A DNA stretch of 64,000 bases from Planctomycetales bacterium (lineage in GTDB: Bacteria; 4484-113): the NCBI GenBank assembly GCA_030606285.1, contig JAUWGS010000003.1, forward strand, positions 1 through 64,000, given 5' to 3'. The position numbers were made by a program, and so were the translations under genes. Within the stretch, counting starts at the first letter, position 1. Each line of letters opens with the position of its first letter. The notes under the pieces were generated by a model. It had not been told where the DNA came from. It searched no databases and saw only the letters and a list, made by a program, of their open reading frames with translations. Shown here one piece after another: positions 1 through 64,000 of the stretch.

Positions 1-125
1 CCACCGGCCCTGCCGAAGCCCTCAACCGTAAGATCGCCTTGCTCCGTCGCCAGGCTTGCGGCTATACTAATCTCGACAACTTCATCAGGAGAATCCTCTT
101 GCTCAATTCACCTGCCCACCATTAA
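1..125 (+). mobile_element. ISL3-family transposase, C-terminal fragment (cut by window edge)
   Basis: Open from the window edge (first full codon at 3) to TAA at 123-125. The 40 visible residues include EALNRKIALLRRQACGYTNL followed by DNFIRRILLL. This matches the C-terminal end of DDE transposases of the ISL3 type, where an N-x-K/R-I-K-x-L-K-R-R stretch is followed by Y/F-G-[FY]-x-N-x-x-N-F-x-x-R. Only the tail is visible, so I cannot tell whether the element is intact. No terminal inverted repeat is evident between 126 and 180. Confidence 0.75.
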
Positions 126-180
126 CTATGAAGAGCCGAACTTCCTCGCAGCCTAGTTATTTGCCGGGCGAAGGCTTATA

Positions 181-1023
181 ATGTTTGCCCCAATGTTCAG
201 GTGGGCTGGCATTTTCTTTAGCTGCGTTGCTGTGCTTATGCTCGGTGCTTACACGCCGGCTCAGGCCCAGGACAACGACTACCCGATGCTGCCGTTCATC
301 CACGATTTGCTGCCCGAGAACATCGCGGACTTCAACCAGGGAGAGGACGGTGAGCTGATAGTCAAGGAGCTGCGCCGCGGCAACCCGTATCTCAAGGAAG
401 TCGCGCTGACGTTCGACGACGGCCCGCACCCGCTCTACACAGCGAGGCTCCTGTCCATCCTCCGCTACTACCGGCTGCCCGCCACGTTCTTCCTGGTGGG
501 CGTGCAGGCGGAGCGGTACCCCAACTGGGTGCAGATGATCCATCAGGAGGGGCACGAAATCGGCTGCCACACGTACGACCACTTCCGCCTGGTGAACCTC
601 CCGCTGGACGAGCAGATTTACCAGATTGAGGAGTTCTCGAACCTCGTCTGCGACATCACGGGCAAGCGCCCGCGCCTGCTCCGGCCTCCCGGCGGACGAT
701 ATAACCACTTCACAGTCGAGCTGATGAACCGAAACGGCATGGCGCTGGGATTGTGGACCATAAACTCCAACGACACGGCGCCGGACTGCGAGCAGCGCGC
801 AATGTACCGGCGTGTACTCGAAGAGGTGCAGCCCGGATCTATCATCCTGATGCACGACGGCTCCGAAGCTACGATTGAGATGCTCCCGCGTCTGATTGAG
901 ACGCTCAAACGCCGAGGCTACTCCTTCGTCACTATGAGCCAGATGATGGCGCACGCCAACAGCGACGTCCTGAACGGCCGCAAGGTCAATGGCAGTGACG
1001 AATGGAAGGTAATCAGCTATTAG
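181..1023 (+). CDS. Secreted polysaccharide deacetylase (NodB domain)
   Basis: Probably removes acetyl groups from a cell-wall or surface polysaccharide outside the cytoplasm. The N-terminus is a signal peptide (hydrophobic segment at residues 9-28 ending near AQAQ). The NodB domain follows: TFDDGP is motif 1 (catalytic base and metal Asp), HTYDH is motif 2 (metal His), RPPGGRYN is motif 3 and ILMHDG is the late catalytic-His motif. At 280 aa it is a single-domain enzyme. A GAAGG six bases upstream supports ATG 181. A TATAAT at 177-182 overlaps that ATG, so if that is the promoter the in-frame ATG at 193 would be the start of a leaderless mRNA. The natural substrate cannot be deduced. The gene stands alone between an IS end and convergent fabF. 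Confidence 0.9.
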   Translation: MFAPMFRWAGIFFSCVAVLMLGAYTPAQAQDNDYPMLPFIHDLLPENIADFNQGEDGELIVKELRRGNPYLKEVALTFDDGPHPLYTARLLSILRYYRLPATFFLVGVQAERYPNWVQMIHQEGHEIGCHTYDHFRLVNLPLDEQIYQIEEFSNLVCDITGKRPRLLRPPGGRYNHFTVELMNRNGMALGLWTINSNDTAPDCEQRAMYRRVLEEVQPGSIILMHDGSEATIEMLPRLIETLKRRGYSFVTMSQMMAHANSDVLNGRKVNGSDEWKVISY

Positions 1024-1046
1024 CAGGCTGAAAACTGACCCGTGCT

Positions 1047-2300
1047 TTAGACCAGATCGTGCTCGCCCCTGCGGAAGATGAGCACCGCATTGTGTCCGCC
1101 AAAACCGAACGAGTTGTTCACCGCGTATTCGAACTGAAGCGGCGCAGGCTCGTTTGGCGTGTAATCGAGGTCGCAGTCCGGGTCCGGGTTTTCGTAGTTG
1201 ATTGTCGGCGGCACGACCTGGCGGTTGAGCGCGGCCAGAGTGACAATGCCCTCGACTACTCCGGCAGCACCCAGCAAATGGGCGTGCATCGACTTGGAGG
1301 AGGAAATCTTCAGCTTATACGCGTACTCACCGAAGGCACGCTTGATGCCCTCGGTTTCATTCTTGTCGTTGAGCTCCGTTGAGGTACCGTGCGCGTTTAT
1401 ATACCTGACTTCGGTCTGCGCAATCCCGGCATCTGCAATCGCTAGCTGCATCGCGTGCGCCGCTCCCGCGCCCCCTGGAGCCGGCGCGGTGATATGGTAG
1501 GCGTCACAACTGCTGCCGTAGCCCACAACCTCGCCGTAGATCTTTGCACCGCGCGCCACCGCATCGTCGTAAGCCTCCAGCACCATCGCTCCGCTGCCCT
1601 CGCCCATCACGAATCCGTCGCGTTTGGCGTCAAAGGGCCTTGAGGCACGGTGCGGCTCGTCATTCCAGCTCGGGGAGATGGCCTTCATCACACAGAAGCC
1701 GCTCAGCCCAAGCGGGTTAATCGCAGTCTCGGCTCCTCCCGCAATGCAGACGTCCAGATATCCGTGCCGCACCGCCCGGAAGCCTTCGCCGATGGTGTGG
1801 TTGCTTGTGCTGCATGCCGAGACGATGCAGAAGTTGGAGCCGGTCACGTTCAGCTCCATCGCTATGACGGCCGACCCGGAGTTGCTGATGCTGTTGGGGA
1901 TGAACAGGGGGCTTACCCGCCCGGGCCCCCTTTCAAGCAGGGATTTGGACTGGTTGAGTATCGTACGGATGCCGCCGATGCCGCTTCCGAAATACACGCC
2001 AACGCGGTCACGATTACCCTCGTCAATCGCCAGGCCGCTGTGCTCCACAGCCATCTTCGCTGCGGCAACCGAAACTGAGATATAAAGGTCGTAGCGCCGG
2101 GCATCCTTGGGATTCATGAAATCCGCCGGGGTGAACTCGTTTAGCAGGGCGCCGATCTGGACCGGGTACTCGCTCACATCGAACGTGTCTATGCGGCTAA
2201 CACCGCTCTTCCCGCTGAAAACAGAGTCCAGCAGTGGTGTCAAGCCAGTGCCGTAGCTGGTCACTGCACCTACTCCAGTAATGGCCACCCGTCGCTTCAT
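1047..2300 (-). CDS. fabF: Beta-ketoacyl-ACP synthase II (FabF)
   Basis: Condenses malonyl-ACP with acyl-ACP in type II fatty acid elongation. The 417-residue product from ATG 2300 (AGGGG upstream) starts RRVAITGVGAVTSYG, the usual FabF N-terminus. An upstream in-frame start would add 55 residues with no family match. Active-site residues fit the family numbering: Cys163 in VSACSTSNH, His304 in NAHGTST and His341 in SKSMHAHLLGAAG. The last motif reads KSMHAH where KSMTGH is usual, but the catalytic His is kept. It lies 31 bases downstream of fabG on the same strand, and the pair forms an operon divergent from lpxA. No acpP gene is nearby. Confidence 0.95.
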   Translation of the reverse strand: MKRRVAITGVGAVTSYGTGLTPLLDSVFSGKSGVSRIDTFDVSEYPVQIGALLNEFTPADFMNPKDARRYDLYISVSVAAAKMAVEHSGLAIDEGNRDRVGVYFGSGIGGIRTILNQSKSLLERGPGRVSPLFIPNSISNSGSAVIAMELNVTGSNFCIVSACSTSNHTIGEGFRAVRHGYLDVCIAGGAETAINPLGLSGFCVMKAISPSWNDEPHRASRPFDAKRDGFVMGEGSGAMVLEAYDDAVARGAKIYGEVVGYGSSCDAYHITAPAPGGAGAAHAMQLAIADAGIAQTEVRYINAHGTSTELNDKNETEGIKRAFGEYAYKLKISSSKSMHAHLLGAAGVVEGIVTLAALNRQVVPPTINYENPDPDCDLDYTPNEPAPLQFEYAVNNSFGFGGHNAVLIFRRGEHDLV

Positions 2301-2331
2301 TAGAAGTTCCCCTTCTGCATGATGCCCTTGA

Positions 2332-3096
2332 CTAGAGACGTGATCCACCGCCGTTGATGTGCAGAGTCGCGCCGTTGATGTAGCTCGCTGCGTCCGAAAG
2401 CAGGAAGCAGATCGGCCCCGCAACCTCCTCCGGTTCGCCGAAGCGGTTACAGGGAATCTGGGCAAGCACCGATTTCCGGAAATCCTCGCGCAGGTTCTTC
2501 GTCATATCCGTGTTTATTATGCCCGGGATGACCACATTAGTGCGGACACCTTTAGGGCCGTATTCCAGCGCCACGGACTTGGCGAATCCCACCAGGCCGG
2601 CTTTCGCCGCCGCGTATGCGCATTGGCCGAAACTGCCGATGGTACCGGCAATGCTGCTTACGATTACGATGCTACCCTTCTGCCGCCGCGCCATCGGCTT
2701 GACCACTTGGCGCGTGACATAAAAAGCCGCGTCCAGATCGACTCTCATACAGTCCCGCCACAGTTTATCGCTGGTCGCATGGGTCAGGCTGTCGAAGCGA
2801 ACACCGGCGTTGTTTACCAGGTAGTCAATGCCCTCCTCCCGCTCGAAGATGCTCGCGATGGCGGGCGAGACCTCTTCCGGGGAGGACACGTCGAACTGGA
2901 CAGCTTCCGCTGAGCTACCGGCGTCCCGGATGGCGGCGACAACGCTGTTGGCTTCGTCTCCGTGCGTCAGGTAGTTTACGTAGACCTTCGCGCCCCCGGC
3001 ACCCAGCATCCGGGCAACTTCCGCGCCTATGCCCCGGCTGGCTCCGGTGACCAGCGCGACACCGCCGCTAAAGTCAAATGCAGGCTTGGCCTTCAA
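2332..3096 (-). CDS. fabG: 3-oxoacyl-ACP reductase (FabG), SDR family
   Basis: NADPH-dependent reductase of the fatty acid elongation cycle. At 254 aa it has the classical short-chain dehydrogenase layout: cofactor motif TGASRGIG near residue 18, NNAG near residue 95, catalytic Ser in SSIAG and the YAAAK active-site Tyr/Lys. It ends INGGGSRL, typical of FabG. The best start is TTG at 3096 (AAGGGGG upstream, rather far). An extended -10 (TGCTATATT, 3137-3145 on the minus strand) lies upstream. Being directly before fabF supports a fatty-acid role over the many other SDR functions. Confidence 0.9.
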   Translation of the reverse strand: MKAKPAFDFSGGVALVTGASRGIGAEVARMLGAGGAKVYVNYLTHGDEANSVVAAIRDAGSSAEAVQFDVSSPEEVSPAIASIFEREEGIDYLVNNAGVRFDSLTHATSDKLWRDCMRVDLDAAFYVTRQVVKPMARRQKGSIVIVSSIAGTIGSFGQCAYAAAKAGLVGFAKSVALEYGPKGVRTNVVIPGIINTDMTKNLREDFRKSVLAQIPCNRFGEPEEVAGPICFLLSDAASYINGATLHINGGGSRL

Positions 3097-3136
3097 TGTG
3101 ATGATAAACCCCCTTGCCCGGTTTCCTGGAAAGAGA

Positions 3137-3145
3137 AATATAGCA
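3137..3145 (-). promoter_or_regulatory. Extended -10 promoter for fabG-fabF
   Basis: Reads TGCTATATT on the minus strand, about 40 bases upstream of the fabG start, in the divergent region shared with lpxA. No -35 hexamer is apparent. Assigned by motif and position only. Confidence 0.45.
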
Positions 3146-3209
3146 CATTCGTTTAACTCTTAGCATCCGAACGCGAACATTTAGCAACAGTCTCCAGCTG
3201 GAAACGAAC

Positions 3210-4070
3210 ATGCTCATACATCGCACTGCAATTGTGCATCCGGAGGCCCGCATCGAGCCGGGCGTGGAAGTCGGCGCCTACTCGGTCATTGCGCGCAACG
3301 TGGCCATCGGCGCAGACACGACCATTGCCAGCCACGTTGTCATCGGCGAGAACACGGCCATCGGCGCCGGCTGCGAAATTTACTCGCACGCCGTCATCGG
3401 CACGGAGCCCCAGGATCTCAAGTACAACGGCGACGCTTCGCACGTCGAGATCGGCGAGGGCGTGAAGATCCGCGAGTTCGTCACCGTCAACCGTGGGAGC
3501 AAGAAAGGCTCGATTACGCGTGTCGGCGACTCGTCGCTCCTGATGGCCGGCGTGCACGTCGCGCACGACTGCCAGGTGGGCAAAGAAGTAATCATGGCGA
3601 ACCTTGCCACGCTGGGCGGCCACTGCTCGATTGAGGATTTCGCGGTGCTGGGCGGGATGGCCGTCGTCCACCAGTTCGTGCGCGTGGGCAAGATAGCGAT
3701 GGTGGGCGGGACGAGCGGCCTTATGCAGGACGCACCGCCGTTCATGATGGTGTTCGGGCCGGCTCCCGCGCGGGTCGTTAACGTGAACAACATCGGGCTG
3801 AAGCGTCGCGGAGTGGATCCGGAAGTAAGGCTGCACCTGCGCCAGGCGTTCCACATCCTCTACCGGCAGAGCCTGAGCACGACCGAGGCAATCGCCAAAA
3901 TTGAAGAGACGCTGCCAGCGAGCGATGAGCTCAGCTACCTGCTGGACTTCTACCGAAGCAGTGAGCGCGGCATATGCCGTGCCAAGCTCGAAGTGGCTCC
4001 AGCCGACGAGGGAGATGCGGCACAGAGCGAGTTCCCCGACGAATTCACGACCAGCATACCTGCAACCTAG
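3210..4070 (+). CDS. lpxA: Acyl-ACP:UDP-N-acetylglucosamine O-acyltransferase (LpxA)
   Basis: First step of lipid A biosynthesis in the cytoplasm: transfer of a hydroxyacyl chain from ACP to UDP-GlcNAc. The first ~185 residues are hexapeptide repeats ([VI]-G-x-x-x-x) of a left-handed beta helix. HVAHDC (His116/His119) corresponds to the conserved E. coli stretch with catalytic His125, and GGMAVVHQFVRVG and QDAPPFMMVFG are LpxA signatures. The last ~30 residues (acidic, ending TTSIPAT) are a lineage-specific tail. Start ATG 3210 gives the standard LpxA opening IHRTAIVHPEA. The gene is divergent from fabG-fabF, and no lpxC/lpxD/fabZ cluster is visible. It is good evidence for an outer membrane with lipid A. 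Confidence 0.95.
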   Translation: MLIHRTAIVHPEARIEPGVEVGAYSVIARNVAIGADTTIASHVVIGENTAIGAGCEIYSHAVIGTEPQDLKYNGDASHVEIGEGVKIREFVTVNRGSKKGSITRVGDSSLLMAGVHVAHDCQVGKEVIMANLATLGGHCSIEDFAVLGGMAVVHQFVRVGKIAMVGGTSGLMQDAPPFMMVFGPAPARVVNVNNIGLKRRGVDPEVRLHLRQAFHILYRQSLSTTEAIAKIEETLPASDELSYLLDFYRSSERGICRAKLEVAPADEGDAAQSEFPDEFTTSIPAT

Positions 4071-4124
4071 CCGCACTTACCCGACACAAGTTGCTGCATT
4101 ATTCGCAACCCCCGAAAGGCCTTT

Positions 4125-5066
4125 CTAAGCTGCTGGCTTCGGCTGAACCTCGTCAAACGACAGGCCGGCGATTATCAGGATGTACGTCGGTACCATTGGC
4201 AGGACACAGGGCGAGAGGAATGAGGCGAGGCCAGCCACGAACGCAATTCCCAGGTTCACCGCAGCCCCCTGCAACCAGGCTTCGGCGTTCAGCGTCGTTT
4301 CACCCATCAGCATCACAAGCTGCGCCACGCCCCAGAAGAATACCGCCAGGCCAAATAAAGCGCCGACGGTAAGCAACGGGACGAACATCTTCTTGCCCGC
4401 CGCCGGGTCTTTGGCGGCCCGTTTCGCAACGAGCAGCACCACAAGCAACACCAGTGTCACAATAGCGACATAGATCGCGATGCGGAGCAGCAGACCGGGG
4501 TCAACCGTGTACGAACGCGATAGGAAGCCGAAGAATAGCACGAAGCCGACGGCAATGAGCAGCAGTGCGCTGACGAAGTTGATTGCGCCCACATAACGCG
4601 CCATTCTCTGGATGAAGCCGAGCGCCGAGCCTATGAGCAGCGCCACCAGGAGAAACGGGATTGCCAGCCCCAGTGAATACGCAATCATCATTGGCACGCC
4701 CTGGCCGGGAGAACTGGCGGCGAGAGTGAGGATGACCGCCAGGATCGGCCCCAGGCAGGGCGTCCAACCGGCGGCGAAGGTTATCCCGATGAGAAGCGAC
4801 GATAAGTAGCCGCCTTTCGCCTGTATGTGGGCCTTCTTCTCCACGTAGAGAAACCTGAGCGGTGACAGGCCCCAGGTGCTGAGAAGGATGTGCAGGCCGA
4901 GTATGACGACTATGACGCCGCCGATCCAGCCAAAACAGCGCGGATAGTGCCTGATGAAGTTACCTACCCAGTTGGCGGGCAGACCAAAGACGACGATGAA
5001 GATAATTGAAAAGCCGAGCACAAAGGCAAGTGAATGGCTAAACGCTTTCAGAACGGTGCGGTTCAT
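4125..5066 (-). CDS. CcdA/DsbD-type thiol-electron transporter with permuted domain order
   Basis: Membrane protein of the CcdA/DsbD family, which carries reducing equivalents from cytoplasmic thioredoxin across the inner membrane. Both catalytic motifs are present but in reversed order. GWTPCLGP (Cys104) sits in the first half. The motif that normally opens the protein, SFLSPCVLPMVPTY (Cys287), lies 26 residues from the C-terminus. The protein starts with KAFSHSLAFVLGFSIIF, which in ordinary CcdA follows the first helix. About 80 extra, mostly hydrophobic residues (roughly 185-265) join old C-terminus to old N-terminus. ATG 5066 is secure: GAGGAGA lies just upstream and no longer frame is open. 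The gene is 48 bases downstream of the penicillin acylase gene, possibly as the last gene of that operon. Family confidence is high; the electron partner is unknown. Confidence 0.8.
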   Translation of the reverse strand: MNRTVLKAFSHSLAFVLGFSIIFIVVFGLPANWVGNFIRHYPRCFGWIGGVIVVILGLHILLSTWGLSPLRFLYVEKKAHIQAKGGYLSSLLIGITFAAGWTPCLGPILAVILTLAASSPGQGVPMMIAYSLGLAIPFLLVALLIGSALGFIQRMARYVGAINFVSALLLIAVGFVLFFGFLSRSYTVDPGLLLRIAIYVAIVTLVLLVVLLVAKRAAKDPAAGKKMFVPLLTVGALFGLAVFFWGVAQLVMLMGETTLNAEAWLQGAAVNLGIAFVAGLASFLSPCVLPMVPTYILIIAGLSFDEVQPKPAA

Positions 5067-5113
5067 CTTTCTCCTCGGATATTTCGCGTGTGATAAGTGT
5101 GCGCGGTATTATA

Positions 5114-7312
5114 TCAGTGCTGCTTGTACTTGTATTCGCCGGCCAGAAATAGAGCCACCTGGTCTGTCCAGTGAGGGCTTTCAGGGCGACCGCTGTTCCC
5201 GCCCGGAAAGACCGACCAGTATGCGCCTGTTGCCCCAGGGGTCATTATCAGACGGGCGGTGGGACCGAAACTCTTGAGCAAGTGAGCGCCATCCCACCGC
5301 ACCGAGGACACGTTCACCGTGCGATAGCCACCTGACGTCGGCAGCATCCCGGGCGATTGCGACGCGTAGAACGGCAACGGACTCACGAGCGGCAGGCGAT
5401 GTATTTCGCCGTATGGAGGGAACTCGGAACGTCCACCGGACAGCACCTTCTCCATCGCGCCGCGCCAAGCAGCAACAAGCTCCGAATCACTGAGCGCAAT
5501 CCAGTCTGCTCCCTGTAGCGCCGCCTGGAGGGCGATGTCATAGTGGCCTGATACGCAATGCGTGGTTCGCAGCGATGCCGTAAGCTCCCGCCGCATCAGT
5601 TCGTAAAGCGGCGCGCCCTGCGATTCAGCGTTCTCTTCGAAGTCCCATTCTGACAGCACGCCCAGCGCCTCGCGCCCGGATTCTGACATCTCGCCTTCCA
5701 GTAAGCGCATCCTCTCTAGAAGCGGCGGCAGAGCTTTTTTGGCAAAGCTGGAGTGAACATCCAGCTGTATTCGCGCTGCGTCTGCGAATGTGAGCTTGCC
5801 GCCCGTTGTGCCTGCAAGTATCAGCTCGCTGATGCGCCTTGCACGGTATCCGGGGGCATAGTTCCCGGGGAACACGGGCAGGCCGTCTGCGGTCAGCGCG
5901 GGCGGATTGTTGCAGGTGACCAGGAAGCCTGCGGTCGGATTGACGGCGTGCGGCATTTTCTCAAACGGGATGAAATCCCAGTGGTAGTCCGCAGCCTGCT
6001 CCGGCGTTGTGACGAGCCGGGCGTCATCTCCGTTGTAGTCCCGCTGGGGCACAAGCCCCGCAGAGAAGTAGGCGATGTTGCCGCTTGTGTCGGCGTAGAC
6101 AAAATTGCAGGGAGTTGCGAGTTTTGCGAGCGCTGCGCGGAAGTCGTCCAGCGACTCGCCGCTGTTGATGGCGAAATAGCCCAGCGCCTCGTCGTTGGGA
6201 TAGAAGCCCGTCCAGTGGAGTATGTAGTAGTTATCCTCGTCGGCTTCCACAACGGGCCCCAGCGGCGAGTCGAGGATCGTTGCCACCTCGTCGCGGACAG
6301 CCAGGCCGTCGCGGACGCGGATTGTCTCCTCGCGAGCTGTGAGTTCTTCGTCGAAGACTGCAACCACACAATCCCTGGGAACGATGAGGATATCTTCATT
6401 GTCAGCCTGCAGTGAGGTGAGCGCCCAGGAGTAATGCCTGGTCTTCCCCATAGCCACGAGGGCTGCGCCCGGCACCGTGATCCCGCGCACGCATATCTCT
6501 CCGGGCACTTCCAGCGCGACTTCGTACCAGATGCCGGGGAAGGTGACATCCAGGTGCGGGTCGCCTGCAACAATAGGAAGTCCGTTAAGTGTGAGCTCCC
6601 CCGAAACTACAAACGCGTTGCTGCCCAGCACGCGCTCGCCGTCACCGCAGCCGGATGCCAGTGCAAGCTTGTTCCACGGCTCAGCGAGCGTGGAGTACCA
6701 TTCCCGCTCTGCCGCAAGACCATCGAGCTTCTCCTGCATTCGCGCCCATTCCCCGCCGCGCCTTCGGGCGCGCAACCTGCCAAGCTCATCGTAGTGGTCG
6801 CCGGAGAGGTACACGTGCATCAGCGCCGCGACGGCCAGCGTATCCGCGGGAAGCCACGGCTCGAACTTCGGCAACACGAAGTACTCAGGCGGCAGGCCCT
6901 TTTCGGCTATGCAGTCATTGATTCCCTGAGCATAGGCGAGCAACGCCTGGTGAGCATCAGGACCGGTTTTGGCCAGCCGGGCCAGATCGCGCTCGGCAAG
7001 CTTGCGCAGGTTCAACCGACGCATCTCGACGTCGCCGCGCAGGTAATCTTCGCCGCCTATTTCCGCAAGCTGACCGTAGGCTTTGCGCCGTGAGATGTCG
7101 AGCTGCACCAGCCGGTCTTCGGCGGTGGCGCAGCCAAGTGCGTAGAAAAGCTCCGGGACAGTGTCAGCGGTGATGTGAGGAACGCCCCACGCGTCGCGTA
7201 CGATACCATCGGGGGCGGCGCGCGCTGGCAGCGTGAAGAGCAGCGGGGAGAGTACCAGCACAACCAGCAGCGCCGTGAGACATGCAGCAACCAGGGGCCG
7301 GTTTTGAACCAT
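5114..7312 (-). CDS. Penicillin acylase-family N-terminal nucleophile hydrolase
   Basis: Exported amidohydrolase of the penicillin G acylase/acyl-homoserine lactone acylase/aculeacin acylase family, made as a precursor that cleaves itself into alpha and beta chains. Signal peptide at residues 1-32. The alpha chain begins IVRDAWGVPHITADT. The nucleophile is Ser231 in LGSNAFVVSG, preceded by a spacer (SGCGDGERV). The beta chain continues with AGDPHLD and ends SGRPESPHWTDQ and LFLAGEY, as in the family. Length 732 is normal. The start lies 2 bases after the stop of the upstream membrane-protein gene, so translation is coupled. Actual substrate (N-acyl amide, lipopeptide or signal molecule) cannot be read from sequence. 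Confidence 0.9.
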   Translation of the reverse strand: MVQNRPLVAACLTALLVVLVLSPLLFTLPARAAPDGIVRDAWGVPHITADTVPELFYALGCATAEDRLVQLDISRRKAYGQLAEIGGEDYLRGDVEMRRLNLRKLAERDLARLAKTGPDAHQALLAYAQGINDCIAEKGLPPEYFVLPKFEPWLPADTLAVAALMHVYLSGDHYDELGRLRARRRGGEWARMQEKLDGLAAEREWYSTLAEPWNKLALASGCGDGERVLGSNAFVVSGELTLNGLPIVAGDPHLDVTFPGIWYEVALEVPGEICVRGITVPGAALVAMGKTRHYSWALTSLQADNEDILIVPRDCVVAVFDEELTAREETIRVRDGLAVRDEVATILDSPLGPVVEADEDNYYILHWTGFYPNDEALGYFAINSGESLDDFRAALAKLATPCNFVYADTSGNIAYFSAGLVPQRDYNGDDARLVTTPEQAADYHWDFIPFEKMPHAVNPTAGFLVTCNNPPALTADGLPVFPGNYAPGYRARRISELILAGTTGGKLTFADAARIQLDVHSSFAKKALPPLLERMRLLEGEMSESGREALGVLSEWDFEENAESQGAPLYELMRRELTASLRTTHCVSGHYDIALQAALQGADWIALSDSELVAAWRGAMEKVLSGGRSEFPPYGEIHRLPLVSPLPFYASQSPGMLPTSGGYRTVNVSSVRWDGAHLLKSFGPTARLIMTPGATGAYWSVFPGGNSGRPESPHWTDQVALFLAGEYKYKQH

Positions 7313-7314
7313 TC

Positions 7315-8100
7315 CTAGCCGCCGTGGAACAACGATGCTATTCGAGCCACTATTTCTTCGCCAATCCAGTCGAACATCAAGAACTGCATCCGGCCGATGA
7401 GCAGCGAGACGCGCGCCATAATCGTGTAGCCGAAGGATGCACCGAAGGCTATCATCAGCATGTAGATGCCAACGCGCGAAACCCTACCGATGAAGCCGCG
7501 ATGCTCCATTGAGAAGAAGAAGTACACGAGCACGGATAGCGCGCCGATGAACAAGATGAGCGAGTTCAGCAGCAAGACGGCAGAGTCAATCGAATTTACC
7601 CGCCATGGGATAGCCTCCATCGTGGCGAAGAACTGCGGAAGCAAAAAGCCAGCAAAGATTCTTGGCAGTGCAACTCCCGTAAAACCGCCGATGTAGAAGG
7701 CGAAAGTGATGCGCGAAAACCAGCCCTGCCCCGGTATGAGCCGCATCAGGATGAACACGCCGAGTATCCCTGGAACAATGATCCACAGGTTCAAAGATGT
7801 ACCTTCGGGCGTTCCGTAATGCGGATCAAGCACCGGTATCAGGGGGTAGACAAACTTGGGCTTCAGGAAGTTGAACCAGTAGATGGTCATCACATAAGCA
7901 GCGGAGATGCCGAGATACAGATGTTCGCCGAAGCGGAAGAAGGGATTGTCTTTGTAAACGAACGACAACATGCACAGCGTAAGGCCCGCAGCAATCCAGG
8001 TGCCCAGAACAGGCATCCCGCCCTCGGTAAGAAAGGTACTCATTACCTCTTGCCACGGGGCCAGGTCGTTCTGCAACAAGATGATCGCGAGGTGCGTCAT
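7315..8100 (-). CDS. Polytopic membrane protein of the acylase operon, unknown function
   Basis: 261 residues with about seven hydrophobic helices (near residues 30-50, 62-80, 106-124, 130-150, 170-195, 200-215). I do not recognise the family. The segment GASFGYTIMARVSLLIGRM near the C-terminus is Gly/Arg-containing and amphipathic. Starts ATG 8100, two bases after the stop of the 8103-8966 gene, and ends two bases before the acylase start, so it is embedded in a translationally coupled operon. A structural subunit of an inner-membrane assembly fits the context, but that is inference from gene order only. Confidence 0.6.
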   Translation of the reverse strand: MTHLAIILLQNDLAPWQEVMSTFLTEGGMPVLGTWIAAGLTLCMLSFVYKDNPFFRFGEHLYLGISAAYVMTIYWFNFLKPKFVYPLIPVLDPHYGTPEGTSLNLWIIVPGILGVFILMRLIPGQGWFSRITFAFYIGGFTGVALPRIFAGFLLPQFFATMEAIPWRVNSIDSAVLLLNSLILFIGALSVLVYFFFSMEHRGFIGRVSRVGIYMLMIAFGASFGYTIMARVSLLIGRMQFLMFDWIGEEIVARIASLFHGG

Positions 8101-8102
8101 GA

Positions 8103-8966
8103 CTACGCCTCCTCCCGCGCCTGACGACGCTTCTGGCCTGCAAGCACGAAGGCAAAGATGTTGGCGATTATGATTACGACAAAGATGAGCGCGTGGACGA
8201 TGGACTGGGAATCCATCGCCGAGACCGCCATAGCAGGCTTATCGATTAGCAGTTCGTATTCCGCCGCGCCCTTGAGACCGCCGAGAATGCCATTTATCTG
8301 CTTGGCCTGCAAGAATGGGTAGTACTGGGGCGCGACTACCGCGGTCACGCCGGCTGCCACTTCCACATCGTAAGGCTCGGTGGCAAAGATAATCCAGGAA
8401 TCCCCCGTGCTGCCCGCCTCTAACATGACCATATAATCGGTCTGTGCAAACTTGTCGTATTCCTTTATCAGGGGCATCGTCTTTGTAGTGCTGCCGTAGA
8501 AGTCGTGAGGGAAGGTCCTTGAGAAGCTGCTGCCCATGGAGATGATTACAATTGCCGTGCCTACCTGATAGCCCAGGAATACGTAGTCCTCTCCGCTAGT
8601 CCAATCCGGGTAATCGACCTTGAGTTCCTCAATGGCTTGAGCTACAAGGTTTGGGCCGTTAGGCCAAAGAACCGGAATCACCAGTTTGTGCTTCTTCTCG
8701 ATTACGTGCCGCATCACGGCCTTCATCATCGGATAGAGCTCGGGCATAGAGGCAGGATCGTAGTCCACCGCCAGCAGCATATGCGATCCCTCAGGCAAGC
8801 TCTCAATGGTGTCGTAGACGCTTTGAACTTCCGAAGTGACCTTGATGGGTAACCCCATCGGGAACAGCAGAGGGATGGCAACTGCTAGAACGACCAGCGT
8901 ATAGATGATGCGGCGGTCCAGTTGGAGAAAGCGCTCGATGAAACTGGGTTTCTGCACCTTTTCCAT
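8103..8966 (-). CDS. Bitopic envelope protein of the acylase operon, unknown function
   Basis: 287 residues: a cytoplasmic N-terminus, a transmembrane helix at about 20-38, a ~215-residue globular domain and a C-terminal helix at about 255-275 followed by a basic tail (QKRRQAREEA). The globular part contains ESLPEGSHMLLAVDYDPASM, then HKLVIPVLWPNGP and YVFLGYQVGTAIVIISMGSS, i.e. an alternating alpha/beta domain. I know of no function. Start ATG shares one base with the TGA of the preceding gene (TGATG at 8964-8968). The topology suggests that the domain faces one side of the membrane and may bind a partner from the same operon. Confidence 0.6.
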   Translation of the reverse strand: MEKVQKPSFIERFLQLDRRIIYTLVVLAVAIPLLFPMGLPIKVTSEVQSVYDTIESLPEGSHMLLAVDYDPASMPELYPMMKAVMRHVIEKKHKLVIPVLWPNGPNLVAQAIEELKVDYPDWTSGEDYVFLGYQVGTAIVIISMGSSFSRTFPHDFYGSTTKTMPLIKEYDKFAQTDYMVMLEAGSTGDSWIIFATEPYDVEVAAGVTAVVAPQYYPFLQAKQINGILGGLKGAAEYELLIDKPAMAVSAMDSQSIVHALIFVVIIIANIFAFVLAGQKRRQAREEA

Positions 8967-9598
8967 CAGTCGCCACCTCCCATATAGGTGCGTTCAATGC
9001 CGAAAATTATGCGCACCGCAATCGCAATCTGCGCCAGAGCTACCCCCAGCAAGATACCTCGATAACCTGCCATATTAGGGTTGTTCAGGATCCAGTCGGA
9101 AAACGTACTCAAGTGGGGGCTGATGAACTCGCCAATGGGCACCCGGCCAATCATTACAATAAGCCCGGCAAGGAGCAATGCGAGAGCCTCCCAGGTTCGC
9201 GCCCGGAACGCCCGGAAGGCGGCGGAAGCGATGAAGAACGCCAGGGTGGCGAACATCGTGGCTTGCATTGGTACGAACAGCCACTGGTACTCCCAGCCTG
9301 CCGGTGTCCCCGGTCGGTAGTGGAAAACGAAACCGAGCACAAGCATCTGGATGAAGGCGACAATCGTAATTACCGAAAAGCCGTAACCAAGCACTCGCTT
9401 GCGAATCTTGCCCATGTGGTAGTGCAAGAGAGATGCAATGGCAAAAATCGCTGCAAAACCTGCGATGACTATCAACCAGTCAGCGAAGCCTTCGTAAAAC
9501 CCCTTCGAGAGCTTTGACGGCACGAAGTACTGGACGAACAGCAGCATACCCATAACAAAGGCCAGTAAAACAGGAAACTGCTTTCGGAAGAATTGCAT
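8966..9598 (-). CDS. Membrane protein of the acylase operon, unknown function
   Basis: 210 residues, about six hydrophobic helices (residues 8-25, 40-58, 75-95, 110-128, 138-152, 183-202). Opens with MQFFRKQFPVLLAFVMG and ends in a short polar tail (ERTYMGGGD). No family recognised. Starts three bases downstream of the FN3/DUF6754-like gene and overlaps the next gene by one base, so it should be made in step with both. Confidence 0.6.
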   Translation of the reverse strand: MQFFRKQFPVLLAFVMGMLLFVQYFVPSKLSKGFYEGFADWLIVIAGFAAIFAIASLLHYHMGKIRKRVLGYGFSVITIVAFIQMLVLGFVFHYRPGTPAGWEYQWLFVPMQATMFATLAFFIASAAFRAFRARTWEALALLLAGLIVMIGRVPIGEFISPHLSTFSDWILNNPNMAGYRGILLGVALAQIAIAVRIIFGIERTYMGGGD

Positions 9599-9601
9599 GA
9601 A

Positions 9602-10972
9602 TTACCCCAGTGCCAGGAAGAAATCCTTGATGAACGCAATACCGAAGGTTACCAGAAGCGTTCCCACGATTATCATAACCATCATGAAAACTTTCGCCAT
9701 GTCCTGGCCCTTAAGACTGCCCAGAATCAATGGCTCCCGCGAGAGATATGCGCTGGCAGCATAGAGCTCCTCGCCAATCAACGTGTAGTCGCAAGTGGTG
9801 ACGAAGAACGGCAGTTGGTGCACGGCGTCCGTGCCTGCAATCTGGATAGCACCTGTGTCAGCCCCCGTCTCCGCAAGGATAAGGCTCTCTGCGGCGTAGT
9901 AACCCATAAGGAAGTTCGCCGCCGGCTTGTCGCGCATCATAATGCCGCAAACGCCTGCGGCGTATGAGAACTGGTCTTCAGTCAGGAAGAAAATGCTATC
10001 GGGATTGTAGGCATCGGGACGCCCCGCATCAGTGTAGCCAGCTTTGACGATTTCCTGTGCCACCGTAAGCACGATCGGATCCTTACACGGCACGATGAGC
10101 GACGACTCATAGTTGGCTACGCGGCGGGCAACCCGTCCGAGGATGTTGAGGGCGGCGAGGGTCGGTAGAGCTGCAAGGGTGTCGATCCCGTTCAGGTACA
10201 AGATTGGCCTGCCCATCTCGGTTGCGCGCCCGATAGCTTCATCAACTGCATCCAGGCCGCTTATCTTACGGATGAACAGGTTCGGATCTCGTCTGGCGCG
10301 AGCGATGAAATACAGAATAGTGGCTCCGAACAGCACCGCAAAGATGAGCACGTTGGTGCGCCCGGTGTCGAACCACTGCTCTTCAGGAGTTGCGCTGAGA
10401 ATTTCCGCGTAATTCCGGCTGACATCACCGACGCTCGCGGTGAGCCTGACGAAGTACTCCACGCCCGTCTCTAAAGGCACGTTGTCACCCAGTTCCTGGA
10501 TGACGAACATGTGGAAGTTCTTGCTCATGCCCGCCCGGCCTTTCTGGAACAAGAAGAAGGCTGGGTAGTAGTGCCTTGCTTCCTCCTTCCATTTCTTGGT
10601 GGCCGGGAAGCCGCCAATCTCCTGCCACGGACCATCCGGACCCGCCCCGACACTCACGGTGTAAGTAAGAGCCTCGGTCTCACCGGGGGCTTTCTCGAAC
10701 TCCACGACAAGGCCTGTACCGTCGTCGTTGGGAAGGTCGCTGACCGTGACGTGCGTTGGCAGGGGCACCTCAACCGCAGGCGCCGCTTCTTCCATAACGG
10801 GCTCCAAGCCGATGACCATGTCGGCGCCCTCGAGCGCTTCCAGCTCATCGCCTTCAGCGGCAAACGGTTCGTCAGGCAGTTCAACATCTGCTTCCTGACT
10901 GAAGGCCGCTGAGCAGAGCAGAAGAGTTAAAACGACAACTACTGATGTTGCCAGTCTGATGAAATTCTTCAT
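9602..10972 (-). CDS. Exported FN3-like protein with C-terminal DUF6754-type membrane domain
   Basis: First gene of the acylase operon. ATG 10972 (AAAGGTC upstream) gives a clean signal peptide (NFIRLATSVVVVLTLLLCSA); an upstream GTG would bury it. Residues ~25-75 are acidic and low-complexity. Residues ~80-210 look like one fibronectin III-type beta domain (TLTVSDLP-like opening, GVEYFVRLTASVGDVS near the end). A helix follows (VLIFAVLFGATILYFIARAR). The remainder contains ISGLDAVDEAIGRATEMGRP, GAIQIAGTD, QLPFFVTTCDYTLIGEELYA and a last helix. I recall that conserved pattern as DUF6754, which has no known function. An extended -10 lies at 11000-11008. Confidence 0.65.
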   Translation of the reverse strand: MKNFIRLATSVVVVLTLLLCSAAFSQEADVELPDEPFAAEGDELEALEGADMVIGLEPVMEEAAPAVEVPLPTHVTVSDLPNDDGTGLVVEFEKAPGETEALTYTVSVGAGPDGPWQEIGGFPATKKWKEEARHYYPAFFLFQKGRAGMSKNFHMFVIQELGDNVPLETGVEYFVRLTASVGDVSRNYAEILSATPEEQWFDTGRTNVLIFAVLFGATILYFIARARRDPNLFIRKISGLDAVDEAIGRATEMGRPILYLNGIDTLAALPTLAALNILGRVARRVANYESSLIVPCKDPIVLTVAQEIVKAGYTDAGRPDAYNPDSIFFLTEDQFSYAAGVCGIMMRDKPAANFLMGYYAAESLILAETGADTGAIQIAGTDAVHQLPFFVTTCDYTLIGEELYAASAYLSREPLILGSLKGQDMAKVFMMVMIIVGTLLVTFGIAFIKDFFLALG

Positions 10973-10999
10973 AGGCTTTTGACCTTTTGAAGGTAGCAC

Positions 11000-11008
11000 A
11001 TTATAGCA
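11000..11008 (-). promoter_or_regulatory. Extended -10 promoter of the five-gene acylase operon
   Basis: TGCTATAAT on the minus strand, a perfect extended -10, 28 bases before the ATG at 10972. No -35 match is visible at the expected distance. This is the only good promoter candidate for the operon running to 5114. Confidence 0.6.
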
Positions 11009-11128
11009 CTCAGGCAATTGGTGTGCGAAGGCACCGAAGAGCCTTTTGCGCGTGGCGATTGCGCAATTGGCGGAATCTCTCTATGCTATGTAGCAGACAC
11101 CCCAGCCGGGGGAAACAGGAGCTATTCA

Positions 11129-12028
11129 ATGGCCAAAATCGTAGAATGCGTTCCCAACATCAGCGAAGGCCGCAATTCCGATATCGTTGAAGCGTGCCTT
11201 GAACCAATCCGCCAAACGGAGGGCGTGAAACTCCTGGATTACTCCTCCGATGCGGACCACAATCGCACGGTCATTACCTACGCCGGCACTCCCGAGGGAT
11301 GCGTTGATGCCGCGTTTGGACTCGCGCAGAAAGCCTCCGAGCTGATTGACCTCACGAAGCACGAGGGCGGGCATCCGAGGATGGGCGCGGTTGACGTGAT
11401 CCCCTTCGTGCCGGTGAGCGGCGTGAAGATGGACGACTGCGCGGAGCTTGCGCGCACGCTGGGCGCCAGAATGTGGGAGGAACTGAAAGTCCCGGTGTTC
11501 CTGTACGAGCAGGCCGCATCCAAACCCACGCGCCGGAACCTGGCCAACGTCCGCAAGGGCGAGTTTGAGGGCATGGCCGAGAAGATGAAGGACGCCAAAT
11601 GGGCGCCTGATTTCGGCGAGAACGCCCCGCACCCGACAGCAGGGGTGACGGCCGTTGGAGCACGCACTTTCCTCGTAGCCTACAACATCAACCTGAACAC
11701 GGACAACCTGAAGGTCGGAAAGAAGATCGTCAAGTGCATACGCGAGGCAAAAGGCGGCCTGGTGAGCATAAAAGCGATGGCGCTTATGCTGGAAGACCGC
11801 AACCAGGTGCAAATCTCGATGAATCTGACCAGCCCGTTCGACACACCGATGTATCGGGTCTTCGAGCTGGTGAGGCTTGAAGCGGCGCGCTACGCAGTGG
11901 ACATCGTGGGCAGCGAGGTCGTCGGGCTGGTTCCGCTGGAAGCGCTCGTGAAGTCCATAGACTACTACCTGCGCTTCGAGGGCTTCAAGAGCAATCAGAT
12001 AATCGAGATGGCCCTGTTCGGCGACTAG
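11129..12028 (+). CDS. ftcD: Glutamate formimidoyltransferase (FtcD)
   Basis: Transfers the formimino group between N-formimino-glutamate and tetrahydrofolate in the cytoplasm, linking histidine breakdown to the one-carbon pool. The 299-residue product starts at ATG 11129 with AGGAG upstream and opens KIVECVPNISEGRN, the family N-terminus. The N-terminal subdomain has KHEGGHPRMGAVDVIPFVP with the catalytic His. The C-terminal subdomain begins HPTAGVTAVGARTFLVAYN. There is no fused cyclodeaminase domain, so this is the short bacterial form. It is followed 36 bases later by an antiporter gene in the same reading frame. No hut genes are in the window. Confidence 0.93.
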   Translation: MAKIVECVPNISEGRNSDIVEACLEPIRQTEGVKLLDYSSDADHNRTVITYAGTPEGCVDAAFGLAQKASELIDLTKHEGGHPRMGAVDVIPFVPVSGVKMDDCAELARTLGARMWEELKVPVFLYEQAASKPTRRNLANVRKGEFEGMAEKMKDAKWAPDFGENAPHPTAGVTAVGARTFLVAYNINLNTDNLKVGKKIVKCIREAKGGLVSIKAMALMLEDRNQVQISMNLTSPFDTPMYRVFELVRLEAARYAVDIVGSEVVGLVPLEALVKSIDYYLRFEGFKSNQIIEMALFGD

Positions 12029-12064
12029 GCTCAAACCCCGAGCCCTGTTGCCAAGGAGGCTGCG

Positions 12065-13924
12065 ATAGAAACCTACGGCTTAAGTAGCGCCCAGCTCCTG
12101 CAGACCGCAGCGCTAATCATCCTGCTCGGTGTTGCGGGGCTAGTGATTGCCGAGCATTTGAAAGTGCCGAGCATAGCTCCGTTGATGATCCTCGGCATCC
12201 TCGCAGGCCCGGACATCCTGGGGCTTGTAGACCCGGCTAAGTTCGGCCCGTTTCTCCCGGTCATAGTCAAGCTGGGCGTGGCCATCATCATCTTCGAGGG
12301 CGCGATGACGCTTAGCGTGGCGCGCCTGAAAACACACTTCAAAGTCATTCGGAACCTTGTCGCTCTGGGCTTCGTGCTTACGCTAGCCGCAGGCGCCGCG
12401 CTGTTTATGCTGCTACTGGGTGTTGATTTGCTGCTGGCGCTCCTCTTCGGCGCGCTGGTCGCAATAACCGGTCCCACGGTCGTGCAGCCGCTGTTGCGGC
12501 GCGTGCCAGTGAGCGATGCTGTGTCGGGCATCCTGCGCGGCGAGGCAATACTGATCGAGCCCGTCGGCATACTGCTCGCAGCCCTCATCTTTGAAATAGC
12601 CGCCGCGACATCACCCACCGCCGGCAGCGCGGTCACTTTCTTTCTACACAGCTTAGCAATCGGCTGCGTTTTCGGCGTTGTGGCGGGATGGCTTCTGCGT
12701 TTCGGCCTGCGCCACGTGAGTACCAGCGAGGAGATCAAGAACCTGGTAGCACTGGCAGTTGTGCTGGGAGCCTTCGGAGCTGCAGAGACTCTGGTGCCTG
12801 ACAGCGGGATTCTGACAGTCGTCCTGGCGGGGCTGATACTGTCAGGATCTGAGTTCGCCGGCAAAGCCTCGCTGACGCAGTTCAAGGGACAGATTACACT
12901 TCTGACTATCGCTGTGATTTTCGTTCTCATCTCCGCCGGGATCAGCCTTGATTCGGTGGCGCGGATAGGCTGGCGCGGCGCGCTCATCGTAGCCGTACTT
13001 CTGCTGGTCGTACGCCCACTTTCGGTGCTCCTATGCACCATCAAAAGCCACCTGACAACGAACGAGAAGGTGTTCCTTGCAGGCGTCGCACCCAGGGGTG
13101 TCGTCTCTGGTTCAGTCGCATCGCTCTTTGCGATCCAGCTTGCCGCGCGCGGCCACGTTGACGCCGACGCTATCGTAACGGTGGTCTTCATGACTATAGG
13201 TGCGACCGTGCTGCTTATGGCTCCCCTGACGAAGCTCCTCGCCCAGGCCACCCGCGTCTTCCTCGACCGCCGCCGCTCGGTTCTGTTCGTTGGCGCCCAT
13301 GCGTTCTCACGCCTTGTCGCGCGAAGAATCGCCGCAGCCGGATACCGTGTGTCGTTTGTGGACACCAACCTGCACAACTGCGCGACAATGCGCGAAGAGT
13401 TCGAGCACGTCGTGCATGGCAGCGCATTAGACGAGGAAGTGCTGATGGATGCCGGTGCCGCCGGCACCGGCCTGCTGCTTGCATTCACGCCGAACAACGA
13501 AACCAACATTCTGATAACGCAGTTCGCGCGGCGCGAGTTCCGAATTCCGGTACGCGCTCTGATACTTCAGATTGATGCAGACGAGAGCATTGCCAAGCAC
13601 GTGGCGGAGTCAGACATCAAGGTGGCATTCGGTGGCCGGGTGGACCTGCCCGAATGGATTCTGGCCGCAGAGCGTGACGAGATCATATTCGTCCGCTTCA
13701 CCACGGAGCGCGACATCCGGACGCTGGAACCGCTTGTAGAGAGGATCCGCAGCATCTCGCTGCCCGTCTACTATGAGGAAGGCGATATCCTGCATCCCGT
13801 ATTCCGTAGTTCGCGTCTGCCGTCTGGTACTACAATCCAGTTTGCCGTCAGTCTGTGCGAACTCGAACGGCTCGAAAACGAGTTCAAGCAGTTCTGTGCG
13901 GAGATTGGAGGTGCCAAGCAGTGA
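12065..13924 (+). CDS. Cation/proton antiporter (CPA family) with cytosolic RCK-like domain; apparent AUA start
   Basis: Inner-membrane Na+ or K+/H+ exchanger. About 12 helices over residues 1-400 include LLGVDLLLALLFGALVAITG and PDSGILTVVLAGLILSGSEF. Residues ~400-520 form a TrkA-N/RCK-like domain (VLFVGAHAFSRLVARRIAAA), whose nucleotide motif is GAHAFS rather than GxGxxG, so NAD binding may be lost. A C-terminal domain ends at 619. Start: no ATG, GTG or TTG occurs in frame between the ftcD stop and GTG 12143, and starting there would remove most of the first helix. AAGGAGG at 12053-12059 sits five bases before ATA 12065, which gives a complete helix 1. I therefore place the start at ATA; a sequence error (ATG to ATA) would look the same. 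Confidence 0.8.
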   Translation: METYGLSSAQLLQTAALIILLGVAGLVIAEHLKVPSIAPLMILGILAGPDILGLVDPAKFGPFLPVIVKLGVAIIIFEGAMTLSVARLKTHFKVIRNLVALGFVLTLAAGAALFMLLLGVDLLLALLFGALVAITGPTVVQPLLRRVPVSDAVSGILRGEAILIEPVGILLAALIFEIAAATSPTAGSAVTFFLHSLAIGCVFGVVAGWLLRFGLRHVSTSEEIKNLVALAVVLGAFGAAETLVPDSGILTVVLAGLILSGSEFAGKASLTQFKGQITLLTIAVIFVLISAGISLDSVARIGWRGALIVAVLLLVVRPLSVLLCTIKSHLTTNEKVFLAGVAPRGVVSGSVASLFAIQLAARGHVDADAIVTVVFMTIGATVLLMAPLTKLLAQATRVFLDRRRSVLFVGAHAFSRLVARRIAAAGYRVSFVDTNLHNCATMREEFEHVVHGSALDEEVLMDAGAAGTGLLLAFTPNNETNILITQFARREFRIPVRALILQIDADESIAKHVAESDIKVAFGGRVDLPEWILAAERDEIIFVRFTTERDIRTLEPLVERIRSISLPVYYEEGDILHPVFRSSRLPSGTTIQFAVSLCELERLENEFKQFCAEIGGAKQ

Positions 13925-14835
13925 ACGGGCAACGTGACACTGGAAGGACTCTGTCCCGGGCGGTGACACGCCTGATCATCTTCCTCGCCAGATTTCTGCC
14001 GCCGGGCGCGACGCTCCCTCTCGTACGGCTGCTGACCGCGCTGGCATGGAGGATTCACCCGAGACTGCGACGGACCGCCCTGCGCAACCTTGAACTTGCC
14101 TTCGGTGATGAACTTGACAGGAAACAGCGGGAGCGTCTCGCGCTTGAAAGCGCGCACCAGATTGCCCTGACCGCGCTGGAGTTCATCTACTTCATCCACT
14201 GGCCGCTGGAACGCGTACGTAGCCTGGTGAAGGAAATTGAGGGCTGGGAACTCCTGGAGGACGCCCTCAAACAGGAAAAAGGCCTGCTGGGTCTTGCGAT
14301 GCATTTCGGCAACTGGGAGCTTTCCGGCGCGTACCTGGCGCTTTCCGGCGTCGCGCTTGCAGCTGTGGGCAAGGAGCAGCGGGACGACTTCTTCACAGAG
14401 CTGGCATTCCTCACTCGCCAGAGGCTGGGTATCGAGAACATCGCCAGCGGGAAGATGGGCAGCGCCATGCTCAGGGCACTGCACGAGAACAAAATCCTCG
14501 GATTGCTGTCGGACCAGAACGGCGGTGAGGACGGGGCTTTTGTGCCGTTTTTCGGGCTGCCCGCTTCGACTGTGCGCGGGCCGGCGGTGCTGCACCTTAA
14601 GTTCCGCCCGCCAATGCTGCTCATTGTCGCCAAGAGGCTAAAGCCCTTTTCCTTCCGCTTTATTGTCCGGCCGATTGAATGCGAGGTCTCCGGTAAGGGC
14701 GAAGAGTCTGAGAAGAAGGTGCTGACGGCGATGAACCGCGTGTACGAGAAGATGATACGTGAAGCGCCGGAACAGTGGTTGTGGATGCATCGGCGCTGGA
14801 AGACAAGACCGCCGGGCGAAAAACCAGTTTACTGA
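13921..14835 (+). CDS. Lipid A biosynthesis acyltransferase (LpxL/HtrB family)
   Basis: Inner-membrane-associated enzyme adding a secondary acyl chain to lipid A from acyl-ACP. The 304-residue product starts at GTG 13921, which overlaps the antiporter stop (GTGA) and has GGAGGT eight bases upstream. The catalytic HxxxxE is in MHFGNWELSG, followed by AVGKEQRDDFF, DQNGGEDGAFVPFFG and PPMLLIVAKRL, all standard blocks of this family. An N-terminal hydrophobic/amphipathic stretch (VTRLIIFLARFLPPG) probably anchors it. Which acyl chain and position (LpxL versus LpxM/LpxP) cannot be told. The 3' end overlaps convergent folC by seven bases. Confidence 0.9.
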   Translation: MNGQRDTGRTLSRAVTRLIIFLARFLPPGATLPLVRLLTALAWRIHPRLRRTALRNLELAFGDELDRKQRERLALESAHQIALTALEFIYFIHWPLERVRSLVKEIEGWELLEDALKQEKGLLGLAMHFGNWELSGAYLALSGVALAAVGKEQRDDFFTELAFLTRQRLGIENIASGKMGSAMLRALHENKILGLLSDQNGGEDGAFVPFFGLPASTVRGPAVLHLKFRPPMLLIVAKRLKPFSFRFIVRPIECEVSGKGEESEKKVLTAMNRVYEKMIREAPEQWLWMHRRWKTRPPGEKPVY

Positions 14836-16157
14836 TTCAGCCCGGGATGAGACGCGCTGCCCAGCCCCAGAGTTTCAGCGGCAGAGCCCAGATAGTAGAT
14901 GCTGCCTGCAACCACCACAGTACCGCCGGATTCGACTTCATCGAGCAACCGGCTCATCTGGTGAGAAAACGCCTGCCCGGACAGGTGCAGCTCCAGTCCG
15001 ACTTTCCTCACGCCTTCCTGCACCTCACTTAGCGGCAATGGATGCAAGATGGGAAGTTCGATAGCGACGACTCGCTTAACCAGGCCTTTCAACGGCGCTA
15101 GCATTCGCGGTACGTCCTTGCCCTGCTGACAGCCGAAGACCAGTGTGGGTGAGACTCCGGGGAAATACTCCTGCAGCGCCTCTGCGAGCATACGCATGCC
15201 CTCCGAATTGTGAGCCGCGTCCAGAACAACCCAGCCCGCACCAATATGATGGACTTCAAAACGGGCAGGCATTTCAGCGCTGACCTTGGAAGGAACCGAC
15301 AGAGGCGGCTTGAGGTGACCGAGTTTAGCGAGCTGGGACGCCAGAGCCAGGCTGACTTCCAGGTTGTGCAACTGGTAAAGGCCAAGCTGATTGACGCGCA
15401 CCTGCCGCGGCAAGTCCAGCCCCTTCATCTGTCCGATGACTTCGAAGTCCTGATGCACCGGCCTCAGCCCTCCCCTCAGACGCTTCAGATCCACGCCGGG
15501 CTCAACGACCGTCGCACGTTTCAGCGCGGCAAGCTTGCGCAGAATCTCGCGGCAATCCGGCCCCTGGCTATGGATACCGCGCGAAAGAACCACGGGCACG
15601 CCCTTAGCCATTATCCCGGCCTTCTCCACGGCAATGCCCGCAAGACTCAAACCCAGATACTGCTCATGGTCCCGGCTGATGCTCGTGATTGCAGTCAGCA
15701 CGCGCGGCAGGGCGTTGGCTGCGTCGAAACGACCACCCAGGCCCACCTCGATCAGCGCCAGCTCAACCGATTCCGCCTGCATCGCCAGCAGCGCGACTAT
15801 CAGTGTCGCTTCAAAGAACGTGACCTTTGCGTCCGAGCTGTCTAGGTGCTTCTTGAGACAGCCTGTCGCTTCAGCGAAGCCGTCGTCGGACAGCGGCTGC
15901 CCATCAATGCGCACGCGCTCGGTGATGCGGTAGACGTGCGGCTTGATGAATGCACCTACGCGGAGCTGTGATCTGAGCAGCGCTTCGGCAAACATAATGA
16001 CGCTGCCCTTCCCGTTTGTGCCGCCCACTAAGACCACTGGAAACGAGGGCGGCATCAAGCCAAGGTCTGAAAGCACGCGGCAAAGCCGATCCAAGTCGAG
16101 GTCAATCTTTCCCGGCTGCAGTGAAAGCAGGAACTCTTCTGCGCCAGCCAAGTTCAT
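14829..16157 (-). CDS. folC: Bifunctional folylpolyglutamate/dihydrofolate synthase (FolC)
   Basis: Adds glutamate to dihydropteroate and/or to reduced folates using ATP. The Mur-ligase fold is clear: P-loop VLVGGTNGKGSV, then ERVRIDGQPLS, EVGLGGRFDAANAL, SISRDHEQYLG and, in the C-terminal domain, VVLDAAHNSEGM. At 442 aa from ATG 16157 the length is normal; an upstream in-frame start would only add non-homologous residues. No strong ribosome-binding site precedes the ATG. The gene is monocistronic and convergent with the lipid A acyltransferase. Whether both activities are retained is not visible. Confidence 0.92.
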   Translation of the reverse strand: MNLAGAEEFLLSLQPGKIDLDLDRLCRVLSDLGLMPPSFPVVLVGGTNGKGSVIMFAEALLRSQLRVGAFIKPHVYRITERVRIDGQPLSDDGFAEATGCLKKHLDSSDAKVTFFEATLIVALLAMQAESVELALIEVGLGGRFDAANALPRVLTAITSISRDHEQYLGLSLAGIAVEKAGIMAKGVPVVLSRGIHSQGPDCREILRKLAALKRATVVEPGVDLKRLRGGLRPVHQDFEVIGQMKGLDLPRQVRVNQLGLYQLHNLEVSLALASQLAKLGHLKPPLSVPSKVSAEMPARFEVHHIGAGWVVLDAAHNSEGMRMLAEALQEYFPGVSPTLVFGCQQGKDVPRMLAPLKGLVKRVVAIELPILHPLPLSEVQEGVRKVGLELHLSGQAFSHQMSRLLDEVESGGTVVVAGSIYYLGSAAETLGLGSASHPGLNQ

Positions 16158-16485
16158 AAGCTGATTGTAACACCTATACCGGCGCTGGAACCCGCGCTTG
16201 TCAGGCAAGAGCGACCATCGGCTGCTCCAGCTCTCATTAGCACTTCTGCAGCTGCTTTTATGCAGGCTACTGACCGATTCGGGCCGCACGGGTGCGTTTT
16301 AGCCCGGCACAGGCAAGCGTCACCGTCTCGCCCACCGAGGAGTGCCCCCTGTCAGGCCAGCGAGCCGCTATGAGGTATACTGCTAGCAGCAAGGCCCCTG
16401 TGATTCCTTCTGAGGATCTTGCGGCGGGGGGATATGCCGCCTGCTAAGACTAACCGCGGGAAAGAGCGCCGCGTAAGGAGCTAAT
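16158..16485 (+). other. Intergenic region between divergent folC and kamA-like gene
   Basis: No gene found. It holds a good -10 hexamer for the plus strand (TATACT, 16376-16381) but no clear -35. A short GC-rich inverted repeat (GGCGG at 16423, CCGCC at 16437) and an AAGGAG ribosome-binding site precede ATG 16486. I looked for a lysine-type riboswitch and do not see one. Confidence 0.4.
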
Positions 16486-18408
16486 ATGCCGAAGCAGAAA
16501 GCGAAAACAACGAAGAAAGCGATGCGCGCCGTCTCCACCAGGATTGTCGAGAACGAGGTCTTCACGGACGTTCTAGAACTGGAGAAGCCGCGCTTCGTGG
16601 TGGACTACGACGAGTATTTGAACCGCTTGTGGGAGGCGAATCCGGAGCTTCACAGCGTCCTGAAAGAAAGCGCAAGCCTTAAGCAGGCGCGGGACAATGT
16701 GTATTCGTACCTGGAGGCGGCTGAGCGCGCTATTTTCGCCGAGGACAACGAGCTGCACATACTTGAGAAAGGGACGGTGCGCGACTGCATCCGCGTCTTC
16801 AAGAGTATCATCGGGCCGATCAACGAGAAGCGCACCGCCGTGAGCGCCCTCGACTGCCTGTGGAAGCTCGCTAAGGAGCGGCGCAACAAGCTTCAATGGG
16901 AGGTGTCGGTAGGCTTCCTCCTGGAATTCATAAATCTCTTTCGCGGCGTGGCCGGCAAGTCGAACATCTACCGGGAACACGAGGAGATAATGAAGGGCAT
17001 CCCGGAGTTTCTGCGGCTTGAGGGCAGGGAAGCGGCGCGCGAGCGCAGTGACAAGCTGGAAGATATGGCGGCGAACCTGCGCAAGTATTTCAAGCGCTAC
17101 CCATCAGGGCTGGAAAAGGAAGTAATCACGTGGCGCCAGGAGAACCGCGAGCATATCCTCAAGTACTTCGGCGGCAACGATGAGGACTGGTACGACTACA
17201 AGTGGCATCTGAAGAACGTAATCAAGAAGCCGCAGGTTGTCCTCGACCTTATTGAGGTATCACCTGAACTGCGGGAAGCGCTGCAAAATGCGTTCACGAA
17301 CCGCTTGCCATTTGGCATCACGCCTTATTACCTCAGCCTGATGGACCGCAATCCAGCCATCGGCTACGACCACGCCGTGCGCGCGCAGGTGCTGCCGCCG
17401 CCGGACTATGTGGACGCGATGTCCGCGCATCGTAAAGACAGGGAAATGTACTTCGATTTCATGGGGGAGCACGACACCTCACCGGTTGACCTGATAACCC
17501 GCCGCTACCCGATCGTCTGTATACTCAAGCCCTACAACACTTGCGCGCAGATCTGCGTCTACTGCCAGCGTAACTGGGAGATTGACGGGTGTCTTGATAA
17601 ACACGCTATGGCATCGAACAAGGCTATTGAGCAGGCGGTGGAGTGGATTGCGGACAATCCCGGCCTGGGAGATGTTCTCGTCACCGGTGGCGACCCGGCG
17701 GTTATGACCGACCACAGGATTGACTGGATACTCGAGTCCCTGGCGAACATCGACCACGTGTACCGCATCCGCATCGGCACCAGAACGCCGGTTGTGCTGC
17801 CCTCCCGATTCACGGACTCGCTGGTCGACATCTTTGCGAAATATCACGAGCCTCCGCGTCGAGAAGTCACGGTGGTGACGCACGTCGAGCACTCGTACGA
17901 GATAACGCCGGAGCTCCAGGAGGCCATCCAGAAGCTGCGCAAGCGCGCCATCTCGGTGTACAACCAGCAGGTCTTCACCGTTGAGAACTCGCGCCGCTTC
18001 GAGACGGCGAAACTCAGGCTGGACTTGAAAGCTGTTGGCATCGACCCGTATTACGTGTTCAACATGAAGGGGAAGAAGGAGACGCTGAGCTATATGGTGC
18101 CGATTGCGCGCGTCCTGCAGGAGCGCAAAGAGGAGGCGCGGCTACTTCCGGGCCTTGACCGCACCGACGAATCCGTCTTCAATGTGCCGAAGCTGGGGAA
18201 GAACCACCTGCGGGCGATGCAGGACCGTCGTCTGGTGATGATTCTGCCAGACGGGTCGAGGGTATACGAGTTCCATCCCTGGGAGAAGAACATCACGCCC
18301 ATGCCGCCGTACAATTACGTGGACGTGCCGATATACAACTACCTGGAGGAACTGGCCGCGCGCGGGGAAAACATCAGGGACTACCGCACCATCTGGTTTT
18401 ACTACTAG
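16486..18408 (+). CDS. KamA-family radical SAM protein with long N-terminal extension (aminomutase-like)
   Basis: Radical S-adenosylmethionine enzyme related to lysine 2,3-aminomutase. The [4Fe-4S]-binding CxxxCxxC is Cys353, Cys357, Cys360 (CAQICVYC), followed by VTGGDPAVMTD and IRIGTRTPVVLPSRFTD, both typical of the KamA/EpmB family. Near the C-terminus VPKLGKNHL sits where the PLP-lysine motif of aminomutases is found, so a PLP-dependent 1,2-amino shift is possible. Unlike 400-residue KamA, this 640-residue protein carries ~300 extra N-terminal residues, helical and charged, without a recognised domain. ATG 16486 has AAGGAG. Monocistronic. Substrate (lysine, arginine, other) cannot be inferred. 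Confidence 0.8.
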   Translation: MPKQKAKTTKKAMRAVSTRIVENEVFTDVLELEKPRFVVDYDEYLNRLWEANPELHSVLKESASLKQARDNVYSYLEAAERAIFAEDNELHILEKGTVRDCIRVFKSIIGPINEKRTAVSALDCLWKLAKERRNKLQWEVSVGFLLEFINLFRGVAGKSNIYREHEEIMKGIPEFLRLEGREAARERSDKLEDMAANLRKYFKRYPSGLEKEVITWRQENREHILKYFGGNDEDWYDYKWHLKNVIKKPQVVLDLIEVSPELREALQNAFTNRLPFGITPYYLSLMDRNPAIGYDHAVRAQVLPPPDYVDAMSAHRKDREMYFDFMGEHDTSPVDLITRRYPIVCILKPYNTCAQICVYCQRNWEIDGCLDKHAMASNKAIEQAVEWIADNPGLGDVLVTGGDPAVMTDHRIDWILESLANIDHVYRIRIGTRTPVVLPSRFTDSLVDIFAKYHEPPRREVTVVTHVEHSYEITPELQEAIQKLRKRAISVYNQQVFTVENSRRFETAKLRLDLKAVGIDPYYVFNMKGKKETLSYMVPIARVLQERKEEARLLPGLDRTDESVFNVPKLGKNHLRAMQDRRLVMILPDGSRVYEFHPWEKNITPMPPYNYVDVPIYNYLEELAARGENIRDYRTIWFYY

Positions 18409-18578
18409 CGCGGGGCGCGGCAGAGAAGCGGGGTTCGAGGTGAGCGCGCAGCGACAAGCGCTGGTAGCGTAAGGGCAATCTCCTATTAGAGCGTGCCCTG
18501 AACGCGAGATACTAACCTCAAACGGACTGACTTAGTATGTGAGAGCTGGTATGCAGTGACACTACACGGCGAGACGCT

Positions 18579-18584
18579 TATAAT
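18579..18584 (+). promoter_or_regulatory. -10 element for the frameshifted small membrane-protein gene
   Basis: Perfect TATAAT, 35 bases upstream of ATG 18619. No -35 or TG extension seen. Confidence 0.45.
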
Positions 18585-18618
18585 GGGCTTGTCGCAAACA
18601 CGGGCGTAGGGGGAAAAC

Positions 18619-19012
18619 ATGAACGGGAAGGTTAAGCCGGGACGAACGGGGACTGTTGTCGTGCGCTGGATTGCCCGGGGGATTCTCATCGCCTGGGCCG
18701 GCATGGTGGATATTCTTCAGCGTCGCTTCGGGCATCGCGGAAATGCCGGATCTCGGTATGATGGCGCTCCTGACCCATCTGATGGTGCCGGTGGAGATCC
18801 TGCTTACGCTCTACGTAGCCTGGCGCTGGGAGCTTGCAGGTGGCATCCTACTTTTGCTGGAAGTAATCTTCGCATGGTACTTCTTTGATCTCTACGAGCC
18901 GAAGGCACTGTTCGTCGCCTTGACGCTTGCGCTTCCCGCTGCGCTTGCGGGCGTGCTGCTAATCGCCTGCTGGCTTTCCTGGCGGCGCTTTGAAAAACCG
19001 ACTCCAGAGTGA
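18619..19012 (+). pseudogene. Small four-helix membrane protein, frameshifted
   Basis: A good start (ATG 18619 after AGGGGG) opens a frame reading VVRWIARGILIAWAG, a first membrane helix, then becomes polar nonsense and stops at 18888. The +1 frame takes over seamlessly at about 18703 (WWIFFSVASGIAEMP) and continues with three helices (LMVPVEILLTLYVAWRWE; ILLLLEVIFAWYFFDLYEP; LTLALPAALAGVLLIACWL) to the stop at 19012. Deleting one base in GGCATGG at 18700-18706 restores one ~130-residue four-helix protein. This may be a real mutation or a sequencing error. Function unknown; the composition resembles small uncharacterised integral membrane proteins. Confidence 0.6.
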
Positions 19013-19359
19013 GTGCATACTGACAGGAGTGTGCGAGATGAACGACCTGATCGCCAAGTGCGGAGTCAACTGTTGTCGCCGCCCAGGAAGAACCCCTTCT
19101 GATAGAATCCTGTGCGAATGAATGAAGGCATTCGCTGCCTTTCTTTCACAACCGGTGGAGGTGATTTCACGCTTGGCGCCGAGCTTCAAGCACCTGGAAC
19201 GCGGCAAGAGCCTGGATGCGAAGCTGTGAGCGGATGTCCGCTGTTTTCTGCAAGAAGTTCCTGCTGCCAGCGCTATGCCACTGCAAATGGCGGAATGCGA
19301 CGAATTGGGCATGGCCGGTCGCTAGTCTTAACGGCTTCGGCCTGCGATGACTCCTTCAG
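19013..19359 (+). other. Gene-poor stretch with an orphan promoter
   Basis: I find no convincing gene. An extended -10 (TGATAGAAT, 19100-19108) faces right and is followed within 10 bases by ATG 19118, but the frames beyond it are short and interrupted. One frame reads SFKHLERGKSLDAKL, stop, ADVRCFLQEVPAA, which could be the wreck of a small gene. The region borders the damaged segment to the right. Confidence 0.3.
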
Positions 19360-20100
19360 CTAAAGCGTTGCTGGAGCGACCGCGGAGGGCCCGCTTTCTG
19401 ATTGCGCGCCGTCCTCTGACTCCAACCACCAAACCTCTTTGGCATGCTGGCACTCGGCGAGCATTCGAGTCCCATCAGGAAGTTCCAAATAAGCCCAAAT
19501 GACGTGTTCAGGGATCGGCGGGCATTCTTCCCACTTAGCCTCCGGCGTCGCCAGCAGAATCCGTTGCACGGTCTGTTCTCCCTGCCAGCACGTCACCACG
19601 TACCAACCCGGACGGAATGAGACTTTCGAAGAGTGCCGGACTTCACCTTCTAACTCGCTCCAGACCTTGTATTTGTGCCAGACTTCTGGAAAGTGGCCGG
19701 TGGAGTCAATAAGCGTCTTGCCCTTTAGTGTGAACTCCCACGTCTCAGTTGCCTGCCCATCGGATTCGACGGCGCGTGCCCAAATCTGCCCGTACTCCCA
19801 AAAATCAGCGTGATAGAAACGTACTCCCTCGGGGAATTCCGGACGCCTGCCGGTTCCGCCAAACAACAGGAATATCTCATAGGGTCCCAACTCCAGATGT
19901 GCAGCTCCAGCGCCGACGGTGTCGCTCCATGAGCCAACCACCTCGCCGTTGACTTTGCGCACCCAGGACAATTCGTAAGCGTCGCCTTTAGCCGGACATT
20001 GCGACGACACCGCTTGAGCTTGTATGGAAACGGCCGCTACCAGGCCAAGAAGCAACCACGCAACAAGTGCGGTCTTAAAGTCGCCCTTAAACGGAGCCAT
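19360..20100 (-). CDS. Exported protein of unknown function
   Basis: 246 residues with an N-terminal signal peptide (TALVAWLLLGLVAAVSIQAQA, cleavage likely after AQA). The mature part is rich in Trp and beta-prone segments (ELSWVRKVNGEVVGSWSD; GQATETWEFTLKGKTLID; YVVTCWQGEQTVQRILL), which suggests one or two beta-sandwich domains. Cys residues at QCPAKGD, TCWQGE, ECPP and ECQH could form disulfides. No family recognised. AAGGAGGT lies 12 bases before ATG 20100, slightly far. Monocistronic, next to the direct repeats at 20161. Confidence 0.6.
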   Translation of the reverse strand: MAPFKGDFKTALVAWLLLGLVAAVSIQAQAVSSQCPAKGDAYELSWVRKVNGEVVGSWSDTVGAGAAHLELGPYEIFLLFGGTGRRPEFPEGVRFYHADFWEYGQIWARAVESDGQATETWEFTLKGKTLIDSTGHFPEVWHKYKVWSELEGEVRHSSKVSFRPGWYVVTCWQGEQTVQRILLATPEAKWEECPPIPEHVIWAYLELPDGTRMLAECQHAKEVWWLESEDGAQSESGPSAVAPATL

Positions 20101-20160
20101 CTGTGAAGTTGTACCTCCTTAAGAAGATTCTCATCATCACGCTTATAGCACTTTCTTTTT

Positions 20161-20221
20161 TTCGCTGTCAACTGGGGACTTAAGACACCTTGTTCGCCGT
20201 CAACAGGGGACTTCAGACACC
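20161..20221 (+). repeat. Two 29-base imperfect direct repeats, 32-base period
   Basis: Copies at 20161-20189 and 20193-20221 differ at only three of 29 positions. The core is GTCAAC[T/A]GGGGACTT[A/C]AGACACC. Such GGGGACTT-type repeats often flank small transposons or their scars; no transposase gene is present here. They lie just upstream of a truncated ligA. Confidence 0.7.
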
Positions 20222-20329
20222 CCGAGGTGGCTGGCGAATTAGTGCTTTTCGTCGAATAGGCGCTACTGAGGTGTGTCTCCAACATTCTGTGGGTCCGAAC
20301 GCCGGACGTGCGCTAGAATAGATAGCGCG

Positions 20330-20659
20330 ATGGCGCTCACCAAGCAGCAGGCGGAACGGCGCATCCAGAAGCTGCGCGAGCAGATAGAGCATCACAACTA
20401 CCTCTACTACACGCTCGACCAGCCGGAGATTGCGGACGCGCAGTGGGATGCGCTCTATCGCGAGCTTGTCGAGCTGGAAGCGCGGTTTCCCGAGCTGGTC
20501 GCGCCCGATTCGCCGACGCAGAAAGTTGGCGGTACGCCGCTGCGGGAATTCGCCGAGGTTGCGCATCGCTTCCGCATGTGGAGCCTGGATAACGCCTTCT
20601 CCATCGCCGAGCTGCGCGAGGGTGAAGTAGCCAATGTCACCCGGGCAGAGGATATGTGA
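20330..20659 (+). pseudogene. NAD-dependent DNA ligase, N-terminal fragment (ligA remnant)
   Basis: About 99 residues match the start of LigA: KQQAERRIQKLREQIEHHNY and LYYTLDQPEIADAQWDALYR (domain Ia, which binds NMN), then ELEARFPEL, DSPTQKVGG and MWSLDNAFS, entering the adenylation domain. The match stops after IAELRE and is replaced by ten unrelated residues before TGA. The catalytic KxDG lysine and ~570 further residues are absent, so it cannot be a ligase. TAGAAT at 20314-20319 and the original start codon are retained, so the 5' end came with its own upstream region. Confidence 0.85.
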
Positions 20660-20691
20660 CGATGCGCACGCTCGTGATTCGACGGCGGCTC

Positions 20692-20700
20692 TGGTAGAAT
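20692..20700 (+). promoter_or_regulatory. Extended -10 upstream of the methyltransferase gene
   Basis: TGGTAGAAT, immediately downstream of the ligA remnant and about 84 bases before the methyltransferase start. The sequence TAGAATCCTG(C/T)GC is shared with the orphan promoter at 19100, suggesting common origin. Confidence 0.4.
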
Positions 20701-20783
20701 CCTGCGCAATTCAGAAGCCGCATGATATCGGCTTTACTCATAAGAGAAAAGAGTTATCATTGAGAGGAGATTACGGATTTCGG

Positions 20784-21365
20784 ATGAATGAAGCTGTGAC
20801 GTCCGACCTTGAAAACTGGCTGAAGGGGAAGGCGCAGGTGTTCTTCAAGAACATCGGCGTCAGAAAAGGCATGCACGCCTTGGACTTCGGCTGCGGGGTG
20901 GGTCATTACACGGTCCCGCTGGCGAAGACGGTGGAGGGAGGCAAGGTATACGCGATGGATGAAGACGAGAAAGCTCTGGCGCAATTGATGCAGACGGCGG
21001 AATCGGAGGGCCTCACGAATATCGTGCCTTTGAAAGCGTCGGGAGATTTGAGGCTCCGCCTGGGCGATGAATCCATTGATGTGGTGCTGCTCTACGACAT
21101 CCTGCATTTCATGAATCGGGAAGATAGGAGGAAGATATATGATGAGGTCTATTCGGTGTTGAAGAGCGATGGAATCCTTTCCGTTTACCCGAAACATAAT
21201 AAGTCCGACCATCCACTGTGGAATCTCAAAGACATGGATGTTTCGGCCATCATCGAGGAGATAGAAGGCGCCGGCTTTTCTCTTCAGACAAAGGCCCGCC
21301 GGCAACTTATGCATAATGACAACTACGATGAAGGCTTCGTCCTGACCTTCGGGAAGAATGGATGA
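20784..21365 (+). CDS. Class I SAM-dependent methyltransferase
   Basis: Rossmann-fold methyltransferase, 193 residues from ATG 20784. Motif I is ALDFGCGVGHYTVPLA, motif II ends VYAMDEDEKAL and motif IV is VVLLYDILHFM, followed by EVYSVLKSDGILSVYP. Intact and of normal length for the UbiE/Methyltransf_11 type; substrate unknown. The start is uncertain: GAGAGGAG at 20761-20768 is far from ATG 20784, and an in-frame TTG at 20760 would add LRGDYGFR. It lies among gene fragments but shows no damage. Confidence 0.8.
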   Translation: MNEAVTSDLENWLKGKAQVFFKNIGVRKGMHALDFGCGVGHYTVPLAKTVEGGKVYAMDEDEKALAQLMQTAESEGLTNIVPLKASGDLRLRLGDESIDVVLLYDILHFMNREDRRKIYDEVYSVLKSDGILSVYPKHNKSDHPLWNLKDMDVSAIIEEIEGAGFSLQTKARRQLMHNDNYDEGFVLTFGKNG

Positions 21366-21462
21366 CCGCGGGAATCTTGAGTGCATGCGCTGCAGACGAT
21401 GACCAGTTCCGTTTCGCGCCGACCGTGGTCGCGTGTGAGCATTACCGGACGGCGACATAGAG

Positions 21463-21693
21463 ATGATAACTGTGAAATGCGCCAATTGCAGGAAGAAGCT
21501 GTTCCGATATGAGAAGGTCGGCAAAGGACGGCTGTGGCACCTTTGGAAGGAGCGGATAACAGAGGATAACAGCGTGCGCGAGGGCAGCGAAGTCAGATGC
21601 GCCTGCGGCAACTTCATCGGAATCGAAGAGGCGAAGTGGATCAAGTTGAAGACGCACTCGATCACATACTCGGGCTCGATAACGAAGAAGTGA
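21463..21693 (+). CDS. Small zinc-ribbon protein
   Basis: 76 residues opening MITVKCANCRKKLFRYEKVG and continuing WHLWKERI, SVREGSEVRCACGNFIGIEE. The CxxC and CxC pairs are spaced as in a treble-clef/zinc-ribbon domain. I recall short proteins with this same layout in diverse bacteria and archaea, without assigned function. Complete and compact; no obvious ribosome-binding site directly before ATG 21463. Probably a nucleic-acid- or protein-binding accessory, but this is a guess from the fold. Confidence 0.65.
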   Translation: MITVKCANCRKKLFRYEKVGKGRLWHLWKERITEDNSVREGSEVRCACGNFIGIEEAKWIKLKTHSITYSGSITKK

Positions 21694-21809
21694 CGAAAGC
21701 AGTGCAGGATGATTCCCGTCTGCGTAGATTGCACGGCTGCGTCGCGCCAGATGCTGCAATGGAAGCGCCTGCGAAGGCGGGCAAGGCAACGGGTTAGGAG
21801 CAATCATCT

Positions 21810-21935
21810 ATGCGCGAGATTGATGTAAAAGCAATCGGAGACGCCGTTTACAGGCTGGCGGAGGAGGCGGCGTTCGAGCTGCCGGAGGACTTCCTCGCTC
21901 ACGAGACGATGCTGCTGTGGTATCTTGACTTGTAG
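21810..21935 (+). pseudogene. Class I fumarate hydratase alpha-type, N-terminal fragment
   Basis: Opens MREIDVKAIGDAVYRLAEEA then AFELPEDFLAHE, matching the first ~30 residues of the alpha subunit of heterodimeric class I fumarases (R-x-I-D/I-V-x-x-I-x-x-A-V...L-P-x-D). It then runs into unrelated residues and TAG after 41 codons. TAGGAG lies nine bases before the ATG, so the 5' end with ribosome-binding site is retained while everything catalytic is missing. This is the second 5'-only gene fragment within 1.6 kb. The family call rests on a short match. Confidence 0.6.
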
Positions 21936-22043
21936 GGTATTTACGGCGCGCTCGACTGCCCGGCGGAACCAGCCTGAGAGGGCAAACACGCCGGTTGTGG
22001 TAGGATTGTCCTGCACGTCCTTTGCTTCTAATGAGGGGGGAAG

Positions 22044-22163
22044 ATGAAGCTCTCATCCAGAGCCGTTGTCTATGCAGCGATTGTCACCATCGTTGTACTG
22101 CGCACCGACGAGACCGACCCTTACGTGCTCTTCGTGGCGGAGCAGAAGGAGCGTGCACCGTGA
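22044..22163 (+). CDS. 39-residue ORF coupled to the ATPase gene; possible fused remnant
   Basis: A strong ribosome-binding site (GGGGGG) precedes ATG 22044. The product begins MKLSSRAVVYAAIVTIVVL, which resembles either a short membrane/signal segment or the first residues of an Rrf2-type regulator, then changes to RTDETDPYVLFVAEQKERAP. Its TGA overlaps the GTG start of the ATPase-TPR gene (GTGA), so at minimum it acts as a translational leader for that gene. It could be another 5' fragment fused to foreign sequence. No function claimed. Confidence 0.4.
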   Translation: MKLSSRAVVYAAIVTIVVLRTDETDPYVLFVAEQKERAP

Positions 22164-24748
22164 CTCGCGCTGAGCCCAGTCGCGTGCGACCTCGCGGTAG
22201 ATTCCGCCGTCTCACCGCGCTGGTGGGACGCGGCGAACTGCTCAAGAAAGCGGAGCAGCAGATCAATTCGTGGCTCAGGCAAAGCTACGACCCAGCGACA
22301 TTCGACATCACCACCGGCGCAGCGCAGATCAACGGACGCAATCGGTTGCTGGTGGTCGGCGGAGCTGCAGCGGTAGGCAAGTCCCGCTTTGCCTATGAAC
22401 TCGTGGAGCGGATGAAGGCGCAGAGCACCATCAACATCGCCTATGCGCACTGCGTGGAGAATGGCAGCCTGTCGGCGTTCGCGGCGGAAGTTGCAGGTGT
22501 GGCAGGGCTAACCAAGGGAAACCTACCAGCGCGCTGGGAGGAGCTGTGCAGTCACGCAGCTCAGCCGGTGAGCGCGCAATACGCTGAGCGGCAGCGAAAA
22601 CATCTACCGCTGCTGGCGCTGCTGCTGGATTGCGAAGAGGTGGACACTGCGGGCATCCGCCAGGCGGACACAGCCTCATTCCTTCTGGGAGTGAAGCTGG
22701 CGCTGCGTGCCTGCTGCGAGCTGGTTGCGCACTTCACTTCTCAGCCGGTGATGCTGGTCATCGAGGACCTGCAGTGGATGGGCAGCTTGCGCGAGGTCAT
22801 CACCGATCTGCTCGCAAACGCCTGCCTGCCCCAGCCGCTGATCGCCATCGGCACGGCGCGCCCTGAGTTTGCGGCGACGGATGAGGAGCTGGCGGAGCTT
22901 ACCGGGATTGGCGAGGCCGGCCTGTCCGCGGGTTTGCGACCGTTCAGCGTGATGGAGCTGCCGCCGCTTGAGCGGACGGAAGGCGGACGGCTGGTGCAGA
23001 AGCTCCTGCCGGGGATAAAGCTGCCGGGGCAGGTCGAGCGGGAGCTCGCAGAGAAGGCGGACGGCCTGCCGTATTACTACGAGGAGTTTGCACGGCTGCT
23101 GGTGAGGCATGGGCTGGTGGTAGAGCGCGAAGGCAGTTTCGAGGTCAAGGAAGGGGTCTCCGAGGTGGAGCTGCCGGAGGACATCCGCGCTCTCATCCTC
23201 GACCGGCTGAATGGGCTGGAGCCGGAGCTTCGCGAGCTGACCGGCCGCGCGGCGGTCATCGGTCGCAGCTTCTCCCGCAAGCGGTTGCAGGAGATTGAGA
23301 AGAGACTGGGAGTAGGCACTGCGGAACGGCTGGAGACCGGACTGGCGGACCTGGCGGAGCAGCAGGTGCTGGGCGGGGAGCCGGGCGACCAGTACTTCTT
23401 CGAGCATGTGATGAGCCGCGACGCCGCCTACAACTCCGTGCCGAATCCCGACCGGCTGCTTCTGCACGGCGTAATGAGCGATGTGCTCTCGGAGATGCTC
23501 GTCCCCGGCACCGCGTCCGAATGGGACATCCTGCCCGAGCTGGCGAAACACCTTGAATCGGCGGGGAACCACAGAGAGGCGCATGAGAAATGCTGCAAGC
23601 TACTGGGACTGATGGCCAAAACCGGGCGCATTGATCAGTGGAAATACTGGGAGGAGAAAGCTCGGCATGCCTGGGAGCACGCTCGTTCAACTGCCCTAGC
23701 TCTTCCTGAGAAGTCTCCGTACTCCCTGCAAGCAATTGGGACTCGTCGCTTGCACCAAGGACGCTACAAGGAGGCAGAGAAGCTCTTGAAGGAGAGCCTG
23801 GCGATCCATCGCGAAATCGGCGACCACCGGGGTGTTGGTCTTTGTCTGAACAATTTGGGAGTCGTTGCCGAGCAGCAAAGACGCAACGAGGAGGCGGCGA
23901 AGTATCATCACGAGAGCTTAGAAATCTACCGCGAGATTGGCGACCGAAAGGGCACTGCGGGAAACCTCCACAACCTGGGAAACGTTACGTTCAATCAAGG
24001 GCGCTACGAGGACGGAGAGAAACTCTACCGTGAGGCACTTGAGATCAATCGAGAGATTGGCAACCGTTTATGGATTGCGTACAACCTTAACAGCTTGGGA
24101 GGTCTAGCCCACGCTCAAGGGCGCTACGAGGAGGGAAAGAAGCTCTACGAGGAGAGCTTGGCGATCCTTCGCGAAATCGGCGACCGATGCGGGATTGCCG
24201 CGTCCCTGAATAGCCTGGGAGCTGTCGCCTGCTGTGAGCGGCGGTACAACGAGGGGGAGAAGCTTTGCCGTGAGGCACTTGAGATCAGGCGGGAAATCGG
24301 CGACCGTCGTGGGATTGCCTCTTCCCTGAATAACCTCGCAGAGGTGGGCATCAACCTCGAGCACCTGGGAAAAGCGTGTAAATGCCTTGTTGAAGCTCTA
24401 AGAATTGTCGGTGAGATTGGCAGTCCAAACATAGCCATTGAAAAGCTCACTACCACAGGATACTTCCTAAGCAAGACGAATCGACTGAACGAATCCGCCC
24501 TTCTCCTAGCCGGAGCAGAGCATCACGCCAAACAGATAGGTCATAAGCTGGCGCTAATGGAGCAAACCATGCTGGACGAGAGGCTGGAGAAGCTCTCCGA
24601 AGGGCTTCCCGTAGAAGAGCTTGCGGAAGCCAAAGCCCGTGCCGAGATAATGAGCTTGGAGGAGCTTGTGGAGTTTGCATTGAAAGCGCTGGAAAGCCTG
24701 TCCCCGGAGGAGCTTTCAGGAGCTGAGCGAGATAGCGGGAACGGGTAA
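22160..24748 (+). CDS. AAA/STAND-type ATPase with C-terminal TPR repeats (cyclase-linked family, cyclase absent)
   Basis: Cytoplasmic 862-residue signalling-type ATPase. GTG 22160 has AAGGAG eight bases upstream. It begins VTRAEPSRVRPRGRF, then LTALVGRGELL. Walker A (VGGAAAVGKS) is near residue 70 and Walker B (LVIEDLQWMG) near 200, followed by GLPYYYEEFARLLV, typical of the ATPases fused to class III adenylate cyclases. Residues ~530-750 are TPRs with a 40-residue period (e.g. LNNLG..., REIGDRRGIASSLNNLAEVG). In that fused family a cyclase domain normally precedes 'RVRPRG...LVGR'; here it is missing, as if the gene begins at the linker. It may be a stand-alone regulator or a truncated cyclase. 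Confidence 0.75.
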   Translation: MTRAEPSRVRPRGRFRRLTALVGRGELLKKAEQQINSWLRQSYDPATFDITTGAAQINGRNRLLVVGGAAAVGKSRFAYELVERMKAQSTINIAYAHCVENGSLSAFAAEVAGVAGLTKGNLPARWEELCSHAAQPVSAQYAERQRKHLPLLALLLDCEEVDTAGIRQADTASFLLGVKLALRACCELVAHFTSQPVMLVIEDLQWMGSLREVITDLLANACLPQPLIAIGTARPEFAATDEELAELTGIGEAGLSAGLRPFSVMELPPLERTEGGRLVQKLLPGIKLPGQVERELAEKADGLPYYYEEFARLLVRHGLVVEREGSFEVKEGVSEVELPEDIRALILDRLNGLEPELRELTGRAAVIGRSFSRKRLQEIEKRLGVGTAERLETGLADLAEQQVLGGEPGDQYFFEHVMSRDAAYNSVPNPDRLLLHGVMSDVLSEMLVPGTASEWDILPELAKHLESAGNHREAHEKCCKLLGLMAKTGRIDQWKYWEEKARHAWEHARSTALALPEKSPYSLQAIGTRRLHQGRYKEAEKLLKESLAIHREIGDHRGVGLCLNNLGVVAEQQRRNEEAAKYHHESLEIYREIGDRKGTAGNLHNLGNVTFNQGRYEDGEKLYREALEINREIGNRLWIAYNLNSLGGLAHAQGRYEEGKKLYEESLAILREIGDRCGIAASLNSLGAVACCERRYNEGEKLCREALEIRREIGDRRGIASSLNNLAEVGINLEHLGKACKCLVEALRIVGEIGSPNIAIEKLTTTGYFLSKTNRLNESALLLAGAEHHAKQIGHKLALMEQTMLDERLEKLSEGLPVEELAEAKARAEIMSLEELVEFALKALESLSPEELSGAERDSGNG

Positions 24749-24878
24749 ATCCCGAAATTTATACTTTCTTCACACTTCCTTTATAAAATCTTTATATTTA
24801 CCAGCTAAGACTTGTGTGTGGCGTTAGCGGATTCTTTGAATGCCGACGTCGCAGAAACTAAGAAAGGAGGTCTCTAAT

Positions 24879-25928
24879 ATGAGACACAAGGATTACAGTT
24901 TTATGAGCAGGGCACTTGTACTCCTGACGCTTTGCCTACTGGTGCTGCTTTGGACCGGCTGCGGCGGCGGCAGCACTGTTGCCACACCGGGTGGCGACGA
25001 GCTGGCGGGTGACAAGACCGTCATGAAGAAACCCCCCAAGCCACCGCCGGAACCACCTGCGGACGCTGCAATCGTGTACACCGCCGATAAATTTGGCGTG
25101 GGTGGAACCATCAGAGTAATGAACACTGATGGGGAGAACCAGTTCAAAGTGTACGGTCCCTTCGCTCGTTGGCCGAGCTGGTCGGCGGATGGAGAGAAGA
25201 TCGTCTTTTCTGACAACTACTCGCTCTTCACGATCAACCTGGATGGTTCAGGTCTTTACAAGGTAGTTGGATTTGACTCCATAGGTGCCAGGTCTCTCGC
25301 GTGGTCTCCGGCCGCCGTTCCGGGCAGAGGTTTCAGGATCGCTTTTTCAAAAGGAGAGGGGACAGCGCATAGGTCTGATATATGCCTGATCAGTCCAGAT
25401 GGCGGCACGGTCGAGAACTTACACAACACAGCGGACATTCACGAGTTGGATCCAACCTGGTCGCCTGACGCTACTAGGCTGGCGTACTCCAAGTCTTGGA
25501 AGGACGAAGTCACGGGCGTTTATCCCAAAGAGATGTGGGTTCATGACTTCACCACCGGTGAGGCTACGCGTGTCGAGCTCGGCGGGCCGTTCAGCAATTT
25601 CGACGTCGGGTTCCACGATCTTGATTGGGCGAGAACACAGGACAAGATAGCCTTTAAGGGCTACACCTCGGTAGCAGAGGGACCTACCGCAATGTCCGGC
25701 TACGAGATATGGATCGTCGATCTGGCTGACCCCGCCAATCCCGTCCAGCTCACTGATGACCCAACCGTTCATTTCAGTTCGCCTAGCTGGTCACCAGACG
25801 ACACCGAGATCGTCTACTGCGCAGATCACGAGATCTGGAGGATGAACGCAGATGGATCCGGTAAGACGCTCCTAGCCAAACCGACGAAGAACATCAAGAC
25901 GGTACACTCGCCTGACTGGAAGCGGTAG
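24879..25928 (+). CDS. Beta-propeller (TolB/PD40-like) lipoprotein
   Basis: 349-residue exported protein. The signal peptide ends LLVLLWTGC, so Cys would be lipidated (Trp at -3 is unusual). A Pro-rich linker (KKPPKPPPEPPAD) leads into repeats of a six-bladed propeller, each with the WSxDG/W-S-P-D motif: WPSWSADGEKIVFS, LAWSPA, PTWSPDATRLAYS, PSWSPDDTEIVYC, and HSPDWKR at the end. Blade motifs like VMNTDGENQ and INLDGSGL support this. Start ATG 24879 follows AAAGGAGGT; an upstream in-frame ATG would mask the signal peptide. Monocistronic, followed by a terminator-like hairpin. Likely a periplasmic scaffold; ligand unknown. Confidence 0.75.
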   Translation: MRHKDYSFMSRALVLLTLCLLVLLWTGCGGGSTVATPGGDELAGDKTVMKKPPKPPPEPPADAAIVYTADKFGVGGTIRVMNTDGENQFKVYGPFARWPSWSADGEKIVFSDNYSLFTINLDGSGLYKVVGFDSIGARSLAWSPAAVPGRGFRIAFSKGEGTAHRSDICLISPDGGTVENLHNTADIHELDPTWSPDATRLAYSKSWKDEVTGVYPKEMWVHDFTTGEATRVELGGPFSNFDVGFHDLDWARTQDKIAFKGYTSVAEGPTAMSGYEIWIVDLADPANPVQLTDDPTVHFSSPSWSPDDTEIVYCADHEIWRMNADGSGKTLLAKPTKNIKTVHSPDWKR

Positions 25929-25952
25929 TCCGTAGCTCGCAATCGTAGGGAG

Positions 25953-25997
25953 CCCCGGTGGTCAGGGCGTGCGGGCATCTCAGCACCCCCACCGGGG
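25953..25997 (+). terminator. Terminator-like hairpin after the propeller lipoprotein
   Basis: CCCCGGTGG (25953-25961) pairs perfectly with CCACCGGGG (25989-25997) around a 27-base loop. Only a weak T-containing tail follows (TCTCTCCTC), so termination efficiency is uncertain. Confidence 0.4.
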
Positions 25998-26113
25998 TCT
26001 CTCCTCAGCCTGCCAGCGTTCTGTTCGCAGAGACGGTTCGTGCTCCAGCATCAGCCGGACTATGTATAATTGCTGACGGGCGCGGGGAGTATTCGGCGAG
26101 AGGGATGCATCAG

Positions 26114-26812
26114 GTGGCGAATCAGAAGATAATCGTCGTCGAGGATGAAGCTGACATCCTGGAGGTGTTGGAGTTCAACCTCGCACAGGATGGATTCGAC
26201 GTGGTATGCAGCCAGGAAGGCGAGAAGGGGCTTGAGCTAGTCCAGCAGGAGAAACCGGACCTGGTGCTGCTGGACCTGATGCTGCCCGACCTCAACGGCC
26301 TGGAAATATGCCGGCGGCTCAAGTCGGACGCGGCGACGCAGGACATCCCCATCATGATGGTGACGGCGAAGGGCAAGGAGAGCGACATCGTGCTGGGCCT
26401 TGGGCTAGGCGCGGACGACTACATCACCAAGCCTTTCAACGTGGGCGAACTCATCGCACGGGTGAAGGCGGTGCTGCGCCGGGCGGCTGCGGCAAGGGAG
26501 GGCGCGCCCGCTAAGCGGATAGTCTGCCAGGGCATCGCGATAGACGCCGACAAGCACGAGGTGCTGGTGGACGGTCAACTGGCAGAGCTGACCGTGACCG
26601 AGTTTCGGCTGCTTCACGCACTTGCCTCCGCACCCGGACGCGTCTTCACGCGCGACCAGCTTATGGAGCAGGCGATGGGCGACGAAGTGATAGTGCTGGA
26701 CCGCAACATTGATGTGCACATCGGCTCGGTGCGTAAGAAGCTCGGTAGATACCGCGACCTGGTCGAGACGGTCTGGGGCGTCGGCTACCGCTTCCGGGAA
26801 CAGGATGACTGA
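26114..26812 (+). CDS. OmpR/PhoB-family response regulator
   Basis: 232-residue DNA-binding regulator. The receiver domain has the acidic pair in VVEDEADIL, phospho-acceptor Asp54 in LVLLDLMLPD, the switch Thr in VTAKGKE and the conserved Lys in DDYITKPF. The C-terminal winged helix contains TVTEFRLLHALASAPGRVFT and IDVHIGSVRKKLG, ending VWGVGYRF. GTG 26114 is preferred over ATG 26105 because GAGAGGG ends at 26104, nine bases before the GTG but directly abutting the ATG. It is followed two bases later by a histidine kinase gene, so the two form one operon. Targets unknown. Confidence 0.92.
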   Translation: MANQKIIVVEDEADILEVLEFNLAQDGFDVVCSQEGEKGLELVQQEKPDLVLLDLMLPDLNGLEICRRLKSDAATQDIPIMMVTAKGKESDIVLGLGLGADDYITKPFNVGELIARVKAVLRRAAAAREGAPAKRIVCQGIAIDADKHEVLVDGQLAELTVTEFRLLHALASAPGRVFTRDQLMEQAMGDEVIVLDRNIDVHIGSVRKKLGRYRDLVETVWGVGYRFREQDD

Positions 26813-26814
26813 TC

Positions 26815-27549
26815 ATGGATGACGTCCTCCGAGATAGCGCTGAGCGACTGAGCGAGAGTCAGCGCGAATTCGTGGAAAGCCTCGCTCACGAACTCAAGAC
26901 GCCGCTCGCGGCGATAATCGGGTTGGCCGACACGCTGCTCCGGAAGCAGGAGATAGACCCCAGCACGCGCACGCGATTCCTGGAGAAGATCAGCGACCAA
27001 GCTGTTAGGCTGTCCTCGCTGCTCGATGACTTGCTGACGCTTTCGGCTCTGGAAAGCTCGGCGGATGCGCTCAGGCTGGAGGCTCTCGACCTGCGCGAGC
27101 CTGTTGCGGCGGCGTTGCAGGACCTTGTTCCCGTCGCCGAGGAGAAGGGACTGGCGCTGAAGATAGACCTGCCCGTTGAGCCGGTGAGCATTCAGGGCGA
27201 TGCGAAGGCGCTGCGCCGGCTGGTGGGCAACCTGGTCGACAACGCCATCAAGTACACGGAGTATGGGGGAAGCGTCTGGCTGCGTGTGAGCACTGCGGAC
27301 GGCTCAACTGCAATTGAGGTCGAGGACACCGGCGTGGGGATAGATGCGGCGCACCAGGCGGCGGTCTTCGAGCGATTCTTCGTTGGTGAGAAGGGGCGCT
27401 CTCAGGAGCGCAAGGGAACGGGTCTGGGGCTGGCACTGGTCAAGCAGATTGCGCGGGTTCACGGCGGCGATGTGACTCTCAGCAGCACACCCGGCAGGGG
27501 CAGCACCTTCAGAGTGCGCTTGCCGCTTACAGCGTCCAGCAAGACCTAG
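26815..27549 (+). CDS. Sensor-less soluble histidine kinase (PhoR-like catalytic core)
   Basis: 244 residues consisting almost only of HisKA and HATPase_c domains. His25 in ESLAHELKTPL is the phosphorylated residue, N box VDNAIKYTE, G1 box VEDTGVGI, F box FERFF and G2 box GTGLGLALV. Only ~20 residues precede the H box, so there is no transmembrane segment, PAS, HAMP or periplasmic sensor. Starts at ATG 26815, two bases after the regulator stop. It should phosphorylate the PhoB-like partner, but its input must come from another protein. The start cannot be moved upstream far enough to add a sensor without overlapping the regulator. Confidence 0.88.
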   Translation: MDDVLRDSAERLSESQREFVESLAHELKTPLAAIIGLADTLLRKQEIDPSTRTRFLEKISDQAVRLSSLLDDLLTLSALESSADALRLEALDLREPVAAALQDLVPVAEEKGLALKIDLPVEPVSIQGDAKALRRLVGNLVDNAIKYTEYGGSVWLRVSTADGSTAIEVEDTGVGIDAAHQAAVFERFFVGEKGRSQERKGTGLGLALVKQIARVHGGDVTLSSTPGRGSTFRVRLPLTASSKT

Positions 27550-27612
27550 AGGGTTGCGGATTCAACATTACTACGCACGCTGCCAAAACGCGTTTTCTGT
27601 CATGGGACGCTA

Positions 27613-27685
27613 TAGCCCCAACGGGAGTCGAACCCGTGTTTCAGCCTTGAGAGGGCTGCGTCCTGGGCCACTAGACGATGGGGCC
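27613..27685 (-). tRNA. tRNA-Glu (CTC anticodon)
   Basis: On the minus strand the 73 bases begin GGCCCCATCGTCTAGTGGCC and end with the T arm (GGGTTCGACTCCC) and acceptor TGGGGCT plus discriminator A. The anticodon arm is CAGCC-CTCTCAA-GGCTG, giving anticodon CTC. The first acceptor pair is G-U. The 3' CCA is not encoded, so it must be added enzymatically; two candidate enzymes lie at 56522 and 61447. The gene is antisense to neighbours and sits between the kinase gene and a lipoprotein gene. Confidence 0.93.
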
Positions 27686-27741
27686 GTGCGTGGGATTATA
27701 CATAAATCCCACAGGCGCGCAAACGGACGCAGGCTCGGCGC

Positions 27742-27750
27742 TGTTATAAT
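27742..27750 (+). promoter_or_regulatory. Extended -10 promoter (TGTTATAAT)
   Basis: Perfect extended -10 ending ten bases before GTG 27760. Transcription would start about three bases before the GTG (or 15 before ATG 27772), giving a nearly leaderless mRNA. Confidence 0.6.
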
Positions 27751-27759
27751 CTGCTACCT

Positions 27760-29034
27760 GTGAAAGGCCTAATGCTAAAACTGCTGCTTGCTTCGCTGGC
27801 ACTGACGCTCAGTGCGTGCAATCCCGCTCCTTCAGAGCAGGAGACAACTTCACCCGTGACCGATCCTGATCGCGAGTTCACAAGCGACCGCCTGATCAAG
27901 CCGCTGGGCGGAGACGGCATCCGCGAGGCATGGGCGCAGCAGACACTGCTGCATCGCGTGTTTATCCAGAAGTATGACAGCACTGACAAAGCCGGCCGGA
28001 AGGAGCTGCGGGGTGAGCTGGACAAGGTCTACTTCACGGCCAATCCCATCATCCAGCAGAACTTCGAGGACGCCATCGAGGAAGACCCTAACGAACCCGC
28101 CAATTACGTATCGTACGGATACTACCTGCTTCCGAAGCGCGACGAATACGAAAACTCGCTGAAGTACATCCAGAAAGGCATCACGATGGAAGAGGACAAC
28201 CCGGCGTGGCAGTTTCTGATGGCCTACGCCTATGTCGCGCCGTTGCGTTGCGGCGACTTCTATCGCTTCGGCAGCATCGACCAGCTTCGCTGGAAGCGCT
28301 ACGAGGACAGGTACGAACTCGTCATGCGTCGCGCGGCGCGCATGTGGCCGGAGAACTGGTTCGTGCCGTACTTCATGGCCGTTCACCAGTACCGGGTGGA
28401 CAAGGACATCGAACAATGCTGGGAGGACATTGTCCAGGGAAACAGCCGCGAGGAGGGCTACTTCGTCTTCGTCCCACCGCTACCGCTTACTATCAACAAA
28501 TGGGGTGCCGTGGCCGACCGAGACGAGTTCTTCGATTTACAGTGGCACCTTGGCCTTTACTCCTACACTGCGATGCAGCACATGGTTGAGGCAATGCTGG
28601 ACGATGAGGAGTTTGCCGGAGATCCGGAGAGGCTGTGGCAGGTATTACTCTTCCTGTTCCAGGCCAGTGAGACGCGTCCCCTAGACCGCATTTACCATTA
28701 CCACATCGGCCAGGCGCTGGAAGCGCTCAAGAACTGCTGCGAGCAGATGGGAGACGCTGAGAAGGTTCAGAAGCTCGAACAAGCGCTTGAGTTATATGAC
28801 GGCATCTCGGCCACGCTTCGCCATGAGTATGACTTGTCCGGCCTGCCACTTTCGGGCAGCGGTTCTTCTGATGATCCCGAGCTTCTGACAATTGAGCGGA
28901 GTTGCCGACGGCAGGAAAACATCATTGAGCCTGTGCTCAAGCTCCACACACGGCTGCTCAAGCAGGTCAGGGAAATTCTGGATTTCTCGGCCGGTGACTA
29001 CCCGATAGTAACGCCTCAGTGGGAGAAGGAGTAG
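27760..29034 (+). CDS. Lipoprotein of unknown function, helical repeat-like
   Basis: 424 residues with signal peptide and lipobox LSAC (LALTLSACNP), so anchored to a membrane from outside the cytoplasm. The rest is alpha-helical and rich in Trp, Tyr and acidic residues, with TPR-like pairs (ANYVSYGYYLLPKRDEYENS; KVQKLEQALELYDGI). No domain recognised. Start GTG 27760 or ATG 27772; both keep the signal peptide. It precedes rlmN by nine bases in the same direction, so the two may be cotranscribed though functionally unrelated. Confidence 0.6.
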   Translation: MKGLMLKLLLASLALTLSACNPAPSEQETTSPVTDPDREFTSDRLIKPLGGDGIREAWAQQTLLHRVFIQKYDSTDKAGRKELRGELDKVYFTANPIIQQNFEDAIEEDPNEPANYVSYGYYLLPKRDEYENSLKYIQKGITMEEDNPAWQFLMAYAYVAPLRCGDFYRFGSIDQLRWKRYEDRYELVMRRAARMWPENWFVPYFMAVHQYRVDKDIEQCWEDIVQGNSREEGYFVFVPPLPLTINKWGAVADRDEFFDLQWHLGLYSYTAMQHMVEAMLDDEEFAGDPERLWQVLLFLFQASETRPLDRIYHYHIGQALEALKNCCEQMGDAEKVQKLEQALELYDGISATLRHEYDLSGLPLSGSGSSDDPELLTIERSCRRQENIIEPVLKLHTRLLKQVREILDFSAGDYPIVTPQWEKE

Positions 29035-29043
29035 GCTGGATCG

Positions 29044-30150
29044 GTGGAACGGGCTAGCGACAATGATCCGCTTAGCTTCACACTGGAGAACTGGCAGCGC
29101 GAGATTGCCCCCTTCGGCGAAGCGGGCTACCGCGCACGGCAGCTTTACTCGTGGTTCCACTCGCGGCGAGTACTCGACTACGGGCGAATGACGAATTTGC
29201 CCGGCCCTTTGCGGCAGAGTCTTGAACAGCAGTTCCCTCTGAGATTGGCCAAAGCAACGCACAAAGCCAGGAGCCGTGACGGTGCCGTCAAGTACCTGTT
29301 GTGCGCCGCGGACGGCGCACGCTTCGAAGCCGTGTTCCTTCCCTCGCGCAGTGGAGCCTCGTTGTGCGTAAGCACGCAGGCTGGATGCAGCTTCCATTGC
29401 AGCTTCTGCGCCACCGGCACACTCGGATTGACACGCAACCTGACGGCTGGCGAAATCCTGCACCAGGTGTATTATCTCGCGAACGAACACAACCTCTCGT
29501 CATATCGTGTGCTTCTGATGGGGATGGGGGAGCCGCTGGCCAACACACAGCAGGTCCTGAAAGCCCTGAAGCGCCTGGTGCATCCCGACGGCCAGGCCTG
29601 CTCTCCTCGACGGATTACGGTTTCCACTGTTGGGCTCCGGGGGCGCATCTCCCAACTGGCCCGCGAACTGCCGGGAGTAGCGCTTGCGCTTTCACTCCAC
29701 TTTACAGACGACAGTCAGCGTCAGCGCCACATGCCAGCGGCAAAGCCCTTCCCGCTTGGCGACCTGTTCGACGAACTGATTACATCTGAAGGGCTGGGCA
29801 AGGTGACACTGGAGTATGTGCTGCTTGAGGGAGTGAACGACACGCGGGAAGACGCAGCGGCACTGGCCACGCTTGCGTACAGTGTGGTCCCACGCCAGCG
29901 CAAGGCCGTCCCGCCGTCTCGCCTGCGCAGCCGCTTTCGGGGATTCAACACTTACCACGTCAACCTGATCGAATATAATCCATCACCGGGCGCGGAGTTC
30001 CAGCCAACGCCCTACGCAAAGGCTGAGAGTCTCCAGAACTACCTGAAAGCCGCGGGTGTCAACGCGACATACCGCCGCAGCCGGGGACGGGACGTTGCAG
30101 CTGCCTGCGGAATGCTGACCGCCACTGAGCCAGAATCACAGAGGAAGTAG
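29044..30150 (+). CDS. rlmN: Dual-specificity 23S rRNA/tRNA adenine-C2 methyltransferase (RlmN)
   Basis: Radical SAM enzyme methylating C2 of A2503 in 23S rRNA and A37 in some tRNAs. CxxxCxxC is at Cys115/119/122 (GCSFHCSFCATG), preceded by SLCVSTQAGC. Other family blocks are YRVLLMGMGEPLAN, RRITVSTVG, ALSLHFTDDSQR and EYVLLEGVNDT. The methyl-carrying cysteine is in the C-terminal GRDVAAACGML. About 15 residues of insertion (PRQRKAVPPSRLRSRF) precede FNTYHVNLIEYNP. GTG 29044 is the start. Length 368 is normal. Housekeeping function. Confidence 0.92.
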   Translation: MERASDNDPLSFTLENWQREIAPFGEAGYRARQLYSWFHSRRVLDYGRMTNLPGPLRQSLEQQFPLRLAKATHKARSRDGAVKYLLCAADGARFEAVFLPSRSGASLCVSTQAGCSFHCSFCATGTLGLTRNLTAGEILHQVYYLANEHNLSSYRVLLMGMGEPLANTQQVLKALKRLVHPDGQACSPRRITVSTVGLRGRISQLARELPGVALALSLHFTDDSQRQRHMPAAKPFPLGDLFDELITSEGLGKVTLEYVLLEGVNDTREDAAALATLAYSVVPRQRKAVPPSRLRSRFRGFNTYHVNLIEYNPSPGAEFQPTPYAKAESLQNYLKAAGVNATYRRSRGRDVAAACGMLTATEPESQRK

Positions 30151-30266
30151 CTAAGGAGCCTGGCGTCTGATGCCGAAAGCCCATGTGGCCGGCTCACTTC
30201 GTTTAAGGTCGATGTGCGGTCTGCAGAACAGTTTCTGATGGTCAAGCCGGCTGCTGCGAACGCAGC

Positions 30267-31532
30267 CTAATCCTCGTTTTCCACGAGCTTCACGTCTGTG
30301 CCAAGCGACGCGAGCTTGCCAGCGAAATCCTGATAGCCGCGATATATCTGATAGGTGTTTTCGACTACGGTCTCTTCAGGGATGCCCAGTGCCACCAGGG
30401 AAAGAGCTGCCCCACCCCGGAGGTCCGGCGCTGTCACAACGCCGCCGTGCAATCGCTGCGAGCCCTCGATACGCGCACAGTTGCCCTCAATGCTGATCTC
30501 AGCTCCCAGCTTGGCCATTTCGGGGGCATACTGGAAACGGTCGGTGAACCGTGTATCACAAAGCGTTGACACACCGTCAGCGTAGAGTGCGAGTGCGGCG
30601 AATATCGGCTGCATGTCCGAGTTTATCCCAGGGAACTGTCCCGTCTCCAGCTCGAACGCCCTGAGTTCCCCCCCGCGTTTTGCGAAAACCTCGCCGCCCC
30701 ACTCGAAGATCTGTACACCCGCCTTCTCTAGAACACGGACATCCGAGGGGACACGTGAGAGATCCAGGCCCTCCATCTTCACCTCTCCGTCAGTGATTCC
30801 AGCGGCAATGACGTAAGTCATCGCTTCATGCCGGTCAGGCATAATGCGGAATCTCGCTGTCCTGTCGAGGGGTTTGCCCCCGTTTATCGTGATCTCGCGA
30901 CTCCGCACCTCAATGTCGGCGCCCAGGTCGCACAGAAAGCGGCAGAACTCAACAACCTCAGGTCGTGTGTTCGCGTTATAGATGGTAGTGCTGCCTTCCG
31001 CGCCCGTCGCTGCAAGAACGATGTTCTCGGTTCCTGAGGTCGTTGGCAGAGTGAACTCTATCTCCGCGCCCGCGAGCTTTGCAGCTCGCGCAACGATGGT
31101 CTCCTTTTTCTCCTCAACATCCGCTCCCAGCTCGCGCAGCCCCATCAGATGAAGGTCGAACTTGCGCTCACCAATTGTGCATCCACCCGGAAACGGCAGT
31201 TCGATAGAACCGTTGCGCAGCAGTCCTATCGAGAGCAGCAGTAACGAACTCCTTATCTTGCTGGCTAGATTGGCCGGCACATCCGACAGCAACGGCGAGG
31301 GAGAGAAGGTAACCGATGATTCCTCCTCGTCCACTGTGATGCGTGCGCCCATCGCTTGCAGAAGCTTCAGTGTTACACGAATGTCATTGAGGCCCAGCGG
31401 GACGTTTTCCAGCGTCACTTCGGCTTTGGCCAACAGTGCACCGAAGAGCACCGGCAGTGCCAGATTCTTGGCACCGCTGAGTCTCACTGTACCTCTCAGA
31501 GTGTTTCCGCCTTTGATTATCAGTCTGCCCAC
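30267..31532 (-). CDS. murA: UDP-N-acetylglucosamine 1-carboxyvinyltransferase (MurA)
   Basis: Commits UDP-GlcNAc to peptidoglycan synthesis by transferring enolpyruvate from PEP. The EPSP-synthase-like fold is evident: LSGAKNLALPVLFGALL at the N-terminus, the active-site Cys in LPFPGGCTIGERKFDLHL, SGTENIVLAAT, RPEVVEFCRFL, PDRHEAMTYV, TGQFPGINSDMQP and DLRGGAALSLVALG. With Cys in the loop it should be fosfomycin-sensitive by analogy. GTG 31532 is the better start (AAGGAG eight bases upstream); GTG 31538 is too close to that site. ~421 aa. Last gene of a surface-glycan cluster on the same strand. Confidence 0.93.
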   Translation of the reverse strand: MGRLIIKGGNTLRGTVRLSGAKNLALPVLFGALLAKAEVTLENVPLGLNDIRVTLKLLQAMGARITVDEEESSVTFSPSPLLSDVPANLASKIRSSLLLLSIGLLRNGSIELPFPGGCTIGERKFDLHLMGLRELGADVEEKKETIVARAAKLAGAEIEFTLPTTSGTENIVLAATGAEGSTTIYNANTRPEVVEFCRFLCDLGADIEVRSREITINGGKPLDRTARFRIMPDRHEAMTYVIAAGITDGEVKMEGLDLSRVPSDVRVLEKAGVQIFEWGGEVFAKRGGELRAFELETGQFPGINSDMQPIFAALALYADGVSTLCDTRFTDRFQYAPEMAKLGAEISIEGNCARIEGSQRLHGGVVTAPDLRGGAALSLVALGIPEETVVENTYQIYRGYQDFAGKLASLGTDVKLVENED

Positions 31533-31574
31533 AACCACATCTCCTTGCGCCGGGCTGCAAACAAGCCGAGCGCT

Positions 31575-31817
31575 TCAATGTCGCGCCGCAAGCGCCAGCC
31601 GGGCTCCATCAGGCCTCCGTCCGGCAGCGCTTGGCGAGAACCTGTTTATGGCAGTGATTTGCCTGCGCACAACGTCCTTCTCAACGAAGTCCGCCAGCAC
31701 AATACACCGGGCTTGTCGCCCGAACTCGGCTGCAACCTGTGGATTTGCCAAGAGATAGCCCATTTTGTCCGTCAACGCACGGGAGTCTTTTGCCAACCAC
31801 TTAATTATCGCGTCGAA
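31575..31817 (-). pseudogene. Glycosyltransferase (GT-B/group 1) C-terminal remnant
   Basis: The minus strand between the flippase and murA encodes FDAIIKWLAKDSRALTDKMG followed by YLLANPQVAAEFGRQARCIV and LADFVEKDVV. This matches the C-terminal end of group 1 glycosyltransferases (S-x-x-L-A-x-x-I-x-x-L-L-x-x-P-x-x...A-R-x-x-V-x-x-x-F). The nucleotide-binding half and any start are missing: upstream, the frame enters sequence that codes for the flippase C-terminus. The remainder of the 31533-31851 gap holds no other gene. Confidence 0.6.
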
Positions 31818-31851
31818 TCTTAGCACAGCGTTACGCGGGGAAGTGCGCGTA

Positions 31852-33165
31852 CTATTCATCGTCGCCTCGAACGCCCCGCAGCTTTGCGAAGAGATCTCGA
31901 TAATGCTTGAAGTCCTCACGCCTGATGACAACAAGGTCCGTGAGCTTGCACCGCGAGAGGTTCATGAATATTGCGAGGACGACTACAGCTGCAAGGATGT
32001 AGCCCACAAGATTACCCAGAGCGGCTCCATTCGCGCCCAGTGAAGGAACCAGCCATAACGATACCCCAACATTAGCCAGCAACCCAGCTCCAGCAGCTGC
32101 AGAAACGCGCAACGGGTATCCGCGGGCGACGATGTCGTAACCTATGACCCGATAGTAGGACGAGGCCACTATACCCGGCAGGAGAATCAGAAAGGGAAGA
32201 ACCGCTGGGCTGAATGCTTTACCGAAAATCATAGGAACCAGCACGGGTGCGACCAGCCCCAAGACCACACCCGCAACCAAAGTAACCATGCCCACATTTC
32301 GCGACGCCAAAGGCGTGAAACGGTTTGCCTCCTCGGTGCTGCTGCTGGCAGTCCGCGAGAAGAGCACCAGGCCGAACGAAGTCGGGATGAACAACAGCGC
32401 CTCCGCCACGCTGAGAGCCAGGGAGAACTGCCCTACTGCAGCTGCATCGTGATAGTAGCTGACGATATAAAGGCCAACGCGATAGGAGACCAAGTTCGCC
32501 AACATCAACAAGTGCGCTTGCAGACCGTAACCGAGCAGCTTTCTAACGTCCGCCCACGCGATACGCCAGACCGGCCGGATTAGTTTCAGAACCAGCCAAA
32601 TAGCAACCAAACAAGCTATTAGGTTCCCTAACACACCAGCGAAGATCACCCCAGCAACGCTGCGCTGCACGAACACCAGTATCACCAGCATTAGGAACAG
32701 ATAGCACAGGCGGTCCAGCACCATAATCAGGTTGAACCTGAATATCTGCCTAAAACCCAGGAAAACATACTGCGAAAACCGCGACGCCAGCGAAAGGGGA
32801 AAAGCCGCCAGGGCAAGCAACAGAACCCATAGCGGTAGACCGGGAAATAGCGTAGCCTGAAGTCGCGGCACCACAATGACATACAGCGCCGAGAAGACGG
32901 AAACCAGTATCACAAAGAGCAGGATGCTGGCTGCGAAGAGCCTCCCTAGGTTCCTCAGCTTGTGGCCAATATAGTAAGTCAGAGCCGAAGGGATTCCGAG
33001 CGCTGCGACATTAAGCACGAGTATGATGGTAAAGACTACAAGGCTGATTTGCCCCTTGCCCGCGGGTCCCAAGTAGCGAGCGATAAGGATAGTGGTGAGC
33101 AATCCTGCCGCGTATACTATTACGCGGCTGGCCATAGTCCCTACCCCCTGTCTGGCAAAGCTCAC
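31852..33165 (-). CDS. Polysaccharide/O-antigen flippase (Wzx-like, MOP superfamily)
   Basis: 437-residue inner-membrane protein with about 12 helices, opening RQGVGTMASRVIVYAAGLLT and LIARYLGPAGKGQ, the usual start of oligosaccharide flippases (A-x-Y-L-G-P-x-x-x-G). Mid-protein SYYHDAAAVGQFSLALSVAE corresponds to the conserved loop where the two six-helix halves meet. Probably moves a lipid-linked glycan across the membrane. It lies nine bases downstream of the acyltransferase gene and in one operon with the epimerase. No polymerase or intact glycosyltransferase is in the window, so the full pathway lies elsewhere or is degraded. Confidence 0.85.
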   Translation of the reverse strand: MSFARQGVGTMASRVIVYAAGLLTTILIARYLGPAGKGQISLVVFTIILVLNVAALGIPSALTYYIGHKLRNLGRLFAASILLFVILVSVFSALYVIVVPRLQATLFPGLPLWVLLLALAAFPLSLASRFSQYVFLGFRQIFRFNLIMVLDRLCYLFLMLVILVFVQRSVAGVIFAGVLGNLIACLVAIWLVLKLIRPVWRIAWADVRKLLGYGLQAHLLMLANLVSYRVGLYIVSYYHDAAAVGQFSLALSVAEALLFIPTSFGLVLFSRTASSSTEEANRFTPLASRNVGMVTLVAGVVLGLVAPVLVPMIFGKAFSPAVLPFLILLPGIVASSYYRVIGYDIVARGYPLRVSAAAGAGLLANVGVSLWLVPSLGANGAALGNLVGYILAAVVVLAIFMNLSRCKLTDLVVIRREDFKHYRDLFAKLRGVRGDDE

Positions 33166-33174
33166 GAACGGAGT

Positions 33175-33741
33175 TCAGGCCTGTTGCCCGGTCTCCTCTT
33201 CCGTTGCTGCGTCGCTGACAATGCTGGCTGGATTACCTCGGGCAATCTTTCCCGGTGGTACGTCCTCCATAAGGAGAGCGTTTGCTGCCACGCTCGCTCC
33301 TCTGCCCACCGTCACCGGGCCGACTACCACCGCCCCTGCGTAGACTATGGCATCCTCCTCAATAATCGGATACTGGCGTCCGCTGGCGGACCCGAGCCCA
33401 AACCTCCGTGCCCCCAAAGATACGCACTGGTAAATCGTGGCTCCCCGCTTTATGACAGCACCTTCACCTATGGCGACGCTCAGGCCGTGCGCGATCTGAA
33501 CTCCTCCTTCTATCCTAGCGTGGAGAGAAATCTCGATGTGGTGTCTCTTTAGAATAAGTCGCGGCCAGCCGCGAATGCCCAGTGACCGCAGAAGCTTCGC
33601 ATAGCGCCAGTTGAAGAGCACGAAGAACCCGAGGTGGAAGAAGTAGTAGCGGAGGAACTTACCGAAACTGCACCTGCCATCTTTGCCATAGAACTTGAGA
33701 TCTTCCCGAACATCCCTTATAAATCGACGGATCTTTCCCAT
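33175..33741 (-). CDS. Hexapeptide-repeat acyltransferase (serine acetyltransferase-like)
   Basis: 188 residues. An N-terminal basic/amphipathic region (FLRYYFFHLGFFVLFNWRYA) is followed by left-handed beta-helix repeats: ISLHARIEGGVQIAHGLSVA, IGEGAVIKRG, YQCVSLGARR, PIIEEDAIVYAGAVVVGPVT, VGRGASVAANALLMEDVPPG and GNPASIV, the CysE/WbbJ signature. Catalytic His candidate is in IAHGLSV. In a glycan cluster it most likely acetylates a sugar or polysaccharide, not serine. Its ATG directly follows the TAG of the epimerase gene. Confidence 0.8.
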   Translation of the reverse strand: MGKIRRFIRDVREDLKFYGKDGRCSFGKFLRYYFFHLGFFVLFNWRYAKLLRSLGIRGWPRLILKRHHIEISLHARIEGGVQIAHGLSVAIGEGAVIKRGATIYQCVSLGARRFGLGSASGRQYPIIEEDAIVYAGAVVVGPVTVGRGASVAANALLMEDVPPGKIARGNPASIVSDAATEEETGQQA

Positions 33742-34683
33742 CTAACCCAATACCTCCCGATACCAGCCGATGGCCTTCGTCAAGCCTGCACGGATGTCGT
33801 ATTGCGGCTCGTATCCCAGCATCTCACGGGCTTTGGTGATGTCAGCGAGCGAGTCACGCACGTCACCAGGACGTGTATCGGTGTACTCCGGCTCGGCTTC
33901 CACTCCCAGCAACTCCCGGGTGATGTCGAAGACCGTTCGGATGGTCACCTGTTCTCCAAACGCGATGTTGAATGCCTCCCCGTTGGCCGCCTCTGGAGCG
34001 GTGCAGGCCAGAAGATTCGCCTGGATGCAATCCTCAATGAAGGTGAAATCCCGGGTCTGAAGCCCGTCACCATAGATGACAGCGCGTTCGCCCCGCAGCA
34101 GTGCGCTCACGAATCGCGGGATGACTGCCGCATACGCGGAATGCGAGTCTTGCCGGGGACCGTACACGTTGAAGTAGTGAAGCACTACCGTAGGGAGCCC
34201 GTAGATCTGTGAGAAAATCCGGCAGTAGTGCCCCTTGGCCACCTTTGTGACGCCGTAAGGGGAAATGGGATTCGGTGCCATCGTCTCCACTTTGGGAAGC
34301 ACCTGCGTGTCGCCGTAAATGCTGCTGCTCCCCGCGCAGACGAAACGACGGACACCTGCGTCCCGGGCGGCAACCAGCATGTTTAACGTGCCGGTTGTGT
34401 TGGCTTCGTTGGATGCCAGCGGGTCCTTGACTGAGCGGGGAACGCTCCCGAGCGCAGCCTGGTGCAGCACATAGTCCACGTCCTTAACCGCACCCCGGCA
34501 GGCTTCCGGATCGCATATCGTCTCCCGAAGCAGCTCGATGTCCGACAGGACATCCGCCAGGTTTTCCTGTCGACCGGTCGACAGGTCATCAATCACCCGA
34601 ACACGCTCTCCGGCAGCAAGCAAGTGCCTGACCAGATTCGAGCCGATGAAGCCAGCCCCCCCCGTAACGAGAAATCGTGCCAT
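33742..34683 (-). CDS. NAD-dependent sugar-nucleotide epimerase (extended SDR, UDP-hexose 4-epimerase type)
   Basis: 313 residues: NAD motif LVTGGAGFIGSNLVRHLL, DDLSTG, the HQAALGSVPRSVKDP block seen in UDP-GlcNAc/Gal(NAc) 4-epimerases of the WbpP/GalE type, the catalytic SSSIYG and YGVTK (Tyr/Lys), HYFNVYGPRQD and RDFTFIEDC. The SVPRS block suggests that N-acetylated substrates may be accepted. First gene of the glycan cluster, with an extended -10 at 34714-34722. Confidence 0.88.
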   Translation of the reverse strand: MARFLVTGGAGFIGSNLVRHLLAAGERVRVIDDLSTGRQENLADVLSDIELLRETICDPEACRGAVKDVDYVLHQAALGSVPRSVKDPLASNEANTTGTLNMLVAARDAGVRRFVCAGSSSIYGDTQVLPKVETMAPNPISPYGVTKVAKGHYCRIFSQIYGLPTVVLHYFNVYGPRQDSHSAYAAVIPRFVSALLRGERAVIYGDGLQTRDFTFIEDCIQANLLACTAPEAANGEAFNIAFGEQVTIRTVFDITRELLGVEAEPEYTDTRPGDVRDSLADITKAREMLGYEPQYDIRAGLTKAIGWYREVLG

Positions 34684-34713
34684 AATATGTTGTCTCAGAG
34701 CGTAGTCTTTGGT

Positions 34714-34722
34714 ATTCTAGCA
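34714..34722 (-). promoter_or_regulatory. Extended -10 promoter of the glycan cluster
   Basis: TGCTAGAAT on the minus strand, 31 bases before the epimerase ATG. No -35 match. Confidence 0.5.
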
Positions 34723-34804
34723 CGGTTTAGCACCTGAAACGGCTGGGCTTTTACCCGACGGTTCTTTGTGATAGACTTCACATGTAGTCTTCAGGAGGGA
34801 TGGC

Positions 34805-35929
34805 ATGGATTTTGGTGTTCCCAAGGAGGTTCGAACCGACGAGTACCGCGTCGGACTTACACCCACCGGTGTCAGGGTGTTGACCGATGCAGGTCATAGA
34901 GTCTACTGCGAGAAAAACTGCGGAGACGGTGCTGGTTTCCCCGACAGCGAATACCACGCTTGCGGCGCGGAAATCGTCTTCTCACCGGAGGAAGTGTACG
35001 GGCGTGCAGATGTGCTGTGCAAGGTTAAGGCTCCAGTGCCGCAGGAATACGACCTAATCCACGAACGACAGATCATCGGCGCATTCATGCACCTACTAGT
35101 AGCGCCGAAGTCGCTCCTTGACGTCCTTACAGAGAGGAAGGTCACGACTCTCTGCTACGAGGAGATGGCTGAAGACGAGTTCGCACCCCTCCTCGCCCCT
35201 GCTAGCGAGATAGGCGGACGTATGATGCCGCAAATCGCCGCCAGGTACATGGAAACCAGCGAGGGTGGGCGGGGCAAGCTGCTAATCGGCACACCTGGAG
35301 TGCCCGCTGCGGTTGTAGGCATCATAGGCGGCGGCGTGTTCGGCTACCACGCTGCACTTACCTTCATCCAAGCCGGCGTTGCAGTGCTCGTCCTCGACAC
35401 AGACTTCCGTAAGCTGCAGCGGCTGGACCGGGACTTTCTTGGCCAAATCAACACGTTGATGAGCACCGAACGTTCAATACGCAAACTCGTGTCTTTTGCC
35501 GATGTCATCGTCGGTGCAGCTCACAAGCCCGGTGAGACCGCCCCCAAGCTCATCACGAACGAAATGTTGAAAGAGATGATGCCTCGCGCGCTGATCATCG
35601 ACGCGGCGGTGGATCAAGGCGGCATCGCCGAGAGCAGCCGCCCCACCACTCTCTCGAATCCCGTTTACACCGTGGACGGGGTGTTACACTACTGCGTGCC
35701 CAACCTGACGAGTAACGTAGCCCGAACAGCCTCGCGTGCCCACAGCAACGCGCTAACCCCTTTGCTCTGCCAACTAGGTGCAGCCAGTGAGCCGCTGAAA
35801 GTGATCGCGGAGCGCGAGATCTTCCGGTCCGGGGCGTTCATCGTTGAGGGGAAGATCCTGCACCCACCGCTACACGAGCTGCACCACCAGAAACGCACAG
35901 CTGCGACATCGTCACAGGAGGCCAAATAG
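34805..35929 (+). CDS. ald: Alanine dehydrogenase (AlaDH/PNT family)
   Basis: NAD-dependent oxidative deamination of L-alanine to pyruvate, or the reverse. Residues match the family: Arg15 in DEYRVGLTP, Lys75 in CKVKAP and His96 in GAFMHLL bind substrate; VVGIIGGGVFGYHAALTFIQ is the nucleotide motif; IDAAVDQGG holds the catalytic Asp. Differences from textbook Ald include VYTVDGVLHYCVPNL in place of V-D-G-V-x-H-Y-x-V-x-N-M and a divergent C-terminus, so a related amino acid substrate is possible. AGGAGGG precedes ATG 34805. A CoA-transferase gene follows after three bases. Confidence 0.82.
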   Translation: MDFGVPKEVRTDEYRVGLTPTGVRVLTDAGHRVYCEKNCGDGAGFPDSEYHACGAEIVFSPEEVYGRADVLCKVKAPVPQEYDLIHERQIIGAFMHLLVAPKSLLDVLTERKVTTLCYEEMAEDEFAPLLAPASEIGGRMMPQIAARYMETSEGGRGKLLIGTPGVPAAVVGIIGGGVFGYHAALTFIQAGVAVLVLDTDFRKLQRLDRDFLGQINTLMSTERSIRKLVSFADVIVGAAHKPGETAPKLITNEMLKEMMPRALIIDAAVDQGGIAESSRPTTLSNPVYTVDGVLHYCVPNLTSNVARTASRAHSNALTPLLCQLGAASEPLKVIAEREIFRSGAFIVEGKILHPPLHELHHQKRTAATSSQEAK

Positions 35930-35932
35930 TTT

Positions 35933-37231
35933 ATGTTCACGTGGCTTCAGAAGTACAAGGACAAAGTCACCCCCGCCGAGCAGGCGCTATCCGTCATCGA
36001 ATCCGGAATGCGGGTGTATATCCACCCCGGGACTGCCACGCCCAAAGTCCTGGTCGATCACCTGGTGGACATTCGCCACCGGGTGGAGAATGTGGAGATA
36101 ATCCACATCCTGACGTTCGGCGACTGCCCCTACGCCGACCCGGAAATGGAGGGCCATTTCCGGCACAACGCCCTGTTCTGCGGCTACAATGTGCGTCAAG
36201 CAGTCAACGAGGGGCGAGCTGATTGGATCCCGATTTTCCTGTACGAAATCCCGAAGTTGTTCTACGAAAATATCCTCCCGCTGGACGTGTCTCTGGTGCA
36301 AGTATCACCACCTGATGAGCACGGCTTCTGCAGCCTGGGCGTCGGAGTCGAGATGACTCTTGCCGCAATCCGCACCTCCAAGTACGTCATCGCCGAGATC
36401 AACCCGCGGATGCCACGGATTCTCGGAGATTCGTTCGTCCATATCAGCAAACTGCACCACATCGTTGAAGTTGACCACCCGCTATATGAGTACCACGCGG
36501 GCGACATTGACGACGTCTCCCGCGAAATCGGCCGAAGGATAGCCGAGCACATCGAAGACGGCAGCACAATACAGATGGGCATCGGCGCTATTCCGGACGC
36601 GGTATTGTTTTTCCTGAAGGAGAAGCGAGACCTGGGCGTGCATACGGAGATGTTCAGCGACGGCGCGATGGAGCTGATGGAACTCGGTGTCATTACTGGA
36701 GAGAAGAAGACCATTCACCAGGGCAAAGTCATCTGCTGTTTCCTGATGGGCAGTGAGAAGCTATATGACTACGTGGACAACAATCCGTTCATCGAAGCCC
36801 ACCCCGTGGAGTACACAAACGACCCGTTTATCATAGCCCAGAACGACAGGATGGTCGCTCTCAATTCATGCATCTCGATTGACCTTACCGGCCAGGTAAA
36901 CTCTGATTCCATAGGAACATCCATCTATTCCGGCTTTGGCGGCCAGCTCGACTTCATCCGGGGCGCTGCCCGCAGCAAGGGTGGCGTGCCCGTAATCGCC
37001 ATGCCAGCCACAGCCAAGGGCGGGAAGTTCTCGCGCATTGTGGGATCACTGAAGGAAGGGGCCGGAGTAACGGATACACGTGCCGACGTGCGGTGGGTTT
37101 GCACTGAATTTGGAATGGTGAACCTGTTTGGGTTGAACCGCCGACAACGCGCGAAAGCGCTCATTGAACTCGCGCATCCCGACTTCCGTGAGGAGCTCCA
37201 GGAGTACGCCATCAAGCACAAGTACTTCTAA
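35933..37231 (+). CDS. Acetyl-CoA hydrolase/4-hydroxybutyrate CoA-transferase family protein
   Basis: 432-residue class I CoA transferase of the Cat1/AbfT type. Blocks seen: SGMRVYIHPGTATPKVLVDH, NEGRADWIPIFLYEIP, VSPPDEHGFCSLGVGVEMT, GIGAIPDAVLFFL, GVHTEMFSDG (an invariant Glu here is a candidate catalytic residue), GQVNSDSIG, YSGFGGQLDFIRGA and TEFGMVNLFG. It moves CoA between short-chain acids and acetate or butyrate. It is translationally linked to ald, so the pair may belong to amino-acid fermentation or degradation. The acyl specificity is not readable. Confidence 0.85.
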   Translation: MFTWLQKYKDKVTPAEQALSVIESGMRVYIHPGTATPKVLVDHLVDIRHRVENVEIIHILTFGDCPYADPEMEGHFRHNALFCGYNVRQAVNEGRADWIPIFLYEIPKLFYENILPLDVSLVQVSPPDEHGFCSLGVGVEMTLAAIRTSKYVIAEINPRMPRILGDSFVHISKLHHIVEVDHPLYEYHAGDIDDVSREIGRRIAEHIEDGSTIQMGIGAIPDAVLFFLKEKRDLGVHTEMFSDGAMELMELGVITGEKKTIHQGKVICCFLMGSEKLYDYVDNNPFIEAHPVEYTNDPFIIAQNDRMVALNSCISIDLTGQVNSDSIGTSIYSGFGGQLDFIRGAARSKGGVPVIAMPATAKGGKFSRIVGSLKEGAGVTDTRADVRWVCTEFGMVNLFGLNRRQRAKALIELAHPDFREELQEYAIKHKYF

Positions 37232-37346
37232 GCTCTTCACTGCACTGTTTAGGCGCGCTGACGCCTTGCCGCAGTACGACAGCACCAATACTTGTGAAAT
37301 GCCCCTGCATCCTGTAAGCTGAGAACGGAAGGAAAAGGAGCCACTA

Positions 37347-38303
37347 ATGACGGAGCCAATCGACCTCGGCAAGGTTCGCACTTACCCGCTCAGCCACCGA
37401 AAGAACATCGTGAAAAAGGAGTTCTTCGGCAAAGTGCTCACTCCACAAGGCGAGTTTGCGCGCTTCCTCCAGTCGCTGCCGAACATTCTGCGGGCTCGGG
37501 ATTTCAAGGAGACGTGCGCCCGTGTAGTCGCGGCATCGCGTGCCAACAAGGAGATCATCCTTGCCATCGGCGCCCATCAGATCAAGATCGGTATGGGACC
37601 CTACATCCACCGGCTCATTGATGCCGGACTGGTGACGTGCGTCGCTATGAATGGAGCCGGTATCATCCACGACACAGAGCTTGCGATGATCGGCGAGACC
37701 AGCGAGGACGTTGCTGAAACGATTCAGGACGGGAGTTTCGGGATGGCCAGGGAAACCGCCGAGTTCCTCAATGCGGCAATCGCGGAAGGCGCAAGCAGCG
37801 GCGAAGGCATCGGCTCAGCCGTCGGGCGCAAAATAGCTGAAAGCGATTTGCCCTTTCCCGACCTCTCGCTGGCGCACTTCTGCCACGAAAGGGGAACTCA
37901 GCTCACAGTGCACGTTGCGTACGGCACCGACGTCATTCATATGCACCCGAGCGCAGACGGCGCGACAACAGGCAAGGCAACGGAGATCGACTTTCGCAAG
38001 CTCGCTGCGACCGTTTGCAGACTGGAAGGCGGCGTCATTCTCAATGTGGGTTCAGCCGTGGTGCTGCCCGAAGTCTTCCTGAAGTGCCTTTCGATAGCAC
38101 GCAACCTCGGGCATGAAGTTGCAGACTTCACCGCGGTGAACCTCGATATGATCCAGCATTATCGCCCGCAGGAGAACGTCGTGCGCAGGCCAACGCTGCC
38201 ACACGGCAAGGGATACGCTCTCACCGGCAACCTGGAGATACTATTTCCATTGGTAGCCTACTGCCTGCTGGACTTGCAGGCCCAACAGGATAGGGAGGAA
38301 TGA
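37347..38303 (+). CDS. Deoxyhypusine synthase-like conserved protein, function unknown
   Basis: 318 residues. The pattern GAHQIKIGMGPYIHRLI, VAMNGAGIIHDTELAMIGET, SEDVAETIQDGSFGMA and LTVHVAYGTDVIHMHPSAD recalls proteins that databases place near deoxyhypusine synthase/LOR-SDH-like Rossmann folds, but I do not see the full deoxyhypusine synthase active site. No hypusine pathway is expected in bacteria. ATG 37347 has AAAGGAG and a 115-base gap upstream, so it may have its own promoter. Its stop overlaps the start of the ABC gene (ATGA). Binding of NAD and an amino-acid-like ligand is a guess. Confidence 0.55.
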   Translation: MTEPIDLGKVRTYPLSHRKNIVKKEFFGKVLTPQGEFARFLQSLPNILRARDFKETCARVVAASRANKEIILAIGAHQIKIGMGPYIHRLIDAGLVTCVAMNGAGIIHDTELAMIGETSEDVAETIQDGSFGMARETAEFLNAAIAEGASSGEGIGSAVGRKIAESDLPFPDLSLAHFCHERGTQLTVHVAYGTDVIHMHPSADGATTGKATEIDFRKLAATVCRLEGGVILNVGSAVVLPEVFLKCLSIARNLGHEVADFTAVNLDMIQHYRPQENVVRRPTLPHGKGYALTGNLEILFPLVAYCLLDLQAQQDREE

Positions 38304-38980
38304 ACACAGGTATATTCAGGGCGGAAAACCTGCGCGTGACCGTGCCACATCCTGATAAGTTGGCCGATACCGCCACAATCCTGCTGGACGATATCAGCTT
38401 CACCTTGGGGCGCGGCGAAATCCTGGGACTCGCCGGCCAATCCGGTTGCGGCAAGTCCACCCTAATGCGAGTACTATGCCGGCTGCAGGAGCCCGATAGC
38501 GGCAGAGTCTGGTTCTCTGGACAGGACTGGAACGAAATCGACATGCGGGACTATCGACGTCGCGTTTGCCTCCTCCCCCAGATCCCGGTCGCACTGACGG
38601 GCAGCGTCGAGGATAATCTACGCTACGTATTCGACCTGCACCGCGACTTAACTCCGCCTGCGGACATCGGCACACTACTCGACAAGGTGAGGTTGCCGCG
38701 CGACCTTACGGCCAACGAAGCCGTGAGTCTGTCCGTGGGAGAGAAACAGCGCCTGGCACTGGCGCGCGCCCTGGCTCTGCGGCCGCAGGTCTTGCTGCTG
38801 GACGAGCCGACATCCGCACTGGACTCGGAGAACGCTGAGCACATCACAGAGCTTATCGCCGAAGTCTGCCACGAGGAAAAGTTGAGCGCAGTAATAACCA
38901 GCCACATACAACAGAACCTTCGAATCACCGACCGCATACTTAAGATGCATAAGGGGAGGCTGGAAAGCGTTGCCCAGTGA
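38300..38980 (+). CDS. ABC transporter ATP-binding protein (FetA/YbbL-like)
   Basis: 226-residue ATPase: Walker A GQSGCGKST, signature LSVGEKQRLALARAL, Walker B VLLLDEPTSALD and switch His in VITSHIQQN. Short size and a directly overlapping YbbM/FetB-type membrane gene fit the FetAB pair, implicated in iron export and oxidative-stress resistance in E. coli. ATG 38300 overlaps the preceding stop by four bases. Assignment rests mainly on the partner. Confidence 0.82.
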   Translation: MNTGIFRAENLRVTVPHPDKLADTATILLDDISFTLGRGEILGLAGQSGCGKSTLMRVLCRLQEPDSGRVWFSGQDWNEIDMRDYRRRVCLLPQIPVALTGSVEDNLRYVFDLHRDLTPPADIGTLLDKVRLPRDLTANEAVSLSVGEKQRLALARALALRPQVLLLDEPTSALDSENAEHITELIAEVCHEEKLSAVITSHIQQNLRITDRILKMHKGRLESVAQ

Positions 38981-39773
38981 TTTCATATCCGTCGGGTGGT
39001 TGCAGGTGGGATACGCCGCCGGATTCGTACTGGTGGCGCTCATCGTATCTCGGTTCCTCCGGCTGGGAGTGGAGGGCGACATCATCGTCGGCGGCGTCCG
39101 CGCTTTCGCCCAGTTGGTTCTTCTGGGCTTCATCCTGGACATCGTCTTTGACGTACAGAATCCCTGGGTGACGACCCTTGTGTTCCTTGCGATGATCATT
39201 GCCGGTGCTGCAAACGCATACCTGATTGACACGCCGCGGAGACCGAGCACCTTCTGGCTCTTTACCGCCGTTCTCACAGTTGTTTTCGTGAGCGTGACGC
39301 TACCTATCGGCAAATGGATCCTGGCGGCGAAGCCGTGGTATCAGCCGCAGTACATCATTCCGTTCGGCGGAATGCTCATAGGCAACTCGGTTACAGCCGG
39401 ATTGCTGGTGCAGCGCAACCTGGGAAAACTACTGCACGACAACCTGGCGATTGTTGAGACGAAGCTTGCTCTGGGCGCGAGTGCGCGCGAGGCGGCCCAA
39501 CCTGCAGTTGTGGAGGCGGTGAGAACCGGCATGGTGCCGACAATCACAGCGCTGTTTATGGTCGGGCTGGTGCACATACCGGGCATCTTCGGGGGACAGG
39601 TGCTTGCCGGGCTGCCCGCAATCGAAGCCGCCAAGTACCAGATCGTAGTGATGTACATGCTCACCGCCGGAGCCACACTCACAGTAGTTGGCGTGGCTTT
39701 CACCCGCATTCGCAGCTTTTTTACGCCGCGCCACCAGCTTAGATACGAGGAGTTAGCGAGGCTGCGCCGATGA
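38970..39773 (+). CDS. ABC transporter permease (FetB/YbbM family)
   Basis: 267-residue protein with seven to eight helices. The UPF0014 family blocks are present: GGVRAFAQLVLLGFILD, FGGMLIGNSVTAGLL, ETKLALGASAREAAQPAV and RTGMVPTITALFMVGLVHIP followed by GIFGGQVLAG. Start TTG 38970, inside the ATPase gene's end, with GGGGAGG upstream. Works with the FetA-like ATPase, probably as a metal exporter. Confidence 0.85.
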   Translation: MPSDFISVGWLQVGYAAGFVLVALIVSRFLRLGVEGDIIVGGVRAFAQLVLLGFILDIVFDVQNPWVTTLVFLAMIIAGAANAYLIDTPRRPSTFWLFTAVLTVVFVSVTLPIGKWILAAKPWYQPQYIIPFGGMLIGNSVTAGLLVQRNLGKLLHDNLAIVETKLALGASAREAAQPAVVEAVRTGMVPTITALFMVGLVHIPGIFGGQVLAGLPAIEAAKYQIVVMYMLTAGATLTVVGVAFTRIRSFFTPRHQLRYEELARLRR

Positions 39774-40435
39774 GCACGCACCGCACAACCAACCTGCCCT
39801 TCCTGGCGCTACCGGAGACTGTGTTCTTCCCGCACACCTTCGTAGATCTCGAACTGACATTACCGCACCACAAGGAGCTTTTCCGCTCGGCGCAATCCCA
39901 GGGGTTGCCGGTCGGCGTGTTCCTAGCCAAGCGTCTCGTCACCGAGGACGAACCCGAAGCCTATGCCCGGCTCGGCTCATTTGGCCGCATAATCGAGCTT
40001 ACAACCAGCGCTTCCACCTCGTGCAACGTGACCCTTCACGGGCTGTACCGCGCGCGCATCAAGCGAGTCACCAGGCTGCGCCCTTACCCACTGGCTAACA
40101 TCACTCTTTTGACAGACCACCTGCATGTCGCGTCACCTCAGCAGTTCCACAAGATCCTGGACGACCTCGTGGCGCTCGTGCAGCGATTCAAGTTGGTCGA
40201 AGAGCGTCCGGTGGTTACGTTGCCAAAACCGGAGAAATGGCGCGAGTTCTTCAGCGTCCTGGTAAATGCGGTAGCCGCGTTCCTCCCCGCTGACGCGCAT
40301 AGAAAGCAGGAGTGGCTGAACCAGGACGACCTCATCGAACGCTACGAACTCATACGCCAAGAGATGGTGAGACTCTGGAAGCTCAACCAGGTGCTCTCGC
40401 AGGTGCCACCCGCTGAAGATCCCAATCTGAACTGA
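39770..40435 (+). CDS. Lon N-terminal (LAN) domain protein
   Basis: 221 residues equivalent to the substrate-recognition N-domain of Lon protease, without the ATPase or protease parts: LPFLALPETVFFPHTFVDLE at the start, VGVFLAK, ARLGSFGRIIEL, LHGLYRARIKRV and a C-terminal helical region. Stand-alone proteins of this type exist widely, with unclear function. Start overlaps the permease stop (ATGA). The tight coupling to a metal-transport pair is unusual. Confidence 0.82.
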   Translation: MSTHRTTNLPFLALPETVFFPHTFVDLELTLPHHKELFRSAQSQGLPVGVFLAKRLVTEDEPEAYARLGSFGRIIELTTSASTSCNVTLHGLYRARIKRVTRLRPYPLANITLLTDHLHVASPQQFHKILDDLVALVQRFKLVEERPVVTLPKPEKWREFFSVLVNAVAAFLPADAHRKQEWLNQDDLIERYELIRQEMVRLWKLNQVLSQVPPAEDPNLN

Positions 40436-40467
40436 GGATCCTGTTGCGCCTTGCCCTATGGGCTGCT

Positions 40468-40986
40468 TTAAGCTTCCTCGTTCACCAGCCTCGCCAACAC
40501 GAACAGGAGATCCGACAAGCGGTTGAGGTACTTGAGAATCGACAGGCTAACCTGGCTTTGCCCGTGAAGATCCACGACCCGACGTTCAGCCCGGCGACAG
40601 ACCGTCCGGGCGACGTGTAGAGCGGCCGCAGCGGGAACACCACCAGCCAGGATGAAATCTCTGAGCTTCGGCAATCTCGCCTCACAGGAGTCAATCGCCT
40701 GCTCAAGCTCCACTGTGTCATCATCCACAATGCGACGATCAGGAGGGGCGCCGGACACTCCGTCCGCCGCGATCTCGGCACCGAGCACAATCAGCTTCTC
40801 CTGCACAGTCTGGAGAATCCGCAGATGCTCTGACGGACTCGTAAGCGAAAGCGCCAGTCCGATTGCCGCGCCCAACTCGTCGATGGTGCCGAGCGCTTCT
40901 AGGCGCAGATCCGCCTTGCTTGTCTTGCCACCACCCGGCGTGGACGTACTGCCGCTATCGCCGCCACGGGTGTAGATCGCTGTCAC
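40468..40986 (-). CDS. Cob(I)alamin adenosyltransferase, PduO type
   Basis: 172 residues; makes adenosylcobalamin from ATP and cob(I)alamin. ATP-binding N-terminus YTRGGDSGSTSTPGGG, then LGTIDELGAAIGLA, FILAGGVPAAAALHVARTVC with RRAERR, and YLNRLSDLLFVLARL. GTG 40986 follows the TAG of the dockerin lipoprotein gene directly, so the two are cotranscribed although functionally unrelated. No B12-dependent enzyme is in the window. Confidence 0.92.
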   Translation of the reverse strand: MTAIYTRGGDSGSTSTPGGGKTSKADLRLEALGTIDELGAAIGLALSLTSPSEHLRILQTVQEKLIVLGAEIAADGVSGAPPDRRIVDDDTVELEQAIDSCEARLPKLRDFILAGGVPAAAALHVARTVCRRAERRVVDLHGQSQVSLSILKYLNRLSDLLFVLARLVNEEA

Positions 40987-42705
40987 CTATGGTACCTCAA
41001 AGCTGCCCGTATAATGATAACCGATGAAGCTGACATCCCTCTCGTCTATCTGGCCATCGTCATTGGGGTCAAGGTAGCGGTGGTAGAGAGGGCTCTCCGA
41101 TGTCAGTCCTAGGTGCAGCTTGAGCTTCTCAACATCGGCATCGTCCACAACGCCATCGCCGTTTGTGTCCCCGGGGAGCGTCAGAATGTCAAAGAGGAGA
41201 AACGCGTCCGCTCTCTCTGCGCCGCGATAAGCTTTAGCCTTTATATAGTAACTCCCGTTGGTGTAATCCTGCGGGTCGATTACAAAGGAAAACTCCGGGC
41301 CCTCGGCATCGATGTAAAGCGGCCAAGTCGTTGATCCCAGATAGAACTCCACCCGGCTGACGTCAATCACCGACGTGACTGCGATCATTGTGGCTTCCTC
41401 CAGAGTCGAGTGCTGGGGGGGAAACAGGAAGTCAATCTGGAGCGGCTCAAGCATGGCCACCGAGAAACAATCGCTCCAGTACGACCCACGCTTTACCCTG
41501 AGAGCCGGGAGCTCGCCGTACTCCTCAAAGGGCACAAGGAATACTATCTCGTTGTTGTCCCAGGAAACGACGTAGGGATCACCCACTTCGACCGGCAGCA
41601 CGGGGTCCTCATCGGATGCGTCCACGATATACAACTCGCTCACAAGGATGTTGCCCAGATTCAGACCGATGACTGAGACCTTCGTGGGAGAACCCGGGAC
41701 CAGCCTCCGTGGCGTCACGGCCTCAATATAGGGGCGCACCGAAAAGGCTACTCCGTTCGTATCTTCCCCACCCACTCTGGCAGTTATCTCGCCGTCCGCA
41801 CCTATTACTGGCGGAACGCGCATAACGATCTCAGTGTTCGACCACGAAACGAAAAACTCCGAGCCGTACGGGAAGAAAACGTCTCCGGGGAACGTCGCCC
41901 CGTCAGCCGGTCCGGGCATGTCGGTGAGATTGTCCCCCAGGATACGGATCTCTTCGTTGTAGCTTGCGTATTTAGGGGTGACGGAAATGAGAAACGGGTT
42001 CAATATCACGAAGTCCTCATCGCTTTCCGCCACAGTGCTTGCGATCTCAACCTGGACGCGCCCGGTGATCGCATCATCCGGGACGACGCACTGAATCTCG
42101 GTATCCTCCCAGGACAGGATTGCAGCTTCGACCCTCTCAGACGAATCCGTGGGGAAGAAAACGTGGTCATCATCAACATTGTGGATGCCGAAGTCCGCAC
42201 CGCTGATGGTCACCGTGTCACCATAGTAGCCAGACGTCGGGTTAAGGCCGGTCACCTCCTGGGTGGAGATCTCTATGGTGAGTTCGTTGCTGAGATCGCT
42301 TTCCTCGTCGTAGATGTCCACCACGGAAAGCCGGTAGTAATAGGTCTGTCCCGCGACCGGATAGAACTCGTCGTAGAAGGTGACTGTCGTGCCGGAGCCC
42401 GGCTGGTCTATCATGTCGCCACCGTTCGTTCGCAGCGCAGGATTAGCGGTCTCAATGTGCTGTGTGTCACGATAGAGGTAGTAGCCAATGGCCAGCGGGT
42501 CGTCCACGCGCTCCCAGGTCACTATGACGCCGGTCGGCAGGCCAGACACCGACTTCTCGCGGGTTAGCTCCAGGCCGCTCAGGAGCGGCGCAACAAGGAT
42601 GGAGCCGGGCTCAACGCTCTGCACAGAAACGTTGGAGGCTCCCCGCCCGCAGGCTACAAGCAGCACAAGTGCCAGCAATACAAGATATAGTCCCAGATTC
42701 CTCAT
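40987..42705 (-). CDS. Lipoprotein with FN3-like, TIG/IPT and dockerin domains
   Basis: 572 residues. Lipobox LLVAC (signal GLYLVLLALVLLVAC). Residues ~35-130 are an FN3-type domain (GVIVTWERVDDPLAIGYYLY). About three TIG/IPT domains follow, each opening like V-x-x-L-N-P-x-x-G-x-x-G-D-x-V-x-I (e.g. VTGLNPTSGYYGDTVTISGA). Near 430-500 there is another beta domain. The C-terminus is a type I dockerin with two calcium loops: DTNGDGVVDDADV and DPNDDGQIDERDV. ATG 42705 is chosen because it gives the signal peptide and has GGAG upstream. The dockerin implies a cohesin partner on the cell surface; none is seen here. Confidence 0.8.
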   Translation of the reverse strand: MRNLGLYLVLLALVLLVACGRGASNVSVQSVEPGSILVAPLLSGLELTREKSVSGLPTGVIVTWERVDDPLAIGYYLYRDTQHIETANPALRTNGGDMIDQPGSGTTVTFYDEFYPVAGQTYYYRLSVVDIYDEESDLSNELTIEISTQEVTGLNPTSGYYGDTVTISGADFGIHNVDDDHVFFPTDSSERVEAAILSWEDTEIQCVVPDDAITGRVQVEIASTVAESDEDFVILNPFLISVTPKYASYNEEIRILGDNLTDMPGPADGATFPGDVFFPYGSEFFVSWSNTEIVMRVPPVIGADGEITARVGGEDTNGVAFSVRPYIEAVTPRRLVPGSPTKVSVIGLNLGNILVSELYIVDASDEDPVLPVEVGDPYVVSWDNNEIVFLVPFEEYGELPALRVKRGSYWSDCFSVAMLEPLQIDFLFPPQHSTLEEATMIAVTSVIDVSRVEFYLGSTTWPLYIDAEGPEFSFVIDPQDYTNGSYYIKAKAYRGAERADAFLLFDILTLPGDTNGDGVVDDADVEKLKLHLGLTSESPLYHRYLDPNDDGQIDERDVSFIGYHYTGSFEVP

Positions 42706-42733
42706 ATGACTCCGGCTCCTCGAAAGCACCCGA

Positions 42734-42742
42734 ATTCTAGCA
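42734..42742 (-). promoter_or_regulatory. Extended -10 promoter of the dockerin lipoprotein
   Basis: TGCTAGAAT on the minus strand, 29 bases before ATG 42705. No -35. Confidence 0.5.
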
Positions 42743-42767
42743 CATCACCATGCAGAGGCGGCGCGGC

Positions 42768-45700
42768 TCAGTACTGGTTCAGCCCCCCAATGTGCGGCGG
42801 TGGAAGCGTAATGGTAAGCCAGGTCCTGTTGCTCTCGTATCCATTCACCGTCACATAGACGTTGCCGGTTTCCACACCGGCCGGCACGAATACGCCTATC
42901 TGTGTGGACTGCCACATCGCGTCCGTGCCCGGCACCTCGACGCCATTGTGGAACCACACTGAACCTGCACTAGAGTCGCTACCGAAGCTGGTACCGAATA
43001 TCGTCAGCAGCTTCCCAACATACGCGCGGCTGGACGAGAGCATGGTGATGTGCGGCACAGGAGTGAACTCGACTCCGTTGCTGACACCCACTTCCGTGGT
43101 GACCTTCACCGGCCCGGCAGTGACCCCTTCAGGAACAACAACCTCTATGGCCTGGGTGCTCCAGGAAACCACACTCAACGCCTGGAGACCGTTGAATGTG
43201 ACGTAGCCGCTGCCCTGCTCGGCCAGAAACCCGCTCCCGTGAACAATGATCGTCTCGCCGACAACTTGAGCATCAGGTTCCAGGTGGTCAACCATCGGCT
43301 CAATCACGAAATCGTTGTCCGAAGCAACAGAGGCGCTGCCGATCACAACGAAAACCGGTCCGATGACAGCACCGGCAGGAACCGTGCACGAGATGTAGTT
43401 CTTGTACCAGCTGCCGACTTCAGCGTCGACCAGATCTCCCTCACCCGTGAAGCACACCTTATCCGTGATAGGATTATAAGCATCGTCGCCGTTTGCGATG
43501 AAGTTGTTCCCGCTGATTTCCAGCGTCGAACCCGCTGTGGCACTGAACGGCCAGAACGAGTTCACCTGCTGATTCTGGACGATGAGGTTCACCTCATCGC
43601 TCGCAGTCAAGGGGAACTCGTCGTATGCAGTCACCCGGAAGGCATTGTCCCCACCGTGAATCTCAAGCGTGTCGAACTCAAACGTGTAAGGCGGGATAGA
43701 GTCGGTACCGGCGGGCTCGTCGTTCACGTAAAGCTCCACCTTGCTGATATCGACATCGTCACTGGCGGTTGCTGCAATAGTAATCGTCCCGCTCACAACG
43801 TCGTTGTCTTGGTGCGAGGTCAGAGTGACCGTTGGCGGATTGGTTGACTTCACGAGACGGAAGTCATCGATGTACCAGCCTTCGTTGTTCACCGTGTTGT
43901 TGGATTCCATCAGAAATACGACCTGGATGGACTTCCCGAGATAGTCGTCGAGCAGGAGATTCTCCAGCTTCCACTCATATTGACCGAAGGTGTATGATGC
44001 CAGAACGTGGTATTCGCCGTCACCCAGGTTCACGGTGACGTAGCCAGCATCCCAGGGGCCGGAAAAGACATGCCGGTGGTAGAACTTCACCCGCGCGTGC
44101 TCGATGCCCGAAAGGTCGAAAACCGGGGAAAACAGCAGGTCGTATTCGCTGTTGCCGTAGGAGCCATCACCCGTGTCGCCCATCTTGAACGAATGGGTGG
44201 GGCTATAGCTTTCCTCTGTAGACAAATGCCAGCTTGTAGGCCCGCTTTCATCGAGCTCCCACCACCCGCTCGTGCCGCTCTCGAAGTCGGTGAAGTAGTC
44301 GGGCGCCAGCGCGGTGTTGGAGACCGTAACGGTAACCGTGGCAGTGGCGCGCTGCGCCTGGTCATCGTATGCCACAGCCCGCAATTCGTAAGTCGTGTTC
44401 GGGAACTTGCTCGTGTCCCAGGTCGTCGAGAAAGGCGACGTTGTATCAATCGCCAGAAGGTAATCGCCGACGTAGAAGTACACCTTGAGCACGCTTCCAT
44501 CGCTGTCGGTAACATTCACGCTATAGGTGACCAGACCGTCAACTGTGGAGCCGTCCTCCGGGGAGGTGATGGATATCGTTGGGACGCTGCCGAGGTTGGA
44601 ACCCAGCGCAGCCCCGGCGTCGAGCCTGCGTATGGTGGTATTGTCCCATTCCGAGTCCGGCAGATCCACGCCCGATCCTTCCAGTATCGCGCGGACCTCA
44701 CCAACTGACAGGTCGGGGTGCGCTTCCATCAATAGCGCGCCAGTACCTGCAACGTGGGGCGCTGACATGCTCGTGCCGGCTAGAGTCCAGTAAGACTGGG
44801 GATTGTAGTAGTAGGTTGACTTAACACCATCACCAGGCGCAGCAATGTCCAGCCAGGGGCCGTAGTTGCTGAAATCCGAGCGATGGTCTTGCCCCTCTGT
44901 TGAGCCGACCGCTATTACGGCCTGGTAGCCTGCCGGATACCACGGCTTCGTCAAAGCCTTATTACCCGCCGCAGCCACCAGCAGAACGCCTTCATCGTAG
45001 GCATCGGTCAGGGCGTCGCTGAGCGCCCTCGAAAGCCAGCTGCCAGCGAAGCTCATATTCACCACATCCGAGCCCAGTTCCGCAGCCAGTGTGATCGCCT
45101 GGATAGCGCGCGAGTAGTAGAGCAGCTCGTCTGAGGAGAATATTTTGATCGGTATGATGTCTGCTTCGAATGCCACGCCGACTACACCCGTCGCGTTGTC
45201 ACCAACCGCTGCGGCCGTCCCTGCTACGTGCGTGCCGTGGCCCGCTTCATCGTTGGGGATGTTGTCCTCATCCACCAGGTCGAGGTTCTCATCCGGCCAG
45301 TAGTCAGGCGGATGCATCACGTTATCGTTCAGATCTTCATGGTCCGGCACAGACGTCGGGGAGTTCCCATCGTATCGGATGCCGGTGTCGATTACGGCTA
45401 TCTTGATTCCACTACCCGTTGCTATATCCCACGCAGCCTCGGCGTTTATCTTCTCAATCCCCCACAGGTTGTCGGGATAGTACGGGTCGTTCGGGACATA
45501 ATCCAGCTCAAAGCGCCCGTCGTACTCGGTGTACTCAATCTCCCGGGAGTACGACGCGGGAAGCTCTTCGAGGAGCTGTGAGGCGCGTTCGGCGGAATCG
45601 ACCGCGAAACACGCCCAGTTGACCTCTCGCACGTAGGCTTCCTGCTCGATATCCAGGCCATACTGCTCTGCAAGATGGCGCGCGAAAAGCGCAGGCGCGG

Positions 45701-45971
45701 TGTTCTGGTAAAGCACGGAGGGCGGCAGGCTGCCACTTCCCGTGCCAGCGCCACGTGGAGGGGCTGCGTCGCTCGCGAACTTCACGATTATCCTGTCGGG
45801 GTAGTAATCCCGCTGTATATCAACCCCGGCTGCTCGCACCGGGGATATCTCCAGAGTGAGGGGCGCAACGCCCTGGCGCTTGCCGCATGCGACTGCGAGT
45901 ATGAGCACGGAAAAGACTCCGATGGCAAGCGCAGCAACCCTGCGAGACAGATGTCCCTTTGGCGTACCCAC
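42768..45971 (-). CDS. Subtilisin-family (S8) protease lipoprotein with Ig-like, MAM-like and TIG domains
   Basis: 1067-residue surface protease. GTG 45971 gives the signal peptide and Cys29 (LAVAC); a TATAAT ends 11 bases upstream, so the mRNA is nearly leaderless. Propeptide-like region ~50-160. Catalytic triad Asp195 (VIDTGIRYDG), His245 (AGHGTHVAG), Ser401 (GTSMSAPHVAG), oxyanion Asn337 (AAAGN). C-terminal modules: Big_9-type Ig domain (ISITSPEDGSTVDG), a carbohydrate-binding/MAM-like domain (YFTDFESGTSGWWELDESG... GWYIDDFRLVK), a second Big_9 domain and three TIG domains. The last 11 residues are LPPPHIGGLNQY-like (ends GGLNQY), shared with two other proteases. Likely degrades extracellular protein. 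Confidence 0.88.
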   Translation of the reverse strand: MGTPKGHLSRRVAALAIGVFSVLILAVACGKRQGVAPLTLEISPVRAAGVDIQRDYYPDRIIVKFASDAAPPRGAGTGSGSLPPSVLYQNTAPALFARHLAEQYGLDIEQEAYVREVNWACFAVDSAERASQLLEELPASYSREIEYTEYDGRFELDYVPNDPYYPDNLWGIEKINAEAAWDIATGSGIKIAVIDTGIRYDGNSPTSVPDHEDLNDNVMHPPDYWPDENLDLVDEDNIPNDEAGHGTHVAGTAAAVGDNATGVVGVAFEADIIPIKIFSSDELLYYSRAIQAITLAAELGSDVVNMSFAGSWLSRALSDALTDAYDEGVLLVAAAGNKALTKPWYPAGYQAVIAVGSTEGQDHRSDFSNYGPWLDIAAPGDGVKSTYYYNPQSYWTLAGTSMSAPHVAGTGALLMEAHPDLSVGEVRAILEGSGVDLPDSEWDNTTIRRLDAGAALGSNLGSVPTISITSPEDGSTVDGLVTYSVNVTDSDGSVLKVYFYVGDYLLAIDTTSPFSTTWDTSKFPNTTYELRAVAYDDQAQRATATVTVTVSNTALAPDYFTDFESGTSGWWELDESGPTSWHLSTEESYSPTHSFKMGDTGDGSYGNSEYDLLFSPVFDLSGIEHARVKFYHRHVFSGPWDAGYVTVNLGDGEYHVLASYTFGQYEWKLENLLLDDYLGKSIQVVFLMESNNTVNNEGWYIDDFRLVKSTNPPTVTLTSHQDNDVVSGTITIAATASDDVDISKVELYVNDEPAGTDSIPPYTFEFDTLEIHGGDNAFRVTAYDEFPLTASDEVNLIVQNQQVNSFWPFSATAGSTLEISGNNFIANGDDAYNPITDKVCFTGEGDLVDAEVGSWYKNYISCTVPAGAVIGPVFVVIGSASVASDNDFVIEPMVDHLEPDAQVVGETIIVHGSGFLAEQGSGYVTFNGLQALSVVSWSTQAIEVVVPEGVTAGPVKVTTEVGVSNGVEFTPVPHITMLSSSRAYVGKLLTIFGTSFGSDSSAGSVWFHNGVEVPGTDAMWQSTQIGVFVPAGVETGNVYVTVNGYESNRTWLTITLPPPHIGGLNQY

Positions 45972-45981
45972 GTTCGCTTCT

Positions 45982-45987
45982 ATTATA
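45982..45987 (-). promoter_or_regulatory. -10 element of the S8 protease gene (near-leaderless)
   Basis: Perfect TATAAT on the minus strand, 11 bases from GTG 45971. It lies inside what would be coding sequence if the upstream in-frame ATG at 46085 were used, which argues for the GTG. Confidence 0.5.
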
Positions 45988-46047
45988 CCGTCGCGGCGCG
46001 GCCTGTGATACACAGGAAGGCCGGAGAGCAGTTCTAGTGGCAGTGGC

Positions 46048-47340
46048 TCAGGCCTGAATCCTGGGAGTTCGCCAGACCGTCTCATCGTGGTCCGGCCCTA
46101 GCGAGAGCATTCTGACGGGAACGCCCACTTCCCGTTCAATGAAATCCACGAACCGTGTAAGCTGAGGCGGCAGATCCTCCTCTGCGCGCAGCCCGGAAAC
46201 AGGGCCTCCCCACCCGTCAAACTCCTCATAGACCGGTTCGCACTGTGATAGCCGCTCGTTGGAGACCTCAGTGGCTGTCAGGACGTTTCCGTTCTTGCGG
46301 TAGGCGTTGACGACCCTCACGGTCTCCAGGCCGTCCAGCACGTCGATCTTCGTAAGGGCAAGCTCGGTACACCCGTGTATTCTCAAGGTGTAGCGTAACA
46401 GTACCAGGTCAAGCCACCCACATCTTCGCGGTCGCCCGGTGGTTGTTCCATACTCAAGGCCTTTCTCCCGCAGATGGTCGCCGAGGTCGCCGGTAAGCTC
46501 GCTGGGGAACGCGCCGTTGCCAACACGGGTTGTGTAGGCTTTGGAGACGCCGATGACCTTTGTAATATCGTTAACCGAGATTCCCGTGCCCAGACAGGCT
46601 CCGGCGGCCACAGTGTGCGAACTCGTCACAAAGGGATAAGTGCCATAGTCAATATCCAGCAGCGCGCCCTGCGCACCCTCACACAATACCGCCCGTCCTT
46701 CATCGATGTATCCGCGCACCATCTCCACAGAGCTGACTACGAGCGGCCCTATCGTTTCGCCAGCGCGCATAAGGTCATCGTAAACGCTGTCCACCGAGTA
46801 TGTCTCGTCGCGGTTGTAGACACCACGTATCAGGGCATTCTTGAATTCTATAGCCGTTGCCAGCCGCTCCTTCAGGACGGACGGGCGCAGCAGATCGCCC
46901 ATCTGTATGCCGAGCCTTGCGGCCTTGTCCGCGTAGCAAGGACCAATTCCCTGCTTTGTCGTGCCGATTGCACGGCCGCCAAGCCGCTCCTCCTCCAGCT
47001 CTTCCAGGAAGATATGGTAAGGCATGACGAGGTGCGCGTGACTGCCAATGCGAAGGTTATCACCCCACAGGCCCCGCTCTTGCAGGAACTCGATCTCGCT
47101 GAGCAGCCTCGTTGGATTCACCACCATGCCGTCAGCCATCAGACAGGTGTGGTCGCGGTACAGTATCGCCGAGGGCAGCAGGTTGAACTTGTAGGTTTCA
47201 CCACGGGTCTTTACCGTGTGTCCGGCGTTGCTGCCGCCCTGAAAGCGCACCACAAGGTCGAATTGGGGTCCCAGGTAATGTGTGAGCTTGCCTTTGCCTT
47301 CGTCGCCCCACTGGGAACCGACTATAACGACCACCGTCAT
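46048..47340 (-). CDS. purA: Adenylosuccinate synthetase (PurA)
   Basis: Converts IMP to adenylosuccinate with GTP and aspartate. 430 residues beginning VVVIVGSQWGDEGKGKLTHY (P-loop), then RFQGGSNAGHTV, GTTKQGIGPCYADKAAR, CEGAQGALLDIDYGTYPFVT and TTTGRPRRCGWLD. All family motifs intact. ATG 47340 has GGGAGG; a TACAAT at 47372-47377 is the likely -10. Flanked by secreted-protein genes but typical housekeeping in composition. Confidence 0.97.
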   Translation of the reverse strand: MTVVVIVGSQWGDEGKGKLTHYLGPQFDLVVRFQGGSNAGHTVKTRGETYKFNLLPSAILYRDHTCLMADGMVVNPTRLLSEIEFLQERGLWGDNLRIGSHAHLVMPYHIFLEELEEERLGGRAIGTTKQGIGPCYADKAARLGIQMGDLLRPSVLKERLATAIEFKNALIRGVYNRDETYSVDSVYDDLMRAGETIGPLVVSSVEMVRGYIDEGRAVLCEGAQGALLDIDYGTYPFVTSSHTVAAGACLGTGISVNDITKVIGVSKAYTTRVGNGAFPSELTGDLGDHLREKGLEYGTTTGRPRRCGWLDLVLLRYTLRIHGCTELALTKIDVLDGLETVRVVNAYRKNGNVLTATEVSNERLSQCEPVYEEFDGWGGPVSGLRAEEDLPPQLTRFVDFIEREVGVPVRMLSLGPDHDETVWRTPRIQA

Positions 47341-47371
47341 AGGCCTTTCCTCCCTGCGATTTGAAAATGCT

Positions 47372-47377
47372 ATTGTA
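47372..47377 (-). promoter_or_regulatory. -10 element of purA
   Basis: TACAAT on the minus strand, 32 bases before ATG 47340; no TG extension or clear -35. Confidence 0.4.
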
Positions 47378-47423
47378 GTGGTGCCTTATCAGAGGGTCAA
47401 CTTGCAGTGCTGCCAGGATAAGC

Positions 47424-47429
47424 TATAAT
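47424..47429 (+). promoter_or_regulatory. -10 element of bshB1-like gene
   Basis: Perfect TATAAT 73 bases upstream of ATG 47502, divergent from purA. Confidence 0.45.
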
Positions 47430-47501
47430 CAGTGAAATTATGCATCTGCGCGCAATGTTGGCGAAGCGCCCGATAGAACCGTTACACAATGGGAGGCAGT
47501 G

Positions 47502-48278
47502 ATGACCCAGCCGGGCATTCTTCGCCAGACGTATCCCCAGCAGCCGCTCCCCGAGGACTTCGCTGCGAACGTACTGGTCTTCTCGCCACATCCTGACGAC
47601 GCCGAGATAGGGACGGGCGGCGTTATAGCCAAGATGAAGGATTCCGGCGCCACTACCGCTATCGTGGATCTGACCGAAGGCGAGATGAGTACCGGCGGCT
47701 CACTGGAAGAGCGTAGAGAGGAATGCAAGCGGGCGGCGGCAATCCTCCAGCTGGATTTTAGGGGCACGCTGGGACTCCCCGACTGCGGCCTGGACGACAC
47801 GATGGAATATCGCCTCGCTCTGGCGCGCGTTATCTGCAGACTGCGTCCCGAGATTATCTTCGCGCCGTACTACGGACAGGCTCCGGGGCGTGGGCGCGGA
47901 CACAATGATCACATCAAGACCGGTTTGCTCGCCAGCCATGCCTTCAACTACGCACACCTGGAGAAACTGAACCTGGGACATCCCTCGCATCAGGCACAGG
48001 CGCTGTTCTACTACTTTCTGCCGCCCAGTGTGACACCGACGTTCATCGTGCCGGTAGACGATTACTACGACAAGTGGATCGATTCCGTCATGACCCACAG
48101 CACGCAGTTCGGTGACCCTGAGAAGAATCCCCAGATGAGAGCATTCTTTGAGGGCATCGCCCGGCAATACGGTCGGCTCGTGAGATGCAAATACGCGCAA
48201 GCCTTCTTGAGTGAGACCCCGCTCGGCATTGCGGATCCGCTGAAGCTTGTCCAAGACTGGTACCAGCCAAACACTTAG
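47502..48278 (+). CDS. bshB1: PIG-L/LmbE deacetylase, BshB1-like (bacillithiol biosynthesis)
   Basis: Zinc-dependent N-acetylglucosaminyl deacetylase. VLVFSPHPDDAEIGTGG holds the HPDD zinc motif, GRGHNDHIKTG supplies further His/Asp, and DLTEGEMSTGGS with LGLPDCGL matches BshB1 closely. In bacillithiol synthesis it removes acetate from GlcNAc-malate. BshA and BshC are not in the window. GGGAGG precedes ATG 47502; GTG 47499 is an alternative. 258 aa. Convergent with the SpoIID-like gene, overlapping by four bases. A role in another sugar pathway cannot be excluded. Confidence 0.82.
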   Translation: MTQPGILRQTYPQQPLPEDFAANVLVFSPHPDDAEIGTGGVIAKMKDSGATTAIVDLTEGEMSTGGSLEERREECKRAAAILQLDFRGTLGLPDCGLDDTMEYRLALARVICRLRPEIIFAPYYGQAPGRGRGHNDHIKTGLLASHAFNYAHLEKLNLGHPSHQAQALFYYFLPPSVTPTFIVPVDDYYDKWIDSVMTHSTQFGDPEKNPQMRAFFEGIARQYGRLVRCKYAQAFLSETPLGIADPLKLVQDWYQPNT

Positions 48279-49660
48279 AATCCGGGCATGCGGCCGATCT
48301 CGCTCAGCTCAGAGATTTCCACACCTGAGTAGTAGTGATGGATTATCTCACGCCAGCCGGCTCCATGCTCCGCCATATATTTAGCGCCGTACTGCGACAT
48401 GCCCAGGCCGTGCCCGTAGCCCCCGCCGACGAAGCGTACTTTCTCCACCTGTTGCACGCGCGCTAGCACATAGTGCGTGCCTGTCAGCCGCCGCGCCTTT
48501 CGCCCATTAGTCACGACGCATCCGCGCACCTTCACTTCGGTCTCATCTCCCGCCGAAACCAGCTTCGTGCGCATCCAGTGCTGGAGTTCGACCAGCCCTT
48601 CAGCCTCTCCGCCTACGAGTTCAATCCGGAAGCGCGGACTGCGCAGTATGTCGACTCCAAGCAGGCTGCGCGTCTGCGAGGGCGTTAATTCCACTCGCGC
48701 GCGGCTTCCCGCGAACACAACCCGGAATCCATCTCTCACTTCCGGCGCGGGCACCGTTTGAATGTCCTTTAGGCTACCCACTGCAAAGCCGCCACTGTCC
48801 AGAATCCCGCCAAGCTCCTCTAGTGTGTATTCCAGCTTCCAAGCGTCGTAGGGGGAGTTCTCCGGGCTCTCAACGCCAACGAGATAGGCCTGCGGGCCAT
48901 CCCGCGTGTGACCGCCCGAGCATGCATGGTAATAGGCGATGATGGGGTCGCTGTTGTACGTGATCACCATTCCAGCGGTCGCAGTGATTGCGGCATCGGA
49001 GGCGGGATGCTCTTTCGCAACTCCGAGGTAAACCTGATCGCTGACATCAGCGGTTACATCGTAGGGCGTGTTCTTTCTGGCGCTTGCGCGCTGAACCGCG
49101 TAGGTACGCGCCGCTACTGCTTGTGCCTTCACCGCTTCAGGCGGCCACAGTGCTGGCACTTCAGCGGGCACCACCCCGCGCAGGTAGTCCTCAAGCTCCA
49201 CCACGTTGAGCAGCAATACCCCGCCGCGTGAACTGACGCGCAGATGCATTGTCCCGCGATAACCGACGTTCTGGAAGCGCAGCAGGCCGCCTTGTTGCGG
49301 AGCCAGTTCCAGCTCTGCACCGGAGAAGCTGCCTGACACATCACTGACTGTTATCCGTGCTGCTCCGACAGCGACCGTCACCGGCGGGATCAATCTACCG
49401 AACTCACTTCCATCCGGCTTGCTGACGGCAATCGCAGTATCGCACCCGATTGCCAGACGCGGGAGATGCGCACTCAGCAACACCCGGAGAAGCAGCGGCT
49501 TGCCCTCACGTTGCAGATCCCCGGCCAAGACGTGTTCCTCATCCTCACGCTCGCTTTCAATCTCCTCTCCGCCGCCGCCCGCAGGCCCCACTTCAGCCGC
49601 GTAAACCACCGGAACACCGACCAAGGCAAGGAAAAGCACAAGCACAACAAGGAGCCGCAT
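48275..49660 (-). CDS. SpoIID/LytB-domain protein, exported (putative peptidoglycan lytic enzyme)
   Basis: 461 residues from ATG 49660, with signal peptide RLLVVLVLFLALVGVPVVYA. After an acidic linker and a beta domain comes the SpoIID fold: EDYLRGVVPAEVPALWPPEA (with the catalytic-type Glu), VKAQAVAARTYA, YYHACSGGHT and the C-terminal FVGGGYGHGLGMSQYGA. In sporulating Firmicutes SpoIID is a lytic transglycosylase acting on denuded glycan; non-spore-formers use relatives for cell-wall remodelling. An extended -10 (TGCTAGAAT) ends eight bases before the ATG, so the mRNA should be leaderless; upstream in-frame starts would cross that promoter. Confidence 0.85.
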   Translation of the reverse strand: MRLLVVLVLFLALVGVPVVYAAEVGPAGGGGEEIESEREDEEHVLAGDLQREGKPLLLRVLLSAHLPRLAIGCDTAIAVSKPDGSEFGRLIPPVTVAVGAARITVSDVSGSFSGAELELAPQQGGLLRFQNVGYRGTMHLRVSSRGGVLLLNVVELEDYLRGVVPAEVPALWPPEAVKAQAVAARTYAVQRASARKNTPYDVTADVSDQVYLGVAKEHPASDAAITATAGMVITYNSDPIIAYYHACSGGHTRDGPQAYLVGVESPENSPYDAWKLEYTLEELGGILDSGGFAVGSLKDIQTVPAPEVRDGFRVVFAGSRARVELTPSQTRSLLGVDILRSPRFRIELVGGEAEGLVELQHWMRTKLVSAGDETEVKVRGCVVTNGRKARRLTGTHYVLARVQQVEKVRFVGGGYGHGLGMSQYGAKYMAEHGAGWREIIHHYYSGVEISELSEIGRMPGF

Positions 49661-49667
49661 GCAACAT

Positions 49668-49676
49668 ATTCTAGCA
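49668..49676 (-). promoter_or_regulatory. Extended -10 of the SpoIID-like gene (leaderless)
   Basis: TGCTAGAAT on the minus strand; the expected transcription start falls at the A of ATG 49660. Confidence 0.55.
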
Positions 49677-49697
49677 GGCTGCGGCTCGTAGGCGCGA

Positions 49698-49706
49698 TGG
49701 TATAAT
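49698..49706 (+). promoter_or_regulatory. Extended -10 promoter of the 49798 lipoprotein gene
   Basis: TGGTATAAT, facing away from the SpoIID promoter 22 bases to its left. Transcription from here would produce an ~85-base leader containing two strong hairpins. Confidence 0.55.
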
Positions 49707-49712
49707 TTCGTG

Positions 49713-49797
49713 CCGAGTCCGATGAATCCCGCAGCCCCGCAGGGGATTTGCGGAGCATCGTAAAAAGGCAGGGCGGTGTCGCCCGAAGGGGATATGG
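49713..49797 (+). promoter_or_regulatory. Structured 5' leader, possible regulatory RNA
   Basis: Two hairpins can form. The first (49720-49760) has three stacked stems separated by short internal loops: CGATG/CATCG, CCGC/GCGG and CCCC/GGGG with a GCA tip. The second (49771-49784) is GGGCG/CGCCC with a GTGT loop. The GAAGGGGAT ribosome-binding site begins directly after the second hairpin. I cannot match it to a known riboswitch class. Confidence 0.4.
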
Positions 49798-50367
49798 ATG
49801 AGAGCAGCACCGGTTGCAGTTGTTCTGGCACTGATGTGCGCCGTACTCGGCTGCCAGAAACCCGACCCTTACCGGGAGTTCCTGAAGGACGAGAGTTTCG
49901 GACTGGGCACGCCCCTGGGAAGCCACTACTCGAAGGTCGAGGAGAGAATCGCCGAATCACTCGGGCAACGCATAGCGGATAACAACGTTTCGCGCGACAG
50001 CCGGTACTTCGAGTTCCGGGATGTCTACGCCAACTACAGCTTCATCATCGGAGATATTAACCAGGACAACCGGGTGGATGTAATCATAATCTTCATCAAC
50101 AGCGATATGAACATAGACTTCTTCGCGAGCAAGTTCGCAAGTGAATTCCCGAATATACGCACAAAGACAGGTGTCACACTGGGAACCACCTCTCGCGAGG
50201 TGCTCAACTACTACAAATTCGGTGAACACGGCACGCGCAAAATGCTCATCGAGACACACAATGCGCACCTGCTATTCAACATGAAGAGCTCGACAGTGAT
50301 TGGCTTTCAACTGGCAGATGATTTCGCGTTCAGCATGCCCGTCTTCACGCTGAAGGGACGCAATTAG
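49798..50367 (+). CDS. Small lipoprotein of unknown function
   Basis: 189 residues. Signal peptide with lipobox VLGC (VVLALMCAVLGC). The mature part is a compact alpha/beta protein (FEFRDVYANYSFIIGDINQD; VDVIIIFINSDMNIDFFAS; FASEFPNIRTKTGVTLGTTS; EVLNYYKFGEHG). The repeated motif of beta strands with GDINQDNRVDV recalls calcium-type loops but is not a dockerin. No family recognised. GAAGGGG lies seven bases before ATG 49798. Confidence 0.6.
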   Translation: MRAAPVAVVLALMCAVLGCQKPDPYREFLKDESFGLGTPLGSHYSKVEERIAESLGQRIADNNVSRDSRYFEFRDVYANYSFIIGDINQDNRVDVIIIFINSDMNIDFFASKFASEFPNIRTKTGVTLGTTSREVLNYYKFGEHGTRKMLIETHNAHLLFNMKSSTVIGFQLADDFAFSMPVFTLKGRN

Positions 50368-50380
50368 CCGGATCGAAGGC

Positions 50381-51156
50381 TCAATACTGCTGCACCCCAC
50401 CCAAGATGGGCGGGGGTAGTATTACTATCAGGAGTACACCATCCGAGTCCACATCGTTTACCCTCACAACGACTTCACCACGCTGCGAGCCTTCCGGTAG
50501 AATGACTACAATCTCCGAGTCGCTCCAGCTTACGATGTCTTCCGGCGCGGCTTCGACGGGTCCGGCGAATGTGATTGTGCTGCCGCCCTGTTCGTCCCCG
50601 AAGCTGGTTCCGGTAATGGCTATCTCGTTGCCCGGCCAGGTGCGGTTCGGGTTAAGCCCGGTGATGTTCGGCTTGGGCGTAAAGAGAACACCGTTGCTGG
50701 CGCCCGATGTGACGGTCACCGTCAGGTCTGACTGGATGACCTCGGGCGGGATAGTAACCTCAATCGCGTTGGTCTCCCAGGATACAACGGTCGCCTCGAG
50801 ACCGCCGATGTCTACGGAGCTATCCTCGTTGGCCGATACTCCAAACCCGGTTCCCTCAATGGTGATGTTGCCCCCTATCTCCTGGGCCGGAGGATTAAGC
50901 GCGTCTATGTGCGGAAGCATGGTGAAGTCGAAGCTGGAGGTGACCTCTGCGCCGTTAATGTCCACCTTGATCGGCCCGGTCACCGCACCGTCGGGAACGA
51001 TCGCTTCGATTTCTTCTTCCTGCCAGTCAGTCACCGTCGCCACGCTCCAGCCAGAAGCACCGCTGAAGAAAACTTTATCCGTCGAACCATTGTAAGTGTC
51101 ACCGCTTCCGGCCAAAAAGTAGGTTCCGTAAATGGTGACCATTGTTCCGGTGATTC
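50381..51156 (+). repeat. Direct repeat copy A (3' end of the C1 protease gene)
   Basis: Aligns without gaps to 53130-53905 at a constant offset of 2749 bases, beginning exactly at the stop codons. About 85 bases from 50661 are identical, and similarity falls toward both sides. Encodes the TIG domains and C-terminal tail. Confidence 0.85.
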
Positions 51157-52348
51157 CTAAGTCAGGAAGTATGCTTGTGACTGTGTGGTTTTCAACATAA
51201 ACGGTTATCTGCTTCTCGTACCATATGGACGTGTCATCCACTGCATAGACTTTTAGCGTATGCGCTCCTCCATGGTAGTTGGTAGTGTCCCAGGAATACT
51301 CGTACGGCTCGCTGCTAAAGTCGGCTACCATTTCGTCATCAATGTACATTTCTACAAGATCGACTCCAGTGTTATCGGTTACATCCGCGGTGAAGTCGGT
51401 CCTTCCCGAAACCGTAGCGCCATCCTCCGGCGCGGTGATGGTAATGGACGGTGGCTGCAAGAATCGCTGGCGAACATCTTCGTTGTAGGAATCCACGAGC
51501 TTGCAGCAGTACACGGAAGCATCTTGGCTCAGAAAGGTCTCGTAGCCAATCCACAAATAACCGTTATCGCCCCAGTTAGCACCCCAGCTATTACGCACCT
51601 TAAACGCTTCTATGGAATCGTCATAGCCAACGATGCACATTGCGTGCCCGCCTTTATACGGTCCTGTGTAGTTCCACACTTCGCCTGGCTCGTAATCAAA
51701 AATCGAGAGATCAACGTTCGTGCGCATCACCAGGACGCGCTCTTCAGTGGCAAGCACTTCTTTAATGGGAGTTATCTCATCATCAACCCATTGCCTAAAG
51801 GCAAAGGACCAGCTGTCAATCTGCAAAAGCTCCGCATCATCGTATGCGTCGTCGCTTGTGCAATCGCTTGTGCACACGTTCGTGTACGGGCAGTTCTCTT
51901 CGGTAGATGTGCCTTCCGTCTTTAGATAATCCACCACCTTATAGGTGGTTCGCCCTGAACTTGGTCCGCAGCCAGTGCCGGTTTTGCGGTATAGCCACTT
52001 CGGGCTTGACAGATTGAAGTCATTGTCAAAATCCCATCCGTAATAATCGTAGATGCTCCCCAGCTCGTAGTCATACGCGCCAGGGCCCACAGCAAAAGCG
52101 GTGCATGAGCCAATCGATCCCTGGTCTCTCACCGGCGAGCAGCCGCTGGTAAGGTCAAATGATGATGGCAAGTCCGAAACCTGGCGCTGCGCATCCCCTT
52201 CCGGTGAAGAAGCCCAACGTTCCTTATCAAGTTCAGCAATATCACTCTCAGACCACTCATCACCCAGCGCGCGGGTTTCATATTCACCCAATGTCAACTG
52301 CTCGAACTTAAACTTGACAGCTTCAACCAGTGCAACCACTATCAACAC
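50381..52348 (-). CDS. Papain-like (C1) cysteine protease with Big_9 and TIG domains; 3' part of a gene split by an in-frame UGA
   Basis: The catalytic domain is complete: Cys in RDQGSIGSCTAFA, His in GGHAMCIVGYDD and Asn in VRNSWGANWGDNGY. It is followed by a Big_9 Ig domain (ITAPEDGATVSG), three TIG domains and the tail LPPPILGGVQQY. The GTG 52348 start is only nominal: the same frame stays open upstream to a TGA at 52481-52483, reading GNISNDAWEWYEGPRDDVLT before it. Beyond the TGA the frame continues as the lipoprotein leader at 52481-52978. I read the two as one secreted protease gene of ~865 codons interrupted by one nonsense codon. The 3' 780 bases are highly similar to those of the protease at 53130. 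Confidence 0.8.
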   Translation of the reverse strand: MLIVVALVEAVKFKFEQLTLGEYETRALGDEWSESDIAELDKERWASSPEGDAQRQVSDLPSSFDLTSGCSPVRDQGSIGSCTAFAVGPGAYDYELGSIYDYYGWDFDNDFNLSSPKWLYRKTGTGCGPSSGRTTYKVVDYLKTEGTSTEENCPYTNVCTSDCTSDDAYDDAELLQIDSWSFAFRQWVDDEITPIKEVLATEERVLVMRTNVDLSIFDYEPGEVWNYTGPYKGGHAMCIVGYDDSIEAFKVRNSWGANWGDNGYLWIGYETFLSQDASVYCCKLVDSYNEDVRQRFLQPPSITITAPEDGATVSGRTDFTADVTDNTGVDLVEMYIDDEMVADFSSEPYEYSWDTTNYHGGAHTLKVYAVDDTSIWYEKQITVYVENHTVTSILPDLGITGTMVTIYGTYFLAGSGDTYNGSTDKVFFSGASGWSVATVTDWQEEEIEAIVPDGAVTGPIKVDINGAEVTSSFDFTMLPHIDALNPPAQEIGGNITIEGTGFGVSANEDSSVDIGGLEATVVSWETNAIEVTIPPEVIQSDLTVTVTSGASNGVLFTPKPNITGLNPNRTWPGNEIAITGTSFGDEQGGSTITFAGPVEAAPEDIVSWSDSEIVVILPEGSQRGEVVVRVNDVDSDGVLLIVILPPPILGGVQQY

Positions 52349-52480
52349 ATCGCCGTTAGCTGCGGTGTAAGGCTCATAAGACTCAAGTGTCAGAACGTCG
52401 TCGCGCGGCCCCTCGTACCATTCCCAGGCGTCGTTTGAGATGTTTCCAAAGCCGACCTGGAACTCAGGCCTGTCCGCGCC

Positions 52481-52978
52481 TCATCCGCTCGGCGGAAGCC
52501 CCCAGTCAAATCCAATCGTCTGGCTTCCGTCATATCCCGCAAGAGAGAAGCGGTACGCGGCGAACGAGAACTCGCAGGAGAGAGCAGACCTGTCATCGCC
52601 AAGTCGAGCATTGAAAACAAGATAGTCGCCATCTCGCGCAATCCTGTTGTGCGGCAGAGCATCCTCGTAGGAAGACGCCGTCCGCATCAGCATATCTGCA
52701 CTGCTCGATCCCGCCCTAACATCAGGCAAAAGGTCAAAAGCCTCCAAGGGCGACGGCAAAGGCAGTCCCGGGTCGGATTCGAGCGGTTTCTGCGGCCGCA
52801 TTGTGACTCTCACCACGTGGCCAAATCCCTGCTCCCGGGCCTGTACCTCCATCTGCTCTGAATTGGCAACGTCTGCGATCTCGCCGGTACTCACAAGAGT
52901 AGGCGTAGGCTTGCCATGCCCCCCGCAGCCAACAAGTCCCAAGGCGCCTACAACTAGCAACACCCTAAGGGCTTGCAT
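52481..52978 (-). CDS. Lipoprotein leader and N-terminal domain of the split C1 protease gene
   Basis: 165 residues from ATG 52978 (AGGGGG upstream): signal peptide ALRVLLVVGALGLVGC with a lipobox Cys, a Thr/Pro linker and a beta domain (YLVFNARLGDDRSALSCEFS; AAYRFSLAGYDGSQTIGFDW) that stops at TGA after GLPPSG. The in-frame continuation (GADRPEFQVGFGNISNDAWE) completes the domain, so the TGA looks like a recent point mutation, for example from a Gly or Arg codon, or a sequence error. An upstream in-frame ATG at 53029 would add 17 residues before the signal peptide. If the TGA is real, this piece is exported without its protease. Confidence 0.7.
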   Translation of the reverse strand: MQALRVLLVVGALGLVGCGGHGKPTPTLVSTGEIADVANSEQMEVQAREQGFGHVVRVTMRPQKPLESDPGLPLPSPLEAFDLLPDVRAGSSSADMLMRTASSYEDALPHNRIARDGDYLVFNARLGDDRSALSCEFSFAAYRFSLAGYDGSQTIGFDWGLPPSG

Positions 52979-53129
52979 TAAGCAAGTCCCCCTTAGCCAG
53001 TTTAAGACGTTCCTGCGTGAATTGGTCATAATGCGCCGCCTATCCTTCCGAATATGAGTATAACGCAGAAATCCTCAGATTCAGAGTTCCCCCTTGTTCC
53101 GGCGAGAAATAGCCATCAGGCATGGTGAT

Positions 53130-53905
53130 TTAGTACTGCTGCACCCCACCCAGGCTGGGCGGGGGTAGTATTACTACCAGGAGTACACCATCCGAGTCAA
53201 TGTCGTTCACCTTTACCACGACGTCGCCCCGCAGGGAGCCTTCCGGTAGAATGACTACAATCTCCAAGTCGCTCCAGCTTATGATGTCTTCCGGAGCGGC
53301 TTCGACAGGTCCGGCGAATGTAACCGTGCTATCGCCCTGGTCATCCCCGAAACTGGTTCCGGTAATGGCTATCTCGTTGCCCGACCAGGTTCGGTTCGGG
53401 TTGAGCGCGGTGATGTTCGGCTTGGGCGTAAAGAGAACACCGTTGCTGGCGCCCGATGTGACGGTCACCGTCAGGTCTGACTGGATGACCTCGGACGGGA
53501 TAGTAACCTCAATCGCGTTGGTCTCCCAGGATACAACGGTCGCCTCAAGACCGCCGATGTCGACGGAACTGTCCTCATTCGCTGACGCTCCGAAGCCTGT
53601 GCCCTCGACAGTGATATCACCGCCGACAATCTGAATAGCGGGATTGAGCGCGTCAATGTGCGGAAGCAAGGTGAAGTCAAAGCTGGAGGTGACCTCTGCG
53701 CCGTTGATATCCACCTTCAGCGGGCCGGTCACTGCGCCATCGGGTACGGTCACCTCGATCTCTTCTTTCCACCAGTCATTCACCGCCGCTTCACACCAGC
53801 CGGATGCTCCGCTGAAATAGACCTTGTCCGTTGAGGAATTGTAGGCATCGCCGCTGTCAGCGATGAAGTAGGTGCCGTCTATGGTTACGGTCGTGCCAGC
53901 GATGC
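53130..53905 (+). repeat. Direct repeat copy B (3' end of the S8 protease gene)
   Basis: Partner of 50381-51156. The shared part spans the last three TIG domains and the C-terminal tail of two proteases of unrelated catalytic type, consistent with module duplication followed by gene conversion. Confidence 0.85.
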
Positions 53906-56387
53906 CCGAGGTGGCGTCAGCCCCGGTGACGGTGTGGTTCTTGACCATGACGCTGATGCTCTTCTCACTGGATGTCGGCCATTCGTCCTCGGCATAAACC
54001 TTCAGGCTGTGCAGTCCGCCGTGGTAATCGGTCGTAATCCACGAGTGCTCGTAAGGGCCGTCGTCGGTGAAATCCGCCTTCAGTGAATCGTCTATGTACA
54101 TCTCAACCAGCGTGACATCAATGTCATCGCTCACGTTCGCGGCGAAGTTCACCGTGCCGCTGACCTCCGCGTCGGCATCCGGCGATGTGATGTCTATATC
54201 GCAGGGATTGGTCTTCTTCTCAATGGCGAAGTCGTCTATCCACCAGCCAGCGGCATTCTTGTACGTGTTGGATTCGAAGAGGAATACTATCTGGACGGAC
54301 TTGCCGATGTAGCTGTTTAGGCTCTTCGTCACATCAGTCCAAGAAGACTGGGTACCAGGACCATAATACGCAAGGATATTGAAGTCATGACTCCCATCGT
54401 GAACGACAACGTAGCCATAATCCCCGCTGGCGAAAACCCGATGGTGTTTGAATTTCAGGCGCACTGACCCTAGACCCGACAGATCGAACACTGGAGAGTA
54501 CAACCGATCGAACTCGCGATAGCCGTAGTTCGCCCCGCTGGCGCCGCCCTGATGGAAGCTGTGCGTTCCACTTGCGCCGTCATCGTCTACTAGCTGCCAG
54601 TAGCCAGAGCCATTCTCGTTGGTGTGCCACCATCCCGTGGAGCCGCTTTCGAAGTCAATGAAGTAATTCGGAGTCTCGACCGTATTGGACACGGTAACCG
54701 AAACCGTGTCCTCGTCGGTCATATGCTGGTTGTCTAGCGCCACGGCCTTTAGCGTGTAAGCCTTGTTTAAGTACTTCGTCGTGTCCCATTCATAGGTGTA
54801 TGGGCCTGTATCATCAGTTCCCATCTGGACACCGTCGGCATAGAAGAACACCTTCAGAATCGATCCGTCGCTATCAGACGCGCTAACTTCAATCGTCACG
54901 GTGCCGCTTACGGAAGAAGTGCCGTCGGGGCTGTCAATGTTGACAGTCGGCGGCATGCCAAATTCTTCACCGATTACGAAATCCAGCGCCGCGTCCACGT
55001 CAAGCCGCTTGATATCAGGATTGCCCCACTGAGAATCGCTCAGGTCAGCGCCGGTGCTTTCCAGAGCCGAGCGTAGTTCGTCCACTGTGAGAGTGTTGTC
55101 ATAACTCAGAAGCAGCGCCGCCGCGCCTGCGACGTGAGGCGTGGCCATGCTAGTGCCCTGCAAAGGCCTGTAGGTTGAAGGCGTCTGGTGACCACACGAT
55201 TTGATGCTTACACCCGGCGCGGCAATATCCACCCACTGGCCGTAGTTGCTGAAGTTGCACTTTTTATCGCTCTTGTCAGTTGCACCTACGCAGCAGCACA
55301 CTTCGTAGTAGGCAGGATAGTAGGGTTGGTCGGTGGATGAGTTAGCCGCGGCCACAGCGAGAAATATCCCAGCGTCGTACGCGTCCTCGCAGGCTTCCTT
55401 CGTCGCAAGGTTGGGGAAGCTGCCGCCCAGGCTCATACTGATGACATCGGATTCTATCTCCGTGGCCAGCTCCACCGCTATCGCCACCCAGCTATCGGGG
55501 CAGCCGCCGCTGGGGCCGAACACGCGTATCATCACCATTGAAATGTCATGCACCACGCCGACGACACCTTTGCCGTTGTCGCCCACGGCGCCAATAGTGC
55601 CGGAGCAGTGCGTGCCGTGGCTAACATAGTGTTCATCCTCGGGCACGTTGTCCTCATCAAAGATGTCGAATTGCTCATCCGGCCAGTAATCGGGTGGATG
55701 CAGGTAGTTGTCAGCTAGGTCCTCGTGGTCGGGCGCATCGCTCACGGTATCGCCGGAGTAGCGCACGCCGGTGTCAATCACGCAGACTATTATGTTGCTG
55801 TCGCCCTTCTCGGTATCCCACGCGTCTTCAGCATTAATCTTCACCATTCCCCAAAGGTTGGGCGGGTAATCGGGATCGTTGGGAACGTACTGCAAGTAGC
55901 GAATTCCGTCGTATTCTATGTACTCAACTGCATCGGCATAGTCCGTTTGGATCTGCTCCATGACGCTCATAGCGCACGAGCCGTCCTTCGTCTGATAGCC
56001 TGCAAAATTCACACCTCGAACGTATGCTTCCTTGTCGAGCGCTACGCCGTAATGGTCGCGGATCTCGCGTGCCAGAGACGCAACATCCGTATTGCGATAC
56101 AGTTTTGAGGCGGCGTTATAGTCAACCGACGCAGGGGAGTCACTTGTGCCCTTTGCGCCACTCTTGAAGCCGACGACAAATCTGTCGGGGTAGTAGTCCA
56201 CTCCCGGGACAAAGCCTTCGGTGCCGAAGCCGTAGTCATCAAGCTGTGATACTTCGCCAGGGCCTGCGTTCCCGGCCGGCAGAGCGGGAAGGACACCCGG
56301 GCTATTATGCGAAGATTTACCGCAGCCAGAAAAGACCGCAAGCAGCGCAAGCAGGAGAATCCAAATCCGTAGCCATTTTACGAACAT
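53130..56387 (-). CDS. Subtilisin-family (S8) protease lipoprotein with Ig-like, MAM-like and TIG domains
   Basis: 1085 residues. Lipobox FSGC (Cys22). Propeptide ~60-165 includes YYPDRFVVGFKSG as in the 42768 paralogue. Triad: Asp205 (VIDTGVRYSG), His257 (VSHGTHCSGT), Ser413 (GTSMATPHVAG); Asn349 sits in AAANSS where AAGN is usual. Unlike its paralogue it is Cys-rich in the catalytic domain (EVCCCVGATDKSDKKC). Modules after the protease: Big_9 (VNIDSPDGTSSVSG), MAM-like (YFIDFESGSTGWW), Big_9, three TIG domains and the tail LPPPSLGGVQQY. Same order as the 42768 protein, and the TIG part is nearly identical to the C1 protease. An extracellular degradative role is likely. Confidence 0.9.
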   Translation of the reverse strand: MFVKWLRIWILLLALLAVFSGCGKSSHNSPGVLPALPAGNAGPGEVSQLDDYGFGTEGFVPGVDYYPDRFVVGFKSGAKGTSDSPASVDYNAASKLYRNTDVASLAREIRDHYGVALDKEAYVRGVNFAGYQTKDGSCAMSVMEQIQTDYADAVEYIEYDGIRYLQYVPNDPDYPPNLWGMVKINAEDAWDTEKGDSNIIVCVIDTGVRYSGDTVSDAPDHEDLADNYLHPPDYWPDEQFDIFDEDNVPEDEHYVSHGTHCSGTIGAVGDNGKGVVGVVHDISMVMIRVFGPSGGCPDSWVAIAVELATEIESDVISMSLGGSFPNLATKEACEDAYDAGIFLAVAAANSSTDQPYYPAYYEVCCCVGATDKSDKKCNFSNYGQWVDIAAPGVSIKSCGHQTPSTYRPLQGTSMATPHVAGAAALLLSYDNTLTVDELRSALESTGADLSDSQWGNPDIKRLDVDAALDFVIGEEFGMPPTVNIDSPDGTSSVSGTVTIEVSASDSDGSILKVFFYADGVQMGTDDTGPYTYEWDTTKYLNKAYTLKAVALDNQHMTDEDTVSVTVSNTVETPNYFIDFESGSTGWWHTNENGSGYWQLVDDDGASGTHSFHQGGASGANYGYREFDRLYSPVFDLSGLGSVRLKFKHHRVFASGDYGYVVVHDGSHDFNILAYYGPGTQSSWTDVTKSLNSYIGKSVQIVFLFESNTYKNAAGWWIDDFAIEKKTNPCDIDITSPDADAEVSGTVNFAANVSDDIDVTLVEMYIDDSLKADFTDDGPYEHSWITTDYHGGLHSLKVYAEDEWPTSSEKSISVMVKNHTVTGADATSGIAGTTVTIDGTYFIADSGDAYNSSTDKVYFSGASGWCEAAVNDWWKEEIEVTVPDGAVTGPLKVDINGAEVTSSFDFTLLPHIDALNPAIQIVGGDITVEGTGFGASANEDSSVDIGGLEATVVSWETNAIEVTIPSEVIQSDLTVTVTSGASNGVLFTPKPNITALNPNRTWSGNEIAITGTSFGDDQGDSTVTFAGPVEAAPEDIISWSDLEIVVILPEGSLRGDVVVKVNDIDSDGVLLVVILPPPSLGGVQQY

Positions 56388-56505
56388 ACCATTCCGCCCT
56401 CAAGCAGATTGCGACCAACATTCATTATACCTTCACTAAAGCGTCCCTGTGCTAAGCACGTCTCCATGCTGCCACAGCCTACACGGGCGCGGGAGAAGGG
56501 GCCTC

Positions 56506-56514
56506 TGATATAAT
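56506..56514 (+). promoter_or_regulatory. Extended -10 (TGATATAAT), leaderless start
   Basis: Ends eight bases before GTG 56522, so the transcript should begin at or next to the start codon. Confidence 0.55.
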
Positions 56515-56521
56515 CGCGCCG

Positions 56522-57889
56522 GTGCCGCGCTGGGATTATGCGAAACTGCCGTCGTTCATTGAGACGAACCTGCCGGCATACGCGCTGAAGATCATCGGGC
56601 AAGTCAACGCCCTCGCGGAAGCAGGGAGTCTGAGGGTGTATCTTGTCGGTGGCGGCGCGCGGGAGGTGGTGCGCGCGTTCGTCAACCAGATCTCCACCGA
56701 CAACCTGCAGCATTTCGTCTTCGATATTGACATCGCCGTGGAAGGGGACGCGATCGCGCTTGCCGAGGCGCTGGCTGAAGAGCACGGCGGCGCGGTCATC
56801 CGTAACGACCGCTTTCATACCGCCAAGTGGATCGGGGATTCAGGCTACGGAGTCGACCTTACAATGTGCCGTCGTGAGCACTACCCGATTCCCGGCAAGC
56901 TGCCGGAAGTGCTGGGGGAAGCAGAGATATATGAAGACCTTCTAAGGCGTGATTTCTCGTTTAATGCTCTCGCCGTCTCCATCAGCAAAGATGACTTTGG
57001 CACCATCTACGACCCAACCGGCGGCGTGGCGGACATTTTCAGCAAGACTCTCCGGGTGCTTCACCCGCAGTCTTTCATTGAGGACCCTACGCGGATGATG
57101 CGCGCCATCCGCTACAGTGTTCGCCTGAACTACCGGATCGACGAGGAAACCGCACTACTCCTCGCGCAAGGCCTTGAGGAGAGCTATTTCGACCAGTTGA
57201 GCCCGGAAAGAGTGCGCTACGAGCTGGAGTGCATCCTGAGCGAAGAATTCTGGTTCGGCATCCTCTGGGCGGCTTACACGAGCGACCTGCTGGCGTCATT
57301 GCATCCTGAGTGGAATCAGCTCCCAACGATGTCAGGCTCTGATGCGGAAGTCTTGGAACTAGGCATCCGTAATCAGGAAGAGCTGCTCGAACAGGACATG
57401 GTGCCGCAATGGCTGGTACGGCTCTCATGGTCGCTGGCGAATGTTCGAGCCAGCGCATTGCCCGATGTGCTCAAGCGGATCGGCGTGCACGCTCGCCTGG
57501 CACAGAGTGTAGTGGAAGCTCGCGAGAAATTCGATGAAGTAGCCGCGCGCATGAACCACACCGGCTTCAAGCCTTCACGAATCTACCGAGTATGCCAGGA
57601 GTATCCGCGAAAGACGCTCCTGTTCATAGCGTTTAACAGCTACCTAGCAAAGGATACGGAGCCGCTTCGAACGAACCTCATGAAGCACCTCCGCGAGTTA
57701 TCGCCCAAGCACAACATACTCCCCGGTGAGCGCCTTATCAGCCTTGGCCTTCCGGCCGGGCCCCTCGTGGGGAAAGCGCAGGAGGAGCTGTGGTGGCGCA
57801 AGATTGACGGCGAACTCCCCGATGATAAGGCTACAGAACAGGCGGCCCGCGAGTTGATCGAACGTTACCTGTCTCAGCCATTCGTATAA
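56522..57889 (+). CDS. tRNA nucleotidyltransferase/poly(A) polymerase family protein without HD domain
   Basis: Class II nucleotidyltransferase of 455 residues. The head domain has YLVGGGAREVV (usual VGGxVRD), the metal-binding pair in FDIDIAVEG, and RRDFSFNALAVS. EDPTRMMRAIRYSVRLNY is the neck motif. The C-terminal half is helical, with no HD phosphohydrolase motif. It may be one half of a split CC-/A-adding pair with the enzyme at 61447, or the sole CCA enzyme. The mRNA is predicted leaderless (GTG eight bases after TATAAT), and no ribosome-binding site is visible. Confidence 0.85.
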   Translation: MPRWDYAKLPSFIETNLPAYALKIIGQVNALAEAGSLRVYLVGGGAREVVRAFVNQISTDNLQHFVFDIDIAVEGDAIALAEALAEEHGGAVIRNDRFHTAKWIGDSGYGVDLTMCRREHYPIPGKLPEVLGEAEIYEDLLRRDFSFNALAVSISKDDFGTIYDPTGGVADIFSKTLRVLHPQSFIEDPTRMMRAIRYSVRLNYRIDEETALLLAQGLEESYFDQLSPERVRYELECILSEEFWFGILWAAYTSDLLASLHPEWNQLPTMSGSDAEVLELGIRNQEELLEQDMVPQWLVRLSWSLANVRASALPDVLKRIGVHARLAQSVVEAREKFDEVAARMNHTGFKPSRIYRVCQEYPRKTLLFIAFNSYLAKDTEPLRTNLMKHLRELSPKHNILPGERLISLGLPAGPLVGKAQEELWWRKIDGELPDDKATEQAARELIERYLSQPFV

Positions 57890-57956
57890 CTATCGCTTGC
57901 ATTCCGCTGCCTTTCGTTTAACAACGTTCCTGCTTTTTCGCTTTGGCGCCAGGTTG

Positions 57957-57965
57957 TGCTACAAT
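57957..57965 (+). promoter_or_regulatory. Extended -10 (TGCTACAAT) of the NadE-like gene
   Basis: Transcription would begin near 57972, which favours ATG 57997 over GTG 57970 as the translation start. Confidence 0.5.
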
Positions 57966-57996
57966 CTGAGTGCCCGCAGAGAGAGCGGGCGAGACT

Positions 57997-58782
57997 ATGG
58001 TTGTCCGGACCAAGCAAACGCCAGAGCTACCCAAGATAAACGTGACCCGTGTCGTGCAGTCGCTGGCCTCTAAGATCAAGTCGGCCGTCAGCGTAAGCCG
58101 CAAGGGGAAAGTGCTGCTGGCCATATCCGGCGGCATTGACACGTCAGTGCTCGCCTACCTCTGCTGCCGCGCAATAGGCAGCGACAGCGTCTACGGCCTG
58201 CAACTGACACACTCGAACGACGAGGAGCTCCAGGTCAAGGATGGGGCAATCCTTGCACGCCAGCTACGTATCCGCATGCGCATGATCGACATAACCACAC
58301 CTGTTGAGACACTGGCGGAGATGCTCCGAGTTCCCTTCCACGGGGAAGAGGCCGCTCTGCGGAGATACCAGATAATGGACCGCCTGCGCATGATGCTGGT
58401 GCTGGATATCGCGGAGCAGGAGGGCCTGGCTCATCTGTCAGCGATGAATCTCACCGAGCGCTTGCTGGGCCTGGGCCTGCTATGCGGCACGTTTTCACCT
58501 GTTCCGCAACCGCTCGCGGAGCTACACAAGACATACATCTATGAAATCGCCGATTACCTGGATCTTCCCGAGCAAATCCGCATACGCCAGCCAAGCTTCG
58601 AACTCTGGCGCAATCCCGCTGACGGCTCGGAACCGCGTGAGGTCGTGCGGGAAATAGACAAGATTCTTTATCTGCGCAAGGAAAAGAAGCTGACACCCAG
58701 CAAGATAAAGCGCGCCGGCTTTGCGCCCAGATTCGTTTCAGCTGTACTCAAGCGGCTCGACGAAGCCAAAGCGGCTCAGTAG
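57997..58782 (+). CDS. NAD synthase-like ATP-pyrophosphatase (N-type)
   Basis: 261 residues of the adenine nucleotide alpha-hydrolase fold. The PP-loop is LLAISGGIDTSVLAYLC (SGGxDS with Thr for Ser). VYGLQLTHSNDEELQVKDGA and the layout up to ELHKTYIYEIADYLDLPEQI resemble NH3-dependent NadE. The NadE motif G-T-x-N-x-T/S-E is altered to SAMNLTERLLG, so it may be a NadE relative acting on another carboxylate rather than true NAD synthase. GTG 57970 would add nine residues. Convergent, seven-base overlap with the next gene. Confidence 0.65.
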   Translation: MVVRTKQTPELPKINVTRVVQSLASKIKSAVSVSRKGKVLLAISGGIDTSVLAYLCCRAIGSDSVYGLQLTHSNDEELQVKDGAILARQLRIRMRMIDITTPVETLAEMLRVPFHGEEAALRRYQIMDRLRMMLVLDIAEQEGLAHLSAMNLTERLLGLGLLCGTFSPVPQPLAELHKTYIYEIADYLDLPEQIRIRQPSFELWRNPADGSEPREVVREIDKILYLRKEKKLTPSKIKRAGFAPRFVSAVLKRLDEAKAAQ

Positions 58783-59204
58783 TTAATCACCCAATTCACC
58801 CAGAGCAGCACTGCCAGTACTACAAGACCAACTATCAGGATAAGGTTGTGGCTTCGCCTGCGCTGCTGCAGTTCGTCCCGCGCTTCGCGTTTGGCGGTCA
58901 GCTGACTCCGGCTGCCTTCAAGACTGTCTCTCATCTCCTGAAGTTCCTGGGATTGTTTCACCGCCTCCTGGGGCGTGAGCCTCTCTCGAGTCATCTCCAG
59001 TAGCGTCTGCTCAGTGAGGAAGCTCTGCTCCTTCAGGGCTACGTCTTTTTCCAGAATCGGTATCTGCCCGTCCAGCGTGCTTATCTCCCGCTTCTCGGCG
59101 TGCAGCAACCCCAGTTGCCAAACCGCGATTACTACGTACGCGGCAATCAGAGCGATGTTCACCGCCAGCCGCAGATACCGATTCCTTTCATGGATCTCAC
59201 TCAT
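58776..59204 (-). CDS. Membrane protein with two end helices and a central coiled coil
   Basis: 142 residues from ATG 59204. Helix 1 at about 13-32 (RLAVNIALIAAYVVIAVWQL), a ~70-residue coiled coil rich in Glu, Gln and Leu (EKDVALKEQSFLTEQTLLEM; QELQEMRDSLEGSRSQL), a basic patch (QQRRRSHN), then helix 2 (LILIVGLVVLAVLLWVNWVI). Function unknown. The ATG lies within the last codons of the ABC ATPase gene (eight-base overlap), so the two are coupled. The previous in-frame start would only add non-conserved residues. Confidence 0.6.
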   Translation of the reverse strand: MSEIHERNRYLRLAVNIALIAAYVVIAVWQLGLLHAEKREISTLDGQIPILEKDVALKEQSFLTEQTLLEMTRERLTPQEAVKQSQELQEMRDSLEGSRSQLTAKREARDELQQRRRSHNLILIVGLVVLAVLLWVNWVINY

Positions 59205-60201
59205 ACGCCATCTCCACTTTATCATACAAGAAACAGGCCACTGAGTGCGACGGCTCACTACGTTCAGATACGAGTTCGGGCTCCGCATGGCGACAGAGTG
59301 GCATAACCAGGGGGCATCGCGCAGCGAACCGACAGCCCAATGGCAGGTTCACAGGCGAGGAAGCCTCGTCTGTGATCGGCGGCACCGACAGTTTCACCGC
59401 CGGGTCCGGCACTGGCACCGCTGACAAGAGCGCCCGGGTGTATGGATGCAGCGGGTGAGCGAATATGCTCTCGGTATCTCCCATTTCCACAATGCGCCCA
59501 AGGTACATGATCGCCACGCGTTCACATGCTGCGCGTACTACCGAAAGATCGTGTGCTATGAAGAGCATCGAAATCTGGTATGTATCACGCAGCTCCAGCA
59601 GCAGGTTTATTATCTGCGCCTGGATGGAAACGTCAAGCGCAGAGACCGGCTCGTCGGCAATGATCAGGTCCGGGCGAAGAATCAATGCGCGCCCAATACC
59701 TATACGCTGCCTCTGACCTCCTGAGAACTCGTGGGGATAACGTCCGGACGAGTCCGGCGGCAAGCCTACTTCATCCAGTATCTCCGCCACCCTCTCACGC
59801 CTTTCCTTCGCAGCCCCGATGTGGTTCACCAGCAACGGTTCCTGAAGAATGGCTCCGACTTTCATCCGCGGGTTAAGCGAGGATACGGTGTCCTGGAAGA
59901 CCATCTGTATCCGGCGCCGGACTATGCGCTTCTTGTCCGTAGACAGACCTGCAAGGTTTTCCCCCTCAAAGAATATCTCGCCAGCGGTCGGACTCAGCAG
60001 GCCGGCTATCATCTTTCCCGTCGTTGTCTTGCCGCAACCGGACTCACCTACAAGACCCATTACTTCCTTCCGGGCTAGCGAGAAGCTTACGTCATCGACG
60101 GCCCTGAGTGCGACCTGCTTCGGAAAGAAACCTCGCCGCTGGACGAACGGGAAGTGCTTAACTAGACCTCGCACGTCCAGCAATTGAGTTGCCCTCGCCA
60201 T
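59197..60201 (-). CDS. Oligopeptide/dipeptide ABC transporter ATP-binding protein (OppF/DppF type)
   Basis: 334-residue ATPase energising peptide (or nickel/sugar) uptake. Walker A GESGCGKTTTGK, Q loop FQDTVSSLNPRM, signature HEFSGGQRQRIGI, Walker B IIADEPVSALD, switch HDLSVV, and the OppF C-terminal extension with a Cys cluster (GCRFAARCPLVMPLC...HSVACF). ATG 60201 is chosen because the upstream ATG 60222 lies in the promoter (TGCTAGAAT, 60213-60221). No permease, OppD or binding protein gene adjoins it, so this is an orphan subunit coupled to a coiled-coil membrane protein. Confidence 0.9.
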   Translation of the reverse strand: MARATQLLDVRGLVKHFPFVQRRGFFPKQVALRAVDDVSFSLARKEVMGLVGESGCGKTTTGKMIAGLLSPTAGEIFFEGENLAGLSTDKKRIVRRRIQMVFQDTVSSLNPRMKVGAILQEPLLVNHIGAAKERRERVAEILDEVGLPPDSSGRYPHEFSGGQRQRIGIGRALILRPDLIIADEPVSALDVSIQAQIINLLLELRDTYQISMLFIAHDLSVVRAACERVAIMYLGRIVEMGDTESIFAHPLHPYTRALLSAVPVPDPAVKLSVPPITDEASSPVNLPLGCRFAARCPLVMPLCRHAEPELVSERSEPSHSVACFLYDKVEMAYE

Positions 60202-60212
60202 AATCCCACGGG

Positions 60213-60221
60213 ATTCTAGCA
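60213..60221 (-). promoter_or_regulatory. Extended -10 of the OppF-like gene
   Basis: TGCTAGAAT on the minus strand, 12 bases before ATG 60201; predicted leader about five bases. Confidence 0.55.
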
Positions 60222-60260
60222 TTCGCCGGGTGCCTCATGCCGGAAAGCCGTGGATTGCAG

Positions 60261-60266
60261 TATAAT
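60261..60266 (+). promoter_or_regulatory. -10 element for the 60310 gene
   Basis: Perfect TATAAT, 43 bases before ATG 60310, divergent from the OppF-like gene. Confidence 0.45.
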
Positions 60267-60309
60267 GACTTGCAGTCCAGCCAATCACGCTCACGTGAGG
60301 CAAGCCGCA

Positions 60310-61332
60310 ATGAAGTTTGGGATTACATTTGTGCTAGCGATTCTCGCGGGCGCGTTCGCTTGCGCTTGCAGCGAGACGGAGCGCCCCAGCTATCTGCCGA
60401 TAGCTGACGTGGGGCCGGTTCACGTAAAGAAGAAGCGCCCCTGGTACCACGATAAGCCCGTCTACGCAAGATCGCTAACCGACGAGCAAGCCAAGTCTGC
60501 GGTCACGAAGATCATGCGGTCGTTTGAGATGTCCCCGGAGTTCTGGGATGAGTGCCTGCCAGCAGAAGAGTTTATCCCTATGATTACTGAGCGCAAGTAC
60601 GGGTGGACAGATGAGGAGTACGAGGAGGAGCTCCGGAAGGCGATTATGGGCATCTACACCCGCACGCAAGGACCCCCCGCCTACATTCGCAAAATCCGGG
60701 TTCCCGAGTTGAAGTACTGCGGACGATGCAAGCGGTACGAAACCCTTACCGATAAGGAAAGGCTCCTTCTGAAACGCTATTATCCCTTCAACGTGCTCCC
60801 AGAAGACGACCTCCAGTACTGGGAAAGCGACACAATGTTCACAGTGTTCGCAGCTCTAATGCGCAATTACTGGAAGAACCGCAGCAAGACAGTCCTCGAA
60901 CGCACTGACCAGCTCTTCGTCGACTACTACGATATGCGCTACCTGCTCGACCCACGAAAGCGCATGAAGGGCCCGGAATGGGAGAGCTGGGTACAGAGAT
61001 GGATGTGCGAATACACCAGCCCCGTAACAAACCGCGTTTTCGAGCCCTGGCACAAGGAGTTCTCGCCGGGAAACGGGTATTTCCGCCTGATCAACGAGGA
61101 TGCCGTGGTGGACCAGCTCTGGCTGCAACTACCCGAGAAGAAACAGACGAAATTCCCTCGCCAGGACACCTATTTCATGTACTACCGGATATATGGAGAA
61201 ACCCAGGTCGTCGCGGAGGGTTTCTACGCTGCCTATGTAGGCGCAGATCCGATAGAACGGGGCCAGCTTCGTGAGGAAGTGCAGGGGCTGCGTACCGAGA
61301 GCCGTGGAACCCCGCTCTTCCCAGGCACTTAG
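60310..61332 (+). CDS. Exported protein of unknown function with a CxxC pair
   Basis: 340 residues. Signal peptide KFGITFVLAILAGAFACACS, probably a lipoprotein although the lipobox is not standard. The mature part is basic-aromatic at first (KKKRPWYHDKPVYARSLTDE), then has helical acidic segments, a YCGRCKRYETL CxxC pair, and WESDTMFTVFAALMRNYWKN. It ends DTYFMYYRIYGETQVVAEGF plus a short tail. No domain recognised. ATG 60310 rather than an upstream in-frame ATG is used because the signal peptide starts there. Confidence 0.6.
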   Translation: MKFGITFVLAILAGAFACACSETERPSYLPIADVGPVHVKKKRPWYHDKPVYARSLTDEQAKSAVTKIMRSFEMSPEFWDECLPAEEFIPMITERKYGWTDEEYEEELRKAIMGIYTRTQGPPAYIRKIRVPELKYCGRCKRYETLTDKERLLLKRYYPFNVLPEDDLQYWESDTMFTVFAALMRNYWKNRSKTVLERTDQLFVDYYDMRYLLDPRKRMKGPEWESWVQRWMCEYTSPVTNRVFEPWHKEFSPGNGYFRLINEDAVVDQLWLQLPEKKQTKFPRQDTYFMYYRIYGETQVVAEGFYAAYVGADPIERGQLREEVQGLRTESRGTPLFPGT

Positions 61333-61431
61333 GCTGCCACCAAGCAAGCGTAGACTCACGCATACACAAACAGCACGCCGCCAGCGGCGCAGCGCCAGCA
61401 CCAGAGCGCTCACAAACCCGGGGATGCCTTG

Positions 61432-61440
61432 TGCTAATAT
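61432..61440 (+). promoter_or_regulatory. Extended -10 (TGCTAATAT), leaderless start
   Basis: Ends seven bases before GTG 61447, the ideal distance for transcription to begin at the start codon. Confidence 0.55.
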
Positions 61441-61446
61441 CAGCCT

Positions 61447-62901
61447 GTGCCTGATTTCGCGAACCTTTCACGTGTCCTTCAGCACCATCCTATAGTTGCC
61501 CCGGTTGGCCAGCTCGGATTGGACGCCCTCCTTGTCGGGGGCTTTATAAGGGATGCGTTGCTTGGCCAAACGCCCGCTGACGTGGACATCGTCCTTAGAG
61601 GGAACTACGATGCTGGTGTTTCGGCAATTGCAGACGCTCTGGGCAAGGGTGCTTTCACCCTGGGCGACCGTTTTCAGACACGCCGTTTTGCGCTCTTTCA
61701 CGGGGCACTTGACATAACGCCTTTGCAGGGCGCCAGCTGGGAAGAGGACCTTCTGCGCCGGGACTTCACGGTCAATGCAGTCGGGCTTCCTTTTGAGCGC
61801 CTAGCTGACGAAGACATAGCTGGTGCACTGATCGACCCTTCCGGTGGGCTGGCGGACCTAGAGCGACACCGGATCGTTGCCGTCGCCGAGAACAATCTCC
61901 TGGCGGATCCTCTGCGCATCCTGCGCGCCTACAGGTTTACGGTTCAACTGGGATTCGAGATAGAGGAAGTAACGGCATCTTTGTTTAGGCTTCACGCGGA
62001 CGCAGTCAGTCAAGCCGCCAGCGAGAGGATCCGCGAAGAGCTGTTCTTGATGCTGCGACAGCCTCGTGCCCACGCCGGGCTGGTGGCCCTCGACAAGGCG
62101 GGCGTGCTGACAGCTCTCTTCCCGGAAATTGAGCCGATGCGGCACTTCAAGCAAAACGACTTCCACCACCTACCGGTGCTTGCGCACAGCCTCGAAGCAA
62201 TCCGAGAGCTGGAGCATATCCTCAGCACCGGGGATGGCCTGGCTGATGACGTGCGCGATAAGGTGCTTGCGGAGATGCGCGAGATTATCTCGCCGCCCGC
62301 CACACGGGCATCCCTCATTAAACTCGCACTGCTCTTCCACGATCTCGGCAAACCCGGGACTGCGCAAGTACAGGAAAACGGCAAGCTCACTTTTTACGGG
62401 CATCAGCAGGCAGGACGTGAGATCGCCGAGCCCGTACTCGAAAGATTGCGCCTTTCAAGCTGGGAGCGGGATGTGCTGCTCCTGCTCATTGAAGAGCACC
62501 TCCGGGTGGGCTTTTACTGCAATGAGCCGCAGCTGACAAAGAAGCTCATATACCGTTTTCAACGCAAGCTCGGCGATGCTGTCACGATGAGCTGCATTCA
62601 TGCGCTGGCGGATGCGAGAGCGACCCGCGGACCGGATGCGGGCGAGGGCTTCCTCGAAAAGCACGAAGAGGTGGTAAACGCGATCCTCTGGCATCACTAT
62701 TTCAGCGAGGAGATAGTGGAACCGATACCGATGCTTATGGGCGATCAGATTATGGTGGAGACCGGCCTGCCGGAAGGCCCCCGCATTGGGATTTTGAAAG
62801 AAGCGCTGCTCGAAGCGCAGGTTGAGGGAACGGTGCAGAATGTGAACGAAGCGAAGGCCTTCGTGCGGAAACACGCCGCCGAGGGCTTCGAGACGGTATA
62901 A
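61447..62901 (+). CDS. cca: tRNA nucleotidyltransferase (class II CCA family) with HD domain
   Basis: 484 residues. Head: LLVGGFIRDALLG, metal pair in TPADVDIVLRG, DITPLQGASWEEDLLRRDFT and VNAVGLPF. Neck: ADPLRILRAYRFTVQLGFEI. Residues ~260-400 carry an HD domain (LALLFHDLGKPGTAQVQENG, HQQAGREIAEPVLERL), which in E. coli CCA-adding enzyme has phosphohydrolase activity. It should repair or complete tRNA 3' CCA ends; the tRNA-Glu in this window needs such an enzyme. GTG start, leaderless. With the HD-less relative at 56522 it could form a split CC-/A-adding system. Confidence 0.88.
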   Translation: MPDFANLSRVLQHHPIVAPVGQLGLDALLVGGFIRDALLGQTPADVDIVLRGNYDAGVSAIADALGKGAFTLGDRFQTRRFALFHGALDITPLQGASWEEDLLRRDFTVNAVGLPFERLADEDIAGALIDPSGGLADLERHRIVAVAENNLLADPLRILRAYRFTVQLGFEIEEVTASLFRLHADAVSQAASERIREELFLMLRQPRAHAGLVALDKAGVLTALFPEIEPMRHFKQNDFHHLPVLAHSLEAIRELEHILSTGDGLADDVRDKVLAEMREIISPPATRASLIKLALLFHDLGKPGTAQVQENGKLTFYGHQQAGREIAEPVLERLRLSSWERDVLLLLIEEHLRVGFYCNEPQLTKKLIYRFQRKLGDAVTMSCIHALADARATRGPDAGEGFLEKHEEVVNAILWHHYFSEEIVEPIPMLMGDQIMVETGLPEGPRIGILKEALLEAQVEGTVQNVNEAKAFVRKHAAEGFETV

Positions 62902-62902
62902 T
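62897..62902 (+). promoter_or_regulatory. -10 element overlapping the cca stop codon
   Basis: TATAAT across the TAA of the upstream gene, 18 bases before ATG 62921. Confidence 0.45.
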
Positions 62903-62920
62903 CAAACAGAGGCAGTCTAT

Positions 62921-63316
62921 ATGATGGTCTTTGAACCAAGAGTAGTCGTTGCCTGGTTCGCCACCTTTTTCGCGCTCTTTTTCGGCTTCCTCCTGATAGG
63001 TTTCTTCATCCCGGCGCTGGCCACGGTTGTCATCTTTGGCGCGGTCTTCGCCGCCGCCTACAACTTGTACATGGAGATGCCCGGCCGCAAAGAGGAGAAT
63101 GAACGTTTCATCCGTAAGTGGAGGGCGAATTTGGAAAGGCGCTGGGCTGAACGCCCAACAGTAGTTCGCTCGGTGACCTATTACATACGAATGGCGCCTT
63201 TTGAGCCAAGCGCGGCAATCGCTCTGCTGGTAGCACTCGTAGTACTTATCCTGGTCATCGCGCTTCTGACTATCTACCTCCCTTCTCTTATCATCGTCCT
63301 ATCCGAGTTGCGCTGA
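62921..63316 (+). CDS. Small membrane protein, unknown function
   Basis: 131 residues with two N-terminal helices (VVVAWFATFFALFFGFLLIG; FIPALATVVIFGAVFAAAYN), a basic cytoplasmic-type loop (GRKEENERFIRKWRANLERR) and one C-terminal helix pair region (AIALLVALVVLILVIALLTI). Family not recognised. ATG 62921 follows AGAGGC. Lies between cca and a PHP phosphoesterase gene. Confidence 0.6.
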   Translation: MMVFEPRVVVAWFATFFALFFGFLLIGFFIPALATVVIFGAVFAAAYNLYMEMPGRKEENERFIRKWRANLERRWAERPTVVRSVTYYIRMAPFEPSAAIALLVALVVLILVIALLTIYLPSLIIVLSELR

Positions 63317-63322
63317 TATAAT
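63314..63322 (+). promoter_or_regulatory. Extended -10 (TGATATAAT) of the PHP gene
   Basis: Ends 13 bases before ATG 63335, with no ribosome-binding site in between; transcript nearly leaderless. Confidence 0.5.
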
Positions 63323-63334
63323 TAGCGCGCTGAT

Positions 63335-64000
63335 ATGACCGACATAGGCTGCGATCTGCACTTCCATTCAACACACTCAGACGGACGCTACAGCCCCTCG
63401 CAACTGGCACGCCTTCTGAAAAGGCGCGGTATTCGCGTCGCCGCACTGACCGATCACGATACTTTTGGGGGCAGCCTAAAGTTCTTCGAGGAAGCGCTTC
63501 GCCTTGGCATCGTCGCGATTCCTGCGCTCGAACTGACCACGTGGCTCGAAACCGGCGGCGCAGGTGAAGAAGTCCACATTCTGGCGATGGGTCTGCGCAT
63601 TGACGAGAAGCTTGCGCATGGGCTCGCGCAGATTAAGCAGCAGCGAAACGAGTTGCAGGTGAGAATCTGCGAGCGGCTGCGCACCGAGGGTTACAGCTTC
63701 GACTTCGAACGACTCCGGCGGAGAGCAGAGCCGGACCCGGTCATGGTGGTCCACTTCGTCTGGGACTATATGTTGCGACGCCCATTGTGGTCGGCCATAG
63801 GCCTGGCCACAGGCGGCGTCAGGCGCTGGTTCGACCGTTTCGAGAAAGACACTTATGGGCCCGGTGGCAAGGCATACCTGCCACCGCCGCTGTCGTTTAC
63901 TGAGGGAATCGCTTGGGCAAGGCGCCACGGCGCGCTGGCGGTTGTCGCCCACCCAGGAAAGATCGCGTCCTCAAAGGTGAGAGAAACCGCCCTCGCCGCC
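63335..64000 (+). CDS. PHP-domain phosphoesterase (YciV/RNase AM-like), 5' part
   Basis: Open from ATG 63335 to the window edge (222 codons seen). Begins DIGCDLHFHSTHSDGRYSPS with the first metal-binding His pair (HFH), then ALTDHDTFGG, GIVAIPALELTT, EEVHILAMGL and, near the edge, GALAVVAHPGK. This matches the PHP family of the TrpH/YciV type, which cleaves nucleoside 3',5'-bisphosphates or the 5' ends of small RNAs. A ~65-residue insert-like helical part (WDYMLRRPLWSAIG) separates the motifs, as in that family. The C-terminus is outside the window. Confidence 0.85.
   Translation, partial: MTDIGCDLHFHSTHSDGRYSPSQLARLLKRRGIRVAALTDHDTFGGSLKFFEEALRLGIVAIPALELTTWLETGGAGEEVHILAMGLRIDEKLAHGLAQIKQQRNELQVRICERLRTEGYSFDFERLRRRAEPDPVMVVHFVWDYMLRRPLWSAIGLATGGVRRWFDRFEKDTYGPGGKAYLPPPLSFTEGIAWARRHGALAVVAHPGKIASSKVRETALAA

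Follow-up and report, generated by a model that had tools for sequence, protein, structure and literature searches.

The stretch of DNA analysed here, 64,000 nucleotides long and called the window below, carries on its minus strand a CcdA-like gene for a protein of 313 amino acids (4125..5066; ATG start, stop included). The ATG is abutted by a Shine-Dalgarno-like sequence, GAGGAGAAAG, read from the DNA itself (5067..5076, minus strand). The orthologue in a second genome of the genus (G001) has GGGGAGAAAG at the equivalent position. The reading frame is closed 14 codons 5' of the ATG and measures 327 amino acids from stop to stop. A first-pass annotation had argued from a strong ribosome-binding site and a closed upstream frame that the start was not mis-called, and had pointed to one way of being wrong, a canonical N-terminal SPC helix lost upstream. 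Such a helix was looked for. In the 600 bases upstream none of the three frames holds a segment resembling transmembrane helix (TM) 1, and the start stands as annotated. The gene lies beside lpxA in both genomes. Directly upstream in the window is a penicillin amidase family gene (5114-7312, minus strand) which is missing at this place in G001. Four more minus-strand genes are located at 7315-11017, three without a Pfam or NCBIfam match and one DUF6754 gene; the two nearest to the ccdA-like gene have the same order in G001 and there directly precede it.

The protein matched the CcdA/DsbD transmembrane domain in two pieces of exchanged order. Pfam DsbD_TM (PF02683; 1.1e-07) scored 31.8 bits over the whole protein and passed the gathering cut-off of 27.1; with the G001 protein it scored 35.8 bits and with the short permutants described below 47-61 bits. 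Profile positions 40-214 fell on residues 4-177 and profile positions 3-35 on window 4161-4259, the C-terminal end of the same protein. A phmmer search of all PDB sequences returned a sole match, CcdA of Thermus thermophilus (5VKV; E 2.8e-28), again in two stretches with swapped order: residues 11-183 correspond to chain 42-204 (i-E 1.2e-21) and residues 270-301 to chain 3-34 (i-E 2.4e-5). Because each stretch is significant by itself the swapped order is not due to chance. The separate matching of both pieces to CcdA, which the first-pass annotation had put forward as a check, spoke in its favor, as did the alignment of the N-terminus with canonical helix 2. Residues 1-185 (4512..5066, minus strand) are equivalent to canonical TM2-TM6, and residues 265-313 (4128..4274, minus strand) to canonical TM1 with SFLSPCVLPMVPTY, now C-terminal. 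Family members usually have six TMs in the order TM1 to TM6; here the order is TM2-TM6, two extra TMs (a and b) and TM1. The redox cysteines typical of the family, SPCxLP in TM1 and (W)TPC in TM4, are both present. Cys104 of WTPC, the canonical TM4 redox cysteine (codon 4755..4757, minus strand), is invariant in 46/46 filled alignment rows, and Cys287 of SPC, the canonical TM1 redox cysteine (codon 4206..4208, minus strand), in 35/35. As annotated, both motifs are intact and the one that normally stands at the protein start is at its C-terminus. Conservation does not extend to the third cysteine, Cys44.

In G001, the only other genome of the genus that the analysis covered (L002; the contig also occurs as L034, JAOZQG010000026.1, from a metagenome-assembled bacterium), the TM order is the same, with 70% identity over residues 1-312 and no stops. 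The TM2-6 pieces are 82% identical (dN 0.14, dS 1.23), the TM1 pieces 76% (dN 0.17, dS 1.26) and the segments that bridge them 39% (dN 0.57, dS 2.22); dS is near saturation and the dN/dS ratios are therefore rough. Judged by these rates, the TM2-6 and TM1 pieces are both under strong purifying selection, the bridge far less. The recurrence of the order in G001, the selection on both pieces and the failure to find another CcdA in the genome argue that the permuted order is not an error of sequence or start. An assembly error, a frameshift or a wrong start could hide a normal CcdA with an upstream TM1, and the source is a draft genome of 36 contigs. We give this hardly any credence. Separate assemblies of two species agree on the order despite their divergence, the frame is closed and no TM1 is present in the upstream frames, the gene is interior to contigs of 190 kb and 21 kb, and the same cut is found in Nitrospira on very large contigs (G298:C1, G352:C1).

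Circular permutations usually arise through tandem duplication. The C-terminal SPC segment might be the start of a decayed second ccdA copy, and the protein damaged or partly functional; an archaeal genome in which a permuted and a canonical copy are about 5 kb apart (G578) agrees with such a course. However, TM1 is constrained like the core, its cysteine is invariant, and neither a TM2-6 remnant downstream, which was looked for, nor a TM1 remnant upstream was found. A duplication remnant is thus very improbable. The reading as a natural circular permutant, proposed in the first-pass annotation, agrees with all of these data: the homologous pieces are swapped, the order is conserved across species, the old ends are joined, the moved piece is single-copy, selection is purifying on both pieces, and neither a TM1 upstream nor another CcdA was found. 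We hold with high confidence that the permutation is genuine; homology places the protein in the CcdA family, in which its architecture is a new variant.

The bridge comprises residues 186-264 (4275..4511, minus strand). The roughly 80 extra residues that had been annotated as joining the old ends are present, and they appear to be more than a plain linker: two strongly hydrophobic segments indicate two additional TM helices (about 190-218 and 221-256 by hydropathy and AF2 helices, the second partly of low confidence). Such bridge helices were seen only in the window genus and are absent from all other permutants. By established topology the canonical CcdA chain ends are periplasmic. As the count of bridge helices is even, TM1 would stay in its canonical orientation. 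When a cytoplasmic N-terminus was assumed, the loops expected inside contained 4 (TM3-4), 2 (TM5-6) and 5 (hairpin between a and b) lysines plus arginines, and those expected outside 0-2. The TM2-3 loop, periplasmic in the model, has 2 and gives the topology no support of its own. Overall, the positive-inside charges would fit cytoplasmic chain ends. Alternatively, the bridge helices may be TM7-TM8 of the DsbD type, which would make the ancestor an 8-TM DsbD-like domain and not a 6-TM CcdA that received an insertion. Their number and place fit, and the window bridge reached z 3.4 against residues 381-460 of E. coli DsbD. Yet the G001 bridge had z 0.2 in the same test, the core is nearer to CcdA than to DsbD, and other permutants have no such helices. 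We consider a DsbD-type ancestor rather unlikely. Matches of the bridge to ceramidase and to pilin-like proteins were weak, below the cut-off, and were dismissed.

For the window protein AF2 gave a model with a pLDDT of 78.5 and a pTM of 0.70. Foldseek (PDB and viral models) and VIA searches with this model listed only unrelated helical proteins and no CcdA or 5VKV, probably because both methods compare structures in chain order and the model is weak in the bridge helices. The model of a short woesearchaeal permutant (pLDDT 84.2) retrieved 5VKV at rank 1 in Foldseek against the PDB (probability 1.00). VIA gave a Z of 6.6 over 173 residues at 4.4 Angstrom, the next entry having 3.7, and paired model residues 4-201 with 5VKV chain 36-224. 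This offset is expected for a cut in the TM1-TM2 loop with TM1 left over. Among helical proteins a Z of 6.6 counts as modest, and hence the prediction lends support to a CcdA fold but does not prove it.

In System II cytochrome c maturation the partners of CcdA are CcsA, ResB and ResA (PMC4222556). The window genome contains adjacent genes for CcsA and then ResB (G000:C26, L191), a ResA-like protein that begins like a lipoprotein and has a WGISCPPC motif (C12, L186), and a TlpA-like protein with WAKWCSPC (L188). Taken together, CcsA, ResB/CcsB, ResA/CcsX and a CcdA-type protein are encoded in one genome, the maturation genes not being adjacent to the permuted ccdA. With these genes present, the permuted protein probably serves as the functional CcdA in a System II pathway. 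The 2.3-Mb genome was searched for a second CcdA/DsbD domain with the protein itself, with Pfam DsbD_TM and with a CcdA-thioredoxin fusion from the same class; none was found in this draft, which is 91% complete, so that a second CcdA could sit in the missing part. Two proteins from the class of the window genome (L032, L033) have a canonical-order CcdA-like domain and a C-terminal thioredoxin-like domain; they are distant from the permuted protein. A thioredoxin-like gene adjoining the permuted ccdA was not found in the window genus.

The permuted protein could also have a job other than cytochrome c maturation, for instance in the efflux of metals or arsenicals or in a thiol pathway at the surface. 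Its gene has lpxA and an operon for unknown proteins as neighbours instead of ccs genes, a distant likeness to ArsG-type permeases was noted far below the cut-off, and secreted-looking proteins with thioredoxin domains could be clients. On the other hand, both redox cysteine motifs are intact and this is the sole CcdA-type domain found in this genome, which has System II genes. Another job is therefore unlikely. We have good confidence in a CcdA-like function; the likeliest role would be the usual one of CcdA, carried out by a re-threaded chain. The secreted-looking proteins (L189, G000:C14; L190, G000:C13) are large and have dockerin-like repeats (DYDNxGxVGIxDITPxAMHY), Fn3-like stretches and a C-terminal thioredoxin domain with CxxC, all domains except Redoxin being assigned by eye. 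They may be clients of the permuted CcdA, or its partners, at the cell surface.

We propose the following scheme. The chain would begin at the old cytoplasmic TM1-TM2 loop, pass through TM2-TM6, cross the membrane twice more in the bridge and end with TM1. Through the bridge the old chain ends would be connected on the periplasmic face, and both new termini would be cytoplasmic. As in canonical CcdA, TM1 (Cys287) would be packed against TM4 (Cys104). This cysteine pair may transfer electrons from a cytoplasmic thioredoxin to periplasmic ResA/TlpA-type proteins for System II cytochrome c maturation. The permutation may have arisen by tandem duplication followed by loss of both ends. It is very probable, in our view, that the window protein is the CcdA/DsbD transmembrane domain in a naturally occurring, circularly permuted form and works in this manner.

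Other proteins of the same order were searched for, as had been suggested. From 84,980 species genomes scanned with a pair alignment, 80 loci were retained. The patterns used, FVLGFSII and GLPANW[VI]G, favor close kin and the real spread may be larger. Besides the G001 contig ten of the 80 loci were permuted, with TM1 after TM6 and none before TM2, short links and no extra TMs. Five are woesearchaeal, one is aenigmatarchaeal, three are from Nitrospira and one is from Ryanbacteria, i.e. they represent DPANN archaea, Nitrospira and a single CPR contig. The remaining loci mostly had canonical order. Viral contigs yielded no relatives of the window protein. Among the genomes sampled, permutants were found in 27 of 279 from the phylum of a woesearchaeal genome and in 5 of 198 Nitrospirota; the Nitrospira genomes that were checked have a canonical CcdA copy in addition. 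In the Ryanbacteria phylum only the starting genome was permuted (287 sampled). As this single protein (L108, contig MHOB01000003.1) nests within the archaeal clade, transfer or mis-binning is likely.

At five of the archaeal/CPR loci checked, a thioredoxin-family gene (WCPIC or WCPTC, Pfam-confirmed) is located directly upstream of the permuted gene. These adjoining genes speak for a redox role of permuted CcdAs generally. At the sixth, archaeal locus a DUF3179 protein with YCPLC is found in place of the thioredoxin (L058:3945-4970). Upstream of another archaeal permutant is a DUF6799-thioredoxin fusion (L044:1486-2253). The permuted and canonical copies of the archaeal genome mentioned above are on one strand (G578:C4 180538-186581), and L084 has a similar pair. 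Possibly the G578 pair is a trace of, or a candidate for, the duplication route.

The number of origins was examined in a tree of 35 permuted and 69 canonical proteins, all rotated to one order. The permuted rows require at least four changes on this tree, with bootstraps at 4-5, and the starred branches alone force two. A single origin, with all permutants in one clade, was rejected (AU p = 0.0004), which means at least two origins under the tree model. In a 46-row subset, a common origin was rejected for archaeal and window proteins (p 0.003), for archaeal and Nitrospira proteins (p 1e-5) and for all three together. A joint origin of window and Nitrospira proteins was not rejected (p 0.16). 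The branch leading to the window pair is long (0.86), which makes the placement of this pair less certain. No support was obtained for counting L079 and L093 as additional origins. From these trees we would put the number of origins at two or more; three are likely, a figure in which our confidence is moderate. We lean slightly towards the more far-reaching proposal that the CcdA fold was cut on three or more independent occasions at the same cytoplasmic TM1-TM2 loop, in DPANN, in Nitrospira and in the candidate phylum of the window, with working products each time. CcdA has six TMs in two inverted repeats, and TM1 and TM4 were proposed to move as an elevator in a scaffold (PMC7329351). If there were three or more origins, one of the two mobile cysteine helices of the proposed elevator could have its tether on the other face of the membrane.

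Among soluble proteins, natural circular permutants are common, whereas for polytopic helical membrane proteins there are almost no reports of them. The authors who described circular permutation for VKOR/DsbB found no earlier reports for this type of protein and call theirs the first for helical membrane proteins (PMC4555120), and according to a paper of 2020 none had been observed in such membrane proteins (PMC7162841). VKOR and DsbB, too, are membrane thiol-redox proteins related by circular permutation. They are, however, two remote families recognised by structure, whereas the CcdA permutation occurred within one family and more than once. Repeat shuffling between Mem_trans and SBF_like in CPA/AT transporters (PMC8396727) likewise reorders segments and is a looser parallel; there whole inverted repeats were exchanged, whereas in CcdA a single helix was moved and the cut is inside one repeat. 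In the open-access literature we found no description of a permuted CcdA or DsbD, in line with the first-pass annotation, which had known of none, and the VKOR/DsbB case as the one report of a natural permutation between polytopic helical membrane proteins. On every point open to testing that annotation proved correct.

With Thermus thermophilus CcdA the window protein shares, by sequence, TM2-TM6, TM1 and both redox cysteine motifs; it differs by the C-terminal TM1, the two bridge TMs and the predicted cytoplasmic chain ends. The transmembrane domain of E. coli DsbD is of the same fold family and also has 8 TMs, but the window protein has neither the periplasmic alpha nor gamma domain, and its TM1 is moved. 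Permuted and canonical members are 35-45% identical. As they can be aligned by sequence, one can date the event, test whether it was repeated and compare the cut between lineages. Natural CcdAs in which the only anchor of TM1 is periplasmic test whether insertion, folding or movement depends on the TM1-TM2 connection. Annotation by domain match alone conceals the rearrangement.
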